Shown here piece by piece: positions 1 through 64,000 of a stretch of 64,000 nucleotides of DNA. The number at the start of each line of letters is the position of its first letter. Position 1 is the stretch's first letter. Origin of the DNA: an uncultured Pseudomonadota bacterium (GTDB lineage Bacteria; Pseudomonadota; Gammaproteobacteria; Steroidobacterales; Steroidobacteraceae); NCBI GenBank assembly GCA_903838705.1, contig CAILZL010000018.1, positions 177,537 to 241,536 on the forward strand. The letters are read 5' to 3'. Position numbers and translations under genes: made by a program. The notes under the pieces are model-generated. The model ran no database searches, had not been told where the DNA came from, and worked only from the letters and a program-made list of their open reading frames with translations.

Positions 1-668
1 GTCAGTGCCACATCAGGTGTCAGCCCGGCTTTGGAAAAGATCTGCTGAAGGGATGACGGACCTGTGAAACTGAATACATAAGTGACGATCGGATACTGTG
101 CCAGCTGCTTGAGTGTGGGTTTCTTGATCTGTGCAAGTGGATGTCCCACCGGTACAACTATGCGGCGATACCACTGATAGCAAGGCAAAAGCACATACTT
201 TCTGAATTGTTCGTGTGATCCGGTGGCGATGGCAAAGTCAATGTGATCCAGGGCTGCCATTTCCGCGATCTGTTCAGATGTGCCCTGGTGCAGATGCAGG
301 TCCACATTAGGATACTTGGCGCGAAATTGCTGTATGACGGTTGGCAGTACGTAGCGGGCTTGCGTATGAGTTGTACCGATGGACAGGGAACCACGGTCTT
401 CATCCTTCAGATCCGCCGAGATGCTCTTGATGTTTTGTACCTCGCGCAGGATGTGCAGTGCGCGTTCAATTACCTTCTGACCGGCCGGTGTGATCTTGGT
501 CAGGGTGCGGCCACTGCGCACGAATATGTTGAAGCCTAATTCATCTTCCAGCAGCTTCAGTTGTTTGCTCACCGCCGGCTGGGAGGTATGCAGTTTTTCT
601 GCTGCTGCGGTGATGTTCAGGCCATTCTGGGCCACTGCAGCAAGATAACGAAGCTGTTGTAGTTTCAT
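1..668 (-). CDS. cysB: CysB/Cbl-type LysR-family transcriptional regulator (3' end outside window)
   Basis: This reading frame is absent from the ORF track because it runs off the left edge. On the minus strand it starts at ATG 668 and opens with MKLQQLRYLAAVAQ, then a LysR winged helix-turn-helix ending in the TSQPAVSKQLKLLEDELG recognition region, followed by the substrate domain segment with TTHTQARYVLP and DFAIATGSHEQF. TTHTQARY and the MLPCYxWxRxIVV-like stretch are hallmarks of CysB/Cbl, which bind N-acetylserine or sulfate signals and control sulfur assimilation genes. About 222 residues are visible of the usual 320. CysB and Cbl cannot be told apart without the C-terminus; the symbol is the more common choice. 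Confidence 0.85.
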   Translation of the reverse strand, partial: MKLQQLRYLAAVAQNGLNITAAAEKLHTSQPAVSKQLKLLEDELGFNIFVRSGRTLTKITPAGQKVIERALHILREVQNIKSISADLKDEDRGSLSIGTTHTQARYVLPTVIQQFRAKYPNVDLHLHQGTSEQIAEMAALDHIDFAIATGSHEQFRKYVLLPCYQWYRRIVVPVGHPLAQIKKPTLKQLAQYPIVTYVFSFTGPSSLQQIFSKAGLTPDVAL

Positions 669-846
669 GGGCGTAAGTTCCTGGCTGAATCTGCCATACC
701 GCACCGATTTTGACACAAAGAAACGGACGCGTTGCGCCTGCTTGGGAGGATTGGAGAATATGTCGATGCCAGAAAGAGGTGGTTGAGTTGGCAATTTGGC
801 AGGAGGCCACTGTGCCACCTGGCGCCGGGTTGGCCGGAAAGTCTAT

Positions 847-1203
847 TCAGCTGCGACAGAAGCAGTCATGCAGCAGGTTGAGGATGCGTCGCGTCTTTCC
901 AGCGGGTACTGAGTAGTACACGGTCTGCGCCTGCTTCTTCGTGACGACGAGCTCTCGTTCGCGCAGTACCGCCAGATGTTGTGAAAGTGCTGACTGGCTA
1001 AGGTGCACGCATTCATTTATTTCGCCTACCGACTTTGGGCTGTCGAGCAGGCTGCACAGAATGACCAGTCGCTGATCGTTAGCCAGCGCCTTCAGGAATT
1101 CCGCCGCTTCGCCGGCATGTACGAGCATTTCCTGCATATCCATGGGGCTGCGGCTGGTTTTACTGCTTTTGCTGGTGGCGCGGACGGGCATGGCAGGATC
1201 CAT
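847..1203 (-). CDS. ArsR-family repressor, BigR/SqrR/YgaV-like (probable reactive sulfur sensor)
   Basis: A 118-residue winged-helix regulator. The ORF track extends it upstream to 1329, but the ATG at 1203 (MDPAMPV) fits the family length better; a later Met (MDMQEM) is also possible. The HTH is SVGEINECVHLSQSALSQHL, typical of ArsR proteins. Two cysteine sites match the pair used by persulfide sensors BigR and SqrR: Cys50 in LVILCSLL and a C-terminal HDCFC motif. In that family the two cysteines form a polysulfide bridge that releases DNA. It is divergent from a DUF2892-RND operon whose promoter contains a matching palindrome, so autorepression and repression of efflux are inferred. Ligand is inference. 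Confidence 0.85.
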   Translation of the reverse strand: MDPAMPVRATSKSSKTSRSPMDMQEMLVHAGEAAEFLKALANDQRLVILCSLLDSPKSVGEINECVHLSQSALSQHLAVLRERELVVTKKQAQTVYYSVPAGKTRRILNLLHDCFCRS

Positions 1204-1234
1204 ATCTGTTGGTGACCGGAATATTAAATTAGAA

Positions 1235-1263
1235 TTGACTGTATTAGCAAATGCTAATATAAA
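1235..1263 (+). promoter_or_regulatory. Sigma-70 promoter with ArsR operator in the spacer
   Basis: A -35 TTGACT (1235-1240) is followed after exactly 17 nt by TATAAA (1258-1263), reading toward the DUF2892-efflux operon. The spacer holds the palindrome TATTAGC-AAAT-GCTAATA (1242-1259, perfect 7-bp arms). A repressor bound there would block RNA polymerase. AT-rich dyads of this kind are typical of BigR-type ArsR proteins, and the divergent arsR-type gene is the obvious candidate. Coordinates are seen directly; the regulator assignment is inference. Confidence 0.75.
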
Positions 1264-1349
1264 TAAAGCCTGTCGATCTGGTGGTTCGTTACCGGTTAAT
1301 TCAGTGCTGGCTGCGAACGCAATCTGCAACGAATAACGAGGAGAATTTC

Positions 1350-1550
1350 ATGACCATCGATAAAGTAGTAATGCGCTTTGCCGGTACGATGGTGCTGCTC
1401 AGTCTGGCGCTGGGTCACTACGGCAGTCCGAACTGGTACTGGCTGACAGCATTCGTCGGTTTCAATCTCTTCCAGTCATCGATTACCGGGTTCTGCCCTC
1501 TGGCGATTATCTTGAAGAAGATGGGTGTCCGGTCGGGTTCGGCTTTCTGA
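1350..1550 (+). CDS. DUF2892 inner membrane protein
   Basis: A 66-residue membrane protein starting at ATG 1350 behind a GAGGAG ribosome-binding site; the 89-residue track version adds 23 unsupported residues. It has two hydrophobic helices, LLSLALGHYGSPNWYWLTAFVGFNLFQSS and a segment with the conserved GFCPLAIILKKMG cysteine motif of DUF2892 (YgaP transmembrane-domain type). In other bacteria these small proteins accompany rhodaneses and sulfur-responsive ArsR regulators. It is the first gene of an operon with the RND efflux genes, its stop codon touching the next possible start. Molecular role is unknown. Confidence 0.85.
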   Translation: MTIDKVVMRFAGTMVLLSLALGHYGSPNWYWLTAFVGFNLFQSSITGFCPLAIILKKMGVRSGSAF

Positions 1551-2633
1551 ATGATCAGCACAGTGGCCAATTACTCATCGGTCAAGTACATGAACAAGCT
1601 GTCGCGAGGGATATTGCTGGTGGCGGTGTCGCTTGCCGGGTGTTCCTCTGGTGAACAACCCAAGCAGGCTGCATCGCCTTCGGCTCAACTAAGTATGCAG
1701 GTGATGGCGCTGGAGAAGTTGCCTCTGGAGCGTGTGGTGGATGGCACCATTGAGGCCATCAACCAGGCAACCGTATCCGCACAGACTTCAGGGCGCATTA
1801 CTGAATTGTTCTATGACGTGAACGACTTTGTGCCAGCCGGGGCAGTCATCATGCGTCTGCGCGCCACGGAACAACGTGCTGGCATGCAGCAGGCACAGGC
1901 CGGGTTGCAGGAGGCAATTACCCGCGAGGCAGAAGCCAGGCAGCAGTTTGCACGCATAGAGGGACTTTACAGGGATAAAGTGGCCACCAAGCAGGAGTAT
2001 GACGTTGCGCTTGCGAATCGGGATGCAGCGAAAGCAAAGCTGGATGCTGCGCGCGCAGCCGGTGATGTGGCCAGAGAAGGCGTTGCGTATACGGAGGTGC
2101 GTGCGCCGTATGCAGGCATTGTCACCAGACGACTGGTGCAGGTAGGTGAGACTGTGCAACCCGGTACACCATTGATGAGCGGTGTTTCCCTGCAATACCT
2201 GCGCGTAAATCTGGACCTGCCGCAAAGTATTGTCGAGAAAGTTCGCGCTATCAGAAAAGCTGCAATCTATGTAAATGACAAGCGTGTTGAGGCCAGCAGC
2301 TTTACCGTGTTCCCCGAGGCCGATACCAGCACTCATACTTTCCATGCGCGTGCCAACCTGCCGGAAAATGCCACGGATCTGCATCCGGGCATGTTTGTCA
2401 AAGTAGGGTTGATAGTCGGTGAGGCAGAGCGTCTGCTGATTCCGTTATCTGCTGTGGTGACGCGTAGCGAAGTGACAGCTGCTTACGTGCTGGAAAAATC
2501 TGGCAGCGTCAAGCTGCGTCAGCTACGACTGGGAAATCATATTGATCAGCGTGTTGAAGTGCTGGCCGGACTGGGTGTGGGTGACACTGTTGTGCTCGAC
2601 CCGGTGGCCGCGATGCAACGGGTAACCAGGTAA
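1551..2633 (+). CDS. RND efflux periplasmic adaptor subunit (membrane fusion protein)
   Basis: HlyD/AcrA-type adaptor, 360 residues from the ATG that abuts the preceding stop. A second ATG at 1590 gives a cleaner lipoprotein signal (MNKLSRGILLVAVSLAGC) and may be the real start. The lipobox SLAGC predicts a lipid anchor. After it come the barrel-sandwich half (ATVSAQTSGRITEL), an alpha-helical hairpin rich in Ala/Gln/Arg (about residues 105-175), the second lipoyl half (VRAPYAGIVTRRLVQVGE) and the beta-barrel and membrane-proximal domains. It should link the inner-membrane pump encoded next (1-bp overlap) to an outer-membrane channel, which is not encoded here. Substrate unknown. Confidence 0.93.
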   Translation: MISTVANYSSVKYMNKLSRGILLVAVSLAGCSSGEQPKQAASPSAQLSMQVMALEKLPLERVVDGTIEAINQATVSAQTSGRITELFYDVNDFVPAGAVIMRLRATEQRAGMQQAQAGLQEAITREAEARQQFARIEGLYRDKVATKQEYDVALANRDAAKAKLDAARAAGDVAREGVAYTEVRAPYAGIVTRRLVQVGETVQPGTPLMSGVSLQYLRVNLDLPQSIVEKVRAIRKAAIYVNDKRVEASSFTVFPEADTSTHTFHARANLPENATDLHPGMFVKVGLIVGEAERLLIPLSAVVTRSEVTAAYVLEKSGSVKLRQLRLGNHIDQRVEVLAGLGVGDTVVLDPVAAMQRVTR

Positions 2634-5600
2634 TGGCTGAGTCCAGTCACACGCTCGGTTTGAGCGGCCGTCTCGCCAGAATTTTCCTGACCAATGAACT
2701 GACACCGCTTATCGCGCTGGCGTTAATGCTGCTGGGTGTGTTTGCTGTACTGGTGACGCCGCGTGAAGAAGAGCCCCAGATTGATGTCACCATGGCAAAT
2801 GTCATTATTGCTGCGCCGGGCGCCAGTACTGCTCAGGTGGAAAATCTGGTTGCATCACCCATGGAACAGGTGCTGGGCGAAATAGAAGGTGTGGATCACC
2901 TGTATTCAGTATCGCGCCCCGGTGTGGCCATCCTCACTGTGCAATACAAAGTAGGCGTGCCGCGTAATGAGGCCATAGTGCGGCTTTACAACGCTGTGTA
3001 TTCCAATCGTGATTGGCGGCCCGAAGGGCTGGGGGTGATGGAACCGGTTATTAAGCCGAAGGGAATAGATGATGTACCCATCGTCAGTCTGACTCTCTGG
3101 ACAAAAGATCAGGCGCGTGGTGCCTATGAGCTGAAGCAGGTTGCGCACGCCATAGAAGCAGAGATCAAACGTGTGCCCGGTACGCGCAACGTATACACAC
3201 TCGGCGGACCTGATGATACGGTGCATGTGCTGCTTGATCCGGCAAGGCTGTCCGGGTTCGGCCTGACTGCATTGAACCTGCAGAGTGCGCTGATGGGGGC
3301 CAATGTTGTGCTGGATGCGGGCAGTACCACGAGCGGCAACAGCAGTACCCCGGTACACGCAGGTGAATTTCTGGCGCGCGCCGATCAGGTTGCTGATCTG
3401 ATCGTTGGACTGAACAACGGCAAACCTGTTTACCTCCGGGATGTGGCTGAAATTCGACGGGGCCCGGATCAGCCCGAACAGTATGTGAAGTTTGCTACGG
3501 GGCGTGCCTCTCCGGTGCAGTCTGGCGGTGAATCACCTGCTGTGACCATTGCGATTTCCAAGCAGCCGGGACGCAATGCCAGTGATGTGGCAGATGGTGT
3601 GCTGGCACGTGTGAAAGCGCTGCACAACAGTTTCATTCCTGAAGGCGTTGAACTGACTGTTACGCGCAACTATGGCGAAACAGCGAATGACAAGGCGCAG
3701 AAACTGATCCAGAAGCTGGTGTTTGCCACACTGTCGGTCATTGTACTGGTGCTGGTGGCGGTGGGCTGGCGTGAAGCGGTGACGGTGGGTACGGCAGTAG
3801 TGGTGACGCTGGCTGCGACCTTGTTCGCCTCGTGGGCGTGGGGTTTTACCATCAACCGGGTGTCGTTGTTCGCCCTGATTTTTTCGATCGGCATTCTGGT
3901 GGACGATGCCATCGTTGTGGTGGAGAACATCCATCGACACTTTGCATTTGACAAGGATGATCCGGTGGCTGTCGTACCGCGTGCTGTGGACGAAGTGGGC
4001 GGACCGACTATTCTGGCTACCTTCACAGTGATTGCGGCTTTGCTGCCTATGGCTTTTGTCAGCGGCCTGATGGGGCCCTATATGAGTCCAATCCCCATCA
4101 ATGCCAGTATGGGCATGCTGATCTCGCTGGCGGTAGCACTGATCATCACGCCATGGTTATCACGCAAGCTGCTTGCGGGGACACATTCTGCGCCCGGCAC
4201 CACTGTGATCATGGTTGAAAATCGAATTGCCCATTTCTTTGAGGGTAGGCTGCGACCGTTTCTGCAAGGTTCAGGTGCGCGTGCGCGGCGTCATAAGCTG
4301 TACTGGGGGACTCTGCTGGCGATATTCATTGCTATTGCTCTGGCGGGTGTGAAGCTCGTGGTGCTGAAGATGCTGCCCTTCGATAACAAATCTGAATTTC
4401 AGGTTGTGGTGAACATGCCGGAAGGTTCAGCGCTGGAACAGACGGCTGCGGTGCTCGATGAATTGTCAGAAGAAATTGCCAGACTGCCAGAGGTGGTCGA
4501 TTACCAGGTCTATGCAGGTACTTCGGCGCCCATTAACTTCAATGGCCTTGTGCGTCAGTACTATCTGCGCAGCGGGCCACTGGTGGGAGATATTCAGGTC
4601 AACCTTGTGGACAAGCATCATCGTGACCGCAAGAGTCACGAAATTGCATTGGCCATCAGGCCGGCGTTAAGTGCTATCGGTAAGTTGCACAATGCCGTGG
4701 TGCAGGTGGTGGAGGTGCCGCCGGGACCGCCGGTTCAGGCGCCGATTGTGGCCGAAGTATACGGACCCAGTGCCGAGGCACAGCGCAGCCTGACAGCCCG
4801 GCTTCGTCCGTACTTTGACAGTACGCCTGATATTGTTGATGTTGATGACAGCAATGAAGCGCCGGCGCAGCGCTATGTGCTGGAGGTGGATCGCGACAAG
4901 GCCGCCCTGTCTGGTGTGACGCAGGCGCAGGTGGTCAGCACGCTCAATATCGCGCTCAATGGTGGTGATGCAACTTATATTCGTGCCGGTCAGGAGCGTT
5001 ATCCGATTCCGGTGCGGCTTGAGCTGCCAGTGTCGGATAAGGCCACGCTCGAAGGGTTGCTGTCACTGGAAGTTCAGGCAACGACGGGCAAGCGTATTCC
5101 CCTGTCTGAACTCATCATCGTCAAGCAAGCTGCATGGGATGGTGCGATCTATCACAAGGATCTGCTGCCGGTAACCTATATCACGGCAGATATGGCGGGC
5201 AAGCTGGACAGCCCTCTGTATGGCATGTTCGATGTCATGGCCAGCATCAAATCGAATCTGAAAGATCAGGTCGTAGAGCAGCGTTTCATCACCCAGCCGG
5301 ATAATCCTGATACCTTCGCCATCAAGTGGGATGGTGAGTGGCAGATTACTTATGAAACATTCCGTGACATGGGGCTTGCCTACTCGGTCGGTCTGTTGCT
5401 GATCTATCTGCTGGTCGTGGCACAGTTCCGTTCATATGCATTGCCCTTGATCATTATGGCGCCGATTCCGCTGACCTTGATCGGTATCATGCCGGGTCAT
5501 GCGTTGCTGGGCGCTCAGTTCACGGCGACATCCATGATCGGCATGATCGCACTGGCAGGTATCATTGTGCGCAATTCAATCCTGCTGGTGGATTTCATCA

Positions 5601-5848
5601 ATCTGGAACTGGTTCGGGGCAAGTCACTGGCGGATGCGGTGGTACAAGCCACAATCGTACGCACCAAACCCATTGTTCTTACCGGGCTCGCAGCCATGAT
5701 GGGTGCGTTCTTCATCCTTGATGATCCCATTTTCAATGGCCTCGCCGTGTCGCTCATCTTCGGTATTCTGGTGTCCACACTTCTGACGCTGATTGTCATT
5801 CCGGTGCTGTATTTCAGTTATCTCAATCGTCAGCAAAGCTCCGGGTAG
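2633..5848 (+). CDS. RND-family efflux transporter, inner membrane permease
   Basis: A 1071-residue AcrB/MexF-superfamily pump with the usual 12-helix plan: one N-terminal helix (LTPLIALALMLLGVFAVL), a large periplasmic loop, six central helices, a second periplasmic loop and five C-terminal helices. The proton-relay acidic pair is in SIGILVDDAIVVVENIHRH, and the C-terminal counterpart is ALAGIIVRNSILLVDF. The first start base overlaps the adaptor stop, so the pair is translationally coupled. Sequence style (PREEEPQIDVTMANV) places it in the group often labelled acriflavin resistance protein or VexF-like, not metal-exporting CusA. Regulation by the upstream ArsR protein is inferred; no outer-membrane factor gene follows. 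Confidence 0.93.
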   Translation: MAESSHTLGLSGRLARIFLTNELTPLIALALMLLGVFAVLVTPREEEPQIDVTMANVIIAAPGASTAQVENLVASPMEQVLGEIEGVDHLYSVSRPGVAILTVQYKVGVPRNEAIVRLYNAVYSNRDWRPEGLGVMEPVIKPKGIDDVPIVSLTLWTKDQARGAYELKQVAHAIEAEIKRVPGTRNVYTLGGPDDTVHVLLDPARLSGFGLTALNLQSALMGANVVLDAGSTTSGNSSTPVHAGEFLARADQVADLIVGLNNGKPVYLRDVAEIRRGPDQPEQYVKFATGRASPVQSGGESPAVTIAISKQPGRNASDVADGVLARVKALHNSFIPEGVELTVTRNYGETANDKAQKLIQKLVFATLSVIVLVLVAVGWREAVTVGTAVVVTLAATLFASWAWGFTINRVSLFALIFSIGILVDDAIVVVENIHRHFAFDKDDPVAVVPRAVDEVGGPTILATFTVIAALLPMAFVSGLMGPYMSPIPINASMGMLISLAVALIITPWLSRKLLAGTHSAPGTTVIMVENRIAHFFEGRLRPFLQGSGARARRHKLYWGTLLAIFIAIALAGVKLVVLKMLPFDNKSEFQVVVNMPEGSALEQTAAVLDELSEEIARLPEVVDYQVYAGTSAPINFNGLVRQYYLRSGPLVGDIQVNLVDKHHRDRKSHEIALAIRPALSAIGKLHNAVVQVVEVPPGPPVQAPIVAEVYGPSAEAQRSLTARLRPYFDSTPDIVDVDDSNEAPAQRYVLEVDRDKAALSGVTQAQVVSTLNIALNGGDATYIRAGQERYPIPVRLELPVSDKATLEGLLSLEVQATTGKRIPLSELIIVKQAAWDGAIYHKDLLPVTYITADMAGKLDSPLYGMFDVMASIKSNLKDQVVEQRFITQPDNPDTFAIKWDGEWQITYETFRDMGLAYSVGLLLIYLLVVAQFRSYALPLIIMAPIPLTLIGIMPGHALLGAQFTATSMIGMIALAGIIVRNSILLVDFINLELVRGKSLADAVVQATIVRTKPIVLTGLAAMMGAFFILDDPIFNGLAVSLIFGILVSTLLTLIVIPVLYFSYLNRQQSSG

Positions 5849-6006
5849 ACCGGGGGGTGGTCCGTCGCCCGTAAAGATTGCATGCTTGGAAGGATTAGGT
5901 ATTTTGCAGGGGTTATCTATCGGAAAGATGCATGACTTCTATTTCACCTTGTAAACAGATTGGCGCAGAATGACTCACGCCATTCAGGTCTGACGGGAGA
6001 GAAATC

Positions 6007-6483
6007 ATGAGTACCACAATTGATATCGGCATCAGCAAAAAAGACCGTGCAGCAATCGCCGATGGTCTGAGCAAGTTACTGGCTGACACATACACGCTGT
6101 ATCTCAAGACTCACAATTTTCACTGGAATGTAACCGGCCCGATGTTCCAGACTCTGCATCTCATGTTTGAAACGCAGTACACCGAGCTGGCATTGGCCGT
6201 TGATCTGATCGCAGAGCGCATCCGTGCACTGGGCTTCCCGGCACCGGGTACCTATGGTGAATATGCCAGACTGAGTTCCATCAAGGAGACATCGGGTGTG
6301 CCCAAGGCGGAAGCAATGATTCGTATGCTGGTGGAGGGACAGGAGGCAGTGGTGCGAACAGCCCGCTCTATTTTTCCGGCCGCAGAGCGTGCTACCGACG
6401 AAGCCACTGCAGATCTGTTGACGCAGAGAATTCAGTTGCACGAAAAAACGGCGTGGATGTTGCGCAGTCTGCTCGACAAATAG
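6007..6483 (+). CDS. dps: Dps-family DNA protection / mini-ferritin protein
   Basis: A 158-residue ferritin-like protein. The Dps signature [27 protein letters not shown] (about residues 36-62) contains the His, Asp/Glu residues of the inter-subunit ferroxidase site. Dps dodecamers oxidise Fe(II) with hydrogen peroxide and shield DNA in stress. The start at 6007 follows GACGGGAGAGA. The gene is alone between the efflux operon and a small DUF2892 gene; no clear OxyR or Fur site was recognised in the 158-nt upstream gap. The N-terminus lacks the long Lys-rich tail of E. coli Dps, so direct DNA binding is uncertain. Confidence 0.92.
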
Positions 6484-6571
6484 GGGTGATTGCGAATCAG
6501 TCAGAGGTTTTCCCGGACGAGATGGCTGTGATTCCGGAGTAGAGTGGTCGTATCAGCAAGTGAGGTGTGTG

Positions 6572-6772
6572 ATGGAAAAGAATGTCGGTTCGCTTGATCG
6601 TGGGGTTCGGATCATTGTTGGTCTGGCGTTGCTCAGTCTGGTGTTTCTCAGGCAGGACAGTTCACGCTGGTTTGGCCTGATCGGAGTGCTGCCGCTGTTG
6701 ACCGCATCGCTGAGCTGGTGTCCGCTATACACCGTGCTGGGTGTAAAGACCTGTTCGGTGGAGAAAAAGTAG
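6572..6772 (+). CDS. DUF2892 small membrane protein
   Basis: 66 residues from ATG 6572 (MEKNVGSLDRGVRIIVG), with GAGGTG just upstream; the track version begins at an upstream GTG. DUF2892 signature: MxKNVGxxDRxxR at the N-terminus, two transmembrane helices and the WCPLYTVLGVKTC cysteine motif at the end. This is the second DUF2892 protein of the window and is the stand-alone two-helix type, unlike the variant in the efflux operon. Function is not established. It converges with the DUF1003 gene across a hairpin at 6798-6823. Confidence 0.88.
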   Translation: MEKNVGSLDRGVRIIVGLALLSLVFLRQDSSRWFGLIGVLPLLTASLSWCPLYTVLGVKTCSVEKK

Positions 6773-6797
6773 TTCCCGGTAAGTGCGCTGGATCACG

Positions 6798-6823
6798 GCT
6801 TTGCAAGTTGTCGAGTGCAAAGC
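6798..6823. terminator. Hairpin between convergent genes
   Basis: GCTTTGCA and TGCAAAGC form a perfect 8-bp stem with a 10-nt loop between the convergent DUF2892 and DUF1003 genes. No T-run follows on either strand, so efficient intrinsic termination is uncertain. Confidence 0.4.
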
Positions 6824-6850
6824 GAATTGCCCGGCATATTGATGAAGTGA

Positions 6851-7546
6851 TCAGCGCTTGCGCCGCACTTCATTGATCAACTCCATCTGCACTTCCTGAA
6901 TTTCCACCAGTCGTTCCCACTGGTGAGTCAGCATGTGGTCAATCTTCTGATGTAACTGACGGATTTCCAGTTCGGCTTTGAGATTAACCTGATAGTCATG
7001 TTGCGCACGGGCACGATCCCGTGCTTCCTGCCGGTTCTGGCTCATCATGATCAGGGGCGCCTGAATCGCCGCCAGCGCAGACAGCACCAGATTCAGCAGG
7101 ATGTAAGGGTAGGGATCAAATGGTTTGGCAAGCAGCATCCAGGAGTTCAGGGTCATCCACCCCAACAGCACCAGAACAAAGAAGATGATGAATGACCAGC
7201 TGCCACCGAAGTCAGTGATACGATCTGCCAGTCGCTGACCAAAGGTCAGGCTGGAATCTATTTCAATTTCAGGATTCCGGCTGAGAATTTCGTGTTCTTT
7301 AAGGCCCTGCAACACTTCTTTGTCCAGCCGGCTCAATTCACCCTGTTCGTCGGCCAGCAGTGACCGTACATACTGTTGCTGAAAGCGTTGCAGGTCGTCG
7401 AGACAGATCCACAGGTTTTCATCCCAGTGCCCGGTCTCGCGCTGGATCAGCTGGGCTACGGCGGGCCGGACAATAATCGCCCGGCGCAGGTTGGCGCGCA
7501 GTGAAGTGTGGCAAACCTGACAGACCGGTGTGTTGGCAGTGTTCAT
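6851..7546 (-). CDS. DUF1003 domain-containing membrane protein
   Basis: 231 residues from ATG 7546; the track start at 7576 is a TTG and less likely. The N-terminal part has CxxC pairs (VCQVCHTSLR), then a linker predicted helical. Two transmembrane helices follow (SWSFIIFFVLVLLGWMTLNSW and PYILLNLVLSALAAIQAPLIMMSQNR), the core of DUF1003, and a charged C-terminal coiled-coil segment (DYQVNLKAELEIRQLHQKIDHML) ends the protein. The N-terminal cysteine motif may bind metal. Physiological role is unknown. It is divergent from the trp operon leader. Confidence 0.88.
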   Translation of the reverse strand: MNTANTPVCQVCHTSLRANLRRAIIVRPAVAQLIQRETGHWDENLWICLDDLQRFQQQYVRSLLADEQGELSRLDKEVLQGLKEHEILSRNPEIEIDSSLTFGQRLADRITDFGGSWSFIIFFVLVLLGWMTLNSWMLLAKPFDPYPYILLNLVLSALAAIQAPLIMMSQNRQEARDRARAQHDYQVNLKAELEIRQLHQKIDHMLTHQWERLVEIQEVQMELINEVRRKR

Positions 7547-7641
7547 GGGATCTTCGCTGGCTGGGTGATAATGCAATGTTGCCTATCATGCACCCAAAAT
7601 CCCGGCGTGTTGATCTGCCTCAGCCGGGTTGCAGAGCTGGC

Positions 7642-7669
7642 TTGACGCTCCCGCCTTGCGCGGTAATAC
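7642..7669 (+). promoter_or_regulatory. Promoter of the trp operon
   Basis: TTGACG (7642-7647), a 16-nt spacer and TAATAC (7664-7669) make a good sigma-70 promoter. The expected start is near 7676, only about 3 nt before the leader-peptide ATG at 7679, so the transcript would be leaderless or nearly so. No trp-repressor-like palindrome was recognised over the promoter. Confidence 0.65.
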
Positions 7670-7678
7670 TCACCACCC

Positions 7679-7735
7679 ATGAAGACACGTACACACATCC
7701 TCCCAGACTGCCGCTGGTGGTGGCGCCGCTCATAA
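7679..7735 (+). CDS. trpL: trp operon leader peptide
   Basis: An 18-codon frame too short for the ORF track: MKTRTHILPDCRWWWRRS. Three consecutive Trp codons (TGG x3, 7715-7723) sit just before the stop and overlap the first of a set of alternative RNA hairpins that ends in an intrinsic terminator upstream of trpE. This is the arrangement of classical trp attenuation: when charged tRNA-Trp is scarce the ribosome stalls at the Trp codons and the terminator does not form. No Shine-Dalgarno precedes the ATG, consistent with a leaderless start. Confidence 0.9.
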   Translation: MKTRTHILPDCRWWWRRS

Positions 7736-7829
7736 CGGAGCAGGGCGCTGGGCCCGTGATTTAGCGTGATCTAACGATTTTTGACGACACCAGAACCCAT
7801 CTCCGTGAACTGCCGGGGGTGGGTTTTTT
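7723..7829 (+). promoter_or_regulatory. trp attenuator: alternative hairpins and terminator
   Basis: Segment 1:2 is GCGCC-GCTC (7723-7731) pairing with GAGC-(AG)-GGCGC (7738-7748), covering the end of the leader frame. Segment 3:4 is an 11-bp stem (two G-U pairs) AACCCATCTCC / GGGGGTGGGTT (7794-7804 with 7815-7825, 10-nt loop) running straight into TTTTTT, a strong intrinsic terminator. A 2:3 antiterminator is possible (TGGG 7749-7752 with CCCA 7796-7799, GGAG 7737-7740 with CTCC 7801-7804). Pairings were read by eye; energies were not computed. Confidence 0.85.
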
Positions 7830-7881
7830 GTTGCCTGCTTTTCGGCTTGTATCCGAACTGCACGAACATCAGGAGTTTCAC

Positions 7882-9279
7882 TTGAAGCCGCCATTTGACA
7901 TAGCCGCCGATCTGGATACCCCGGTATCGGCGTATTTGAAGCTGAAGCCGTTCCGGCCGCGCTTTCTGCTGGAAAGCGTAGAAGGTGGCGAACGACTGGC
8001 CCGTTATTCCTTCATCGGCTTTGGCGATTGTCTTGAGGTGCGGCTTGATGCCGCAGGGTTGAAGATCGGGGATCAAATGTTGCCTGCCCCAAGCAATCAG
8101 CAGGAACTGCTCGATGCACTGCGTGGTGCCTTGCAGCGAGCCCCTTTACCGACCCCCAGTATTCCCGGGGTACCCCTGATCGGCGGGCTGGTTGGTGCTT
8201 CGGGGTACGACCTGGTACGTTACTTCGAACGTTTGCCTTCACGTCACAAGAATATTGAAGGTACGCCTGATGCGCACTATCTCGCGCCGCAATCCATGCT
8301 GGTGTTTGACCACCTCACCCGCAGCATGGCCTTGTTGCACGCAGGGTCTGAAGCAGAGCGGCAATCGCTGCGCAAAGAAGTCATACAGGCGTTACGGGGT
8401 GGTATTGCGAGCAATGGCAGGACGGCGAAATTTTCCGAGCCGGTCGCTTCGCTGGGTGAAATGGAATACATGCACGGCGTAAAGCGCGTGCAGGAGTACA
8501 TCGCCGCGGGCGATGTGTATCAGCTGGTGCTGGCATCACGATTCTCCGGGCGCTGTGATCTCGATCCATTTGAAACTTATCGTGCCCTGCGTCTGCTCAA
8601 TCCTTCGCCGTACATGTACTACTGTGATCTCGGTGATCATGTCATTGCCGGCTCTTCTCCTGAAGCACTGGTGCGCATGACTTATGAGAAAGGCGTAGGG
8701 TACGCACAGTTGCGGCCGATAGCCGGTACGCGTCCGCGTGGTCGGGATGAAATACAGGATCTGGCACTGGAAAAAGAATTGCTGGCGGACCCGAAAGAAA
8801 ATGCCGAGCATGTAATGCTTGTGGATCTGGCGCGCAATGATCTGGGTCGAGTGGCCAGAGCGGGCAGCGTGCATGTGGATCCTTACCGCTCAATAGAGCG
8901 CTACAGTCATGTCATGCACATTGTCAGTGGTGTCAAAGGTGAACTGGCGCAGGGCAGGGATGCATTCGATCTGTTCGCTGCTGCATTTCCTGCTGGTACG
9001 CTGGTGGGTTCACCCAAGGTGCGTGCCATGCAGATCATTGATGAACTGGAACCATGCCGGCGTGGGTTTTACGGCGGTACCATCGGCTACTTCGGCAGTA
9101 CCGGCGATATGGATCAGGCCATCACCATTCGCACGCTGGTGTTCAGCGGTGATACCTACAGTTTTCAGGCGGGTGCAGGCATTGTCGCGGACAGCATCCC
9201 GCAAATGGAATATCAGGAAGTGCTTGCCAAGAGCGCTATTCTGCGTCGCGCACTCGCCATGGCGAAGGAGGGTCTGTGA
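7882..9279 (+). CDS. trpE: Anthranilate synthase component I
   Basis: Converts chorismate to anthranilate with TrpG. The track start (GTG 7819) lies inside the attenuator terminator and cannot be right; the in-frame TTG 7882 has AGGAG six bases upstream and gives 465 residues, normal for the family. The N-terminal domain carries the LLES motif (RFLLESVEGG) that binds the feedback inhibitor tryptophan. The chorismate-binding domain has SSPEALVRM, PIAGTRPRG, ENAEHVMLVDLARND and SPKVRAMQIIDELEP. First structural gene of a seven-gene trp operon; its last bases overlap trpG by 4 nt (GTGA). Regulated by attenuation and probably by Trp feedback. Confidence 0.96.
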   Translation: MKPPFDIAADLDTPVSAYLKLKPFRPRFLLESVEGGERLARYSFIGFGDCLEVRLDAAGLKIGDQMLPAPSNQQELLDALRGALQRAPLPTPSIPGVPLIGGLVGASGYDLVRYFERLPSRHKNIEGTPDAHYLAPQSMLVFDHLTRSMALLHAGSEAERQSLRKEVIQALRGGIASNGRTAKFSEPVASLGEMEYMHGVKRVQEYIAAGDVYQLVLASRFSGRCDLDPFETYRALRLLNPSPYMYYCDLGDHVIAGSSPEALVRMTYEKGVGYAQLRPIAGTRPRGRDEIQDLALEKELLADPKENAEHVMLVDLARNDLGRVARAGSVHVDPYRSIERYSHVMHIVSGVKGELAQGRDAFDLFAAAFPAGTLVGSPKVRAMQIIDELEPCRRGFYGGTIGYFGSTGDMDQAITIRTLVFSGDTYSFQAGAGIVADSIPQMEYQEVLAKSAILRRALAMAKEGL

Positions 9280-9875
9280 TTAACTCCCCCAGATTATTGC
9301 TGATTGATAACTACGATTCCTTCACCTACAACCTGGTGCAGGCGTTTCTGGTGCTCGGCGCAGAAGTGCTGGTGCATCGCAATGATCAGATCACGCTTGA
9401 ACAGGCGGAGTCATTGCAGCCTACTCATCTGTGTATTTCGCCCGGACCGGGCACGCCGTATGACGCGGGTGTCTCCATGCAGATGATCAGGCATTTTGCC
9501 GGCAAGTTACCGATCTTCGGTGTATGCCTTGGCCATCAGTCGCTAGTGGAAGTATTCGGTGGAAAAGTGGTACGTGCCGGGCGCCTGATGCATGGCAAGG
9601 TGTCGCAGGTCAGTCATGATGGCAAAGGCATTCTTGCAGGCATGTCCAATCCTTTTGAAGCAGGGCGTTATCATTCGCTGATTGCAGCGCCTGAGTCCAT
9701 GCCGGAGGTGCTGGAAGTGACCGCAAAAACGCCTGAAGGTGAAATCATGGGTGTGCGCCATAAACAGTACGCCATTGAAGGCGTGCAGTTTCATCCGGAA
9801 AGCATTCTCACTCCGGAAGGTCCCATACTCATGGGCAATTTTCTCAAGCTGACTTCAGCCGTGCGCGAGGCCTGA
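9276..9875 (+). CDS. trpG: Anthranilate synthase component II (glutamine amidotransferase)
   Basis: 199-residue class I glutamine amidotransferase that supplies ammonia to TrpE. It begins with LLLIDNYDSFTYNLVQAF. The catalytic triad is visible: Cys in FGVCLGHQS, and His-Glu in VQFHPESILTPEG near the C-terminus. The oxyanion region ISPGPGTP is also present. Start is GTG 9276 overlapping the trpE stop. A separate trpG (not fused to trpE or trpD) sits in its ancestral position. TrpG and the folate enzyme PabA are very similar and some bacteria use one for both; a shared role is possible. Confidence 0.95.
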   Translation: MINSPRLLLIDNYDSFTYNLVQAFLVLGAEVLVHRNDQITLEQAESLQPTHLCISPGPGTPYDAGVSMQMIRHFAGKLPIFGVCLGHQSLVEVFGGKVVRAGRLMHGKVSQVSHDGKGILAGMSNPFEAGRYHSLIAAPESMPEVLEVTAKTPEGEIMGVRHKQYAIEGVQFHPESILTPEGPILMGNFLKLTSAVREA

Positions 9876-9878
9876 TAC

Positions 9879-10904
9879 ATGAGCTTCCTGCGTAACACGC
9901 TTGAACAGTTACTGGAACATCACTCGTTGAGTGAGTCGGAAGCATCGCAGTTGCTGCTGGCCTTGACCGACGAAGCGATTGCGCCGGCAATGGCTGGTGC
10001 GCTGCTTGCCGCCTTGCGTAGCAAGGGTGTTACACCTGATGAAGTGCGGGGTTTTGCCAAAGCCATGCGCGGGCTGGCCAGACGTCCAGTGATTTCGCCG
10101 GGCGCTCCGCTGGTGGACATCGTTGGCACAGGCGGTGATTCTTCAGGCAGCTTCAACCTGTCTACTGGAGCGGGTCTGTTGCTGGCGGCACTTGATCTGC
10201 GTGTGGTTAAACATGGTAATCGCGCAGTATCAAGTCGCAGCGGCAGTGCAGATACGCTGGAACAGCTGGGGTTAAAGCTGCCGCTGGACGAACAGGCAGC
10301 TGGCAAATGTCTGGATGCGTGTGGCTTCACGTTCCTGTTTGCACCTTACTATCATGCGGCTACCAAGGCTGTTGCGCCGATCCGTCAGGCGCTGGGTGTG
10401 CGTACCGTATTCAATATTCTGGGACCGCTATGTAATCCGGCTGAGCCGCCCTTTCATCTGATCGGCGCGTTCAATGTCGAGACAGCAAGGTTGATGGCGG
10501 AAACACTGGCAGGTTTGCCCATTGAGCGTGCCTATGTTGTGCATGGTGAACCGGGCTGGGATGAGGCCACACCCTGTGGCTCATTCGAGTGTTTCGACGT
10601 ACGTCCCGGTGTTGTGACGCAGCGCAAGCGGGATCCATCTGAATTCGGTGTGCCACGCTGCACGCCGGAAGAGTTGAAAGGTGGTGATGCGGTTTACAAC
10701 GCACAGCAATTGCGGGCTGTTTTTGAAGGACGCGAGCATGGCGCACATCGGCATGCAATTTTATTGAATGCTGCGTTGGTGCTGGAATTGACTGGCCGTG
10801 CTGCCAGTCCGTTGGCGGCCATGCAGCAGGCAGCAGCTGCAATTGATTCAGGTCGTGCTGCTGAAGTGCTGAAGAAGCTGGCGGCGTTTGGTGGTTCTAT
10901 ATAA
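9879..10904 (+). CDS. trpD: Anthranilate phosphoribosyltransferase
   Basis: 341 residues. Transfers the phosphoribosyl group of PRPP to anthranilate, the second step of the pathway. The PRPP-binding glycine loop DIVGTGGDSSGSFNLST, the KHGNRAVSSRSGSADTLE motif and the GVRTVFNILGPLCNPAEP anthranilate-site segment are all present. N-terminal helical domain first (about residues 1-70), then the alpha/beta domain. It begins 3 nt after the trpG stop and is not fused to TrpG, unlike the E. coli protein. Confidence 0.96.
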   Translation: MSFLRNTLEQLLEHHSLSESEASQLLLALTDEAIAPAMAGALLAALRSKGVTPDEVRGFAKAMRGLARRPVISPGAPLVDIVGTGGDSSGSFNLSTGAGLLLAALDLRVVKHGNRAVSSRSGSADTLEQLGLKLPLDEQAAGKCLDACGFTFLFAPYYHAATKAVAPIRQALGVRTVFNILGPLCNPAEPPFHLIGAFNVETARLMAETLAGLPIERAYVVHGEPGWDEATPCGSFECFDVRPGVVTQRKRDPSEFGVPRCTPEELKGGDAVYNAQQLRAVFEGREHGAHRHAILLNAALVLELTGRAASPLAAMQQAAAAIDSGRAAEVLKKLAAFGGSI

Positions 10905-10937
10905 GTCGGGCTGTGACCTGGCTGGCAAGAGAATGTA

Positions 10938-11816
10938 ATGTCCGGATTACTGACTGAAATGGCTCGCCTTAGTTGTGAGCGTTATGAACAAGCCAGGGCA
11001 ATCGTGCCGGAAGCAGAGCTGTGGGCGCGTGCCAGTGCTATGCCGCCTGCGCCTGAACTGAAATTATCTGCAGAAGGGTTTGATCTGATCGCCGAATGCA
11101 AGCTGCACTCGCCCTCTGCAGGTGATCTATCCAGCCACACCAGTGATGTGCAGAGCCGGGTTGCATCCTATGGACTGGGAGGCGCTGCTGCCGTATCAGT
11201 GTTGACTGAGCCCACCCGCTTCGGTGGTGAACTGGCGCATCTGACGCAGGCTGCACAGGTGCTGGCGCCCTTAAAGGTGCCGACCATGCGTAAGGATTTT
11301 CTGGTCGAGCCTTATCAGGTGATGGAAGCGCGTGTTGCGGGGGCGGGTGGCGTGCTGGTAATTGCTCGCATGCTGGACAAAAGCCGCATCACTGCGCTGC
11401 TGGACTGCGCTGCCATGTTGCATCTATTTGTTCTGATCGAGGCTTTTGATGCCGATGACATCCAGCTCATCAACGAAGTGCTGGCAAACCGTAAACAGCA
11501 TTCCGAACAGATTCTGGTAGGAATCAACTGCCGCGATCTGCAAACCCTGAAAGTGAACTTTGAACGATTTGCCGAACTGGTTGATCTGCTGCCAGCAAAT
11601 TACCCAAAGGTGGCAGAAAGCGGTGTTAGTAGTGTGGAAGATGTGAAGCGGGTGGTGCAGCTGGGTTTCCAGATGGCCTTGATTGGCACTACGCTGATGA
11701 ACAGTGCTGATCCACGCGCTCTTGCCGGCGAATTGCTGAGTGCGGGACGCGAGATGGCATTGGCGACACGTACGCAGTCGGTGGAGTTCTTTGCCGCAGA
11801 GTTGCCAAAAAATTGA
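10938..11816 (+). CDS. trpC: Indole-3-glycerol phosphate synthase
   Basis: 292-residue TIM-barrel enzyme closing the indole ring of CdRP. Expected residues are present in order: Glu and Lys in LIAECKLHSPSAG, Lys in MRKDFLVEPYQV, Glu in VLIEAFD, Asn in VGINCRDLQTL, and Glu-Ser-Gly in VAESGVSS, then the phosphate loop around LIGTTLMN. It is more diverged than its neighbours: ECKLHSPSAG replaces the common E(I/C)K(R/K)ASPSKG, GINCRDL replaces GINNRDL, and there is a roughly 15-residue C-terminal extension. Not fused to TrpF. The stop overlaps a TTG that could also start trpF. Confidence 0.93.
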   Translation: MSGLLTEMARLSCERYEQARAIVPEAELWARASAMPPAPELKLSAEGFDLIAECKLHSPSAGDLSSHTSDVQSRVASYGLGGAAAVSVLTEPTRFGGELAHLTQAAQVLAPLKVPTMRKDFLVEPYQVMEARVAGAGGVLVIARMLDKSRITALLDCAAMLHLFVLIEAFDADDIQLINEVLANRKQHSEQILVGINCRDLQTLKVNFERFAELVDLLPANYPKVAESGVSSVEDVKRVVQLGFQMALIGTTLMNSADPRALAGELLSAGREMALATRTQSVEFFAAELPKN

Positions 11817-11818
11817 GC

Positions 11819-12406
11819 ATGTGGGTCAAAGTCTGCGGCATGACATCCGAAGTTGCAGTGAGTTCCGCGCTCATTGCAGGTGTGGATGCAATCGGCTTTG
11901 TATTCGCGCCGTCCAGGCGGCGTGTGACGCCTCAGCAAGCCTTAAAGATGTCGGCAGGTGTGCCAACGCGAATTCAGCGTATTGCCGTGATGCTGCATCC
12001 ATCCCGGCAGGAGGTGGCTGAGGTGTTGAGTGTGTTCAAGCCCGATGTGCTGCAATGTGACTGGCAGGATCTGGAATCACTGCGTCTGCCGAGTGAATTG
12101 ACAGTGTTGCCTGTGTTGCGTGCTGGATGTGAGTTGCCAGCAGAATTGCCAAAGCGTTTTCTGTTCGAAGGCGCAGTAAGTGGTACGGGTGAAACGGCAG
12201 ATTGGGAACTGGCTGCCAGACTGGCAGGGCAGGGTGAATTGATTCTGGCCGGCGGTTTGAATTCAGGTAATGTCACGGAGGCTATCAGGGCGGTTCGTCC
12301 GTTCGGAGTGGATGTGAGCAGTGGCGTGGAATCGCTGCCGGGCGTGAAGGATGCAGCGAAGATATTCGCGTTCGTGCATATGGCACGTTCTGAAGTACGG
12401 GATTGA
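11819..12406 (+). CDS. trpF: Phosphoribosylanthranilate isomerase
   Basis: 195 residues from ATG 11819 (MWVKVCGM), 2 nt after trpC; the track adds two residues from a TTG. Catalyses the Amadori rearrangement of PRA to CdRP. The catalytic Cys is in KVCGM, and the C-terminal phosphate-binding part LILAGGLNSGNV with PFGVDVSSGVES is typical. At the general acid/base position, where most TrpF proteins have an Asp in a (V/L)LD motif before the GGTG loop, this protein reads FLFEGAVSGTGETADW, that is Glu, with Ser replacing the first loop Gly. Function is still supported by context. Confidence 0.92.
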   Translation: MWVKVCGMTSEVAVSSALIAGVDAIGFVFAPSRRRVTPQQALKMSAGVPTRIQRIAVMLHPSRQEVAEVLSVFKPDVLQCDWQDLESLRLPSELTVLPVLRAGCELPAELPKRFLFEGAVSGTGETADWELAARLAGQGELILAGGLNSGNVTEAIRAVRPFGVDVSSGVESLPGVKDAAKIFAFVHMARSEVRD

Positions 12407-12481
12407 ATCTATGCCGGTTTCAGTTGCATGTCTGGACAGGATGCGCGCTGGTCTGCACAACAGGTTGAGTGGGAGCATTTG

Positions 12482-13726
12482 ATGAAAGTTTCAAGCAGTA
12501 CACTGGATCAGCAAATTCTGTATGCCAATGTGATGAACGATGTTTATCCGGATGAGCAGGGCCGCTTCGGCCCATTCGGTGGACGCTATATTCCAGAAAC
12601 GCTGGTGCCTGCACTGAACCGTCTGGAAGCAGGCGTGAAGCGTTATCTGCATGATCCCGATTTTCAGGCCGAATATATGGCCGAGTTGCATGACTGGATT
12701 GGTCGTCCGACTGCTCTGACTTATGCGCGTACCTTGTCAAAGCGGTGGGGTTGTGAAGTCTGGCTGAAACGCGAAGATCTGGCACACACGGGTGCGCACA
12801 AGATCAACAACTCCATCGGACAGGTGTTACTCGCCAGAAAACTCGGTGCCAAGCGTGTGATCGCGGAGACAGGTGCCGGTCAGCATGGTGTCGCTTCAGC
12901 CGCTGCATGTGCGCGAGTGGGCTTGCCCTGTACTGTGTACATGGGTGCTGTGGATATGGAGCGTCAGGCACCGAATGTAGGACGCATGAAGTTGCTGGGT
13001 GCCACGGTGACGCCGGTGACCAGTGGCGATAAAACTTTACGTGCTGCCGTTGATGAGGCATTGCGCGACTGGGTGACCGATCCGAACGGCACTTATTACT
13101 GTCTGGGTTCAGCCATCGGGCCGCATCCTTATCCATATCTGGTACGTGAGTTTCAATCCATCATAGGCCGTGAAGCGCGTGAACAGATGCTCGCGAAAGC
13201 TGGCGGACTTCCTGATATCGCCATTGCCTGCGTGGGTGGTGGATCGAATGCCATCGGTTTATTTCATCCTTTTGTTAAAGATGCGCAAGTGCAACTGCTG
13301 GGCATAGAAGCAGGTGGCACGGGTACCGGGCTCGGACAGAACGCGGCCTCTCTTGCGTATGGCAAGCCCGGAGTCCTGCAGGGTTGTTACTCAATGCTGC
13401 TTCAGGATGCCAATGGTCAGATACATGAAACACATTCGGTGTCTGCGGGTCTGGATTATCCGGGTGTGGGTCCCGAACATGCTCTGCTACAGGCAGCAGG
13501 TCGTGTGAGTTATGCGGGTGTTGAAGATGATGATGCATTGAACGCACTGGAAGAATGCTGTGCATCGGAAGGGATTCTGCCGGCGGTGGAATCTTCGCAT
13601 GCACTGGCGGGTGCGCGCCGCTGGGCCAGGCAGAATCCTGGTAAAAAAATTCTGATCGGGCTTTCTGGTCGCGGTGACAAGGACATGCCTACCCTTCAGC
13701 GCACCATCTTGCTGGGAAAAATCTGA
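12482..13726 (+). CDS. trpB: Tryptophan synthase beta subunit
   Basis: 414 residues from ATG 12482, which has GGGAG six bases upstream; the ORF-track start at 12428 has no ribosome-binding site. Condenses indole with serine using PLP. The PLP-Schiff-base Lys is in AHTGAHKINNSIG, the phosphate-binding loop in VGGGSNAIG, and the subunit-tunnel and indole-site motifs ETGAGQHGVA and PVTSGDKTL are intact. N-terminal GRFGPFGGRYIPETL is the family start signature. Its stop overlaps the trpA ATG by one base, the usual coupling of the two tryptophan synthase subunits. Confidence 0.97.
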   Translation: MKVSSSTLDQQILYANVMNDVYPDEQGRFGPFGGRYIPETLVPALNRLEAGVKRYLHDPDFQAEYMAELHDWIGRPTALTYARTLSKRWGCEVWLKREDLAHTGAHKINNSIGQVLLARKLGAKRVIAETGAGQHGVASAAACARVGLPCTVYMGAVDMERQAPNVGRMKLLGATVTPVTSGDKTLRAAVDEALRDWVTDPNGTYYCLGSAIGPHPYPYLVREFQSIIGREAREQMLAKAGGLPDIAIACVGGGSNAIGLFHPFVKDAQVQLLGIEAGGTGTGLGQNAASLAYGKPGVLQGCYSMLLQDANGQIHETHSVSAGLDYPGVGPEHALLQAAGRVSYAGVEDDDALNALEECCASEGILPAVESSHALAGARRWARQNPGKKILIGLSGRGDKDMPTLQRTILLGKI

Positions 13727-14496
13727 TGTTGCCACGTGAACATATTGCACTCTCCATTCGTGACGCTGAGTCCACCGGGCGTCCGGCTATCGTGGCATTT
13801 CTGACCGGTGGGTTTCCGGAGCCGGACAAGTTTCATGAATTGCTCTGCAAGGTTGCAGAGGTTGCTGATGTGGTGGAAATCGGTGTGCCGTTTTCCGATC
13901 CCATGGCAGACGGGTTGACCATTCAGCGCTCCAGTCGTGTGGCTCTTTCCAAGGGGGTATCACTTCAATGGATTCTGAATACGCTCAGGGATGCTGTCCA
14001 GAAGCCCAAAGCACCGATTCTCCTGATGAGTTATCTGAATCCATTGCTGGCCTTCGGGTTTGACCGGCTGCCTCAGGCGGCGCGGGAAGCCGGAGTTTCT
14101 GGATTCATCGTGCCTGATTTACCTTATGAAGAAAGCGAAGAGATTCGTGGTGCTCTGGATGCATATGGGCTGGCACTGGTGCAGATGGTGACGCCGGTGA
14201 CACCTGATGATCGGTTGGCCATGCTCTGCAAGCAGGCAGAAGGTTTTGTGTATGCCGTGACCATGACAGGCACAACAGGCAAACAGGTGGCTGTACCGGA
14301 TGAAGTGCTGGCCTATATGGATCGAGTCAGGAAAGTATCTTCAGTGCCGGTGTGCGCCGGTTTTGGAATTCGTAATCCGGATCAGGTCAGGTTGATGACT
14401 GGCCATGTAGATGGCGTGGTGGTGGGCTCGGCTCTGGTTGAAGTACTGGAACGTGGTGAAGACCCTGTGGCATTCCTGCAAGGTTTGCGCAGCTGA
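13726..14496 (+). CDS. trpA: Tryptophan synthase alpha subunit
   Basis: 256-residue TIM barrel that cleaves indole-3-glycerol phosphate and channels indole to TrpB. The catalytic Glu and Asp are both in VVEIGVPFSDPMADG. The active-site loop region TMTGTTGKQVAVP and the phosphate-binding stretch VCAGFGIRNPDQ, DGVVVGSALV are also present. Last gene of the trp operon, one base overlapping trpB. No clear intrinsic terminator was found in the 25 nt before the next gene, so LOG may be co-transcribed. Confidence 0.97.
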   Translation: MLPREHIALSIRDAESTGRPAIVAFLTGGFPEPDKFHELLCKVAEVADVVEIGVPFSDPMADGLTIQRSSRVALSKGVSLQWILNTLRDAVQKPKAPILLMSYLNPLLAFGFDRLPQAAREAGVSGFIVPDLPYEESEEIRGALDAYGLALVQMVTPVTPDDRLAMLCKQAEGFVYAVTMTGTTGKQVAVPDEVLAYMDRVRKVSSVPVCAGFGIRNPDQVRLMTGHVDGVVVGSALVEVLERGEDPVAFLQGLRS

Positions 14497-14521
14497 TGCA
14501 TAAGCGTCAGCGCATGTTTAT

Positions 14522-15082
14522 ATGACCCGTTCCATTGAGTCCATCGGCGTGTTCTGCGGTTCCAGCGCAGGGCATGATCCGGTCTATTCCAGAGTTGCTA
14601 CACAGCTGGGCGGGTTACTGGCGCAGCGGGGTATTGCGCTGGTATATGGCGGTGCGCACGTTGGGCTAATGGGTAGTATTGCAGAGGCAGCGCTCGCATC
14701 AGGCGGCAAGGTCGTTGGTGTGATTCCACAGTCGTTGATGCAAAGGGAGCTGGCACATCAGGGGCTGACTGAGTTGCGGGTGGTCAGCACCATGGCGGAA
14801 CGCAAGGAACTTATCATCGACATGTCTGATGCTTTCATTGCCCTGCCGGGCAGTATTGGTACGCTGGATGAATTGTTCGAAGTCTGGACCACTGCGCAGC
14901 TGGGATTGCATGCAAAGCCCTGTGCCCTGCTCAACACACTGGGTTACTTTGATCAGTTGCTGGCATTTCTGGACAACGTTGTTGATCAGGGCTTCATGCG
15001 TCATTCGCACCGCAATCTGCTGCATGTTAACGATAATCCGCAGGCGTTGCTGGCGGAGCTGCTTGATTCTTCCGGTGCTTGA
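14522..15082 (+). CDS. LOG-family nucleotide 5'-monophosphate phosphoribohydrolase
   Basis: 186 residues, TIGR00730/LOG family (LONELY GUY; related to E. coli PpnN). It has the Rossmann-like opening IGVFCGSSAGHDPVYSR, VYGGAHVGLMGSIAEAAL and the active-site segment LPGSIGTLDELFEVWTTAQLG. The family consensus is PGGxGTxxE; here the second glycine is serine (PGSIGT), while the catalytic Glu remains. Known members remove the base from nucleotide monophosphates, including cytokinin precursors. It follows trpA by 25 nt on the same strand. Activity with the altered motif is not certain. Confidence 0.88.
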   Translation: MTRSIESIGVFCGSSAGHDPVYSRVATQLGGLLAQRGIALVYGGAHVGLMGSIAEAALASGGKVVGVIPQSLMQRELAHQGLTELRVVSTMAERKELIIDMSDAFIALPGSIGTLDELFEVWTTAQLGLHAKPCALLNTLGYFDQLLAFLDNVVDQGFMRHSHRNLLHVNDNPQALLAELLDSSGA

Positions 15083-15140
15083 CATCAAGACTGCCGCGAT
15101 GCAACGTGGCGACCGCTAATTACTGAACCATCTGCAAAAA

Positions 15141-15512
15141 ATGTTGCTTACACTTCTCCAGGCCAAATTGCACCGTGCCACGGTAACCCACGCTGACCTT
15201 CAGTACGAAGGATCCTGTGGTATTGATGAGGCGTTGCTGGAGGCGGCGGGTTTACGCGAGTTTCAGTACATTGAACTGTACAACATCAATAACGGCGAGC
15301 GGTTTACTACTTACATCATCAAGGCAGCCAGAGGCTCGGGTGATGTTTCCCTGAATGGTGCGGCTGCACGGAAGGCTGCAGTCGGGGACCTGCTCATCAT
15401 CTGCGCTTATTCTAATTACAGTGAAAGCGAGTTGGCGACCTATCACCCCACTATCGTGTTGCTTGATGCAGGCAATCACATCGCTCAGATCAAACGCGCT
15501 CACGTGACCTGA
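15141..15512 (+). CDS. panD: Aspartate 1-decarboxylase proenzyme
   Basis: 123 residues. PanD makes beta-alanine for pantothenate and coenzyme A. It matures by self-cleavage at Gly24-Ser25, visible as YEGSCGIDEALLEAAG, giving the pyruvoyl cofactor on the alpha chain. KLHRATVTHADLQY at the N-terminus and NGERFTTYI and LNGAAARKAAVGDLLIICAY downstream are family motifs; Lys9 and Tyr58-type residues are present. No good Shine-Dalgarno precedes the ATG. No other pan genes are in the window. Confidence 0.95.
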   Translation: MLLTLLQAKLHRATVTHADLQYEGSCGIDEALLEAAGLREFQYIELYNINNGERFTTYIIKAARGSGDVSLNGAAARKAAVGDLLIICAYSNYSESELATYHPTIVLLDAGNHIAQIKRAHVT

Positions 15513-15528
15513 ATTCTGGAGTGCCGCA

Positions 15529-16176
15529 ATGGAATTGATCAGCTGGTTCATTAATCTGGTGCTACACCTCGACAAGCACCTCACCGAGTTGGTGGCTACT
15601 TATCAGTACTGGGTATACGGAATACTCTTCCTCATAATTTTCTGTGAGACCGGACTGGTGGTTACTCCCTTCCTGCCTGGAGATTCACTGTTGTTTGCAG
15701 TGGGAGCACTGTCGGCGGTGGATCAGACCGGTACCTTGAATGCACCGCTAATCTGGCTGTTACTGATGCTGGCAGCCGTGTTGGGCAATGAGTTGAATTA
15801 CAGGATTGGTGGCGTGATCGGACCGCGGGCATTCAGTGGTCAGTTTCGCTGGCTGAAGCAGGAGTATTTGCTCAGGGCTCAGATGTTCTATGACAGACAT
15901 GGCGGAATGGCCATTGTGCTGTCACGCTTTCTACCCATCATTCGCACCTTTGCGCCGTTTGTAGCGGGCGTGGGTCAGATGCGGGCCTTGCAGTTTCTCA
16001 AGTTCAATCTGCTCGGTGGCATAGGCTGGGTATCCCTCTTTATCTGGGGCGGCTACCTGTTCGGTAATGTGCCAATTATCAAGAATAATTTCGGTGTGGT
16101 GACTATCGTGATTATTGTAGTGTCGTTGCTTCCCTTGCTGTGGGCCGCACTGAAGCCCTCCCGTGAATCCCGCTGA
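15529..16176 (+). CDS. DedA-family membrane protein
   Basis: 215 residues with about five hydrophobic segments. The DedA/SNARE-associated signature is clear: FCETGLVVTPFLPGDSLLFAVGAL, then the NELNYRIGGVIG region, and GGMAIVLSRFLPIIRTFAPFVAGVGQM with the conserved Arg residues of the re-entrant motif. DedA proteins are proton-dependent transporters or flippases of undecaprenyl phosphate or phospholipids and affect envelope stability. It lies 16 nt after panD and is followed at once by a large hairpin (16177-16220). Confidence 0.93.
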   Translation: MELISWFINLVLHLDKHLTELVATYQYWVYGILFLIIFCETGLVVTPFLPGDSLLFAVGALSAVDQTGTLNAPLIWLLLMLAAVLGNELNYRIGGVIGPRAFSGQFRWLKQEYLLRAQMFYDRHGGMAIVLSRFLPIIRTFAPFVAGVGQMRALQFLKFNLLGGIGWVSLFIWGGYLFGNVPIIKNNFGVVTIVIIVVSLLPLLWAALKPSRESR

Positions 16177-16220
16177 ATAACAGTGGCCGCGTGGTATAGC
16201 GGCTACTAATAATCTGTTAT
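16177..16220 (+). terminator. Two-part hairpin directly after the dedA stop
   Basis: Inner stem AGTGGCCGC / GCGGCTACT (16182-16190 with 16199-16207, one G-U pair, 8-nt loop) is enclosed by a second match ATAACAG / CTGTTAT (16177-16183 with 16214-16220, sharing two bases with the inner arm). No T-run follows. It may stop or stabilise the dedA transcript or structure the 5' leader of the next gene. Confidence 0.4.
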
Positions 16221-16251
16221 CCGTGTACAGTCATACTTGAATGAGGGTGCG

Positions 16252-16962
16252 GTGAGAACACAGATCAGAATCGAGCCCCGCTTTAATGGACCGCCGGATT
16301 CGGCTAACGGTGGGTATGTGTGCGGCTTGATGGCCGCAACAGTTAATCAACCGCTCAGTGTGCGTCTGCATAATCCTCCCCCGCTCGGGATCGATCTGAC
16401 GCTTTGCTTCGATAGCGTCTCAGGTAAATGGCACCTGCTGCATGACGAACGATTGATCGCAGCAGCAAATATTGCTCATGAGCATGTTCATCTGAACGCC
16501 CATGTACCAAGGCCACCCGACTACGAGCGGGCGTTAAGTGCTTCCCTGCAATTCACTGGTCATCATCAGCATCCTTTTCCAGATTGTTTTGTATGTGGCC
16601 CTCATCGTGCCATGCATGAGGGGTTGCGCATTTTTCCAGGAAAAATGACGGACTCAAATCTTGTGGCGGCCCCCTGGTCGCCGGATGCCTCACTGGACGA
16701 TGGTCAAGGTAAGGTGCGTCCGGAATACATCTGGGCTGCACTGGACTGTCCGGGCTATTTTGCTTCTGTCATGCCGGGCCGGACTGCTTTGCTGGGTGAG
16801 CTTGCGGTGCATATCGATCGCAATGTCCACATCGAAGAACCGTGCGTAATCATCGGTTGGCAGATACTGATTGAAGGCCGCAAGCACAAGGTGGGTACTG
16901 CCCTGTTTGATAAAAACGGTGATCGATGTGCAGTGGGTGTAGCTACCTGGATTGAGGTTTGA
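16252..16962 (+). CDS. Hotdog-fold thioesterase-like protein
   Basis: 236 residues from GTG 16252, preceded by GAGGG; the track starts at an upstream TTG. The sequence reads like a tandem hotdog thioesterase-family protein of the group with FPDCFVCGPHR...GLRIFPG in the middle, a conserved CxxCG-like motif, and N-terminal RFNGPPDSANGGYVCG. Such proteins are annotated as hypothetical or acyl-CoA thioesterase-like; the second half (PEYIWAALDCPGYFA) matches the hotdog helix. Substrate unknown, and assignment is from motif memory only. Confidence 0.65.
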   Translation: MRTQIRIEPRFNGPPDSANGGYVCGLMAATVNQPLSVRLHNPPPLGIDLTLCFDSVSGKWHLLHDERLIAAANIAHEHVHLNAHVPRPPDYERALSASLQFTGHHQHPFPDCFVCGPHRAMHEGLRIFPGKMTDSNLVAAPWSPDASLDDGQGKVRPEYIWAALDCPGYFASVMPGRTALLGELAVHIDRNVHIEEPCVIIGWQILIEGRKHKVGTALFDKNGDRCAVGVATWIEV

Positions 16963-17045
16963 TCAGTGCTGACACTGGCATGGCTTCAGAACAGGTTGGA
17001 GCGCATACTCAGCCTTTCTCAATATACAAACATGAGGTAAGAGCC

Positions 17046-17429
17046 ATGGTGTGGGTGCAACTGATTACATTGCTGGCGGTGGTACAGCTGTTTGCATTTG
17101 GTGGTCTGGTTGGCTGGGCCAGAGAGCGATACGGTGTGTCGGCTCCGGCAACCACCGGTAATGAGATGTTCGAGCGGTATTACCGCGTGCAGATGAATAC
17201 GCTGGAAACATTGCTGGTGTTTCTGCCGGCATTGTGGATCGCGGCGCAGTACTGGTCTGCGCAATGGATGTCTGCACTGGGTGCGGTGTATCTGGTCGGG
17301 CGCATGTTGTATCTGCAAGGCTATGTGGCAGATCCGAAAAAACGCGGACTGGGTTACGCTGTCAGCATCTTTCCGACTCTGACGTTAGCTGTCGCTGCAT
17401 TGGTGGGCGTGGTGAGAGCGCTCTTTTAA
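17046..17429 (+). CDS. MAPEG-family membrane protein
   Basis: 127 residues from ATG 17046, with GAGGTAAGAG upstream; the 156-residue track form would add a non-hydrophobic leader. Four transmembrane helices are visible. The MAPEG signature follows helix 1: FERYYRVQMNTLETLLVFLPALWIAA, with the conserved Arg-x-x-x-Asn-x-x-Glu. Eukaryotic relatives are microsomal glutathione transferases and leukotriene C4 synthase; bacterial roles are mostly undetermined. The stop of the hotdog gene lies 83 nt upstream. The downstream DUF3465 gene is convergent. Confidence 0.9.
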   Translation: MVWVQLITLLAVVQLFAFGGLVGWARERYGVSAPATTGNEMFERYYRVQMNTLETLLVFLPALWIAAQYWSAQWMSALGAVYLVGRMLYLQGYVADPKKRGLGYAVSIFPTLTLAVAALVGVVRALF

Positions 17430-17434
17430 CAAGG

Positions 17435-17905
17435 TCACTGATAGGTATGGCCCTCATGCCTGATCCAGCCGGTCTCGTGGCGCTGGCTGGGATCATGATG
17501 CGTCCAGTGAAGAACGCCACCTTTGTTGTTCCACTCGTATTCACCGCGAAGCGAAACGCTGTCACCTGGTTTCAGGTTTTCAACACGTCCTGCCAGATCA
17601 ATATTGTGAGCAACCAGTAGTGTCTGACCGCTTGCCAGCTTGATAATAAAGCGTTGATGTCGTGAGCCGTCATTATCATCACTCAGAAGGGCGATAACAG
17701 TGCCATTCAGGGTGACAGAGATGTTGCTTTGCTGTTTGCGGAAAGCATCGGCTATTAATGCATCTTGAGAGACCTGCTCTCTGGAGGCGAGGCTTGAGGA
17801 TGTGCTGCCCGGAATTCGGGATACAGAATCTGCCTCTGGTTGATTGTTCTGATAACTGAAGTAGGCAGCAATCAGCACCAGCAGCAAGGGGATTATTTTT
17901 TTCAT
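17435..17905 (-). CDS. DUF3465 domain-containing secreted protein
   Basis: 156 residues with a short N-terminal signal or anchor (MKKIIPLLLVLIAAYFSYQNN). The conserved C-terminal part is the DUF3465 block: HQRFIIKLASGQTLLVAHNIDLAGRV, LKPGDSVSLRGEYEWNNKGGVLHWTHHDP and GWIRHEGHTYQ. The fold is probably a small OB-like beta barrel outside the cytoplasm. Function is unknown. It follows aqpZ on the same strand, separated by a strong hairpin at 17916-17942, and ends 5 nt from the convergent MAPEG gene. Confidence 0.88.
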   Translation of the reverse strand: MKKIIPLLLVLIAAYFSYQNNQPEADSVSRIPGSTSSSLASREQVSQDALIADAFRKQQSNISVTLNGTVIALLSDDNDGSRHQRFIIKLASGQTLLVAHNIDLAGRVENLKPGDSVSLRGEYEWNNKGGVLHWTHHDPSQRHETGWIRHEGHTYQ

Positions 17906-17915
17906 GGTAAGCGGT

Positions 17916-17942
17916 ACCCTGACAGGAGATGGCTGTCAGGGT
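17916..17942 (-). terminator. Hairpin between aqpZ and the DUF3465 gene
   Basis: ACCCTGACAG and CTGTCAGGGT form a perfect 10-bp stem with a 7-nt loop just upstream of the DUF3465 start and 15 nt after the aqpZ stop. There is no T-run on the minus strand, so it may be a processing or stability hairpin and not a true intrinsic terminator. Confidence 0.45.
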
Positions 17943-17956
17943 TGTTTCCAGGTCGG

Positions 17957-18646
17957 TCATTCATTGCTATCGCAAAGGAAGCGATAAATCGTTGCACCTG
18001 CAACCGCACCCAGAATCGGTGCGACCCAGAAAGCCCATAGCTGTGACATGGCCCAGTCGCCTGCGAATACAGCAACCCCGGTACTGCGTGCCGGATTCAC
18101 CGAAGTGTTGGTGACTGGAATGCTGATCAGGTGAATCAGGGTGAGGCAGAGCCCAATCGCCAGAGGTGCAAAGCCCTGGGGTGCCCGTTTGTCAGTCGCG
18201 CCCATGATGACCAGCAGAAACATTGCAGTCATGACTGCTTCGCATATCAGTGCAGCCTGTAATGAATATCCGCCCGGTGAATGCGCTCCATAACCATTGG
18301 ATGCAAACCCTGCCGAGACATCAAATCCGGATTTGCCACTTGCGATCAGCAGCAGCACGCCAGCTGCAACGATGCCACCCAGTAGTTGCGAAACGATGTA
18401 GGGGGCGAGTTTGCTGGGAGGAAATCGGCCCCCTGCCCACAATCCGATTGATACCGCTGGATTCAGATGGCACCCGGAGATGTGACCGATGGCATAAGCC
18501 ATGGTCAGGACAGTCAAGCCGAAAGCCAGTGATACTCCGAGCAAACCAATGCCTACAGCAGGGAAAGCAGCCGCCAATACTGCGCTGCCGCAGCCACCCA
18601 GTACTAGCCAGAAAGTACCGAAAAATTCTGCTAAACAGGATTTCAT
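17957..18646 (-). CDS. aqpZ: Aquaporin Z-type water channel
   Basis: 229 residues from ATG 18646, which has GGAGATC upstream; the track start at 18688 is not supported. Six transmembrane helices with both channel NPA motifs: [13 protein letters not shown] in the first half and [16 protein letters not shown] in the second, the NPARS form typical of Aqp[22 protein letters not shown] is the usual N-terminal helix. The Arg of the selectivity filter follows NPA2. It should pass water but not glycerol. Located between DUF3465 and the tRNA-Gly gene; no regulator is adjacent. Confidence 0.94.
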
Positions 18647-18791
18647 GATGATCTCCGGATTATTTGCTTGACTTAGGGCCGACGACAAAAATCATGATCG
18701 AGATTAACCCTGAACAGCGTGGACCGAATCAGTTTGCTTGTAAAGCGACGTTGCCAACTCTGCTGTCACATCACTAGAATGGGTACGCTGA

Positions 18792-18865
18792 GCGGGTGTG
18801 ATGTAGTGGTAGCCTGGAACCTTCCCAAGGTTCTCGTGCGAGTTCGATTCTCGCCACCCGCTCCA
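18792..18865 (+). tRNA. tRNA-Gly(CCC)
   Basis: 74 nt including an encoded CCA end. The acceptor stem GCGGGTG pairs with CACCCGC, the anticodon arm GAACC-TTCCCAA-GGTTC gives anticodon CCC, and the T arm is GCGAG-TTCGATT-CTCGC. The D arm is weak: ATGT and GCCT around AGTGGTA allow only three pairs, with a T-C mismatch at 11-24. The canonical arms make a working tRNA likely despite that. It stands alone, 68 nt before dctA. Confidence 0.95.
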
Positions 18866-18933
18866 GTTTTCACCCCAAGTACAAACACAATCAGAAATAT
18901 TCAGTGTCTGTTTATCTCCGGGGCGTTTCCAGC

Positions 18934-20190
<1,257 letters not shown>

Positions 20191-20223
20191 GCACATTGAA
20201 GCGGAGCAGGTTCCTGTGCGAAC

Positions 20224-21105
20224 TCATTCATTGAAAGCCTGCGCTTTTTCCTGCACCAGTCGACCATTCTGATAATCGACAATCGCCTGTTCAATTTCTT
20301 CACGGGTATTCATGACAAACGGACCGTATTGAACCACAGGTTCATTCAACGGTTGTGCGGCCAGCACCAGAAAGCGTGCATCGGATTCGGCTGTAATCAT
20401 TATTTGTTCACCACCGTTCAGAAATGCGGCCGCGTGGGTGGGGACTGACGTTGCATCTGCGCCTTCACCAACTCGTACTGTGCCTTCATATACATACACA
20501 AACGCATTGTGTGCGCCGGGGGTCGGTTGACTGAAAAGCTGATCCTTGGGCAGGTGCACGTCGATATACAGGGCCTGTGTCGCCAGTCCCTGTATCGGGC
20601 CGGTTATGCGTTGTTCTCCGTCGGCATACTCACCTGCAATGACTTTCACGGTGGCACGATTATTCAGTGTGGCTACCGGTATTTTCGCCGCAGGGATGTC
20701 TCGATAACTGGCTGGCTTCATCTTTTCGCGAGCAGGCAGATTGATCCATAACTGGAAGCCATGCATGCGTCCTGCCTGCTGCTGTGGCATTTCGGAATGG
20801 ATGATGCCGTGAGCAGCCGTCATCCATTGCACGTCACCACCGTGCAGATGGCCTTTATTGCCCATGTGGTCCTCATGCAGCATATGTCCTTCCAGCATGT
20901 AGGTTACGGTCTCAAAGCCGCGATGCGGATGAGGCGGGAAACCCGCGATGTAATCATTGGCATCGAAACTGCCAAATTCATCCAGCATCAGGAATGGATC
21001 GAGTCGCACATGCTGACGCTGCCCCAGACTGCGCAACAGCTTGACGCCTGCACCGTCCGATGTGTTGATGCTGTTGATAACCTGATTGACGCTCCGGGTG
21101 CGCAT
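20224..21105 (-). CDS. Pirin-family bicupin protein
   Basis: 293 residues. The N-terminal cupin carries the pirin metal-binding histidines and glutamate in FPPHPHRGFETVTYMLEGHMLHEDHMGNKGHLHGGDVQWMTAAHGIIHSE, split here over about residues 53-105. The C-terminal cupin is degenerate, as in other pirins. E. coli YhhW of this family has quercetinase activity in vitro; cellular roles are mostly unclear. The gene ends 34 nt from the convergent dctA and begins 19 nt after azoR on the same strand, so azoR-pirin is a likely operon under the divergent LysR regulator. Confidence 0.92.
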   Translation of the reverse strand: MRTRSVNQVINSINTSDGAGVKLLRSLGQRQHVRLDPFLMLDEFGSFDANDYIAGFPPHPHRGFETVTYMLEGHMLHEDHMGNKGHLHGGDVQWMTAAHGIIHSEMPQQQAGRMHGFQLWINLPAREKMKPASYRDIPAAKIPVATLNNRATVKVIAGEYADGEQRITGPIQGLATQALYIDVHLPKDQLFSQPTPGAHNAFVYVYEGTVRVGEGADATSVPTHAAAFLNGGEQIMITAESDARFLVLAAQPLNEPVVQYGPFVMNTREEIEQAIVDYQNGRLVQEKAQAFNE

Positions 21106-21123
21106 AATTTTCTCTCAATCGAT

Positions 21124-21741
21124 TCAGATATTGGTTAGTGATTGTGCCAGCTCCAGGCTTTGCTGGCGTGCGGCTCTCAAACCTTGTTCACGTGTTTCCG
21201 TGTCCATGTTCAGTCCTTCAGCATAGATGAATTCCAGGTCGTTCATTCCGAGCAGACTCAGGAAGGCGCGCACCTGGGTGGTCGCGCTGTCCTTTTCAGT
21301 GCCAGCATACTTGCCACCGCGGGTAGCAAAAACCAGTACACGCTTGCCGGTGAGAAATCCGATCGGACCACTGGCGGTGTACTTGAATGTGACACCGGCG
21401 CGCGCCAGATGGTCAAAGTAAGCCTGCAGGCTGGAAGGAATGCCGAAGTTGTACAGCGGCAATCCAATCACCACTACATCTGTCTGGCGCAGCTCGTCGA
21501 TCAGTGCATCCGAGTACGCAACGATCGACTGTTGTTGGGCGCTGCGTTGGCCGGCAGGTGTCATAAAGGCGGTCAGACGCTCGGCATCCAGATGCGGTAC
21601 TGGATTGACAGACAGATCACGGCGAATGACCCGACCATCCGGATGGGTGCGCTGCCATTCCGCCACGAAAGTGTCGGCGAGTTGTGTGGATTGGCCGCCC
21701 GAGGAAAACAGGCTGGTGCTAATTTGCAGAAGGGTTTTCAT
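21124..21741 (-). CDS. azoR: FMN-dependent NADH-azoreductase / NADH:quinone reductase
   Basis: 205 residues from ATG 21741 (MKTLLQISTSLFSSGGQS); the 281-residue track version reads through the promoter. Flavodoxin-like fold of the AzoR/AcpD family: FMN-binding LFSSGGQSTQLAD at the start, LPLYNFGIPSSLQAYFDHLARAGVTFKYT in the centre and FATRGGKYAGTEKD next. Reduces quinones and azo compounds by two electrons, often for thiol or quinone stress. Divergent from a LysR gene with a 99-nt shared control region, the classic arrangement for a regulator and its target, and followed by pirin. Confidence 0.93.
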   Translation of the reverse strand: MKTLLQISTSLFSSGGQSTQLADTFVAEWQRTHPDGRVIRRDLSVNPVPHLDAERLTAFMTPAGQRSAQQQSIVAYSDALIDELRQTDVVVIGLPLYNFGIPSSLQAYFDHLARAGVTFKYTASGPIGFLTGKRVLVFATRGGKYAGTEKDSATTQVRAFLSLLGMNDLEFIYAEGLNMDTETREQGLRAARQQSLELAQSLTNI

Positions 21742-21811
21742 GGCATGTTTCCTTTGTCTGGTGAGGATGGACAAATGAAAAGATTTATTGATTAAATATA
21801 AAAGTTGAAAT

Positions 21812-21827
21812 ATTGACTTAAAACAAT
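21812..21827. promoter_or_regulatory. Candidate LysR operator between azoR and its regulator
   Basis: ATTG-N8-CAAT lies in the very AT-rich 99-nt region between the divergent azoR and LysR genes, close to the regulator start. LysR proteins recognise interrupted dyads with T-N11-A character; this is the only clear dyad seen here. Assignment is inference. Confidence 0.35.
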
Positions 21828-21840
21828 CTAATAAATAGAT

Positions 21841-22788
21841 ATGAATCCGGCTCCGGCGCCCAATGTAAGCATCTTTCCCCGCATCACTATTGAGCAGTGG
21901 CGGGCGCTGCTGGCAGTGGTGGAAGTCGGTGGCTATGCCCAGGCTGCGGAGCATCTGCACAAGAGTCAATCTTCAATCACCTATGCGGTGAAGAAGATCG
22001 AGGCCTTGCTCGGGGTGACGGTATTTGAAATTCAGGGTCGCAAGGCCGTGCTGACGAAAACAGGGGAGTTGCTATACCGGCGTGCTCGCGCCCTGTTGCA
22101 GGAGGCCAGCGGTGTGGAGCGGGCGGCGAGCAGATTATCGGCAGGGTGGGAGGCGGAAATAGGCATGGCCGTCGAGCCTCTATTTCCGATGCCCGTGCTG
22201 ATGCAGGCGCTGTCGCTGTTCAATGAGGAAAGTCCGCACACACGCATTGAACTCATCGAATCGGTATTGAGCGGAACTGCAGAGGCATTGCAGCAGGGCA
22301 AGGCCGAGCTGGCGATTTGCGGCACGGTTCCGCAAGGTTATCTTGGCGATGCCCTGATGCCAGTGCTTCTGATTGCAGTGTCCAGTCCGCAACATCCTCT
22401 GCAAACAATAGAGCGCGCACTGACTCAGCATGATCTGCAAACACACCGACAGATGGTGGTGCGTGATAGCGGCGTACATCGCAGTGGTAACGCGTTAACG
22501 CTGGAAGTCATCCAGCGCTGGACGGTCAGCAATATGAGTACTTCTATTGAGGCGGTGTGTCGTGGCTATGGGTTTGCATGGTTTCCGGAAGAGAAAATTC
22601 GCGAAGAGCTGGCGCAGGGTCGTTTGAAAAAACTCAACCTCCGTGAAGGCGGTGTGCGCATGGGAACTCTGTACCTCGTATATTCAGACCGTGAAGCTGC
22701 CGGGCCGGGCGTATTGCGTCTGGCGGAGCTGATCCGCAAACAGGTGGCTATCCAGTGCCCCGGATGTGCGCCAGAAACCATCGTGTAA
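21841..22788 (+). CDS. LysR-family transcriptional regulator
   Basis: 315 residues. The N-terminal winged HTH spans about residues 15-75: QWRALLAVVEVGGYAQAAEHLHKSQSSITYAVKKIEALLGVTVFEIQGRKAVLT. The C-terminal type-2 periplasmic-binding-like effector domain follows, with the usual WxxSNMSTSIEAVCRGYGFAWFPEE segment. Ser residues in the HTH (KSQSSITYAVKKIE) match the LysR recognition helix. Divergent from azoR-pirin, which it probably controls. The effector cannot be predicted. Confidence 0.92.
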   Translation: MNPAPAPNVSIFPRITIEQWRALLAVVEVGGYAQAAEHLHKSQSSITYAVKKIEALLGVTVFEIQGRKAVLTKTGELLYRRARALLQEASGVERAASRLSAGWEAEIGMAVEPLFPMPVLMQALSLFNEESPHTRIELIESVLSGTAEALQQGKAELAICGTVPQGYLGDALMPVLLIAVSSPQHPLQTIERALTQHDLQTHRQMVVRDSGVHRSGNALTLEVIQRWTVSNMSTSIEAVCRGYGFAWFPEEKIREELAQGRLKKLNLREGGVRMGTLYLVYSDREAAGPGVLRLAELIRKQVAIQCPGCAPETIV

Positions 22789-22966
22789 CGCCCTATAGTT
22801 ATCTGTATTTCAAGGTTATGTAACACTGATCGGGCCAACAGGTTGTTTCTGATCCTGAGAGATCTTTGAAAGTGCGCTTGTTCACAGAATGCACCTCACT
22901 GAGAAGTTAAAGTTTGGTCGATTTTTTCCGATTTCAATCAGAGAAGCAGACCAAGCCGAGGTTCAG

Positions 22967-24163
22967 TTGTCCGTATTTGAGAGCAATGTGCTGTTGGTTG
23001 TTGATGATGACCATGAGTTGCGCGCGCTGATCGCAGAGATCGGCAAGCGCAACGGCTATTCCGTGCTGACAGCAGAATCCGGTGCTGTTCTCAAGCAATT
23101 ACTTGCTGATCAGCATCCTTCGCTGGTCATCCTGGATATGCAAATGGGAGACATGGATGGTGTGGAGGCACTGCGTCTGCTGGCCAATATCAAGTGTCCT
23201 GCGGAAATCATGCTGATGAGCGGCATGGATCAGAAGGTGCTGGCCACTGCGCGTCAGTTTGGACTGTCACTGGGATTGAATATGCGAGATACGGTACATA
23301 AGCCAGTATCTGTAAGAGACATTGAAGCCAGTCTGCAACGGCATAAAGGTGAAAATGCACCGTTGAGCAGGGAAGAATTCCTGCGGGCACTTAGCGGCTT
23401 TGAGCTTTCAGTGAGGTATCAGCCTGTATTGCAGCGTACTGCTCAAGGTATGGCGATCAATATGGTTGAGGCGCTGGTACGCTGGGAACATCCCGTACGT
23501 GGCACGCTGTATCCAGATCAATTCATATCGATGGTCGATCGCGAAAATCTGATGAATGAGCTGACGGATTTTGTCCTTAATGAATCATTACGTCAGATTG
23601 GACATTGGCATCGAGCCGGCCTCAAGCTGGGTCTGGCAGTAAATCTGGCAGCGCGTACGGTACGCGATCTCGAATTTCCCGATCGACTGTCACGGGTCAT
23701 GCATGAGTATGCAGTCAGCCCTGAGCACCTGTGTTTCGAAGTCACTGAGACTGCGGTATCCAGTGATCTGCAGCTGGTCATGGATAGCCTCGCCAGGCTG
23801 CGCGTCAAGGGAGTGCAGCTGACACTTGATGACTTTGGTGTGGGAACTTCCTCGCTGACACAGCTTTACAAGTTGCCCTATAGTTGCTTCAAGATAGACA
23901 GATCGCTGATTGCTGAAATGAGCCATTCCCGGCAGGCTCATATTCTGGTCTCTGCCCTGATTGATCTTGGCCACACACTCTCATTGGGTGTGTGTGCGGA
24001 GGGAATTGAATCAGAAGCGGTCTTTACTCAGCTTGAGTCAATGGGCTGTGATCAGTTCCAGGGGAAATTTCTGAGCGAACCGCTATCGGCAGCAGAGGTC
24101 GAGCAGTTCTGCCAGCAGTGGCAGTCTGAACAACATCCGGCAGCGAGATTACTGGCGGGCTGA
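22967..24163 (+). CDS. Response regulator with EAL domain (c-di-GMP phosphodiesterase)
   Basis: REC-EAL protein, 398 residues from TTG 22967, which has GAGG five bases upstream and aligns with the N-terminus of the paralogue at 29889; the track ATG at 22889 lacks a ribosome-binding site. Receiver: VLLVVDDDHEL, phosphoacceptor Asp in VILDMQMGDMDG, Lys in VHKPVS. The EAL domain keeps all key residues: EALVRWEHP, Asn in AVNLAART, FEVTETAV, LDDFGVGTSSL, FKIDRSL, CAEGIES and QFQGKFLSEP. It should hydrolyse c-di-GMP to pGpG in response to phosphorylation. Its 3' end overlaps the convergent kinase gene by 15 nt. Confidence 0.92.
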   Translation: MSVFESNVLLVVDDDHELRALIAEIGKRNGYSVLTAESGAVLKQLLADQHPSLVILDMQMGDMDGVEALRLLANIKCPAEIMLMSGMDQKVLATARQFGLSLGLNMRDTVHKPVSVRDIEASLQRHKGENAPLSREEFLRALSGFELSVRYQPVLQRTAQGMAINMVEALVRWEHPVRGTLYPDQFISMVDRENLMNELTDFVLNESLRQIGHWHRAGLKLGLAVNLAARTVRDLEFPDRLSRVMHEYAVSPEHLCFEVTETAVSSDLQLVMDSLARLRVKGVQLTLDDFGVGTSSLTQLYKLPYSCFKIDRSLIAEMSHSRQAHILVSALIDLGHTLSLGVCAEGIESEAVFTQLESMGCDQFQGKFLSEPLSAAEVEQFCQQWQSEQHPAARLLAG

Positions 24164-25636
24164 AATCTTCTCAGCCTGTTTCGGGCTTCTGGTTGTTCCC
24201 GGCGCCTTGAGCGGACAAGACAGTCTCACACGAGTGCCGGCAGGCAGTCGTTCAAACTGGATTGAGCCACCCAGAATACTTGCCCGATATTCCATGATCC
24301 TGATTCCCAGGCCGGACTTGCCGTGATGATTATTATGGCTCTGGTCGGGCTGGCTGCTCATGCCTATCCCGTCATCCGTAATGCTCAGGTAGAGCCGTCT
24401 TTCAGTTGAGCGTAATTCGATTTCAACACTGCCGGCGTGAGCATGCCGTGCGGCATTGGTGGTGGCCTCCTGAGCGATGCGATAAATCTGTGTGGCGACA
24501 TTGTCGTCGAGCAGGTTGTGGTCGTTGTACTTGTTCGTGAAGTGGCATGGCAGGTGATAAATATCAGTACAGCGCGCAGCGAGTTGCCGTAATGCCTCGG
24601 TAATTCCGCCGCGCTCACGACTTACTGGAGCTGCACCACGGGCCAGTGATCGTGTGCTTTGAATGGCGCTGGAAATCAATTCATTGATCTTTGCGATTTG
24701 AGGTAAGTAGGCGGATTCCTGTTGCGACATCTGGATTTCCAGACCTTTGATCATCAGAGACAGACCAGTCAGTTCCTGGCCGAGGCCATCATGCAGATCG
24801 CTGCCTAGGCGCCGCTGTTCGCGGTTTGAGATGTCGAGAATTTCACGCTGCATCTGGCGGCGCTGAGTCAGGTCGCGCTCGGTACAGACCACACCGATTA
24901 CTTTGTCATGCTGATCACGCAGCGGGATGCGCGAACTCATCAGCCAGCTGATCGATCCATCCTCATTCTCTATGGTTCTTTCCTTTTCAAGCAGCGCACG
25001 GCCGGATCTCAGTACCATGGCGTCCATTAACTCAAGTTCATGCGCATGCGGTTGCTGAAGTTCACTAAGTAGTTTGCCGATTGTTGTGCTGCGCTGGCGT
25101 TTCAGGCGTGTCAGCATGGCTTTGTTGATCACCGTGATGCGCGATAGTTCATCTACTGCATAGATGGACTCGGGCAGGCTGTCGATGATGGCCGTGAGTA
25201 ACTGTCTGTGTTGGGCCAGATCACGATGTGAAATATGTCGCTCACGCCGCTCAAAAAGTTCTCGGAATGCGCGCACCACCACTGCGGGCAGGCGACCGAG
25301 CCGGTCCTTCAGGACGTAATCGGTGGCACCGCTCTTAAGTGCCTCAATCGCTCTTTCTTCTCCCAGCGAACCGGATACGAATACGAATGGCACATAGGGA
25401 TACCGGTTGCGTAAGGCATGCAGCGCGGCCATACCATCAAATCCGGGAAGGGTGTAATCAGCCAGTACCAGGTCAGGTACCTGTTCGCCGGCAAGTTCCT
25501 TGCTGAAGTCATCGGCTGAGGCTGCATGGATGCATTCGATGGGCAGTTCGCATTTGCGCAATTCCAGCTCAATAAGCTCGGCATCAACGGGATTGTCTTC
25601 GAGGATAATCACACGGTAGATGGGCTGTGAAAACAT
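24149..25636 (-). CDS. NarL-type sensor histidine kinase with N-terminal receiver and PAS domain
   Basis: 495 residues from ATG 25636 (the track begins at a TTG). Domains in order: receiver at about 8-125 with VIILEDNPVDAE and phosphoacceptor Asp in VLADYTLPGFDG; PAS/PAC at about 140-265 (LPESIYAVDELSRITVIN, ending in VVCTERDLTQRR); HisKA_3 dimerisation with phosphorylatable His in RRLGSDLHDGLGQELTGL; HATPase with IAQEATTNAARHAHA, ITDDGIGM and GLGIRIMEYRA. No transmembrane helix, so it is cytoplasmic. It is divergent from the NarL-type regulator at 25890, its likely partner. Confidence 0.92.
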   Translation of the reverse strand: MFSQPIYRVIILEDNPVDAELIELELRKCELPIECIHAASADDFSKELAGEQVPDLVLADYTLPGFDGMAALHALRNRYPYVPFVFVSGSLGEERAIEALKSGATDYVLKDRLGRLPAVVVRAFRELFERRERHISHRDLAQHRQLLTAIIDSLPESIYAVDELSRITVINKAMLTRLKRQRSTTIGKLLSELQQPHAHELELMDAMVLRSGRALLEKERTIENEDGSISWLMSSRIPLRDQHDKVIGVVCTERDLTQRRQMQREILDISNREQRRLGSDLHDGLGQELTGLSLMIKGLEIQMSQQESAYLPQIAKINELISSAIQSTRSLARGAAPVSRERGGITEALRQLAARCTDIYHLPCHFTNKYNDHNLLDDNVATQIYRIAQEATTNAARHAHAGSVEIELRSTERRLYLSITDDGIGMSSQPDQSHNNHHGKSGLGIRIMEYRASILGGSIQFERLPAGTRVRLSCPLKAPGTTRSPKQAEKISARQ

Positions 25637-25677
25637 ATTCAACTCGGCAAGCTTCAATGCTGATACTGAACGGTAAC

Positions 25678-25702
25678 ACTGTTCTCATTTTGCGGGAACA
25701 GT
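25678..25702. promoter_or_regulatory. Inverted repeat in the kinase/regulator divergent region
   Basis: ACTGTTC-N11-GAACAGT is a perfect 7-bp inverted repeat in the intergenic region between the divergent histidine kinase and NarL-type regulator, 42 nt upstream of the kinase start. It is a candidate binding site for one of the local response regulators. The loop is long and no T-run follows, so a terminator is unlikely. Confidence 0.4.
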
Positions 25703-25889
25703 CGCTTGTGGATTATTAAATCCGATGGTAAAAGTCATTAAGAAAGCGGCTTGACTCCGCTACCTGATGAAACTGTGATTATGGACTATTTCGGAATTTC
25801 CTAGGCATGATGCGCCAACAATAAATTATTACACTTGCGGGACTGTTTTGAGTCTTCAGGTGTTGTCCAGCCGATGGAATTCAGTTCAT

Positions 25890-26576
25890 ATGAATGAAAT
25901 GCAGACCCGGGTCGCGATTGTGGATGACCATCCACTGGTGCGCGAAGGGCTTAAACAGATGGTCTCCGGTTTGTCTGATCTGGTGCTGGTCGGCGAAGCT
26001 GGGGATATTTTAAACGGGCGCAAGATGATCGAGCAGTCTGCTCCGGACGTGCTGATACTGGATCTCACTCTGGGAGTGGACAGTGGTATTGGTCTGCTCG
26101 GCTGGATACGTGAGCACTATCCGCAGATGCGCATCATGGTGTTGTCCATGCAGGATGAAGCCATGCATGCAGAGCGGCTGCTGCGCCTGGGCGCCAGTGC
26201 GTATGTGATGAAAAGCGCCGCAGAGTCGGATCTGGTAGCAGCTTTGCGCAAGGTCATCAAAGGACAGCGACACCTCAGTGAAGCCATGCATGAACGTTTG
26301 TTGTCCAGCTCATTGCGGAGTCAATCGAAGCCGGCGGCAGATGATCCGGTATCTGTGCTGACCGAACGTGAGCGGGAAGTGTTTGCACTGATCGGCAAGG
26401 GTGTCGGCACTCGCCAGATTGCTGATGAGCTGATCCTTTCGATGAAAACGGTCGATGCCCACCGGCGTCATATGCGTGAGAAACTTAATTTGCGAACTAC
26501 CAGCGAGCTGGTTCGTTACGCTACGGAATGGGTGACCACTCAGGTGGCTCATCTGCCAGAGACGCCAGCACACTGA
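25890..26576 (+). CDS. NarL/FixJ-family response regulator
   Basis: 228 residues from ATG 25890 (MNEMQTRVAIVDDHP); the track begins at a TTG with no better support. Receiver domain with acidic pocket AIVDDHPLVREGL, phosphoacceptor Asp in VLILDLTLG, and Lys in AYVMKSAAE. LuxR-type HTH at about 155-215: LTEREREVFALIGKGVGTRQIADELILSMKTVDAHRRHMREKL. It pairs with the divergent HisKA_3 kinase by position and by family, since NarL-type regulators partner HisKA_3 kinases. A terminator at 26616-26643 follows. Confidence 0.93.
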   Translation: MNEMQTRVAIVDDHPLVREGLKQMVSGLSDLVLVGEAGDILNGRKMIEQSAPDVLILDLTLGVDSGIGLLGWIREHYPQMRIMVLSMQDEAMHAERLLRLGASAYVMKSAAESDLVAALRKVIKGQRHLSEAMHERLLSSSLRSQSKPAADDPVSVLTEREREVFALIGKGVGTRQIADELILSMKTVDAHRRHMREKLNLRTTSELVRYATEWVTTQVAHLPETPAH

Positions 26577-26615
26577 CTTGCGGGCATCCTGATTCCGTTA
26601 CTGAATTCAGCATTG

Positions 26616-26643
26616 ATGCCGCGGTCTGATAACGGCGTTTTTT
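26616..26643 (+). terminator. Intrinsic terminator after the NarL-type regulator
   Basis: ATGCCG pairs with CGGCGT (one T-G pair) around an 11-nt loop and is followed by six T residues (26638-26643). It separates the two regulator genes, so the second regulator needs its own promoter in 26644-26736. Confidence 0.7.
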
Positions 26644-26736
26644 AAGACATAATAATGCGCTTGCAGAATTGCTGGCTGCTTTGCGCTGAGTCCATCAGCG
26701 GTATGCCGGGACTATGACATTTGGGGCGGAGCTACC

Positions 26737-27501
26737 ATGGGTGATATGAATCTGACGTCAGGAAATTCAGCTGGCTTTAACAAGAATACCGGATCCGTCC
26801 CTGCACGCCGTTACCGCATCATGCTGGTGGATGATCATCCTGTTGTACGTCAGGGGCTGCGTCGACTGCTGGAAACAGAACCAGATCTGGAGATTTGCGG
26901 TGAAAGCGAGTCTGCCCGCGATGCCAAGTCCTTGCTCAGGGAATTACAGCCAGATGCAGTGATTGTCGATGTGTCTCTGGCGCAGGGGGATGGTCTGGAG
27001 CTGGTCAAAGATGCCCGGGCACACTATCCCCACCTGCGGATTCTGGTCCTGTCGATGCATGACGAAGCCATATACGCAGAAAGAATGTTATCTGCGGGAG
27101 CCAATGGCTACATCATGAAGCAGGTCGCCAGCGAACAGTTCCTGCAGGCGCTGCGGCGGGTGCTGGGGGGCGGCATCTATGTCAGCGAAGCCGTTGCGAA
27201 CAGCATGATCGAAAAAATCGCGACCGGCAGCACTCATATTTCGGACAATCCGGTCGATACTCTCAGCAATCGTGAGTTGCAGGTGTTACACATGATCGGC
27301 AAGGGTTTATCCACCCGACAGGCTGCAGAAGCCCTTAACCTCAGTATCAAGACAGTGGAGTCACACCGCCAGCGCATCAAGCGCAAGCTGTCCCTGCACA
27401 CGTCATCCCAGTTGATGCAGTACGCGGTCAACTGGTACGCCGGCCGTATCCCGGCTGGATCTGCCGCCAGTGCTGGTCCGGCCGGTCTAGTTACAGACTA
27501 G
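26737..27501 (+). CDS. NarL/FixJ-family response regulator
   Basis: 254 residues, start ATG 26737 behind GCGGAG. Receiver: YRIMLVDDHPVVRQGL, phosphoacceptor Asp in AVIVDVSLAQGDG, Lys in GYIMKQVAS. LuxR HTH: LSNRELQVLHMIGKGLSTRQAAEALNLSIKTVESHRQRIKRKL. About 27 N-terminal residues precede the receiver. It is a paralogue of the regulator at 25890. Its stop TAG is followed at once by the ATG of the hybrid kinase, so the two are co-translated. That kinase has a HisKA-type, not HisKA_3-type, core, so phosphotransfer between them is not the textbook pairing. Confidence 0.93.
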   Translation: MGDMNLTSGNSAGFNKNTGSVPARRYRIMLVDDHPVVRQGLRRLLETEPDLEICGESESARDAKSLLRELQPDAVIVDVSLAQGDGLELVKDARAHYPHLRILVLSMHDEAIYAERMLSAGANGYIMKQVASEQFLQALRRVLGGGIYVSEAVANSMIEKIATGSTHISDNPVDTLSNRELQVLHMIGKGLSTRQAAEALNLSIKTVESHRQRIKRKLSLHTSSQLMQYAVNWYAGRIPAGSAASAGPAGLVTD

Positions 27502-29856
27502 ATGTTGCAAGGCGTATATCTGCTGCTGGTAATTGTGCTGACCGCATTCCTGGGAGTCGGCATCTGGCAGCTTCGTCAGAAAATGCAGCAGCGGCGCGTC
27601 AGAGTGGCCGCTGCCCTTGCAATCAGTCAGCGAAATGAAGCCATTGTGGATGCCAGCGGTGAAGGAGTACTGGAGCTGGATGCCGCAGGAATGGTGGTGT
27701 TCGCCAATCCGGCGGCGGCTCGATTGCTGGGCTACGAAGCCGAGGAGATGCAGGGACTGGATTACCGGCGCCTGATGAGCGCGGGTGGGATGCTGGAAAA
27801 ACGTGACACAGGCCGTATCGGCTATACCACCGACATGCTGCGTGGCATCGGCGCCAACCTGCATTGCCGGAACGGCCGGATCCGTCCGGTTGAATATCGC
27901 ATGGTGGCGTTGCGCCACAACGGCAAGGCCGGCAGCCTGATTGCATTCCGTGATCTGACCGAACGGGCCCGCATTGATGTGATGCTGGCTGATATGCAGC
28001 ATCTTGCAAAGATCGGTGCGTGGGAACTGGGTGTGGATTCAACCCGTCTGAGTTTGTCCGAGGGAATCCGTCGGCACCTCGGTCTGGATATGCGTAATGA
28101 CCTGCCACTTTCGTTTCTGTTGCAGAGACTGGTGGCGTCGGACCGGCGCGTGATGATGCGACTCGTCCTGAAAGCCATCCGGCATGGTGACAGTTTTGAT
28201 CAATTGCTTGCATTGCCGGGCGAAACTCCAATCTGGTTGCGTTGCATTGGTAAACCAGAACGGGTTGAGGGTGCGGTGGTCCGCCTGTATGGCACGTTGC
28301 AGGATGTGACCGAGCGTATAAGGTCTGAGCAGGCGCTGAGTGAAACCCGCGATTTCTTCGGTGCCACACTGGATGCCATGCCTTCGCTGGTTCTGCATCT
28401 CGATCAGCAGAAGCAGCTCACTTATTGCAATCACTCGGCACTGCGCCGCTGGCTCAGGCTTACCGACCAGTCAACAGGCATGAATCTGGTGACCATACTG
28501 GACTCCATCCAGCAGCCACAGGTCAGCAGCGATCTTGTGCATGGAGTGAAACGTGCCCTGATCGGACAGACTGCTACGCATGTAGGTGCACTGATGGTGG
28601 ACGATCAGCCACATCAGGCGCATTTCAGTTTTGTGCCACAGAAAGATGCGGCAGACAGAGTGATGGGCTGCTTTCTGGTCATGACGGATGTTTCAGATAT
28701 GAAGTTGCTGGAAGCGCGGGTTTTTCAGGCTGAAAAGATGCAGGCAGTCGGACAGCTGACGGGTGGTGTCGCGCATGACTTCAATAATCTGCTGGGCGTA
28801 GTACTGGGCAATCTGCAATTAATCGAAAGAGATGTCACCCATGATGCAGCCATCAGCAAGAAGCTGGCGACGGCGATGCGGGCTGCCATGCGGGGCGCGG
28901 AACTGACCAAGAACCTGCTCAGTTTTGCCCGTCGCCAGGTACTGGATCCCGTCATCATTGATCTGGGCAAGCAGCTCCCTGTGTTTGCTGAGCTGATTCA
29001 GCGAACGCTGGATGACAGTATCGAAATGCAGCTGACTATTCCGGATGAATTGTGGTTGATCGAGGCAGATCTGGGGCAACTTGAGAATGCCATTCTCAAT
29101 CTCGTCATCAATGCCCGCGATGCCATGCCGCAGGGCGGTACTCTGATGCTGTCAGCCCGCAATGTGCATCCGGATGCCGGGTTCCGCTCGGCCAATCCTG
29201 ATCTTACGCATGATGATTATGTGGCAATCAGTGTCCGTGACACCGGATCCGGCATTCCTGAACAAGTCCTTAACCGGGTATTCGAACCTTTCTTTACCAC
29301 CAAGGAGGCCGGCAAGGGCAGCGGTCTTGGTCTGGCGATGGTTCATGGGTTTGCCAAACAGTCAGGTGGCACGGTGCAAGTCGACAGCGAAGTCGGGAAG
29401 GGCACCTGCATCAGTATCTATCTGCCACGCAGTCATGACCCTTCGGCCGAGCATGAAGAGACGCTGGTCAATCATGTGGTTCCGGGCGGCAATGAGGTCA
29501 TTCTGGTCGTGGAGGACGATACGGATTTGCGTGCAACCACGATCCTTAACCTGCATCGGCTGGGTTACCAGGTACTGGAGGCTTCAAATGGTCCGGCTGC
29601 CCTGCACATTTTGCAGGATTCTGTTCATATCGATATGTTGTTCACGGATGTAATTATGCCGGGTGGTATTCTCGGACCCGAGCTGGCGCAGCAGGCACGG
29701 GCGCTCAGACCCGGTATCAAGGTATTGCTGACTACCGGTTATCTGGGCGATTCAGTTCTCAGTCGCGCCGGTTCGATGGCTCAGGAGGAACTCCTGGCAA
29801 AGCCATATCGCAATGAGCAATTGGCACTGAAGCTGCGTTACATGCTGGATCGCTGA
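27502..29856 (+). CDS. PAS-containing hybrid sensor histidine kinase with C-terminal receiver
   Basis: 784 residues. One N-terminal transmembrane helix (VYLLLVIVLTAFLGVGIWQL) without a sizable periplasmic domain. PAS 1 at about 42-155 (ASGEGVLELDAAGMVVFANPAAARLLGY), a second PAS-like block at about 160-275 ending in LQDVTERI, PAS 3 at about 283-400. HisKA with VGQLTGGVAHDFNNLLGVVLGN (His in AHDFNN), HATPase with ILNLVINARDAMPQGG, VRDTGSGIP and GKGSGLGLAMVHGFAKQSGG. The C-terminal receiver has ILVVEDDTDLR and phosphoacceptor Asp in MLFTDVIMPGG. It starts right after the regulator stop and is followed by a REC-EAL gene 32 nt downstream. Confidence 0.93.
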   Translation: MLQGVYLLLVIVLTAFLGVGIWQLRQKMQQRRVRVAAALAISQRNEAIVDASGEGVLELDAAGMVVFANPAAARLLGYEAEEMQGLDYRRLMSAGGMLEKRDTGRIGYTTDMLRGIGANLHCRNGRIRPVEYRMVALRHNGKAGSLIAFRDLTERARIDVMLADMQHLAKIGAWELGVDSTRLSLSEGIRRHLGLDMRNDLPLSFLLQRLVASDRRVMMRLVLKAIRHGDSFDQLLALPGETPIWLRCIGKPERVEGAVVRLYGTLQDVTERIRSEQALSETRDFFGATLDAMPSLVLHLDQQKQLTYCNHSALRRWLRLTDQSTGMNLVTILDSIQQPQVSSDLVHGVKRALIGQTATHVGALMVDDQPHQAHFSFVPQKDAADRVMGCFLVMTDVSDMKLLEARVFQAEKMQAVGQLTGGVAHDFNNLLGVVLGNLQLIERDVTHDAAISKKLATAMRAAMRGAELTKNLLSFARRQVLDPVIIDLGKQLPVFAELIQRTLDDSIEMQLTIPDELWLIEADLGQLENAILNLVINARDAMPQGGTLMLSARNVHPDAGFRSANPDLTHDDYVAISVRDTGSGIPEQVLNRVFEPFFTTKEAGKGSGLGLAMVHGFAKQSGGTVQVDSEVGKGTCISIYLPRSHDPSAEHEETLVNHVVPGGNEVILVVEDDTDLRATTILNLHRLGYQVLEASNGPAALHILQDSVHIDMLFTDVIMPGGILGPELAQQARALRPGIKVLLTTGYLGDSVLSRAGSMAQEELLAKPYRNEQLALKLRYMLDR

Positions 29857-29888
29857 GGCAGTGCCCGTGAATTTACTCGAGGTGTACG

Positions 29889-31091
29889 TTGCTGGAATCC
29901 ACCAACCGATTGTTGGTAATCGATGATCAACAGGAGCTCTGCGATTTCATAGTGGAAGTCGCCAGGCGGTTGGGATATGAAACGGTGGCTGTGACTGAAG
30001 CTGAGGCTTTCCGTCGTGCCTATCTGGATTTCAATCCAACTATCGTAGTGCTTGATCTGCAGATGTCCGGGTTTGACGGTATCGAATTGCTGCGTTACCT
30101 GGGTACGCAGGGTGCGCGTGCGCAGGTACTGGTTGCCAGTGGTATGGATCAGCGTGTGTTAAGTACCGCTGATCAGGTCGGTCGGGCACAGGGATTGAAC
30201 ATGCTGGGCGCATTGCAGAAGCCGATGATGCTGGCTGATCTGGAAGCGGTCTTGCGCAAATGCATGAAACCGAGTGTGGGCGTCACGGCAGCCGATCTGG
30301 AACAGGCGCTGACCAATCACCAGATACAGGTTTACTACCAGCCAAAGGCTCGTCATGTGGACGGGCAATGGATAGTTGAAGGAGTTGAGGCTCTGGCCCG
30401 CTGGCAACATCCGCAGCGTGGATTCATTCCACCGCCGGTATTTATAAGTATCGCCGAGGCCAGCGGTCAGATCAGGCAGCTCACAGAACAGGTGGTTGAA
30501 CAATCTATCCAGCAGGCCGCGCAATGGCATGCGGCAGGATTACCGCTACAGGTGGCCATCAATCTGTCGCCCCGCCTGCTGAATGATCGCAGTTTCCCCG
30601 ATCTGGCGGCGAGTCTCGCTGCACGGCATGGTGTATCGCCTCATTTTCTCAGCTTCGAAGTGACTGAGACTGCGGCCATGTCTGATCCTGATACCACCAT
30701 GGATGTACTGACCCGCTTGCGTGTGAAGAATTTCGGGTTATCCATTGATGACTTTGGTACGGGTTATTCATCGCTGAAGCAGCTCTACCTTATGCCGTTT
30801 TCTGAGTTGAAGATTGATATCTCATTCGTGCGTGATGTATGTCACCGGGATGAGGCCAGGGTCATGGTCGAAACCATGGTGCTGCTGGCGCATAAACTGG
30901 GGCTGACAGCGTGTGCTGAAGGGGTGGAGACGCAGGAAGCACTGGATTTCCTTGCGCAGGCCTGCTGCGACCGTGCACAGGGATATTTGATCGGCAAACC
31001 CATGCCTGGTGCTCAGTTGCCGGCAGCAGTAGCTGCATGGAATTCTAAAGCCATGATGATTGACGTTGCACAGGCGGGCGCTGGCAACTGA
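29889..31091 (+). CDS. Response regulator with EAL domain (c-di-GMP phosphodiesterase)
   Basis: 400-residue REC-EAL protein, paralogue of the one at 22967. Start is TTG 29889 with GAGGTG four bases upstream. Receiver: LLVIDDQQELCDF, phosphoacceptor Asp in IVVLDLQMSGFDG, Lys in LQKPMM. EAL domain with intact catalytic set: VEALARWQHP, Asn in AINLSPRLL, FEVTETAAM, IDDFGTGYSSLKQL, LKIDISFV, CAEGVET and RAQGYLIGKP. Likely phosphorylated by the hybrid kinase just upstream, leading to c-di-GMP breakdown. Nothing in the cluster has a GGDEF domain. Confidence 0.93.
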   Translation: MLESTNRLLVIDDQQELCDFIVEVARRLGYETVAVTEAEAFRRAYLDFNPTIVVLDLQMSGFDGIELLRYLGTQGARAQVLVASGMDQRVLSTADQVGRAQGLNMLGALQKPMMLADLEAVLRKCMKPSVGVTAADLEQALTNHQIQVYYQPKARHVDGQWIVEGVEALARWQHPQRGFIPPPVFISIAEASGQIRQLTEQVVEQSIQQAAQWHAAGLPLQVAINLSPRLLNDRSFPDLAASLAARHGVSPHFLSFEVTETAAMSDPDTTMDVLTRLRVKNFGLSIDDFGTGYSSLKQLYLMPFSELKIDISFVRDVCHRDEARVMVETMVLLAHKLGLTACAEGVETQEALDFLAQACCDRAQGYLIGKPMPGAQLPAAVAAWNSKAMMIDVAQAGAGN

Positions 31092-31281
31092 ACTACCGCG
31101 CCCACTGCTAATTGTAGTGGGGGAGCAACTAGAAGGTCAGGCAGGAATTCCACCGCCATTGATCCATCACATGATGCTTGTGTTTGTTACCATGTGCGCG
31201 GGATATCTTTGATGACCCCTGAATATCTTGAAGCGCGCAAGTCCAGACTGAATCCTGAACAGAGTGAAGGCGAGTGAGCAG

Positions 31282-32331
31282 ATGAGTATTGCTGATGACT
31301 TGCTGCGCTGGTTTGATGTTGCAGGGCGCAAGCATTTGCCCTGGCAACAGCAGCGTACTCCCTACCGGGTATGGGTTTCAGAGATCATGTTGCAGCAAAC
31401 TCAGGTCAGTACGGTGGTGCCGTATTACCAGCGTTTCATGCAAAGATTTCCTGATGTTCGCAGTCTGGCAGACGCGCCGCTGGATGAGGTGCTGCATTTA
31501 TGGACGGGTCTGGGTTACTACGCACGAGCGCGTAATCTGCACAAGGCTGCACAAATTCTTCAGCAGCAATATCAGGGCGAGTTTCCCGGCGGGCATGAGC
31601 AGATTCAGGCATTGCCCGGGATTGGTCGTTCCACGGCCGGCGCAATTCTGGCTTTGTCGAGAGGAGAAGCCCATCCCATTCTGGATGGCAACGTGAAGCG
31701 TGTCTTGACCCGCTTCTTCGCAATCCATGGTTATCCCGGCACTAAAAGTATCGAAGCCAACTTGTGGCAGCTGGCTGAGTCCTGCACCCCCAAAGAACGC
31801 GTAGCTGATTACACTCAGGCCATCATGGATCTGGGTGCCACGCTATGTACCCGCTCTGCGCCACGTTGTGGTGAATGTCCGTTGCAGGCGCACTGTCAGG
31901 CGAACAGAGATCGTCTTCAAGCCTTGTTACCGACGCCGAAACCAAAGCGTCACCGTCCGCAGCGGAATGAGGTTGCTTTGGTGGTGATGAATGCACAAGG
32001 TCAGGTATTGCTGGAGCGGCGCCCGCCATCGGGCGTATGGGGTGGCTTGTGGGCATGCCCGCAAGCCAGGGACAAGCAGTCTTTACAGGCATGGGCACAA
32101 CAGCGCTGGCCCGTACAGACAGATATCGAGTGGCAAGCACTGACGCCCATCGATCATGCTTTTACCCATTTTGATTTGCACTTGCAGCCGTTCTTGATCA
32201 AGCTATTTCAAAGTGCTGCTGGTGCATCAGATTCAGAACGATATCGATGGTATGACCCGCAGCAACCTGATCGAATTGGCTTGCCAAAGCCGGTGATTTC
32301 CATTCTTGAAGCATTAAGTGACGTAAGCTGA
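31282..32331 (+). CDS. mutY: Adenine DNA glycosylase MutY
   Basis: 349 residues from ATG 31282; the track begins at GTG 31264. Removes A mispaired with 8-oxoguanine. Catalytic Glu in [13 protein letters not shown], helix-hairpin-helix [16 protein letters not shown], and catalytic Asp in [12 protein letters not shown]. The 4Fe-4S ligands follow as C-x6-C-x2-C-x5-C ([17 protein letters not shown]). The C-terminal NUDIX-like domain that reads 8-oxoG starts near [21 protein letters not shown]. It is followed 1 nt later by yggX, the conserved mutY-yggX pair. Confidence 0.96.
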
Positions 32332-32332
32332 C

Positions 32333-32608
32333 ATGACTCGAACTGTGCAATGTGTGTATCTGAAGCGCGAAGCTCCGGGTTTGACCTATCTTCCCTATCC
32401 GGGAGAGCTGGGGCAGCGGATTTATGCCAGCGTGTCCAGTGACGCCTGGGCGCAATGGTTGAAGCATCAGACAATGTTGATTAATGAATACAGGCTGTCG
32501 CCCATTGAGCCCAAGGCGCGCAAATTTCTGGTCACCGAGATGGAGAAGTTTTTTTTCGGTGGCGGTTCGGAAAAGCCTGTTGAATATGTGCCACCAGAAC
32601 AGGGCTGA
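32333..32608 (+). CDS. yggX: Oxidative damage protection protein / probable Fe(II) trafficking protein YggX
   Basis: 91 residues with the whole YggX signature: [45 protein letters not shown] and [10 protein letters not shown]. The single conserved Cys (Cys7) is present. In enteric bacteria YggX protects iron-sulfur clusters from superoxide and its loss raises mutation rates. Co-translated with mutY, itself an iron-sulfur protein, which fits the genetic link. Converges with the glycine-rich gene across the terminator at 32611-32640. Confidence 0.95.
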
Positions 32609-32610
32609 AA

Positions 32611-32640
32611 TAAAAAGGGGCAGGTTATTAACCTGCCCCT
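32611..32640 (-). terminator. Intrinsic terminator of the glycine-rich protein gene
   Basis: AGGGGCAGGTT and AACCTGCCCCT form an 11-bp perfect stem with a 3-nt loop. On the minus strand it is followed by a T-run (five A residues precede it on the plus strand), so it terminates the minus-strand gene starting at 33911. It may also work weakly for yggX. Confidence 0.85.
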
Positions 32641-32672
32641 GTTGCTGGGTCGATCGTTAATCACTCACGCTT

Positions 32673-33911
32673 TTATTGTGCGGGCGGGGGTGCAGACTTG
32701 TTGCCTTGAAGTTGGCAGCCTCCGGCCATAGTGCCGAACTCGGCGCAAGTCGCTACGGCTCCGACTTCACCCGCAGCATTCTGTACCACTACGTATCCAG
32801 TGCTTTCATGGCACGATACTTCAAACACTTTTTCTCCCGCCTGTGTTTCGCCAACCAGACGTCTGTCTGTCACTTCGCAGGCCTTGCCAGATTTAGCTAT
32901 CAGGGTGTCTGCGACCATTAATGCTTTTTTCTGGGCTGCGCCCGGATCAGATAACTGGCAAGGCATCTTCCAGTTATCAGGTACATCAGCACAAGCTACT
33001 GCCTGAACTGGCTGATTTGCGTCGGGCTTGAGGGATGTCACCAGCAGATAGCCGTTCTGATCATCGCATGCGACCTCGAATATCGAGTTTTTGACGGTAT
33101 GACCAATACCACGAGCATTGGCAACACTACATTTCAGACCTGCTTTGGCAACGTAGGGGTTCATAGCCAGCATCTGATTCGCGTTACCGGGTAACTGGCA
33201 TGTGGCCGGCACCACGGGTTGTGGTTGACCACCGCCCATGCCTTCACCACCGCCGCCGCCCATGCCGCCGCCGCCCATGCCGCCGCCGGCTTCGTTAGCG
33301 CGAGCAATAGCGACACTGCCATCCTGCTCTAAGCATGGAATTGCTTGAGGAATTTCTGCTCCGACTGAGGTCGTGATCATATAGCCTAATCCTTCTGAGC
33401 AGGCAACTTCATACTCTGAAGTAAAGCTGGCATTATTTGCACTAACTACTGTACCCATTCCGCTAGAAACTGTGCCCATCCCACTGGCATTTGTTGCACC
33501 AGCCCCTGCGGCACCGGATGCCCCGCTAGTTATAAGGCTTGATCCACCGCTTGTAGCATTGCTACTGGTTGGACCCGTACCAATCGAATTAATGGCGCCG
33601 CCGCCACCGCCACCGCCGCCACCGCCACCGCCACCGCCACCGCCACCGCCCATGCCGAGGCTGCTACCAATGGTGGTACCTACAGTACTGATACCTCTAG
33701 TAAAAGTAACTTTCTGAACAGGCTTCTCAACTTGGCGAGCATCCACTAGAGTACATACGATTCCTGTCTTCTTGATCAAGTCGGGTGCATCGCTCATGCC
33801 TTTTTTCCGAGCGCTGTTGCTGATTGCATCTGAATCCGCTGCCATCACGATTGCAGCGCAACAAATGCTCAGCAGAGCACTGCTAAACATTGCCGCGAGT
33901 GGTTTGTTCAT
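32673..33911 (-). CDS. Secreted glycine-rich protein with three cysteine-containing repeats
   Basis: 412 residues, not recognised as a named family. Signal peptide MNKPLAAMFSSALLSICCAAIVMA. Three diverged copies of one module: GIVCTLVDARQV...YEVACSEGLGYMITT...IPCLE; GLKCSVANARGIG...FEVACDDQNGYLLVT...VACADV; GKACEVTDRRLVG...FEVSCHESTGYVVVQ...ATCAEF. Each has C-x(V/L)-x2-R, (F/Y)EV(A/S)C, GY and a closing Cys, with CQL-type linkers. Module 1 is interrupted by an 18-Gly run and a Ser/Gly/Ala-rich stretch; a second Gly/Met-rich block separates modules 1 and 2. The even cysteines suggest disulfide-bonded periplasmic or outer-surface domains. Start has AGGGGAT upstream; monocistronic by its terminator. 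Confidence 0.8.
   Translation of the reverse strand: MNKPLAAMFSSALLSICCAAIVMAADSDAISNSARKKGMSDAPDLIKKTGIVCTLVDARQVEKPVQKVTFTRGISTVGTTIGSSLGMGGGGGGGGGGGGGGGGGGAINSIGTGPTSSNATSGGSSLITSGASGAAGAGATNASGMGTVSSGMGTVVSANNASFTSEYEVACSEGLGYMITTSVGAEIPQAIPCLEQDGSVAIARANEAGGGMGGGGMGGGGGEGMGGGQPQPVVPATCQLPGNANQMLAMNPYVAKAGLKCSVANARGIGHTVKNSIFEVACDDQNGYLLVTSLKPDANQPVQAVACADVPDNWKMPCQLSDPGAAQKKALMVADTLIAKSGKACEVTDRRLVGETQAGEKVFEVSCHESTGYVVVQNAAGEVGAVATCAEFGTMAGGCQLQGNKSAPPPAQ
33597..33650. repeat. (GCC/ACC)18 trinucleotide repeat encoding 18 glycines
   Basis: Eighteen uninterrupted GCC or ACC units read as Gly codons on the minus strand inside the glycine-rich protein gene. Length changes by slippage would keep the frame and alter the Gly spacer only. 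A second, impure repeat of the same kind lies at about 33240-33293. Confidence 0.9.
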
Positions 33912-34338
33912 GCTTATCCCCTGAGATTAATGTCTGAAATAGCCAAATTACGATTTGGAATTCGCTGTGGGGTATTTAATGGATTGTAAGGGTACCGGTC
34001 AAGCGGACTTTGTTAGATGGATCTGTGCGGTGATGTTGGTTTGGATGAGGAATGCGTAACGGAACGATAACGGCCTGTAATTATTGAAGAGTTACCAATA
34101 ATCTGCCGAAACCTGAATGGTACTGGCTATCGATTCTGCTGGTGCAGATTATGCAGCTGGCAACAAGGGCCGAAGCTGTTACCCGGTGAGTGCATGCCGG
34201 CATTCATTGCGGGATTTCACCTTATTAAAGGACTAAGGTGATTGGGTTGCATTGGTGCTGGCCAGTCTTTAGGCTTGGAAAGTCAAAGCGGTCAGGAAAG
34301 GCCTCCAGACCTGTGGTTAAAATAAAAGTGAGACATTC
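33912..34338. other. 427-nt intergenic region without a recognised gene
   Basis: Lies between the divergent glycine-rich protein gene and the ABM-domain gene. It should hold both promoters; neither has a convincing consensus pair. A perfect inverted repeat CCAAAT-TACG-ATTTGG (33943-33958) sits 32 nt upstream of the glycine-rich gene start and is a possible operator. No ORF with coding features, RNA gene or repeat family was recognised in the rest. Confidence 0.5.
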
Positions 34339-34629
34339 ATGATTCTGGAAGTCGTATCCATCAAAATCCATGCTGGACAGTCAGCTGAATTCAAAGCAGC
34401 CTATCTCCTGGCCTCAAAGGTTATTTCGCAAGCCAAGGGGTACATCTCGCATGAAATGCAGCGATCAGTGGATGTGGCTGATCACTATCTGCTGCTGGTG
34501 AAATGGCAGACCCGTGATGATCACGTGATAGGTTTTCGTGAGTCACCCCTGTTTGTGGAATGGCGAAAGTTAATAGGACCATTCTTTGCCTCCACTCCTG
34601 AAGTTGAGCATTACGAATTCTTTGCCTGA
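34339..34629 (+). CDS. Antibiotic biosynthesis monooxygenase (ABM) domain protein
   Basis: 96 residues of dimeric alpha-beta ferredoxin-like fold, ABM family: MILEVVSIKIHAGQSAEFKAAY, SQAKGYISHEMQRSVDVADHYLLLVKWQTRDDHV and the FRESPLFVEWRKLIGPFF helix with the family Trp. Members include small quinone-forming monooxygenases and heme-degrading enzymes, but many are undefined. Located alone between two gaps; a 12-bp hairpin follows at 34645-34679. Confidence 0.88.
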   Translation: MILEVVSIKIHAGQSAEFKAAYLLASKVISQAKGYISHEMQRSVDVADHYLLLVKWQTRDDHVIGFRESPLFVEWRKLIGPFFASTPEVEHYEFFA

Positions 34630-34644
34630 GATGCATAGGATGCG

Positions 34645-34679
34645 GATCCTGTATGAGTCGTCGAATTCATACGGGATCA
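34645..34679 (+). terminator. Hairpin after the ABM gene
   Basis: GATCCTGTATGA pairs with TCATACGGGATC (one T-G pair, 11-nt loop), 15 nt after the ABM stop. No T-run follows; probably a transcript-end or stability hairpin. Confidence 0.45.
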
Positions 34680-34838
34680 GCACCATTCCATCTGCAATGT
34701 GTCAGGGCGCACAAGTTGCTGACATCACCTTCAAGTTGCAGGGCTGATCGTTCGATACCAGTATCTGATTGACTGGAACTGCCGTGGTCAGAAGGATGAC
34801 CCGATGCCGGTTTGTGAACTGAAACGGGGGAACGCTCG

Positions 34839-36488
34839 ATGCCTTCATGGTTAATGGCGCTGGATCAATACTTTCCGATCCGTTATCTATGGCTGCTGCT
34901 GGTCTCTGTGCTGCTGGTGGCAGGAGGGGTCGAGTGGCTGCACACACATGAATTGAATTGGGCATTGATTGTCGGATGCGTGGGTTTCGTGATCGGCTTA
35001 CGCGATATCCGGCAGAGCCGTCACGCGATCCTGCGAAATTACCCGATCATCGGCCACCTACGCTTTCTGATGGAGTGGATTCGCCCCGAGATCCGTCAGT
35101 ATTTCATCGAGAGTGATCGTGAAGCTGCGCCATTTTCACGCCAGCAACGTTCACTGGTGTATCAGCGCAGCAAGGGCGACTCCGACAAGCGGCCCTTTGG
35201 CACACAGATGGATGTTTTACTGGCCCGATATGAATGGCTCAATCATTCGTTGCAGCCGAGCCGGGTCAGCAGTCATGACTTCCGGGTGGTCATTGGCAAT
35301 GCCGGCTCGGGCTGTACACAGCCTTACTCTGCCAGTCTGTTTAATATTTCTGCAATGAGCTTTGGTGCCCTGAGTGCGAATGCCATTCTCGCCCTGAATG
35401 GTGGCGCGAAGAAGGGCAGCTTTGCGCACGACACCGGCGAAGGTTCAATCAGTCAATATCATCGTGTTCATGGTGGGGATCTGGTCTGGGAAATCGGTTC
35501 AGGTTATTTCGGTTGTCGCAATGATGATGGCAGTTTCAGTGCCGAAAAATTCACACTGAATGCCCGAGACCCTCAGGTGAAGATGATTGAGATCAAGCTC
35601 AGTCAGGGTGCTAAGCCGGGGCATGGTGGCGTGCTGCCGGGTGCCAAAGTTACGGCAGAAATTGCTGCAGCACGTGGCGTGCCGATGGGCGTGGACTGTG
35701 TGTCACCCTCCGCGCACAGCGCGTTCACTACGCCGGTGGAAATGCTGCACTTCATTGCGCGCTTGCGAACGTTGTCGGGTGGCAAGCCGGTCGGCTTCAA
35801 ATTGTGCATCGGTCATCCATGGGAGTGGTTCGCTTTGGTCAAAGCCATGGTGGAAAGCGGTGTGCTGCCTGATTTCATTGTGGTCGACGGAGGTGAAGGT
35901 GGTACGGGTGCGGCACCCCTCGAATTTACCGATCATGTAGGCACACCGTTACAGGAAGGGTTGCGCCTGGTGCATAACACCTTGGTGGGTGTGAATCTTC
36001 GTGACCGTATCAAGCTGGGGTGCGCCGGCAAGATAGTCAGCGCGTTCGATATGGCCCGTTCCCTGGCGCTGGGTGCGGACTGGTGCAACAGTGCGCGCGG
36101 TTTCATGTTCGCGCTGGGATGCATACAGGCACAGCACTGTCATACCGGTGCATGTCCAACTGGTGTGACCACGCAAGATCCACTGCGACAGCGTGCGTTA
36201 GTGGTACCCAGCAAGATGGAACGAGTGTGGCGTTTTCATCAGAACACACTTGAGGCACTCAAAGAGCTTGTTCAAGCGGCCGGTTTGCAGCATCCGGGCG
36301 AGCTGACCGCCTCACATATCGTGCGGCGCATTACTGAACATGATGTTCGTCTGCTATCGACACTGTTGCCGACGATGGAACCGGGCGCGCTGCTGGCTGC
36401 CGAGCGCGGCGAGTGTCCGTGGCCCCAGCCAGTATTCGAGATGTACTGGCCGATTGCACGTAGTAACAGTTTCCAGGCTGTGAACTGA
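34839..36488 (+). CDS. FMN-binding glutamate-synthase-family protein
   Basis: 549 residues. Two N-terminal hydrophobic helices (YLWLLLVSVLLVAGGVEW and WALIVGCVGFVIGL) precede a glutamate synthase central/FMN domain: FNISAMSFGALSANAILALNGGAKKG, EIKLSQGAKPGHGGVLPGAKVT, FIVVDGGEGGTGAAPLEF and the 3Fe-4S ligands in LGCIQAQHCHTGACPTGV. It lacks the amidotransferase domain of GltB, so it cannot use glutamine by itself. Bacillus YerD-like proteins have this form; their reaction is undefined. The membrane anchor and stand-alone location suggest a specialised electron-transfer or deamination role (inference). Confidence 0.9.
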   Translation: MPSWLMALDQYFPIRYLWLLLVSVLLVAGGVEWLHTHELNWALIVGCVGFVIGLRDIRQSRHAILRNYPIIGHLRFLMEWIRPEIRQYFIESDREAAPFSRQQRSLVYQRSKGDSDKRPFGTQMDVLLARYEWLNHSLQPSRVSSHDFRVVIGNAGSGCTQPYSASLFNISAMSFGALSANAILALNGGAKKGSFAHDTGEGSISQYHRVHGGDLVWEIGSGYFGCRNDDGSFSAEKFTLNARDPQVKMIEIKLSQGAKPGHGGVLPGAKVTAEIAAARGVPMGVDCVSPSAHSAFTTPVEMLHFIARLRTLSGGKPVGFKLCIGHPWEWFALVKAMVESGVLPDFIVVDGGEGGTGAAPLEFTDHVGTPLQEGLRLVHNTLVGVNLRDRIKLGCAGKIVSAFDMARSLALGADWCNSARGFMFALGCIQAQHCHTGACPTGVTTQDPLRQRALVVPSKMERVWRFHQNTLEALKELVQAAGLQHPGELTASHIVRRITEHDVRLLSTLLPTMEPGALLAAERGECPWPQPVFEMYWPIARSNSFQAVN

Positions 36489-36499
36489 TACAGGCAGAG

Positions 36500-36862
36500 T
36501 CAGCTCTTCCGCTCGACAATCATGTAGTGTTTCTGCATGGGTTCCAGCACTTCAAAGCAACCCTTGAAGCCAGCCGGGATGACCAGTGATTCGCCGGCCT
36601 GGGCGGTAACAGCCGTTCCGGACTCATGTGTCAGTCGGCAGCGGCCCCGGGTGACAAAAAAGAATTCGTCTTCACTCGGTCCCATTTCAATCTGCCAGCT
36701 GCCCACTTCGCAGGCCCATACCCCGGCGAACACTTCGCCACTGGAATTGGTGTAGTGGTTCCAGGTGGTGCGTTTCGGATTGCCGTTTACCAGTCTTTCG
36801 GGGCGGGGGTAATCCACTTCGGGGTCGATCTGTTGCTGGCTGAAGGAGATGGCGGCGGGCAT
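36500..36862 (-). CDS. Cupin-domain protein (DUF861 / ureidoglycine aminohydrolase-like)
   Basis: 120 residues from ATG 36862 (MPAAISFSQQQ); the 149-residue track version includes the promoter region. Single cupin barrel of the Cupin_3/DUF861 type: SSGEVFAGVWACEVGSWQIEMGPSEDEFFFVTRGRCRLTHESG and AGESLVIPAGFKGCFEVLEPMQKHYMI. The usual metal-ligand histidines of cupin motif 1 are replaced here by Glu/Asp (EDEFFFV), so metal binding is doubtful. Function unknown. Convergent with the glutamate-synthase-like gene, 12 nt apart, and divergent from the TonB receptor. Confidence 0.85.
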   Translation of the reverse strand: MPAAISFSQQQIDPEVDYPRPERLVNGNPKRTTWNHYTNSSGEVFAGVWACEVGSWQIEMGPSEDEFFFVTRGRCRLTHESGTAVTAQAGESLVIPAGFKGCFEVLEPMQKHYMIVERKS

Positions 36863-37144
36863 GGGAACTCGCTGAAAGTATTTGTGGTTGGCAGATTCTA
36901 TACGGCGCTTTTGCAAAATGCGTCGGCCGCAAAAATGTCCGGCAACCATGTGTAAAAAAATGTCAGTAAAGCGTCAGGCTTTTTCTGGCTTTATAAATAG
37001 TTCAATCACACCAATGACTTGGCGTCACGTTAACGCAATGTTAATTAAACAGTTATCTGCTGGCGTTACTGCTCACATTGCGGAATAAATGCATCTTCAA
37101 ATTACCGGTCAGCAGAGTCAGCGTGGTGCTGGCCCGGCTTGGCA

Positions 37145-37154
37145 ATAACTATCC
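37145..37154 (+). promoter_or_regulatory. Recurrent 5'-UTR motif ATAACTATCC, copy 1
   Basis: ATAACTATCC ends 12 nt before the TonB receptor ATG. The surrounding 17-mer, GC before it and GGAG after it, is identical to the sequence in front of murA at the same distance. The GGAG serves as Shine-Dalgarno; the role of the 10-mer is unknown. Confidence 0.5.
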
Positions 37155-37166
37155 GGAGCAGTTCTG

Positions 37167-39239
37167 ATGAGACATACAGTTATCGCAGTTCGCCGCCTTG
37201 AAGTGGCCATCCGGCTGGCACTGAGTGTCGTGGTGCTGGGTTTGGCATTCTTGCCGGTACAGGGTATTGCGCAGCAAACCGATACTTCCGGAGCGACTGC
37301 GCCCAAGGACGTGCTGGAAGAAGTGGTGGTATTCGGACGTGCTGAGGAACTGATCGGCAAGGCCTCGGCCGCCAGCGAAGGTGAAGTGGGTGGTGATGAC
37401 TTGCTGGTAAGGCCCATGCTGCGTGTTGCGGATCTGCTGGAAGCTGTGCCGGGGCTGATCGCCGCGCAGCATTCGGGAAGCGGTAAGGCTAATCAGTATT
37501 TCCTGCGCGGCTTCAACCTCGATCATGGTACGGATTTCACTTCGTACATTGATGATGTGCCGTGGAATTTGCGTACTCACGGTCATGGTCAGGGATATCT
37601 CGATGTGAACGGGCTGATTCCGGAAGTAGTGGAACGCATTGAGTATCGCAAGGGACCCTATCGGGCTGACAACGGGGACTTCTCCATGGCCGGCGCTTCA
37701 CTGATGACTACCATCGATATGCTGTCACGTCCGTTTGTGGCGGTTGAAGGTGGTCAATATGGCTGGGGTCGTGTGGCGGGGGGCGGTACTACCCAGCTGG
37801 GTGATGGCATGTTGACAGTACTGGGTCAGTACAAGACCTATGACGGTCCATGGGAGCTGAAAGAAAACCTGCAACATGAATCGGTGTGGGGTAAGTATTC
37901 GCAATCCACTGAGTATGGTTTGCTGAAAGTTTCACTATCGGGTTATCACGCCACGTGGAATCCGACCGAGCAAATACCGGAGAGTGCGATTGGTCAGGTG
38001 GTGATTGGCAGCAATCCACCGCGTGTCTGTGCTGATGAATTCTGTGCGCTCGACACCACAGCAAAAGGACAGACTACGCGCTGGATTGCGGATGCCCAGC
38101 TGCTGTCTGATGACTGGCGCGCTACGGCTTATGCGCAGTACTACGACTGGCGCATGTCTTCCAATCCCACCTACGATTTTCAGATCGACCAGTTTGATCG
38201 TCGCTGGATCGTTGGTGGACGATATGAACGCAATCTCATCAGAACCGACAAGCTGGAGGTCACGGCCGGTACCGAGATGCGCTATGACGATATCGGCAAT
38301 GTCGGTGTGGATCATGATGTAGACGGTGTGTTCGTCGATAACACCTCACGCAACAGCGTGCGAGAGGGTTCCATTGGTGTGTACAGCGAAGCTACATGGA
38401 AACCCACCAAGGCATTGCGTCTGACCGGCGGTTTGCGCGGTGACTATTACAATTTCGATGTGGGCTTGCGGCCGGGCTCAGGCGCCATTGGTGCCGAGAA
38501 CACAGGACACAGCAATGACAGCAACTTCGCGCCAAAAGTTGGCATTGCCTATGCGTTGAACGATATGGTCGAATTGTATGGCAACTGGGGGCAGGGCGTG
38601 CATTCCAATGATGCCCGTGGTGTGGAGCGCAAGGACGCCGATATCAAGGGCCTGGCGATTGGCACCGGATATGAGGGCGGCGCACGTTTTGAAATCGGTG
38701 ATTTCAAGATCAGTGCGGCGTACTGGTGGCTTAATCTGTCCAGTGAACTGATTTTTGTCGGCGATGACAACTCTGTAGAACCACGTGGTGCATCGAAGCG
38801 TCATGGATACGAGCTGGTGGGTTTCTGGCGGCCGCAAAGCTGGCTGGCCATCGATGCCGTGTATACCGGCAGTCAGGCGCATTACACCGAACTGACGGAT
38901 GGTGGATACAACATCGAAGGGTCAGTAGAAAGTGCCGGTGAACTGGGTATTGCTGCCACCAAGGGAGCCTGGGAATTGAGTGGCCGCCTGCGTTACCTGG
39001 GTGGTTATCCATTGCTGCCTGATAATTCACAGCGTGCGGAAGCTGAAACCATGGTTAACCTGCGACTGGCTCGCAAGTTTGCGAACATCATGCTGTATGG
39101 CGAAGTGCTGAACGTACTCGATCACACTGGCAAAGACATTGTTTACTACTATGAAAATGCATATGACCCTGCAGGAGGGCGCGTCAGTCGTGCTGAGGAA
39201 CCGCGCACCGTACGGCTGGGTGTGAAGTACGAATTCTAG
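37167..39239 (+). CDS. TonB-dependent outer-membrane receptor
   Basis: 690 residues. A long signal peptide (about residues 1-36, ending near VQGIAQQ) precedes a TonB box-like EEVVVFGR, the plug domain (LRVADLLEAVPGLIAAQHSGSGKANQYFLRGFNLDHGTDF, EVVERIEYRKGPYRADNGDFSMAG) and the 22-strand beta barrel ending in VRLGVKYEF with the C-terminal Phe needed for outer-membrane insertion. FLRGFNLDHGTDFTSYIDDVP is common in receptors of uncertain substrate specificity. No siderophore or cobalamin genes are adjacent, and no Fur box or riboswitch was recognised upstream. The substrate cannot be inferred. Confidence 0.93.
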   Translation: MRHTVIAVRRLEVAIRLALSVVVLGLAFLPVQGIAQQTDTSGATAPKDVLEEVVVFGRAEELIGKASAASEGEVGGDDLLVRPMLRVADLLEAVPGLIAAQHSGSGKANQYFLRGFNLDHGTDFTSYIDDVPWNLRTHGHGQGYLDVNGLIPEVVERIEYRKGPYRADNGDFSMAGASLMTTIDMLSRPFVAVEGGQYGWGRVAGGGTTQLGDGMLTVLGQYKTYDGPWELKENLQHESVWGKYSQSTEYGLLKVSLSGYHATWNPTEQIPESAIGQVVIGSNPPRVCADEFCALDTTAKGQTTRWIADAQLLSDDWRATAYAQYYDWRMSSNPTYDFQIDQFDRRWIVGGRYERNLIRTDKLEVTAGTEMRYDDIGNVGVDHDVDGVFVDNTSRNSVREGSIGVYSEATWKPTKALRLTGGLRGDYYNFDVGLRPGSGAIGAENTGHSNDSNFAPKVGIAYALNDMVELYGNWGQGVHSNDARGVERKDADIKGLAIGTGYEGGARFEIGDFKISAAYWWLNLSSELIFVGDDNSVEPRGASKRHGYELVGFWRPQSWLAIDAVYTGSQAHYTELTDGGYNIEGSVESAGELGIAATKGAWELSGRLRYLGGYPLLPDNSQRAEAETMVNLRLARKFANIMLYGEVLNVLDHTGKDIVYYYENAYDPAGGRVSRAEEPRTVRLGVKYEF

Positions 39240-39259
39240 GTCGCTGGTTAATTATGGGT

Positions 39260-39275
39260 GGGTCGGCAGCGACCC
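39260..39275 (+). terminator. Short hairpin after the TonB receptor gene
   Basis: GGGTCG-GCAG-CGACCC, a 6-bp perfect stem 20 nt after the receptor stop. It has no T-run, so it is a weak terminator candidate. Confidence 0.35.
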
Positions 39276-39342
39276 GCTCCATCTTCTGATAATCAAATCT
39301 GCGATCGGCAAGGCAGCGAGTATTGCTGTGATACACAGGCGA

Positions 39343-40104
39343 TCAGTTTTTCAAGCGATAGCCCGTTTTGAATACCCACCCGACTACTATCAGACACAGA
39401 AGCATGAATAACAGTGTCACAGCCAGACTGAGGGCGACGCTGACATCAGCAATGCCGTAGAAGCTCCAGCGAAAGCCATTGATCAGATACACCACAGGGT
39501 TGAACAGTGTCACCTTCTGCCAGAATACCGGCAGCATGTTGATCGAATAAAAGCTGCCGCCCAGAAACGTCAGCGGTGTGATGATCAGGATCGGCACAAT
39601 CTGCAATTTTTCCCAGCCGCTGGCCCAGATGCCGATGATGAAGCCAAGCAGACTGAAGGCCAGTGAGGTCAGGATCAGAAAGGCTACCATCCAGAGCGGG
39701 TGCATCACCGTGAAGGGCACGAACAGTCGGGCGGTGCTCAGGATGATCAGTCCCAGCAGGATGGATTTGGTGGCAGCTGCGCCAACATAGCCCAGCACAA
39801 TCTCGATGAATGACACCGGCGCAGACAGCACTTCGTAAATGGTGCCGGAATAGCGCGGCATATAGATGCCAAAGGATGCATTAGAGATGCTCTCAGTGAG
39901 TACCGAGAGCATGATCAGACCCGGAACGATGAACGCGGCATAGCTGATGCCATCAATTTGTGTCATGCGCGCACCGATCGCTGAACCAAACACGATGAAG
40001 TACAGCGAAGTGGAAATAACGGGCGACATGATGCTTTGCACCAGCGTACGGAACCAGCGCGCCATTTCAAATGTATAGATGGCACGTATGGCATGGACGT
40101 TCAT
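39343..40104 (-). CDS. ABC-2 type transporter permease
   Basis: 253 residues with six hydrophobic segments of the ABC-2 exporter family (NodJ/YadH type): [73 protein letters not shown] and [17 protein letters not shown]. YadH/YhhJ-like permeases work with a single ATPase. It overlaps the ATPase gene by 4 nt (ATGA), giving a complete two-gene exporter. Substrate unknown. Confidence 0.93.
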
Positions 40105-41024
40105 CGTGCTTGCACCAGGCTGACGAAGATCTCTTCCAGCGAACTTTCGCTGGTCTGCAAGTCCCTGAAGTCGATGCCCAGCTCGTTCAATTGACGCAAC
40201 AGACTGGCGATGCCGGTGTCATCACTCTGTGTATCAAAGGTATAGCTCAGCGAATTGCCATCGGCAGACAGTTCGAGTTGCCGGCCAGCCAGTTGTTCGG
40301 GAATGCGGGCCAGCGGATTCTGCAGGTGCAGAGTCAGCTGCTTCTTGCCCAGCTTATGCATCAGCACGTGCTTGTCTTCAACCAGAATGAGCTCACCCCG
40401 GTTGATGATGCCGATGCGATCTGCCATTTCTTCGGCTTCTTCGATGTAGTGGGTGGTCAGAATGATGGTCACGCCGCTGGCGCGCAGCGAGCGCACCATC
40501 TGCCACATGTCCCGGCGCAGCTCTACATCGACACCCGCAGTGGGTTCATCCAGAAACAGAATGGCTGGTTCATGAGAGAGTGCTTTGGCAATCATTACAC
40601 GTCGCTTCATGCCGCCCGAGAGGGTCATGATGCGGGAGTCTTTCTTGTCCCATAGCGACAGATCGCGCAGTACTTTTTCCAGATAGGCCGGATCGGGTGA
40701 TTTGCCGAACAGACCGCGACTGAAAATCATGGTGCGCCATACCGTTTCGAACGCATCGCTGGTCAATTCCTGTGGTACCAGCCCGATCTTTGAGCGCGCA
40801 GCACGAAACTCACTCACGATGTCATGTCCGTCCGCCATAACGGTTCCCGAACTGGCGTTAACAATTCCGCAAATGATACTGATCAGTGTGGTCTTGCCGG
40901 CGCCATTCGGTCCGAGCAGGGCCAGAATTTCGCCACGCCGGATTTCCAGCTGGACATTTTTCAGTGCCTGAAAGCCCGAAGCGTAGGTCTTGGTCAGGTT
41001 GGTGATGGAAATAATGTTTTGCAC
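40101..41024 (-). CDS. ABC transporter ATP-binding protein
   Basis: 307 residues, start GTG 41024. Walker [18 protein letters not shown]-loop GLVPQEL, signature [15 protein letters not shown], Walker [17 protein letters not shown] and switch His in [16 protein letters not shown]-terminal extension of about 85 residues follows, as in YadG/NodI-type exporters. Paired with the ABC-2 permease. It starts 20 nt after the rapZ stop, so the exporter may be the tail of the kdsD-to-rapZ transcription unit. Confidence 0.94.
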
Positions 41025-41044
41025 GCAAAGCCTGTGCGAGTGAA

Positions 41045-41911
41045 TTACCTGGACTTGTCTACCACCTGATGCCTGGCCAGAACTTGCGGATACTTCTTGC
41101 GGAAATGACGGACCAGTTGTTCCACCAGATACACTGAGCGATGCTGGCCTCCGGTACAGCCGATGGCGATGGTCAGGTAGCTGCGGTTGGTAAGTACAAA
41201 TTCAGGAATCCAGCGATCCAGAAAATTGCACAGGTCGTTGATCATGTTTTGTACCTGCGCATGCTTGCCCAGGTATTCAGCGACGGGTTGATCCAGTCCG
41301 GTGAAATCAGCCAGACCCGGTTCCCAGAAAGGATTGGGCAGGCTGCGCGCATCAAATACAAAGTCGGCATCGCTGGGAATGCCATGCTTGAAAGCAAATG
41401 ATTCGAACAGGATGGACATGTGACCATCGGTATGCACGCCCACGCGCTGACGGATCAACTCACGCAAATCGTGCACGCTGGTGCGGGTGGTATCGATGAC
41501 CAGGTCAGCCGAGGCAGCCATGGGTTCGAGCAAGCGCTGTTCTTCGGCAATGGCTTCAGCCAGACCCAGACCTCCCCGGCTTAATGGATGGCGACGACGG
41601 GTTTCACTGTAGCGTTTGAGCAGCGACTCGGTTTCAGCACGCAGATAAATAACTTCACAATCCACTCCGCTGCGCTTGAGTTCGGCGATCTGCAGCGGTA
41701 CTCGCTGTATATCCGCGGCGCTGTTGCGTGCATCGATGCCGATTGCCGTCAGGCTGTATTGCGCGTCGTTTGAGCGGACGGTGTGTGAAATGAATTCTGG
41801 CAGCAGACCCGGCGGAATGTTGTCAACGCAGTAATAATCCAGATCTTCCAGCATGCGTAGTGCAACGCTTTTGCCGGAGCCGGACAGACCGCTGATTACG
41901 ATTAGACGCAT
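41045..41911 (-). CDS. rapZ: RNase adapter protein RapZ
   Basis: 288 residues. P-loop [27 protein letters not shown] (Walker A GLSGSGKS), Walker B-like segment and the C-terminal DUF/RNA-binding half with FGFK-like [28 protein letters not shown] and [19 protein letters not shown]. In E. coli RapZ guides RNase E to sRNA GlmZ and controls glucosamine-6-phosphate synthase. Gene position downstream of rpoN and hpf is conserved, but the PTS-Ntr genes ptsN and npr that usually sit beside it are missing. Confidence 0.95.
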
Positions 41912-42010
41912 GGCTGAAGACTATGCCTGAGGGAAATAATCTAGGTGTGTGAAGTATCGGCGAGTCGCAGCGGCTTGGAAAGCACAGTTCAATGCAAAGT
42001 TGTGTGAGAT

Positions 42011-42043
42011 AAAAAAGCCCCGCACCAGCGGCACAGGGCTTTG
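42011..42043 (-). terminator. Intrinsic terminator after hpf
   Basis: On the minus strand AAGCCC and GGGCTT close a GC-rich hairpin (loop region GTGCCGCTGGTGC) followed by TTTTTT. It lies 18 nt after the hpf stop, so hpf transcription should largely end here and rapZ probably has its own promoter or depends on read-through. Confidence 0.75.
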
Positions 42044-42063
42044 TCCATGCGGGCAGTGCGTGA

Positions 42064-42384
42064 TCAGGTGAGTTTGGCTTTGAGGCCTTCCTGAACATGA
42101 TGATCGGTGAGTTTTTCCTTGTGCTTCTTGACGCTGCGATCGAGTTTGTCGGTCAGTGCATCAATGGCTGCGTACATGTTTGCATCAATGGCATCAGCGT
42201 GGATCTTGCTGCCACTGAGGTTGACGGTTGCTTCGGCTTTTTGCTGTAACTTTTCCACCGTCAGAATGCAATGGACGTCGAGTACATGATCGGAGTGCCT
42301 GACGATCCGATCCAGTTTCTTCTCGACATAGGCTTTAAGCGCCGGGGTAACTTCGACATGATGTCCCGTAATATTAAGTTGCAT
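42064..42384 (-). CDS. hpf: Ribosome hibernation promoting factor (short form)
   Basis: 106 residues from ATG 42384, which has CAGGAGACAG upstream; the track form adds 24 residues. Short HPF/YfiA: MQLNITGHHVEVTPALKAYVEKKLDRIVRH, the conserved ATVNLSGSKIHADAIDANMYAAIDALTDKLDRSVKKHKEKL. It lacks the C-terminal dimerisation domain of long HPF. Binds the 30S A/P sites in stationary phase. Downstream of rpoN by 123 nt, the conserved proteobacterial position. Confidence 0.95.
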   Translation of the reverse strand: MQLNITGHHVEVTPALKAYVEKKLDRIVRHSDHVLDVHCILTVEKLQQKAEATVNLSGSKIHADAIDANMYAAIDALTDKLDRSVKKHKEKLTDHHVQEGLKAKLT

Positions 42385-42507
42385 ATCTGTCTCCTGTGAG
42401 TTGTCAGGCATCAACACGATGCATGTGCAGCGTGACGGATTGGCCGCTGGCGGCACATACGAAAAAATACTGGGTAACAGTTGCGGACAAGGCAGTTTAG
42501 TGTGGTG

Positions 42508-44025
42508 TCACCTCGCTATAACGCGTTTGCGATCGCTGGAAGGCGGGATATTCATGGCTTCACGGTACTTGGCAACCGTGCGCCGGGCCACTTTGGCGCC
42601 TTCTTCTGACAGAATTTCGGCAATGCGACTGTCTGACAGCGGTTTGTCATTGTCTTCAGCGCTGATCAGTTTGCGGATCTTGGCGCGGATCGCAGTTGAA
42701 GACAGCTCGGAACCATCGGTGCCCGAAACGTGGCTGGAGAAGAAGAAGCGGAATTCGATCACACCGCGGGGCGTGTGCATGTATTTGTTGGTGGTTACGC
42801 GTGAGATGGTGGATTCGTGCATCTCTACGGCATCGGCCACATCTTTCAGGATCATGGGCTGCATGAATTCATCGCCGTGTTCCAGAAAAGCCGTCTGACG
42901 TTGCACGATGCAGCGGGCCACCTTCAGCAGTGTTTCGTTGCGGATTTCCAGACTGCGAATCAGCCAGCGGGCTTCCTGCAACTGGGTTCGCATCACGGTG
43001 AAGTCGGCAGAACGGCCCAGCATGCCTGCATAACTCTGATTGACGCGAATGCGTGGCACGCTGGCTGGATTGATCTCGACTTCCCAGCCATGCTCGGTCC
43101 GGCGGATGAAGACATCCGGTACGATGTAATCGGGCACTTTGCTGTACAGACCGGCACCGGGCCGGGGCTGACAGGCCCGTACCAGTGCCATGGCGCTGTC
43201 CAGATCTTCTTCGCTGGTGCGTAATTGGCGACGCAGCAAGGTGTGCTGGTGTCCGGCAAGTTCATCAAGATGCTGGGCAACAATGATCAGGGCCGTGGCC
43301 AGCCCGGGGGTATCAGGGGCCAGCTGCTGGAGTTGCAATGTCAGGCACTCACTGACAGAACGGGCCGCTACACCGGGAGGATCAAATTGCTGTACCACCT
43401 TCAGCACCTGCTCGACTTCGGCGGGCTGAACGGTGAGTTCCGGCATCAGATTGAGCGCGATTTCCTCAAGGGCTTCGATCAGGTAACCATCATCATTGAT
43501 GGCATCCAGAATCGCAGCACCGATGCGTTGTTCGCGCTCATTGAGCTTGGAGAGTCCTAGCTGCCACTGCAGGTGTTCCTGAAGCGTCTCGCCGCTGGCG
43601 TTGCTGAAGTCATGGCCACGCTCGTCATCTTCGTCATTGTTCCAGGGCGAATCACCCGTACTTACATTGTGCGATTCAGTCCATTCTGCACTGTCGACGA
43701 TATCAACCCGTTCTTCCCGGCTACGGTCCTGTTCTGCCTGAGCATGTTCCTGAGCCCGCTCTTCATAGGGCGTAGTGGCACTCTCAATGGCATCGCCATG
43801 CTGCGAAAACTCTGTGTCGTAATCTGATTCCGCTTCAGTGGCACCCAGAGATTCCAGTACGGTGTCCTCTTCTTCAGCCTCCAGCATCACGTTGGATTCA
43901 AGGGCTTCACGAATCTGTGCCTGAAGTTCCAGTACTGGCAGTTGCAGCAGGCGGATAGCCTGTTGCAGCTGGGGGGTCATGGTCAGTTGCTGACCCAGTC
44001 GAAGTTGCAGAGCCGGTTTGAGCAT
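42508..44025 (-). CDS. rpoN: RNA polymerase sigma-54 factor
   Basis: 505 residues. Region I Gln-rich activator-binding segment MLKPALQLRLGQQLTMTPQLQQAIRLLQLPVLELQAQIREALESN, acidic region II, core-binding domain, HTH (DAVEMHESTISRVTTNKYMHTPRG) and the RpoN box VARRTVAKYREAMNIP that reads the -24 element. Ends MNIPPSSDRKR as usual. It directs genes for nitrogen use, motility and others through enhancer-binding activators; none of those is encoded in this window. Starts 4 nt after the lptB stop. Confidence 0.97.
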   Translation of the reverse strand: MLKPALQLRLGQQLTMTPQLQQAIRLLQLPVLELQAQIREALESNVMLEAEEEDTVLESLGATEAESDYDTEFSQHGDAIESATTPYEERAQEHAQAEQDRSREERVDIVDSAEWTESHNVSTGDSPWNNDEDDERGHDFSNASGETLQEHLQWQLGLSKLNEREQRIGAAILDAINDDGYLIEALEEIALNLMPELTVQPAEVEQVLKVVQQFDPPGVAARSVSECLTLQLQQLAPDTPGLATALIIVAQHLDELAGHQHTLLRRQLRTSEEDLDSAMALVRACQPRPGAGLYSKVPDYIVPDVFIRRTEHGWEVEINPASVPRIRVNQSYAGMLGRSADFTVMRTQLQEARWLIRSLEIRNETLLKVARCIVQRQTAFLEHGDEFMQPMILKDVADAVEMHESTISRVTTNKYMHTPRGVIEFRFFFSSHVSGTDGSELSSTAIRAKIRKLISAEDNDKPLSDSRIAEILSEEGAKVARRTVAKYREAMNIPPSSDRKRVIAR

Positions 44026-44029
44026 TTAT

Positions 44030-44755
44030 CTACAGTCTGAAGTCTTGACCCAAGTACACCTCACGGACCTGCTGATTAGCAAGGATTTCTTCAGCACTTC
44101 CGCTCGCAATGAGTACTCCGGCACTAATAATGTATGCGCGCTGACATATTCCCAGAGTTTCGCGTACGTTGTGGTCGGTTATCAGTACGCCGATATTGCG
44201 TGCCGCCAGGTGTTTGATGATGCGCTGGATATCAATGACCGAAATCGGATCAACTCCCGCAAACGGTTCATCCAGCAGGATGAAGCGAGGTTCGGCAGCC
44301 AGTGCCCGTGCGATTTCGACCCGCCTGCGTTCGCCACCCGACAGACTTTGCCCGAGGCTGTCGCGAATATGCGCGATATGCAGCTCTTCCAGCAACTGCT
44401 CCAGTTGTTGCTGGCGCTGTGCCTTGTTGAGTTCCTTGCGCAGTTCCAGTACGCCGAGAATGTTTTCAGCCACACTCAGCTTCCGGAATACCGAGGCCTC
44501 CTGCGGCAGGTAACCCAGTCCGAGGCGGGCGCGCGCATGAACCGGCAATTTAGAAATGTCCCGGTCATCTATGAAGATACGGCCGGCATCACACGCGACA
44601 AGGCCGACCAGCATATAGAAAGCGGTGGTCTTGCCGGCGCCATTAGGGCCGAGAATTCCCACCACTTCACCGCTGCCAATGCGCAGTGACAGGTCCTTCA
44701 CGACCGGGCGCGACTTATATCGTTTGGCCAGATGTTCGGCGCGCAGTTCACTCAT
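44030..44755 (-). CDS. lptB: LPS export ABC transporter ATP-binding protein LptB
   Basis: 241 residues. Walker [23 protein letters not shown]-loop [14 protein letters not shown], signature [15 protein letters not shown], Walker [17 protein letters not shown], switch His in [12 protein letters not shown]. With LptFG (elsewhere) it extracts LPS from the inner membrane into the LptC-A-D bridge. Overlaps lptA by 4 nt (ATGA). Confidence 0.97.
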
Positions 44756-45405
44756 GGCTGGCGGAGACCGGGATTGTTTTTACTGGCAGTACTGCTGCTT
44801 GCGGCGCTGGTGCCGGGTGTGATGGTGATATGAACCCGCTCGCCTTGTTGTTCATCCGGGCTGGCCAGTACTCGCTGATTGTTAATGTCGTACACCACCG
44901 CCCGGCCTTTGAATTCATTCTGTCCGTACCTGATCCATGCGTTGATGCGCAGGCGTACGCTGTTGTTTTGCAGGAAGTAGTCAATCAGCTCGGCCCGGCC
45001 CTGTGCCTTAAGCTGCGGGTTGGCATTGTTCTGTTCAAAAGTAGCGGGCTGACCGGTGATATGCAGTTCAGTGATCCTGTTCTGTACAAAGTTGACTGTG
45101 GCACTGTCGGCGGTTGAGCTTCCCTGCGGAGTTGAGATGCGCACATTGCCGGCAAAGGTCCACTCGCTGTCATCGAAGTTCAGGCCTTTGGCCAGACCCA
45201 TATCCGCCTGTATTTCATAGCCGGTCTGCCAGATACGCACCTTTGGCAACTTTATCTGTTTGGTGATCGCATCGACTTCGGTGCCCGCTGATTCCAGATG
45301 GATCTCGCCAGCGGTGGATTTCAGTTCAGCACTGTGCACGGAGTGGCAAGTCAGCAGGGCCAGCACCACAGCGCATGTTGCGGGCAGAGGTGCCAGATCA
45401 CTCAT
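44752..45405 (-). CDS. lptA: LPS transport periplasmic protein LptA
   Basis: 217 residues from ATG 45405, which overlaps the lptC end by 8 nt and gives a proper signal peptide ([27 protein letters not shown]); the track start at 45432 is alternative. OstA/LptA jellyroll domain: [80 protein letters not shown]. It forms the periplasmic bridge carrying LPS to LptD. The C-terminus is Ser/Thr/Ala-rich and unstructured. Confidence 0.94.
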
Positions 45406-45964
45406 CAGTTTTTTCAGCCAGAAATTTGCCATGAACTTGAGAGTTTAACTGTAGCTTCTGGCGCTTCATATCGTATTTGAGACCGATGCCAGAGAGTTTT
45501 TGCTGATCCAGCACGAAATCAACCTCGCCGGGCGCGGTGGCCAGATAGTTCTCTGTATCAATGCTGAGCTCTGCTGTGCGGATTTCCGGACGCAGCAAGC
45601 GTTCATCTTCCGTACGGATGAAGACATTGCCAGTAAAGTGAACGATTTTCGCGCTTGCCGGTAGCTGGCCCTGGTCGGCAGTCAGAATCCACGGGGTGGC
45701 GTCCTCGCTACGATAATTCACCATGACTTGCTGCAGGGTGATGCTGTTATCAGTCATATTCTGGTTGATTCGTGCTGCCTGCAGTTTCAGTCGCGGGTTG
45801 CCGTCCTTGCCCGTTTCGATGATGGTTGCCTGATTCAGATAGTACCCGGGTTGCGCTGGTGCTTTTACCTCACTGAGTTCGTCACCGCTCTGGCGTGCGA
45901 CCAGAATGTATCCTGCCATTGCGGCGGCGATCGTGGTGGTGGCAAGGGTCGAGCGCCATTGCAT
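45398..45964 (-). CDS. lptC: LPS export ABC transporter periplasmic protein LptC
   Basis: 188 residues with one N-terminal membrane anchor (TTTIAAAMAGYILVARQ) and an OstA-like LptC domain: ETGKDGNPRLKLQAARINQNMTDNSITLQQVMVNY, ADQGQLPASAKIVHFTGNVFIRTEDE and LDQQKLSGIGLKYDM. Receives LPS from LptBFG and passes it to LptA. Begins 2 nt after the kdsC stop. Confidence 0.93.
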   Translation of the reverse strand: MQWRSTLATTTIAAAMAGYILVARQSGDELSEVKAPAQPGYYLNQATIIETGKDGNPRLKLQAARINQNMTDNSITLQQVMVNYRSEDATPWILTADQGQLPASAKIVHFTGNVFIRTEDERLLRPEIRTAELSIDTENYLATAPGEVDFVLDQQKLSGIGLKYDMKRQKLQLNSQVHGKFLAEKTDE

Positions 45965-45966
45965 CG

Positions 45967-46500
45967 TCAGTTGCCAGGCTGTCCGGCAGATTGCGCCTGC
46001 AGGATCAGGTCACAGACCTCACGTGCCGCACCCATCCCGCCAGCAAACTGGGTCACATAGTGTGCAGCTGCACGGGCAGCCGGATGTGCATCCGCTACAG
46101 CGACGGCCAGATGCGCCATTCTGAACATGGGAATGTCGGGTGTGTCATCGCCCATGCAGGCGATGCAATCAGCATTGATTTGCAGTATTTTCAGCAGATC
46201 CAGCAATGCGGCCTGCTTGTCCTGAATGCCTTGTCTGACATGCAGTACACCCAGTTCGTTCATGCGTGTGTTGACAGCTAACGAATTGCGACCGGAAATG
46301 ATGGCAACCTGTATGCCTGCTTTCAGTAGCTGCACGATGCCTGCGCCATCTCTTACATGGAAGGCTTTAAGTGCTTCACCTTCAGTATTGAAGTAGAGGC
46401 GGCCATCGGTGAGCACCCCATCCACATCAAGCACCAGCAGGCGGATAGCTGCGGCGCGTGCCGTGATTGAATCAGCATGGGAGGAGTGTGGGTTGCTCAC
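45967..46500 (-). CDS. kdsC: 3-deoxy-D-manno-octulosonate 8-phosphate phosphatase
   Basis: 177-residue HAD phosphatase without cap domain. HAD motif I LLVLDVDGVLTDGRLYFN (DVDGV), substrate segment FHVRDGAGIVQLLKAGIQVAIISGRNS with motif II Ser, Lys in KQAALLDLL and motif III CMGDDTPDIPM. Start is GTG 46500 overlapping the kdsD stop by 4 nt. Removes phosphate from KDO-8-P to make KDO for lipid A inner core. Confidence 0.96.
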   Translation of the reverse strand: MSNPHSSHADSITARAAAIRLLVLDVDGVLTDGRLYFNTEGEALKAFHVRDGAGIVQLLKAGIQVAIISGRNSLAVNTRMNELGVLHVRQGIQDKQAALLDLLKILQINADCIACMGDDTPDIPMFRMAHLAVAVADAHPAARAAAHYVTQFAGGMGAAREVCDLILQAQSAGQPGN

Positions 46501-47480
46501 ATGACACCTGCGCGCAGTAGATCATGAACGTTAAGTGCACCGACCAGAAAACCATGTTCATCAACCACCGGCAATGCAGTGATCTTGTGAGTATCCATCA
46601 GATGGACGGCAGCTGCGGCCAGCATGCGCGGGGTGGCACTCTTGGGATTGGCGGTCATCACTTCACCGATCAGTGTGGCATGCAGGTCAATCTGTCTGTC
46701 CAGTGCGCGTCGCAAGTCTCCATCAGTGAAAACACCCAGAAGGTAATTGCGCTCGTCCACTACCGCTGTCATGCCCAGACCTTTGCGACTCATTTCAAGT
46801 AAGCCTTCGCGCAACAGGGTATCGGGCGTAACTAGCGGCAGTTTGGTGCCGGTGTGCATCACGTCTTCTACGTAGAGCAGCAGGCGGCGCCCCAGTGAAC
46901 CACCGGGATGCGAACGGGCAAAGTCTTCTTCAGTAAAGCCGCGAGCTTCCAGTACCGCCACAGCCAGCGCATCACCCAGCGCCAGGGTTGCGGTGGTACT
47001 GGCGGTGGGCGCCAGGTTCAAGGGGCAGGCTTCGCTCACCACGCTGACATCCAGTGTGGTGCTGGCGGCGCGACCCAGTGTCGAGTCGGGTCGGCCTGTC
47101 AATGCAATCATGGGAATACCCAGTCTTTTGATGACCGGCAGGATGGTAACCAGCTCGTCAGTCTCGCCGGAATTGGAGATCGCCAGTACCACGTCCTGCC
47201 GGGTGATCATGCCGATATCACCATGACTGGCTTCGGCTGGATGCACAAAGAATGCGGGAGTGCCGGTGCTGGCAAAGGTGGCGGCAATCTTGTTTCCGAC
47301 ATGACCTGATTTGCCCATGCCGGATACCACCAGCCGGCCCTTGCATTCCAGAATCAGCTGACATGCATCCGTGAAGCTTCCATTCAGCCGTGAAATGAGT
47401 GCGCTCACGGCTTCCGCTTCGGTGCTGAGTACGGTCCGCCCGCGGGCCAGGATTCGTTGTGGGTCAAAGCTGGGTTTCAT
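46497..47480 (-). CDS. kdsD: D-arabinose 5-phosphate isomerase
   Basis: 327 residues. SIS domain with LVVSGMGKSGHVGNKIAATFASTGTPAFFVHPAEASHGDIG and ISNSGETDELVTILP, followed by the APTASTTATLALGDALAVAVLEARGF stretch, then two CBS domains (about 205-325) with HTGTKLPLVTPDTLLREGLLEMSRKGLGMTAVVDE and VHLMDTHKITALPVVDEHG. Makes arabinose-5-P for KDO synthesis. First gene of kdsD-kdsC-lptCAB-rpoN-hpf. No calcium/proton antiporter (yrbG) precedes it. Confidence 0.96.
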   Translation of the reverse strand: MKPSFDPQRILARGRTVLSTEAEAVSALISRLNGSFTDACQLILECKGRLVVSGMGKSGHVGNKIAATFASTGTPAFFVHPAEASHGDIGMITRQDVVLAISNSGETDELVTILPVIKRLGIPMIALTGRPDSTLGRAASTTLDVSVVSEACPLNLAPTASTTATLALGDALAVAVLEARGFTEEDFARSHPGGSLGRRLLLYVEDVMHTGTKLPLVTPDTLLREGLLEMSRKGLGMTAVVDERNYLLGVFTDGDLRRALDRQIDLHATLIGEVMTANPKSATPRMLAAAAVHLMDTHKITALPVVDEHGFLVGALNVHDLLRAGVM

Positions 47481-47565
47481 TCACACATGATAACCCGTTA
47501 TGCAGGAGCATCAGCACTCTCGTTCGCACTGGAAACGGACGGGCTGTAAACGGTAGCCATAGGCG

Positions 47566-48414
47566 ATGAATACCGCTATTGTGGAAGCCGGCAGTTGTTT
47601 CATGAATCAGCACCCGGTCATTACCATGCCAGACTCAGACACCCCCCGACGCTCTGTTCTTCCGTTGCGCGCTTCCGGGATGCTGCTTTGCCTGATGCTG
47701 ATGTGCGGGCTGGCGATGGCAGTTAATTCATTAAAAGATGGCAGCACGGCTCAGACCAGCGAGTTTCAATTCATCCGTCTGCACTATAACAATCATCCAC
47801 AATTTATCAGCTCCAGAAATAACTGGTTGACCGACACGCCTGGTGCAGACCTTCATTTCCTGGGCGGGGTGAAGCGCCTGACCCGCATTGATACCACTGA
47901 TGACAGCGTGGGGCTGCCGGTGATGGATGACAGATTATTTGACTATCCCTTTATTTACGCAGTTGAAGTCGGTCATTGGGGTCTTAATGATGCCGAGGCG
48001 CAGCGGTTACGTGACTACCTGCTCAGAGGCGGCTTTCTGGTTGTCGACGACTTTCACGGCACGCAGGAATGGGCGGTCTTTACCGAATCAATGCAGAAAG
48101 TATTTCCCGATCGTCCCATTGTTGAGCTCACAGATAAGGACGCGGTGTTCCATGTGCTTTTCGATGTAGATCAGCGCGTACAGATTCCCAATGTGCGGGG
48201 CGCTATGAACGGTCAGACCTGGGAAAAAGATGGCTATACGCCACACTGGCGTGGGATTTTTGATGATGATGGGCGGCTGATGGTGGCCATCAACTTCAAT
48301 ATGGATCTGGGCGATGCCTGGGAACACGCGGACAATCCTCAATATCCTGAACCTCTGACCCGGCTTGCCTATCATTTTGGCATCGACTACATCCTGTACT
48401 CGATGACGCATTAA
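47566..48414 (+). CDS. DUF4159 domain-containing protein
   Basis: 282 residues. After a hydrophobic N-terminal helix (RASGMLLCLMLMCGLAMAVNS), the DUF4159 domain is seen: FQFIRLHYNNHPQFISSRNNWLTDTPGADLHFLGGVKRLT, DYPFIYAVEVGHWGLNDAEAQRLRDYLLRGGFLVVDDFHG and VPNVRGAMN. Later ATGs (47602) could also start it and would place the hydrophobic helix nearer the N-terminus. Relatives often sit with DUF58/MoxR/von Willebrand membrane-complex genes; here it stands alone and divergent from kdsD. Function unknown. Confidence 0.85.
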   Translation: MNTAIVEAGSCFMNQHPVITMPDSDTPRRSVLPLRASGMLLCLMLMCGLAMAVNSLKDGSTAQTSEFQFIRLHYNNHPQFISSRNNWLTDTPGADLHFLGGVKRLTRIDTTDDSVGLPVMDDRLFDYPFIYAVEVGHWGLNDAEAQRLRDYLLRGGFLVVDDFHGTQEWAVFTESMQKVFPDRPIVELTDKDAVFHVLFDVDQRVQIPNVRGAMNGQTWEKDGYTPHWRGIFDDDGRLMVAINFNMDLGDAWEHADNPQYPEPLTRLAYHFGIDYILYSMTH

Positions 48415-48422
48415 AGGTGCAG

Positions 48423-48452
48423 GCTGTCAGGCTGGGCATATAACCTGACAGC
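48423..48452. terminator. Hairpin after the DUF4159 gene
   Basis: GCTGTCAGG and CCTGACAGC form a 9-bp stem with a 12-nt loop, 8 nt after the stop. No T-run follows directly. A shorter hairpin with a T-tail, AGCCC-CCTC-GGGCT-TTT (48524-48540), lies just before the ibaG start and may be the effective stop. Confidence 0.5.
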
Positions 48453-48556
48453 TGTGAAGCTCTGTCGGACTTATCTCGACAACACAAAGCCCTGGTGAAT
48501 CTTTTATCATTGCTGCCCCTTTCAGCCCCCTCGGGCTTTTCCAGACAAGGCCGGCC

Positions 48557-48810
48557 ATGAGTCCCCAAGAAGTTGAACAATTGATCCGCACCGGTATGCC
48601 CGGTGCGCAGGTGAAGGTTGAGTCCGACGATGGCACGCACTTTTCAGCGGTTATCGTCAGTGAAGAGTTTGCCGGTAAACGTACCTTGCAGCGCCATCAG
48701 CGGGTCTATGCAACGCTGGGCAGACTGATGGGCAATGAAATCCATGCTCTGACCATGCAGACACATACCGCCGAAGAATGGCGAGCCCTGCAACAAGCTA
48801 CACAGCAGCA

Positions 48811-48814
<4 letters not shown>
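48557..48814 (+). CDS. ibaG: BolA-family protein IbaG (YrbA)
   Basis: 85 residues, BolA-like fold: MSPQEVEQLIRTGMPGAQVKVESDDGTHFSAVIVSEEFAGKRTLQRHQRVYATLGRLMGNEIHALTMQTHT in pieces of the standard pattern, with the conserved His in the QRHQRVY motif and a Cys-less loop (THF). IbaG binds 2Fe-2S clusters with monothiol glutaredoxin and takes part in acid stress. Immediately upstream of murA, the conserved ibaG-murA pair; the mla transport genes that precede it in many relatives are absent. Confidence 0.94.
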
Positions 48815-50101
<1,287 letters not shown>

Positions 50102-50362
50102 ATTTCAGGCGGTTTTATACGCACTGGACGGGTAACGCGCTGACTGTCTGTGGGGCAGAGCGCGAAGTGACAGGTCAGCCAAAGCGTTTACTGATAACAA
50201 AATGACGGAAATTATTTTGCCGGACCTGTCCGGCGCTTCTAAGGGCGAGGCTCTGTATGTGTATAATGTGCAATTCCTTGAATCTTTGTCATCCTGTGGT
50301 TCGGCTTGCGAGGCCGAGTTGAGCCCGGGCAGGCGCGGCATTGTTATTTTCCGGAGTTTTGG
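50102..50362 (+). promoter_or_regulatory. murA-petA intergenic region with candidate petABC promoter
   Basis: A perfect 7-bp inverted repeat GCCGGAC-CT-GTCCGGC (50219-50234) without T-tail follows murA. A consensus -10 TATAAT lies at 50262-50267, with no good -35 at 17 nt. CGGAG before ATG 50363 is the petA ribosome-binding site. The opposite-strand ORF 50105-50833 in the track is a shadow. Confidence 0.45.
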
Positions 50363-50962
50363 ATGAGCGCAGAAGCTGATCAAGTTGATGGGGGGCGGCG
50401 GCATTTCCTGCTGGTAGCCACCTCTGCTGTAGGTGCGGTAGGCGCAGTGGCTACAGCCGTTCCATTTCTGGCTTCGTGGCGCCCTAGCGCCCGCGCCAAG
50501 GCATTGGGTGGACCGGTTGAGGCCGACATCAGCAAGCTGCAGGTGGGCGAATTGATGAAAGTGGAGTGGCGCGGTCAGGCCATCTACGTCGTTCGGCGTT
50601 CGGAAGCCATGATCGCGAAGCTGGCTTCCAACAAAGCCAACCTGCGCGATCCGGATTCCGCAGAATCCGATCAACCCGACTTCGCCAAGAACGAGGCGCG
50701 TGCACTCAAACCGGAATACCTGGTGTTGGTGGGCGTATGTACCCATCTGGGCTGTGCGCCACTGGGCAAGTTTGAACCGGGTGACGCAACAGTTGCCGCA
50801 GACTGGCCGGGCGGTTTTTATTGCCCCTGCCACGGTTCCAAATTTGATCTGGCGGGGCGCGTCTTCAAGGACGTGCCAGCACCGCTTAATCTGACTGTGC
50901 CGCCGTACTCGTTCGGCCCGAACAACACGCTGATCATTGGCGTTGCTACGGGAGCTGCCTGA
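50363..50962 (+). CDS. petA: Ubiquinol-cytochrome c reductase iron-sulfur (Rieske) subunit
   Basis: 199 residues from ATG 50363 behind CGGAG; the track adds 19 unsupported residues. Tat-like twin-arginine signal anchor GGRRHFLLVATSAVGAVGAVATAVPF. The 2Fe-2S ligands are in CTHLGCAP and CPCHGSKFD, with the Pro loop PAPLNLTVPPY after them. ESDQPDFAKNEARAL is the region typical of proteobacterial bc1 Rieske proteins. First gene of petABC; its stop overlaps petB (TGATG). Confidence 0.96.
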   Translation: MSAEADQVDGGRRHFLLVATSAVGAVGAVATAVPFLASWRPSARAKALGGPVEADISKLQVGELMKVEWRGQAIYVVRRSEAMIAKLASNKANLRDPDSAESDQPDFAKNEARALKPEYLVLVGVCTHLGCAPLGKFEPGDATVAADWPGGFYCPCHGSKFDLAGRVFKDVPAPLNLTVPPYSFGPNNTLIIGVATGAA

Positions 50963-52215
50963 TGTCTACTGCCGATACTCAAAACAAAGTAGGAACCACC
51001 GGCCTGCTGGGCTGGATTGATGCACGTTTCCCGCTCACCAAGATGATGCGTGAGCATGTTACCGAGTACTACGCACCGAAGAACTTCAACTTCTGGTACT
51101 ACTTCGGTTCGCTGGCGCTGGTTGTGCTGGTGCTGCAGATTGTGTCCGGCATTTTCCTGACCATGAACTACAAGCCTTCAGCAGAAGGCGCCTTTGCCTC
51201 TGTTGAATACATCATGCGTGATGTCGACTGGGGCTGGCTGATCCGCTACATGCACTCCACCGGCGCATCGGCGTTTTTCATTGTGGTGTACCTGCACATG
51301 TTCCGCGGCCTGATTTATGGTTCCTACAAGAACCCGCGCGAATTGCTGTGGATCTTCGGCATGCTGATCTATCTGTGTCTGATGGCAGAAGCCTTCATGG
51401 GTTATTTGCTACCGTGGGGCAACATGTCCTACTGGGGTGCGCAGGTGATCACCTCTCTGTTCGGTGCGATTCCTTACGTAGGTACGTCGCTGCTGGAATG
51501 GATTCGCGGTGATTACTATATTTCTGATATCACGCTGAATCGTTTCTTTGCTCTGCATGTCATTGCTCTGCCGCTGGCGCTGGTGTTCCTGGTGGTGGCT
51601 CATATTCTTGCCCTGCACGAAGTGGGCTCCAACAATCCGGATGGTGTCGAGATCAAGAAGAAGAAAGGTGCGGATGGTAAGCCACTTGATGGCATCCCAT
51701 TCCATCCTTACTACACAGTTAAAGACCTGATGGGTTTTGTGGCATTTGCCATTGTCTTTGCACTGATTGTGTTCTTCGCTCCTACAGTGGGCGGCTACTT
51801 CCTTGAAGCAGCCAACTTCGATCCAGCCAATCGACTGCAAACGCCTGAACATATCGCCCCGGTGTGGTACTTCACTCCTTACTACGCCATCCTGCGCGCC
51901 ATTCCCAACAAGCTGTTTGGTGTCATCGGGATGGGTGCGGGCGTGATGATTTTCTTCTTCCTGCCCTGGCTGGATCGCAGTCCGGTGAAGTCCATCCGCT
52001 ATCGTGGCGGCTTGTATAAAACCTTCATTGGTATTTTTGTAATCAGCTTCCTGATGCTCGGTTATCTCGGCCTGCATCCGGCAACTACCACTAATACCTA
52101 TCTGTCACGAGTCTTCTCGATTCTGTATTTTGCGTTCTTTATTCTGATGCCGTGGTACAGCAAGGTAGACAGGACCAAACCGGTTCCGGATCGGGTGACT
52201 TTTCATGCTCACTAA
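50962..52215 (+). CDS. petB: Ubiquinol-cytochrome c reductase cytochrome b subunit
   Basis: 417 residues with eight transmembrane helices. Heme ligand histidines are in WLIRYMHSTGASAFFIVVYLHMFRGL and FALHVIALPLALVFLVVAHILALHEVGSNNPDG. The quinol-oxidation motif appears as PVWYF in APVWYFTPYYAILRAIP, a variant of PEWYF with Val for Glu. GYLLPWGNMSYWGAQVIT is also conserved. Overlaps petC by 11 nt. Core of complex III, moving electrons from ubiquinol to cytochrome c. Confidence 0.97.
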   Translation: MSTADTQNKVGTTGLLGWIDARFPLTKMMREHVTEYYAPKNFNFWYYFGSLALVVLVLQIVSGIFLTMNYKPSAEGAFASVEYIMRDVDWGWLIRYMHSTGASAFFIVVYLHMFRGLIYGSYKNPRELLWIFGMLIYLCLMAEAFMGYLLPWGNMSYWGAQVITSLFGAIPYVGTSLLEWIRGDYYISDITLNRFFALHVIALPLALVFLVVAHILALHEVGSNNPDGVEIKKKKGADGKPLDGIPFHPYYTVKDLMGFVAFAIVFALIVFFAPTVGGYFLEAANFDPANRLQTPEHIAPVWYFTPYYAILRAIPNKLFGVIGMGAGVMIFFFLPWLDRSPVKSIRYRGGLYKTFIGIFVISFLMLGYLGLHPATTTNTYLSRVFSILYFAFFILMPWYSKVDRTKPVPDRVTFHAH

Positions 52216-52999
52216 TTTCAACTCATCCATGATGCAAGCAGTGCAGTTACAACAGCGTATGAAGTCAGTAGCAAGGCTGGTACTTATCTGTGCTTTTCTG
52301 AGCACCGCAGTGCATGCCAACGAAGGTGGCTACGAGAAAGCGAATAACGATGTCAGCAACAAGGCATCGTTGCAGCGTGGTGCGCGTAACTTCGTGAACT
52401 ACTGTTCCGGTTGTCATTCGGCCAAGTACGTGCGTTTCAATCGTCTGGCAGTTGATCTGGACCTGACCGATGCGCAGGTAACGCAGAACCTGATTTTCAA
52501 CGGCGGCAAAATCACCGATACCATGACCAACAACATGTCGGAAGCGGATGCAGCTGCATGGTTTGGCAAGGCGCCACCGGATCTGTCGCTGATTGCCCGC
52601 GCTCGCGGAACAGATTATCTGTATGCCTTCCTTAAGTCCTTCTATCTCGACCCTTCAAGGCCCACCGGCATGAACAATACCGTTCTGGCCAGTGCCGCCA
52701 TGCCCAATGTGCTGTGGGAGCTGCAGGGTATACAGAAGGCTGTGTATGAAGGCGAGAGCAGTGCTGATGGCAAGAGTGTCGAGAAGCACTTCAAGGGATT
52801 TGAGCTGGTGACCAAGGGCAAACTCACGCCGGAAGAATACAACGAGTTTGTGCGTGACACCGTCAACTTCCTTGACTACATCGGCGAACCCAAGCAACTG
52901 GAACGCCGCGGACTGGGGTTCCGCGTGGTGGGTTTCCTGCTGGTTTTGTTCCTGCTGGCCTATGCGCTCAAGCAGGAATACTGGAAAGATATCAAGTGA
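52205..52999 (+). CDS. petC: Ubiquinol-cytochrome c reductase cytochrome c1 subunit
   Basis: 264 residues. A later ATG at 52259 gives a cleaner signal peptide (MKSVARLVLICAFLSTAVHANEG) and may be the start. Heme c site CSGCHSAKYVRFNRL. Axial-Met region YLDPSRPTGMNNTVLASAAMPNVLWELQG. C-terminal membrane anchor GLGFRVVGFLLVLFLLAYALKQEYWKDIK. Completes the bc1 operon; followed by a strong terminator at 53006-53039. Confidence 0.96.
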   Translation: MLTNFNSSMMQAVQLQQRMKSVARLVLICAFLSTAVHANEGGYEKANNDVSNKASLQRGARNFVNYCSGCHSAKYVRFNRLAVDLDLTDAQVTQNLIFNGGKITDTMTNNMSEADAAAWFGKAPPDLSLIARARGTDYLYAFLKSFYLDPSRPTGMNNTVLASAAMPNVLWELQGIQKAVYEGESSADGKSVEKHFKGFELVTKGKLTPEEYNEFVRDTVNFLDYIGEPKQLERRGLGFRVVGFLLVLFLLAYALKQEYWKDIK

Positions 53000-53005
53000 T
53001 GCACT

Positions 53006-53039
53006 GGCGTTGAATCCGTACAGGGTTCAACGCCGTTTT
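53006..53039 (+). terminator. Intrinsic terminator of petABC
   Basis: GGCGTTGAATCC pairs with GGGTTCAACGCC (one T-G pair, 12-bp stem, loop GTACA), then GTTTTC. It starts 7 nt after the petC stop, so sspAB has its own promoter. Confidence 0.85.
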
Positions 53040-53067
53040 CATCTATCAAGCAACCCCTTACTTAATC

Positions 53068-53077
53068 ATAACTATCC
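53068..53077 (+). promoter_or_regulatory. Recurrent 5'-UTR motif ATAACTATCC, copy 3
   Basis: Ends 12 nt before the sspA ATG, the same spacing as for murA and the TonB receptor. Here it is followed by AGGGCG instead of GGAG. Confidence 0.5.
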
Positions 53078-53089
53078 AGGGCGCTTCCC

Positions 53090-53695
53090 ATGATGACGCT
53101 CTTTTCCAATCCTAAGGATCTGCAAAGCCATCGCGTGCGTTTTGTGCTGGCTGAAAAAGACGTGTCCCTCGACGTTGTCGATGTGGATGGACAGGCTTTG
53201 CCGAAAGATCTGCTGGAACTGAATCCCTATCAGAGCCTGCCCACCATGGTGGAGCGTGATCTGGTGCTGTTCGAGTCGCGCATCATCATTGACTATCTGG
53301 ATGAGCGTTATCCCCATCCGCCGCTGATGCCCATTGATCCAATCAGTCGTGCCCGTTTCAGATTGACCCTGTATCGACTGGAGCGTGACTGGTATTCACT
53401 GGCAGCGGATATCGAGCAGACAACAGATCGCAAGCGCGCTGAAGAAGCTCGCAAGACTTTGCATGATGTGATTCTCGCTAATGTCGACGTGTTCCGCTCG
53501 CAACCTTATTTTCAATCTGCTGAATTCACACTGGTAGATGCGACTATTGCGCCCGTGTTATGGCGCTTGCCCAGCTGGGGCATCAAGTTACCATCCGAAC
53601 AGGCTGCACCGGTTTTCCAGTATGAACGGAGGGTGTGCCTGCGACCTGCCTTCCGGCGCAGCTTGTCATGGGCCGAGCGGGCAATGCGTTCATGA
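53090..53695 (+). CDS. sspA: Stringent starvation protein A
   Basis: 201 residues of GST fold without glutathione chemistry. N-terminal thioredoxin-like half: LFSNPKDLQSHRVRFVLAEKDV, NPYQSLPTMVERDLVLFESRIIIDYLDERYPHPPLMP; C-terminal helical half: FTLVDATIAPVLWRLPSWGIKLP. The PHPP loop is the SspA signature. SspA binds RNA polymerase holoenzyme with sigma-70 and controls stationary-phase and acid-stress genes. Overlaps sspB by 4 nt (ATGA). Two tandem ATGs begin the frame. Confidence 0.95.
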   Translation: MMTLFSNPKDLQSHRVRFVLAEKDVSLDVVDVDGQALPKDLLELNPYQSLPTMVERDLVLFESRIIIDYLDERYPHPPLMPIDPISRARFRLTLYRLERDWYSLAADIEQTTDRKRAEEARKTLHDVILANVDVFRSQPYFQSAEFTLVDATIAPVLWRLPSWGIKLPSEQAAPVFQYERRVCLRPAFRRSLSWAERAMRS

Positions 53696-54141
53696 CTCAG
53701 CAAGATCCTTCACCCATGAGTTCCCGTCGCCCCTATCTTGTGCGCGCCATGCATGAGTGGATGACAGATAACCACCAGACTCCTCATATTGTGGTGGATG
53801 CATCATTAGCAGGTCTGGAGATACCGCGGCAGTTTGTTCAGGATGGCAAAATCATCCTCAATATCAGTTTCACTGCCACTCAGAATCTCAACATGAGCAA
53901 TGAACGCATCGAATTCAATGCGCGCTTTGGCGGCCACACTCATCATGTTGTGGTGCCGATGCATGCACTGCTGGGTATCTATGCGCGGGAAAGCGGACAG
54001 GGCATGATCTTTGGCGAATCAGAAACACCGCCGCCACAAACTACGCCGCCTGATACCCCACCAGATACACCTTCAGCCAGTAGTGATGCTGCAGGCAAGC
54101 CTGCCCCGCGCGGTCGTGCGCAGTTAAAGGTAGTCAAGTAG
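53692..54141 (+). CDS. sspB: ClpXP protease specificity-enhancing factor SspB
   Basis: 149 residues from ATG 53692 overlapping the sspA stop; the track start at 53635 lies within sspA. Folded SspB domain with RRPYLVRAMHEWMTDNHQTPHIVVDA, ILNISFTATQNLNMSNERIEFNARFGG and VPMHALLGIYARESGQGMIF. A Pro/Thr/Ser-rich linker leads to the C-terminal ClpX-binding motif RAQLKVVK. Delivers ssrA-tagged peptides to ClpXP. Confidence 0.95.
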   Translation: MTQQDPSPMSSRRPYLVRAMHEWMTDNHQTPHIVVDASLAGLEIPRQFVQDGKIILNISFTATQNLNMSNERIEFNARFGGHTHHVVVPMHALLGIYARESGQGMIFGESETPPPQTTPPDTPPDTPSASSDAAGKPAPRGRAQLKVVK

Positions 54142-54217
54142 TCCCCGTCGGGAATGCAAGCCGGGAAGGCTTTGTTGTTTGGTTTGGTAGCACGTCGATG
54201 TGGCATGGGTAACGGAA

Positions 54218-54859
54218 ATGAAATTCAGCATAATTGTGCCGCATTACGATCAATCAATAAGCGATGACGATTTCAGCCGGGGCATACAAAGCCTTCTGGA
54301 TCAGACCGATCAGGATTTTGAGGTATTGATTTACCATGACGGGCCGGTAACAAGGCATGTCCCTGATATCTGGAAAAAACTGGGTGAGCGGTCCTGTCTG
54401 GAAATCACCGACTCCAGAGAAAACAACTGGGGTCATGGCAACAGGGATAAAGGTATCAGGCGATCACGCGGTGAATATATTGTTCATTTCAACCCGGACA
54501 ATGTGCTGTATGCCAATGCGCTGGAGGAGCTCCGCAAGGAATCCGAAAAGGTTTACAACCTTGTGCCCACTTCCAATCACATTATTGTCTTTCCCATTCT
54601 TATGAGAGGCATGCAGGGGAATGGCAAGTATCTGTGGAGAGACAGGCAGAATGCGCAAACGAATTACATGATTTTCACCGGGTACCCGACTCTTAAATAC
54701 AATGTCGATGCCATGCAGCTGGTCATGAAGGCTGATCTGTGGCGCCACTATGGTGGGTGGTATGACAAATCAGAAGAATCAGATGGGAATATGTATCCGA
54801 GGTTTGTTCAGGAGCATGGAGCCAGATACTGTTCCAGGATATTGGGCGAGCATTGGTAA
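54218..54859 (+). CDS. Family 2 glycosyltransferase-like protein
   Basis: 213 residues from ATG 54218 (MKFSIIVPHYDQ). GT-A fold opening SIIVPHYDQSISDDDFSRGIQSLLDQTDQDFEVLIYHDGP, then GHGNRDKGIRRSRGEYIVHFNPDNVL, where FNPDN stands in the DxD position (no second Asp). GGWYDKSEESDGNMYPRFVQEHG at the end matches the acceptor-binding region of GT2 enzymes. It is short for GT2 and isolated from other polysaccharide genes, between sspB and metY. Sugar donor and acceptor unknown. Confidence 0.78.
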   Translation: MKFSIIVPHYDQSISDDDFSRGIQSLLDQTDQDFEVLIYHDGPVTRHVPDIWKKLGERSCLEITDSRENNWGHGNRDKGIRRSRGEYIVHFNPDNVLYANALEELRKESEKVYNLVPTSNHIIVFPILMRGMQGNGKYLWRDRQNAQTNYMIFTGYPTLKYNVDAMQLVMKADLWRHYGGWYDKSEESDGNMYPRFVQEHGARYCSRILGEHW

Positions 54860-54906
54860 TTTGAGCACGACCGTGTTCTTTCTGTGCTCTGCGCTGGAGT
54901 CATACA

Positions 54907-54955
54907 CGGGAGGACTGAACATACAGCCCTCCCGCTGTGAGCTTCGCTCTGGTTT
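54907..54955. terminator. Hairpins between convergent glycosyltransferase and metY genes
   Basis: CGGGAGG / CCTCCCG (54907-54913 with 54928-54934, 14-nt loop) is followed by a small GAGC-TTC-GCTC hairpin and TGGTTTTT, so it could end the plus-strand transcript. The T-run abuts the metY stop. Confidence 0.5.
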
Positions 54956-56248
54956 TTAAACCGCCGCCAGTGCCATCTGCAGATCTGCCTTCAGATCATC
55001 GATATGTTCGATGCCCACACACAGACGAACTGTTTCTTCACTGATCCCCGACTTGATCATTTCCTCTGCTGACAGTTGACGGTGGGTGGTGGAAGCTGGA
55101 TGCGTGGCCAGTGACTTGCAATCGCCAATGTTGACCAGGCGCGTGAACAGTTGCAGTGCATCAAGGAATTGTTCGCCGCCTGCCCGGCCGCCCTTTACGC
55201 CGAAGGTCAGCAGACCGGAAGCGCGACCATCCATCAATTCCCTTGCGAGTTGATGATCGGGGTGGTCGGCGAGGCCGGCATAATTTACCCAGCTGACTTT
55301 TGCATGTGACTTCAGATATTGCGCAACAGCAAGCGTGTTGCTGCATATACGATCCATGCGCAATGCCAGGGTTTCAATGCCTTGTAAAATCTGCCAGGCA
55401 TTGAATGGCGAAATGGCTGCGCCCATGTTGCGCAGAGGTACGACGCGGGCACGACCAATATATGCAGCGGGACCCAGTGCTTCGGTGTACACCACGCCGT
55501 GATAACTGACATCAGGTTCATTCAACCCTTTAAAGCGTTCCTTGTGATCTGCCCAGGGAAACTTGCCGGAGTCAACAATGATGCCGCCGATGCTGGTGCC
55601 ATGACCGCCAAGATACTTGGTGAGTGAGTGCACCACGATGTCGGCGCCGTGTTCAATGGGCCGGCACAGATACGGACTGGGAACCGTGTTGTCCACTATC
55701 AATGGAATGCCATGACGATGTGCCAGTGCCGCCATTGCAGCGATGTCAGTGATGTTGCCCTGCGGATTGCCCAGTGACTCCACATACAGAGCTTTAGTGC
55801 GTGCATCGATCAGCGGTTCAAAACTGGCCGGTTTGCGATAATCTGCAAAGCGCACTTCAATACCGAATTGCGGCAGCGTATGCGCAAACAGATTGTATGT
55901 GCCGCCATACAATGCGCTGCTGGATACAATGTTGTCACCAGCTTCAACAATCGTCTGAATAGCGTAGGTGATTGCAGCTTGGCCTGATGCCAGCGCCAGT
56001 GCAGCCAGTCCTCCCTCCAGTGCGGCGACACGCTCTTCGAGCACGGCCTGTGTGGGATTCATGATGCGCGTATAGATATTGCCCGGCACCTTCAGATCAA
56101 ACAGGTCTGCGCCATGCTGGGCGCTGTCGAATGAATATGCCACGGTCTGATACAGCGGCACGGCCACGGAATGCGTAGTGGGTTCAGGTGAATAGCCCGC
56201 ATGCACTGACTTGGTTTCAAAACGCCACTGGCTGGTATCGCGGGTCAT
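54956..56248 (-). CDS. metY: O-acetylhomoserine sulfhydrylase / aminocarboxypropyltransferase
   Basis: 430 residues, Cys/Met-metabolism PLP enzyme family. PLP Lys in [28 protein letters not shown]; other motifs [73 protein letters not shown] and [15 protein letters not shown]. Length and the opening match OAH sulfhydrylase (MetY), which makes homocysteine from O-acetylhomoserine and sulfide, not cystathionine synthase (about 390 aa). CAGGAG precedes the ATG. No MET-box or SAM riboswitch was recognised upstream. The CysB-like regulator at the left end is a possible sulfur-signal link. Confidence 0.93.
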
Positions 56249-56555
56249 GACTGACTCCTGTGTTGTTGGTATGGAATGCCGAGTCTACTGATTTCACCAT
56301 CGCTGTGCAGTAGGCGTATGGGCAGGGTCTGGTTACCTGATGATAGTCCGGGTAATCATGGCAGCCGGTCGCAGCACTAGCTACTGATTTGCTGGCTTCA
56401 GGGAAGCTGCGATCTGGCTGGTTTAAGCTAATCCAGCTTTCTGAGACTTGGCCGGCACCATCTGGAATCAGAGGTGCGCGAATGGATTGTCTATCTGTTT
56501 ACGGATCGGGACTGGAACGTCACACCACATGACGTTCCAGTGCGTTCAGTCAGAT
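56249..56555. other. 307-nt intergenic region between metY and the phosphoesterase gene
   Basis: Contains the metY promoter region and, just past the phosphoesterase stop, a perfect 12-bp inverted repeat ACTGGAACGTCA-N7-TGACGTTCCAGT (56511-56541). Both genes read leftward, so the repeat is the transcript-end hairpin of the phosphoesterase, but it lacks a T-run on the minus strand. No coding frame with family features is seen. Confidence 0.55.
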
Positions 56556-57824
56556 TCAGGGAATCACGCGTTCCCAGCTGAATGGACCAAAGCTGCTAGC
56601 CGTGGTGGGGTAGCTGGCACGCGGGTTGATATTGAGCCGTGTGTATTGCAACGGGAAGGTGCTGCCATGAACCACCAGACGATGGAAATTGGCTACACCA
56701 TCTGCATAGTAAGGGTGATTGTCGTAGCTATCATCCGTACAAGCGGCCGTATCAGTGCCGGTGCCGGTTTCAATGACACAAGGTGCATTGTTCTGCAGCG
56801 GGTTGTCTGAGCGGTACTTATGCGAATCACCGTTTATCAGCAGGACTGACTTGTTGAAGTCCCTGGTGAGTGCGGCAATTTTTGCAATGAAAGGTTCGTA
56901 GTTGGCGATATGAGCCAGTGACGGGCCTGTGCCATCAAGATCCCACATGTCCGCCTGTTCAACGATGACAACAGCCTTGTCACCATGCGCCTTTGCCTGA
57001 ATAAAGGCTGCATCCAGCCAGCGCAGATCAGCGGCAGTTCGCTGGGCCACTTCCTGAATCTGTGGTCCTGACCTGGTTGTACCGAAAGCACTGGTGTTCC
57101 ACTGATCGTCATCATTGTTTGAGCCACCGGGAATATTCAATGTTACGAACATGACCTGTGACTGTTCCCACATGACGTTCTCAACGTACTCTGAATCAGC
57201 AGGATGCGCGGGGTCGAAAGCCTGAGCCTGTGAAGTGACATACTTGGTGCGCCCACCGAGTGTCTTGCCGGCTTCCGGAAAGAACATGGAGCGGACCAGT
57301 GCGAGGTTCGCGACCGGATGTCCGGCTGCGTAATCTACATATTCACCAGCGGCATTTTTCACGCCGCCGCCTTCCTTTGACTTCTGGCAATCAGTCCATT
57401 CATTGTCACCGGGGGTATAGACCAGCGGATCTTTGAATTGCGTCCACAGATTGAAGACGGTCTGGTTGTAAGCCATTGTGCAGTAGGTGCTGCCGGAATG
57501 AATGTCGCCCGCGTGCACTACCAGTTCTACTCTAGGGTCGCGATTGACGGCTGCGATGAATGCAGGTGTTGCGGCGATCTGTCTTGTGTCGCCCGGATTT
57601 GGGCCATTCGGGCTGTCAGGTAAAAAAGTTGAGCCGGCAGGACATTCATCTGCGGCGGCGGCTGAAGTGGGTGCCTTGCAACCGTAAGGGGCATCGCCAT
57701 ACACAGCGAGGGAGAAACTGCGATCAGAGTGAAACTCCATTTCCTCATCACGATCTGCCAGTACGGGCATTGCTGTGACCAGTCCCGTGGCAAGTACGAC
57801 TGTGGTAGCCAGTAATTTTTTCAT
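56556..57824 (-). CDS. Secreted metallophosphoesterase (calcineurin-like)
   Basis: 422 residues with signal peptide MKKLLATTVVLATGLVTAMPVLA. Binuclear-metal phosphoesterase motifs: SLAVYGDAPYG (D-x-x), VVHAGDIHSG (GDxH-like), YTPGDNEWTDC (GDNE) and LLINGDSHKYRSDNP (GDSH). Several Cys residues (TYCTMAYN, WTDCQKS, PCVIETG, AACTDD) suggest disulfides in the periplasm or outside the cell. The C-terminus has a beta-rich segment (YTRLNINPRASYP). Substrate unknown; alkaline-phosphatase-like or nucleotidase activity is possible. Followed by a 12-bp hairpin. Confidence 0.88.
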   Translation of the reverse strand: MKKLLATTVVLATGLVTAMPVLADRDEEMEFHSDRSFSLAVYGDAPYGCKAPTSAAAADECPAGSTFLPDSPNGPNPGDTRQIAATPAFIAAVNRDPRVELVVHAGDIHSGSTYCTMAYNQTVFNLWTQFKDPLVYTPGDNEWTDCQKSKEGGGVKNAAGEYVDYAAGHPVANLALVRSMFFPEAGKTLGGRTKYVTSQAQAFDPAHPADSEYVENVMWEQSQVMFVTLNIPGGSNNDDDQWNTSAFGTTRSGPQIQEVAQRTAADLRWLDAAFIQAKAHGDKAVVIVEQADMWDLDGTGPSLAHIANYEPFIAKIAALTRDFNKSVLLINGDSHKYRSDNPLQNNAPCVIETGTGTDTAACTDDSYDNHPYYADGVANFHRLVVHGSTFPLQYTRLNINPRASYPTTASSFGPFSWERVIP

Positions 57825-58023
57825 GGATGCACTCTATTCAGTTAATGATGTTGGCCGGTCAGGCCCCTGACCGGTTGCTCTTGTGCGCTACTGAGTAGGG
57901 CTAATGCCTGATCCACCGCCACTCAGATAGCGTGGCTGAATGTATGCGGACTGTATTTCAGTCTGGTTTCAGCTGGATGAAATCTGGAATCGCCCGGATA
58001 GAGTTGCTGTTGTTGATGCGGTG

Positions 58024-58392
58024 TTATCCGCAGAATGCATCCTTGATCCATTGCAGTTTGGGTGCGCCGGCATCGCCTTCCAGACTGACCACATCAAATC
58101 GGGCGCGCAACTTCTGATACTCCCGATGAGTTTGCAGAAAGCGCTGTGCTGCCAGCAGCAGGCGCTGCTGTTTGCGTGTATTGATTGAAGCCAGTGCACC
58201 ACCGAAATTTCGATCACGGCGGAAGCGTACTTCTACAAACACCAGCGTCTGCTGATCCAGCATGACCAGATCGAGTTCGCCACCCGGGCAGCGGTAGTTG
58301 CGGGTAATGAGTTTTAACCCTGCGGCTTGCAGATGCCGAAGTGCATCCGCTTCACTCTGATCACCAGCTTCCTTGCGGTAACGATTGTCCAT
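58024..58392 (-). CDS. yraN: YraN-family (UPF0102) nuclease-like protein
   Basis: 122 residues. Restriction-endonuclease-like fold: ALRHLQAAGLKLITRNYRCPGGELDLVMLDQQTLVFVEVRFRRDRNFGGALASI, with the GELDLV and FVEVR(F) motifs that form the PD-(D/E)xK-type site. Function is not settled. Lies 10 nt downstream of lpoA in the conserved rsmI/lpoA-yraN arrangement. Confidence 0.93.
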   Translation of the reverse strand: MDNRYRKEAGDQSEADALRHLQAAGLKLITRNYRCPGGELDLVMLDQQTLVFVEVRFRRDRNFGGALASINTRKQQRLLLAAQRFLQTHREYQKLRARFDVVSLEGDAGAPKLQWIKDAFCG

Positions 58393-58402
58393 GTGCAGTC
58401 CA

Positions 58403-59632
58403 CTAATTGTTATTCAGGCCGGGTAATGGCTGCGGTGTGCCATTGATAATCTGAGCCCAGTCCAGTTGTCGATGTATGCGTCCCGATGAATCCAGAGTCA
58501 GCAGGCCGGTGGTGCCATGCAGAGGCGCTGCCAGCTGGGGCTGTGCGGTGTTCAGCCAGTCACATAATTTGTATGCATCAATACCAAAGGCATACAGGCG
58601 GCTGCGACTGCGCAAGGCGGCACCCCATGCGCGCTCCATCTGTGCGTACAAGTTCGCCGTATCGCTGTCGCGATTGATGACCCAGGGCATGTCGGCCACT
58701 CGCAATGCATCAATGTCCCTGCTCTTGCTGTCGGTGGCGTAACTGTCAGAGGTGGCATAAACAGGAATACTCGCATCGGACAACACGAAACGAATCGCCG
58801 GATACACCTGTCTGGCCTGTGCGGGCTGGGCGGCCATGAAAACAAAATCAAAGTCATCACGGCTTTCCGGAATCGCGTTTCTGGCCGCTGGCGGGTCATC
58901 TGGCTTGCGTGCCGGCTGTGGTTTGCGCGAGGCAAACAGAGGCTTGACCAGGGCGACCAGATCAGTCGAATTCGGGTCATAACTGCGTGAATCAACAATG
59001 CTGTCGCCTGACGCCTTCAGTTCCTCAGCAAAAGCACGCTGCATGCGCTGTCCCCATTCATTTGCGGGTACGAGCATGATGGCGCGGTGGTGATCTTCTG
59101 CGATTGCGCGTTGCGCTACCTGGCGTGCTTCTTCTTCCGGATCAAGCGCAAACTGCAACATGAAACTTGTTGACAGTTGCTGATCACTCAGTGTGTTCAA
59201 TGCCAGTGTGCTCACGCTGGTAAGCCGGCTTTTCGCAAGTGCCTCAACGTCTTCTTTGAGCAGCGGGCCCACGATCATGTTCGCGCCATTCTGCAGCGCG
59301 CGTGAATAGGCATCCAGTACACCTTTATCATTGGTGTCAAATATCTCGATGTCACCACGCCTGCTGGCTGGCTGTTGCAGTGCGGCAGCGATGAAGCCAT
59401 CACGAATTGCCATGCCTGCTGCCTGTTGTTTACCGGACAGAGGCAGCAGCAGGGCAAGGCGCTGCAATGCAGGCGCAGTCACGGGTTGAGGTTGAGGTGG
59501 TGCCTTGGTCTGCGCTGCAGTACCCGATGGATTGCCAGGGGCACTTTGTGCCAGGCAATCAACGCCAAATGGCATCAGCAAGGTCAGCACAATTGATACG
59601 AACCGGAGTCTGGATGTGATCCGCACTTGCAT
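58403..59632 (-). CDS. lpoA: Penicillin-binding protein activator LpoA
   Basis: 409 residues from ATG 59632 (MQVRITSRLRFV); the track form extends back over the rsmI promoter. Signal sequence, then a periplasmic-binding-like (LppC/YraM) domain: LQRLALLLPLSGKQQAAGMAIRDGFIAAAL, IVGPLLKEDVEALAKS, MLVPANEWGQRMQRAFAEEL, VFMAAQPAQARQVYPAIRFV and YAFGIDAYKLCDWL. The N-terminal TPR domain of E. coli LpoA is missing, so it is the short form. A Cys (GVDCLAQS) near the signal end could be the lipidation site but is not a canonical lipobox. Activates PBP1A in relatives. Confidence 0.88.
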   Translation of the reverse strand: MQVRITSRLRFVSIVLTLLMPFGVDCLAQSAPGNPSGTAAQTKAPPQPQPVTAPALQRLALLLPLSGKQQAAGMAIRDGFIAAALQQPASRRGDIEIFDTNDKGVLDAYSRALQNGANMIVGPLLKEDVEALAKSRLTSVSTLALNTLSDQQLSTSFMLQFALDPEEEARQVAQRAIAEDHHRAIMLVPANEWGQRMQRAFAEELKASGDSIVDSRSYDPNSTDLVALVKPLFASRKPQPARKPDDPPAARNAIPESRDDFDFVFMAAQPAQARQVYPAIRFVLSDASIPVYATSDSYATDSKSRDIDALRVADMPWVINRDSDTANLYAQMERAWGAALRSRSRLYAFGIDAYKLCDWLNTAQPQLAAPLHGTTGLLTLDSSGRIHRQLDWAQIINGTPQPLPGLNNN

Positions 59633-59721
59633 GTCGCCTGATTCCCCCGCAGCATGAGAGCGCGCAACTGCGCTGTCACTGTTTCCTGATCCATTATACG
59701 GAGCTTCGCCAAGGTCGCCGC

Positions 59722-60570
59722 ATGTCCAATGGTATTTTATATGTGGTGGCGACACCGATCGGTAATCTGGATGATCTCAGCGCACGGGCGCGACAGATTC
59801 TGGCCAGCGTGCAGTTGATTGCCGCCGAAGACACCCGGCATAGCGGCAAGCTGTTGCAGCTGATCGGCTGCCATACACCGATGCTGTCCCTGCATGAACA
59901 CAATGAGCAGCATCGCACCGTCGAATTGTTGAATCGTCTGCAATCCGGTATGGATGTGGCGTTGATCTCTGATGCGGGCACTCCGCTGATCAGCGATCCC
60001 GGCTACGGTCTGGTGAGCGAGCTGATCCAGCACGGCATTCGTGTTGTGCCGATTCCTGGTGCTTGTGCCGCTATTGCGGCATTGTCTGTGTCGGGTTTGT
60101 CCACAGCGCGCTTTGCCTTTGAAGGATTTCTGGTTGCCAAATCGGGCAAGCGACGCGAACGGCTGCGTGAATTGCTGCATGAACCGCGCACTCTGGTGTT
60201 TTATGAAGCGCCGCATCGTTGTCAGGAGACGCTGGCCGACATGCTGGCCGTCTTTGGTGACAATCGTCGTGCGGCAGTGTGCCGCGAGCTGACCAAGCTG
60301 CATGAGACCAGCTACTACGGCACCTTGGGTGAACTGGCGCAACGCGCCGCAAACGATGCGGATATGTCGCGGGGTGAAATCGTGCTGGTGGTGGAAGGCG
60401 CGCCAGCGCTGGAAACTGCCGCCACCAGTATTCAGGCCGAGCAGTTGCTGTTCACATTACTGGAAGAGCTGCCCGCCTCGCAGGCCGCCAAACTGGCAGC
60501 TCGCATCTGTGGCGCCAATCGCGCCGAATTGTATGAGCTGGCAGTGAAGCACAAAGCCGGCAAGCAATAA
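59722..60570 (+). CDS. rsmI: 16S rRNA (cytidine1402-2'-O)-methyltransferase
   Basis: 282 residues of the tetrapyrrole-methylase fold: LYVVATPIGNLDDLSARARQIL, VQLIAAEDTRHSGKLL, GMDVALISDAGTPLISDPGYGLV, VPIPGACAAIAALSVSGLSTARFAFEGFL and FYEAPHRCQETLADM. Methylates the ribose of C1402 in the 30S P site. Divergent from lpoA, the conserved pair, with a 89-nt shared promoter region. rnpB begins 40 nt after its stop. Confidence 0.96.
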   Translation: MSNGILYVVATPIGNLDDLSARARQILASVQLIAAEDTRHSGKLLQLIGCHTPMLSLHEHNEQHRTVELLNRLQSGMDVALISDAGTPLISDPGYGLVSELIQHGIRVVPIPGACAAIAALSVSGLSTARFAFEGFLVAKSGKRRERLRELLHEPRTLVFYEAPHRCQETLADMLAVFGDNRRAAVCRELTKLHETSYYGTLGELAQRAANDADMSRGEIVLVVEGAPALETAATSIQAEQLLFTLLEELPASQAAKLAARICGANRAELYELAVKHKAGKQ

Positions 60571-60610
60571 TTACTTGCTTGTTGGGGGTGGTCTCTGCAC
60601 CATGCGCGCC

Positions 60611-60986
<376 letters not shown>

Positions 60987-61051
60987 TTTAAATTCGCTCA
61001 GTGAATTGCCCGGCTGGAAAGGCATCACACCTGTCCAGCCTGAGGTGACAG

Positions 61052-62176
61052 TTATCTCGCTGCGCGGCGTGCCGTGACCGCCTTGCTCAGCAGATCCAGC
61101 ACATATTCAGAATCATCCCAGCCGATACACGCATCGGTGATGCTCTGACCATAGACCAGCTGTGCTGCGTCATCCTTACCCGGTGTGAATTTCTGCGCAC
61201 CGGCTTTCAGATGGCTTTCTACCATTACGCCGAAAATATGTTCTGAACCGCCGCTGATCTGCCCGGCAATGTTGCGTGCTACTTCAAGCTGTTTTTCATG
61301 CTGCTTGCTGCTGTTGGCATGGGAGCAATCCACCATCAGACGCGGCGGCAGTTTGACGGCTTCAAGATCCTTGCATGCGCTGGCCACACTCTCGGCATCG
61401 TAGTTGGGCTTGTTGCCGCCGCGCAGAATGACATGGCAATCCTTGTTGCCGGTCGTAGCCACAATGGCCACCTGACCGTTCTTGTGAATGCTGAGGAAGT
61501 GATGGGGCCGCGCAGCAGATTGAATGGCATCGGTGGCGATACGAATGTTGCCATCTGTGCCATTCTTGAAGCCGATGGGAGCCGACAGACCCGAAGCCAG
61601 CTCACGATGCACCTGACTTTCGGTGGTACGCGCACCGATGGCGCCCCAGCTGATCAGATCACCGATGTACTGCGGCGAGATGGTGTCGAGGAATTCGCCA
61701 CCGGCCGGCAGGCCGAGGCGGTTGATGTCGCTCAGCAGCTGACGCGCAATACGCAGACCTTCATCAATGCGATAACTTTCATCCAGGCCCGGGTCATTGA
61801 TCAGTCCCTTCCAGCCCACCGTGGTGCGCGGTTTCTCGAAGTACACGCGCATGACAATTTCCAGCGTATCCGCATATTGCGCACGTTGTGCGCGCAGCTT
61901 GTGCGCATATTCCATTGCAGCAGCAGGATCATGAATCGAGCAGGGGCCGATGATCACCAGCAGGCGGTCATCCTTGCCGTTCATGATGTGCTTGATGTTC
62001 TGCCGTGTGGTGGTGATCAGGGTTTCCACGGTAGTGCCGCGAACCGGAAAGAAGCGCAGCAGATGTTCAGGCGGCGGCAACGGGCGCACTTCCTTGATCC
62101 GCTCATCGTCGGTCGGGCCGGTCTTGTCGATCGGCGCAATCCAGCCGTCGGCGGCACTGGTGGATTTGGTGGTCAT
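61052..62176 (-). CDS. 3-deoxy-7-phosphoheptulonate (DAHP) synthase, class I
   Basis: 374 residues from ATG 62176, with CAGGAGATCGTG upstream; the track start adds eight residues. Condenses PEP and erythrose-4-P, the first shikimate-pathway step. AroF/AroG/AroH family motifs: LLVIIGPCSIHDPAAAMEYA, MRVYFEKPRTTVGWKGLINDP, GGEFLDTISPQYIGDLISWGAIGARTTESQ, GFKNGTDG and LMVDCSHANSSKQH. Which isoform, and its feedback inhibitor, cannot be assigned by eye; Glu/Asp/Cys metal ligands are present. It is preceded by an attenuator with a Phe/Tyr/Trp-rich leader peptide, so expression follows aromatic amino acid supply. Confidence 0.96.
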   Translation of the reverse strand: MTTKSTSAADGWIAPIDKTGPTDDERIKEVRPLPPPEHLLRFFPVRGTTVETLITTTRQNIKHIMNGKDDRLLVIIGPCSIHDPAAAMEYAHKLRAQRAQYADTLEIVMRVYFEKPRTTVGWKGLINDPGLDESYRIDEGLRIARQLLSDINRLGLPAGGEFLDTISPQYIGDLISWGAIGARTTESQVHRELASGLSAPIGFKNGTDGNIRIATDAIQSAARPHHFLSIHKNGQVAIVATTGNKDCHVILRGGNKPNYDAESVASACKDLEAVKLPPRLMVDCSHANSSKQHEKQLEVARNIAGQISGGSEHIFGVMVESHLKAGAQKFTPGKDDAAQLVYGQSITDACIGWDDSEYVLDLLSKAVTARRAAR

Positions 62177-62224
62177 CACGATCTCCTGCACAGGTATCAA
62201 TCTTTAATAGATGGCTGGTCGGCC

Positions 62225-62255
62225 AAAAAAAAACCGCCGGTGTGTCCGGCGGTTT
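62225..62255 (-). terminator. Attenuator terminator of the DAHP synthase gene
   Basis: On the minus strand AAACCGCCGG-ACACA-CCGGCGGTTT (perfect 10-bp stem, 5-nt loop) runs into a T-run of about nine. It lies between the leader-peptide stop (62280) and the DAHP synthase start (62176), the position of an attenuator. Upstream GGTTT (next to the leader stop) and GGCGG could pair with its 5' arm as an antiterminator; that part is tentative. Confidence 0.9.
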
Positions 62256-62279
62256 GGTGATTCGATGTGTTTCTGAAAC

Positions 62280-62354
62280 CTACACGCTCGTTTCCCCGCC
62301 GCCTGCACGGTGCGAGAACCAGAAGTAGCGATAGAAGCAGAAAGCCGTATTCAT
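62280..62354 (-). CDS. Aromatic-rich leader peptide of the DAHP synthase gene
   Basis: A 24-codon frame missed by the ORF track (the listed 62197-62391 ORF is another frame). It begins MNTAFCFYRYFWFSHR: seven of residues 5-13 are Phe, Tyr or Trp (4 Phe, 2 Tyr, 1 Trp). It ends in TAG 25 nt before the terminator stem. A ribosome short of Phe-, Tyr- or Trp-tRNA would stall here, as in the pheA leader of E. coli. No Shine-Dalgarno is seen and the predicted transcript start falls on the ATG itself. Confidence 0.87.
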   Translation of the reverse strand: MNTAFCFYRYFWFSHRAGGGETSV

Positions 62355-62360
62355 GGCTGC

Positions 62361-62391
62361 AATCTACCATGCCACCTGACCCGGCCGTCAA
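62361..62391 (-). promoter_or_regulatory. Promoter of the DAHP synthase leader
   Basis: Minus-strand TTGACG (62391-62386), 19-nt spacer, TAGATT (62366-62361). The spacer is long and the -10 matches four of six consensus bases. The ATG of the leader is 7 nt past the -10, where transcription would begin. The -35 hexamer is identical to that of the trp promoter. Confidence 0.5.
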
Positions 62392-62413
62392 GCCAAATGG
62401 CGCTGGACGTGCA

Positions 62414-63217
62414 TTATGGCTGGATATCTAACGTAATACTGACCGGGCAATGATCGCTGCCCATGACATCTGCATGAATATCGGCTGCTGTCACCTTGCT
62501 GCGCAGCGACTGGGACACCAGCACGTAGTCAATTCTCCAGCCGATGTTCCGTGCCCGTGAGTTGGCGAAGTGACTCCACCATGAATAATGTCCGTTGCCC
62601 TGCTTGAACAGGCGCAGCGTGTCGACGAATCCGGCATCGATGAAATGCTGGAATCCGGCGCGCTCTTCATCAGTAAAGCCCTTCTTGCCCCGGTTGGATT
62701 TCGGGTTGGCCAGATCCAGTTCGGTATGCGCCACATTCAGGTCACCGCAGAAAATAACCGGCTTGTGTTGCTCAAGTTGCCGGCAGTAGGCCAGAAATGC
62801 CGGGTCCCACTTTTCATGGCGCAAGGCCAGCCGGCCCAGATCATCCTTGGCGTTGGGCGTATACACCGTAACCACATAAAACTTCTCGAACTCGGCGGCG
62901 ATAACGCGGCCTTCATCCGTAGGGTCACCGAACGCATCATCGGCAAAGCGATACTGACTGGTGATGTTCTCAGGCAGGCCGTTGATAACCGCCAGTGGCT
63001 TCTGCTTTGAAAAAATAGCAGTGCCTGAATAGCCTTTCTTCACCGCCGAATTCCAGTATTCAAAATAATCAGGCAGATCGACCTCGACCTGACCGCGTTC
63101 CGCCTTGGTTTCCTGCAGACACAGAATGTCGGGCTGATAGGTTTCCAGATAGGGGTAGAAGTTATTTTTCTTGAGCACCGCACGGATGCCGTTGACGTTC
63201 CACGAATGAATGCGCAT
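62414..63217 (-). CDS. xthA: Exodeoxyribonuclease III
   Basis: 267 residues from ATG 63217 (MRIHSWNVNGIRAVLKK); the track begins at an upstream TTG. Endonuclease/exonuclease/phosphatase fold: DILCLQETKAE (metal Glu), GYSGTAIFSKQKP, VVTVYTPNAK, FCGDLNVAHTELDLANPKSN, RIDYVLVS and MGSDHCPVSITLDI with the catalytic Asp-His. AP-endonuclease and 3' exonuclease in base excision repair, like MutY. Stands upstream of the DAHP synthase attenuator on the same strand. Confidence 0.95.
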   Translation of the reverse strand: MRIHSWNVNGIRAVLKKNNFYPYLETYQPDILCLQETKAERGQVEVDLPDYFEYWNSAVKKGYSGTAIFSKQKPLAVINGLPENITSQYRFADDAFGDPTDEGRVIAAEFEKFYVVTVYTPNAKDDLGRLALRHEKWDPAFLAYCRQLEQHKPVIFCGDLNVAHTELDLANPKSNRGKKGFTDEERAGFQHFIDAGFVDTLRLFKQGNGHYSWWSHFANSRARNIGWRIDYVLVSQSLRSKVTAADIHADVMGSDHCPVSITLDIQP

Positions 63218-63607
63218 AGAGGAAAGAGCCTGATTCAAAAGCGATGGTTTACAAGTTCAGAAGGTTCACCTTAATCTGGCATCTGCACGCAGCAACGCCA
63301 GAACGGACACAGCAGCTGAACTGCGCAAGTGTGCCTTAAATGTGCGCCGAAAGGTCAGGCTTGTGCAGGTGGATATACACAGGGTACACATTAAGCCAGA
63401 GCATACTGCTTTCATAGTGGATGGCAGAGATACGTCGATTCAAGCGAGCATGGCCGTGCAGGCGGATATCGTCACTGATCATCGTCGGTGATCGAGTTCT
63501 TCTTGTCGCCGGTGACGAAGTATCTGGATGAGGGGTTGAAGGTTAGATGAGGCTTGGTATCGGATTACATCGTTTTGGCTGACATCAGGTCAATAGGAGC
63601 AACTGAG
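63218..63607. other. 390-nt region without a recognised gene
   Basis: Between xthA and the small secreted-protein remnant. It should contain the xthA promoter (minus) and that of the small gene (plus). No consensus promoter pair, RNA gene or repeat family was recognised. GATCA-N7-TGATC near 63477 is the only dyad seen, and it is short. Confidence 0.4.
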
Positions 63608-63868
63608 ATGAGATTATCGAGGTTGCATACGAGGCTGGCGCTAGTGTTGCTGGGCGCAACACTAGTTAGTCAGGCCGCGGAGCCGGTGGTCAAGCAGAAG
63701 CAGGAGGCTAGCAAGACTGCAACCGCTGGTCGCTATCGCTTGGTGAATGGCAAGGGCTATACGGTGTGTGAAGCATTCTTGAAGAACTTGAATGCGTTTC
63801 CTGCCGATGAGCCGCCGATGGTGGTGAGCAGAAAATTCATCCAACGCATCCGGAGTTTACCAAGCTAG
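63608..63868 (+). pseudogene. Small secreted protein gene, probably frameshifted and cut by the IS element
   Basis: From ATG 63608 (GGAG upstream) the frame gives 86 residues: signal peptide MRLSRLHTRLALVLLGATLVSQAAE, then RYRLVNGKGYTVCEAFLKNLNAFPADEPPMVVS and a tail RKFIQRIRSLPS that does not look like the rest. Reading one base differently after codon GTG-AGC (about 63829) gives EKIHPTHPEFTKL, a far more natural continuation, and that frame runs to the very edge of the IS element (CTAG at 63865-63868) without a stop. So the gene appears to have lost one base and to have been interrupted downstream. Family and function are not recognised. Confidence 0.55.
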
Positions 63869-64000
63869 GGAATCTCTGATTTATTTCCCCGTCATCATAG
63901 AATGTCGCCACTGAACTGATAACAGGTGAAGTGGTGATGAAACCGACGCAGCAGAGTTTGGCCACGGCGGGGTTTGAACGCTACCGCAAGCGCACGCGTC
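63869..64000 (+). mobile_element. Left end of an IS5-like insertion sequence (truncated by window)
   Basis: The element seems to start with the terminal-repeat-like GGAATCTCTGATTTATTTCC at 63869, just after CTAG, which fits the YTAR target duplicated by IS5-group elements. A transposase frame begins 68 nt inside. The right end, the second terminal repeat and the target duplication lie outside the window, so family and boundary are provisional. Confidence 0.6.
63937..64000 (+). CDS. IS5-family-like transposase, N-terminal fragment
   Basis: Starts ATG 63937 with AGGTGAAG upstream and reads MKPTQQSLATAGFERYRKRTR up to the window edge; 21 codons are visible. LATxGFExxxKxTR is the usual opening of IS5/IS1182-type DDE transposases, ahead of the DDE catalytic domain that is not included. 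Not in the ORF track because it is cut by the edge. Confidence 0.7.
   Translation, partial: MKPTQQSLATAGFERYRKRTR

Follow-up and report, generated by a model that had tools for sequence, protein, structure and literature searches.

Attenuators of biosynthetic operons depend on a short leader peptide, and the trp locus studied here raises the question of where its ribosome enters the RNA. In the textbook attenuator the ribosome is recruited by a Shine-Dalgarno (SD) site that lies tens of nucleotides from the 5' end, and a pause keeps ribosome and polymerase in step. An earlier note on the window (the whole analysed stretch of 64,000 nucleotides, to which the coordinates below refer) had proposed that both attenuator leaders found in it, trpL and the leader of a DAHP synthase gene, are leaderless, and that this is a design feature of attenuation here. 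We consider it very likely that these are ribosome-dependent transcription attenuators with the leader-peptide ORF placed at the extreme 5' end of the RNA. The basis of this reading is the juxtaposition of promoter and ATG, the lack of an SD, the control codons, the alternative helices of the trp leader and their conservation, as found in the sequence and by comparison with relatives.

Promoters and start codons of the two leaders

The trpL boxes TTGACG and AATACT (Table 1) are 17 bp apart and form a sigma70-type promoter with a non-consensus -10 box; 8 nt separate this box from the start codon, in the sequence CACCACCC-ATG. Standard spacing from this promoter places the predicted +1 near 7677, 2 nt ahead of the ATG at 7679, close to the earlier estimate of about 3 nt. 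The spacer of the DAHP leader promoter is long (19 bp), which the TG extension partly compensates, and GCAGCC-ATG follows its -10 box; the same -10 arrangement was detected in the same-genus relatives L032 and L033. The predicted +1, again by standard spacing, is 62354, which is the A of the ATG, exactly as had been claimed. No SD was detected upstream of either leader ATG, the longest match in the region -20 to -4 being GGT for both, in agreement with the earlier note. An in-frame stop (TAA for trpL, TAG for the DAHP leader) overlaps each -10 box, which leaves neither predicted transcript with an in-frame start further upstream. A DUF1003 protein (PF06210, 6854-7570, minus strand) is encoded divergently next to trpL.

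Table 1. Features of the trp and DAHP synthase leader regions (window coordinates)
Feature	Position	Strand	Evidence or remark
trpL promoter -35 box TTGACG	7642..7647	+	sequence, promoter scoring, relatives
trpL promoter -10 box AATACT	7665..7670	+	overlaps in-frame stop TAA 7664-7666
trpL leader peptide ORF MKTRTHILPDCRWWWRRS, then stop	7679..7735	+	no SD; predicted leaderless, 5' UTR 0-4 nt
Tandem Trp control codons (n=3), TGGTGGTGG	7715..7723	+	sequence
Segments 1:2, protector hairpin GCGCCGCTC/GAGCAGGGCGC	7723..7748	+	sequence, folds
Segment 2 of antiterminator ACGGAGCAGGGCGCTGG	7735..7751	+	fold, alignment of relatives
Segment 3 CCAGAACCCATCTCCGT	7790..7806	+	pairs with segment 2 (antiterminator) or segment 4 (terminator)
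trp intrinsic terminator AACCCATCTCCG...GGGGGTGGGTTTTTT	7794..7831	+	pair conservation in relatives
trpE, anthranilate synthase component I	7882..9279	+	TTG start, SD AGGAG 7871-7875; followed by trpG, trpD
DAHP leader promoter -35 box TTGACG	62386..62391	-	sequence, promoter scoring
DAHP leader -10 box TAGATT with TG extension (TGG-TAGATT)	62361..62366	-	6 nt to ATG; overlaps in-frame TAG
DAHP synthase leader peptide ORF MNTAFCFYRYFWFSHRAGGGETSV, then stop	62280..62354	-	Phe/Tyr/Trp-rich, no SD, predicted leaderless
DAHP leader intrinsic terminator AAACCGCCGGACACACCGGCGGTTT, then T-run	62231..62255	-	sequence, fold
aroFGH-type DAHP synthase gene	61052..62176	-	TIGR00034, 534 bits (cut-off 173); PF00793

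The attenuator RNAs

The predicted protector, antiterminator and terminator make up a conserved and classical trp attenuator. A leader ORF with tandem Trp codons precedes the operon, whose trpE was identified by profile search (TIGR00564 as the top match, under its cut-off; Pfam PF04715 and PF00425), and the terminator is accompanied by a mutually exclusive antiterminator, in which ACGGAG..GGG..CTGG (7735-7751) pairs with CCAG..CCC..CTCCGT (7790-7806). When the leader RNA is folded without its last arm (segment 4), the antiterminator forms. In an alignment of 64 distinct rows, 94.9% of the terminator pair cells are standard with 33 double changes, and for the antiterminator core helix CGGAG/CTCCG the values are 87.5% and 10 double changes, with the GGG/CCC extension in 61/64 rows. 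Pairing in both helices is clearly above that of slid controls, while some slid controls are not exceeded by the antiterminator covariation count alone. Window 7600-7900 was not matched by the Rfam model Trp_leader (RF00513), even with E values up to 5 admitted.

The DAHP synthase gene is likewise preceded by an aromatic-codon leader and a terminator, the arrangement of an attenuator, and a GGCGG/CCGCC pairing suggests a putative antiterminator. Rfam gave leader matches for this region, all of them sub-threshold. Seven DAHP leaders were detected among the relatives, and in 7/7 a distance of 6-10 nt separates the -10 element from the start codon; two of these seven promoters (L035, L037) score poorly. 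Elsewhere in the window, class A RNase P RNA (Rfam RF00010, 328 bits) was found at 60612-60987 on the plus strand, partly overlapped by a listed ORF.

Conservation of the trpL layout in relatives

The trpE upstream regions were taken from 30 related genomes and from named records, with labels including Steroidobacteraceae, Nevskiaceae and Woeseiaceae plus many MAGs. A Trp-rich leader ORF precedes trpE in 80/86 loci, a count in which a few records occur in both sets (e.g., L002 and L047) and the relatives are not independent. For 77 of the 80 leaders, the single top-scoring promoter of the 150 nt examined has its end 6-11 nt ahead of the start codon; where several ATGs were in frame, the promoter-adjacent one was preferred. 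The gaps are 6 nt (19 leaders), 7 nt (21), 8 nt (18), 9 nt (12), 10 nt (5) and 11 nt (2), and the promoter spacing in these 77 is 15-18 bp, mostly 17-18. The three leaders outside the pattern (L026, L029, L059) have their best-scoring promoter elsewhere.

All 77 near-promoter relatives share the TTG of the -35 box, the A and the C of TTGAC are each present in 67/77, and the commonest -10 box is NATACT (57/80). Upstream of the -35 box the bases are near random across the relatives, a pattern that speaks against another conserved promoter. The SD core (GGAG, GAGG or AGGA) was absent from the SD window of all 80 trpL leaders (0/80) versus 40/80 trpE starts, a trpE count favoured by taking the best of several possible starts. 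The -1 base of trpL is a pyrimidine in 55/77 relatives, and in 33/77 no purine at start-site distance precedes the A of the ATG.

In a sub-group (L052, L058, L061, L062, L065, L068, L070) the trpE upstream region has TTGTAT-N17/18-TAGGCT instead of TTGACG-NATACT; the promoter sequence differs and the 6-7 nt gap to the ATG is kept. In L098, L100, L101, L102 and L117, which are labelled as Planctomycetaceae/Planctomycetota, Acidimicrobiia, Acidobacteria and Lentisphaeria MAGs, trpE is also preceded by a Trp-rich leader whose promoter lies 7-10 nt ahead of the start codon; either leaderless trpL would be much more widely distributed or some of these labels are wrong.

Among trpL-like leaders of other gammaproteobacterial families in a class-wide sample, the best promoter is near the ATG in 2/18, versus 77/80 in the relatives (Fisher p = 1.5e-13, with relatives that are non-independent and control leader calling that is noisier). 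The E. coli K-12 leaders thrL, trpL, leuL, hisL, pheL and ilvL have gaps of 25-110 nt, and 0/6 share the layout. A phylum-wide sample gave no convincing trpL in the 45 upstream regions scanned.

A third leader and other operons

A third predicted leaderless leader, MRNHQQPMCSLPRRGRSLLGARLHLRR, was detected on another contig of the genome (G000:C11, ATG at about 56501, minus strand; locus L279 / L417), with the promoter TTGCAT-18-TAGATT-6-ATG. The gene behind it is a second 2-isopropylmalate synthase (leuA) of the TIGR00970/PRK03739 type. The leader is kept in the genus, relatives L273, L274, L283 and L285 have LLLL-type versions with the same layout, and the layout is common to this genome and most relatives scanned. 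We regard it as a candidate leuL; leucine codons are sparser within the genus of the window, and no clear intrinsic terminator was found by folding for the second-leuA leader. Within the genus, conservation includes the C-terminal residues GARLHLRR of the peptide and a short hairpin located at its stop codon (TGCGTCGCTAGACGCA).

No convincing family-wide leader was detected in the sampled relatives before ilvB, hisG, the ordinary leuA, pheA or pheS, and the fetched flank barely covers the upstream region of thrA. Leucine-rich leaders before the ordinary leuA of the more distant L252, L269 and L270 are few and ambiguous: that of L270 is possibly leaderless (GATACT, gap 6) or not, and that of L269 has a gap of 24. 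The statement about attenuators here thus covers three types only, trp, DAHP and second leuA.

Chance level and ordinary genes

Sigma70-like promoters were scored 4-10 nt before every ATG of the 241,536-bp contig that contains the window, on both strands; the weights are E. coli-like values and ORF starts were guessed, which makes the contig figures approximate. Seven of 9,799 ATGs score at least as high as the trpL promoter and 4/9,799 at least as high as the DAHP leader promoter, and both leaders rank among the highest-scoring intergenic ATGs of the contig. A comparable promoter-on-ATG layout is present in 1/108 operon-first ORFs versus 3/3 leaders found, a crude null with guessed starts and ATG only. 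One candidate leaderless ordinary gene is a LysR-family ORF (315 aa) at window 21841 on the plus strand, with TTGAAA-16-TCTAAT and the ATG 8 nt on.

Taken together, the layout of the trpL, DAHP and second-leuA leaders and its scarcity among operon-first genes bear out these parts of the earlier proposal, and there is good support for the predicted leaderless layout being a trait of attenuation that the lineage has conserved. Initiation on 70S ribosomes and the matching kasugamycin resistance, which the earlier note also raised, would be a further possibility.

Proposed mechanism and rival explanations

The actual +1, leaderless initiation and stalling behaviour we infer as follows. RNA polymerase would start 0-4 nt before the leader AUG, and a ribosome would bind the leaderless AUG once the 5' end of the nascent RNA is exposed and translate toward the tandem control codons. 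With scarce charged tRNA-Trp (Phe/Tyr/Trp for the DAHP gene), the ribosome would stall on these codons and cover segment 1, allowing segment 2 to pair with segment 3 as the antiterminator, and trpEG... or the aro gene would be transcribed. With ample charged tRNA, the ribosome would reach the stop codon and block segment 2, and the 3:4 terminator would form; if no ribosome is loaded, 1:2 would form and the terminator would form too. The contrast with E. coli would lie in the ribosome entry point, the AUG being at, or a few nucleotides from, the 5' end.

A normal 5' UTR, with the real promoter further upstream and TTGAC...ATACT acting as an operator or a minor promoter, seems quite improbable. 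It fits the few relatives whose best-scoring promoter is elsewhere (L026, L029, L059), and +1 is a prediction here, but the good sigma70 hexamers at 15-18 bp in 77/80, the unconserved 5' sequence, the missing SD core and the in-frame stops that overlap the -10 boxes of trpL and of the DAHP leader all speak against it. The notion that the motif is a TrpR-like operator and no promoter was also dropped, as neither a palindrome nor upstream conservation is visible. Still harder to credit, and in our view very improbable, are decoy peptides whose ATGs are weakly or never initiated, with a different regulator at work, such as a protein that binds the leader RNA. The leaders do lack an SD and their translation is predicted, yet Trp codons, short leader ORFs and the protector, antiterminator and terminator are jointly conserved in relatives with divergent TrpE, as expected if a ribosome reads them.

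Leaderless transcripts could also be simply common in the lineage, and leaderless leader peptides would then have no special meaning. Zheng et al. 2011 (PMC3160421) describe leaderless genes in some Gammaproteobacteria, mostly in Xanthomonadales and Legionellales, with a mean of 4.5% over 15 genomes, and the LysR gene at 21841 also looks leaderless. We consider this explanation unlikely given the one operon-first gene in 108 against all three leaders found, crude as that null is.

Beyond the predicted position of the leader at the 5' end, we hold it quite possible, as a tentative view, that leaderless loading is a selected attenuator design and not a by-product; it would have been retained in trp, aromatic and leucine leaders throughout a deep lineage of Gammaproteobacteria in which ordinary genes are seldom leaderless, in parallel to Actinobacteria and Rhizobiales. 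If so, a leader AUG at +1 would give the ribosome immediate access to the emerging 5' end. At least two operons, and probably three, of a large gammaproteobacterial group appear to have their leader start codon at +1, and leaderless and leadered trpL within one class, with similar logic, offer a natural contrast for the coupling of the first ribosome to the polymerase. Leader-peptide annotation also becomes possible in genomes whose leader ORFs escape Rfam models and SD-based gene finders.

Comparison with known systems

The E. coli trp attenuator has tandem Trp codons, a 1:2 protector, a 2:3 antiterminator and a 3:4 terminator, and the trp leader of the window appears to follow the same regulatory logic. 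The E. coli trpL ATG, however, lies 33 nt after the -10 box with AAGG upstream, whereas the distance in the window is 8 nt and there is no SD.

Leaderless attenuator peptides as such are already known. In Sinorhizobium meliloti the trpL transcript begins at the AUG, and trpL (rnTrpL, peptide peTrpL) is translated according to Ribo-seq (PMC7298713, PMC10117765). The likeness to our trp leader includes the trp attenuator, the tandem Trp codons and the start at the leader AUG, predicted here; S. meliloti differs in being an alphaproteobacterium with a trpE(G) operon, and its released attenuator RNA and peptide act in trans. By referring to this species, the earlier note implied a rarity that is overstated, as leaderless leaders also occur in Streptomyces lividans, Corynebacterium glutamicum, Corynebacterium diphtheriae and mycobacteria. 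For this gammaproteobacterial group, our literature search, which included few subscription papers, found no report of leaderless attenuators that are multi-operon and lineage-wide.

In the ilvBNC attenuator of C. glutamicum, +1 is one nucleotide off the start codon of ilvL, which has no ribosome binding site, and mutation of the IlvL start codon lowers expression (PMC11857589). The leaders studied here resemble it in the missing ribosome binding site and, by prediction, in a transcript start at or next to the leader AUG; the C. glutamicum system serves branched-chain amino acid (BCAA) control and belongs to another phylum. The C. diphtheriae ilvB leader is reported to be leaderless (PMC5784534), and polycysteine uORFs of mycobacteria are leaderless according to a title cited in PMC13236596. 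In S. lividans trpL1/2, leuL1/2, ilvL, metL and thrL are leaderless (PMC8079986), so that several leaderless attenuator leaders occur in one genome, as is predicted here; S. lividans differs in belonging to the Actinobacteria, with about 17% of its primary TSS leaderless, whereas the ordinary genes of the lineage studied here seem rarely so.
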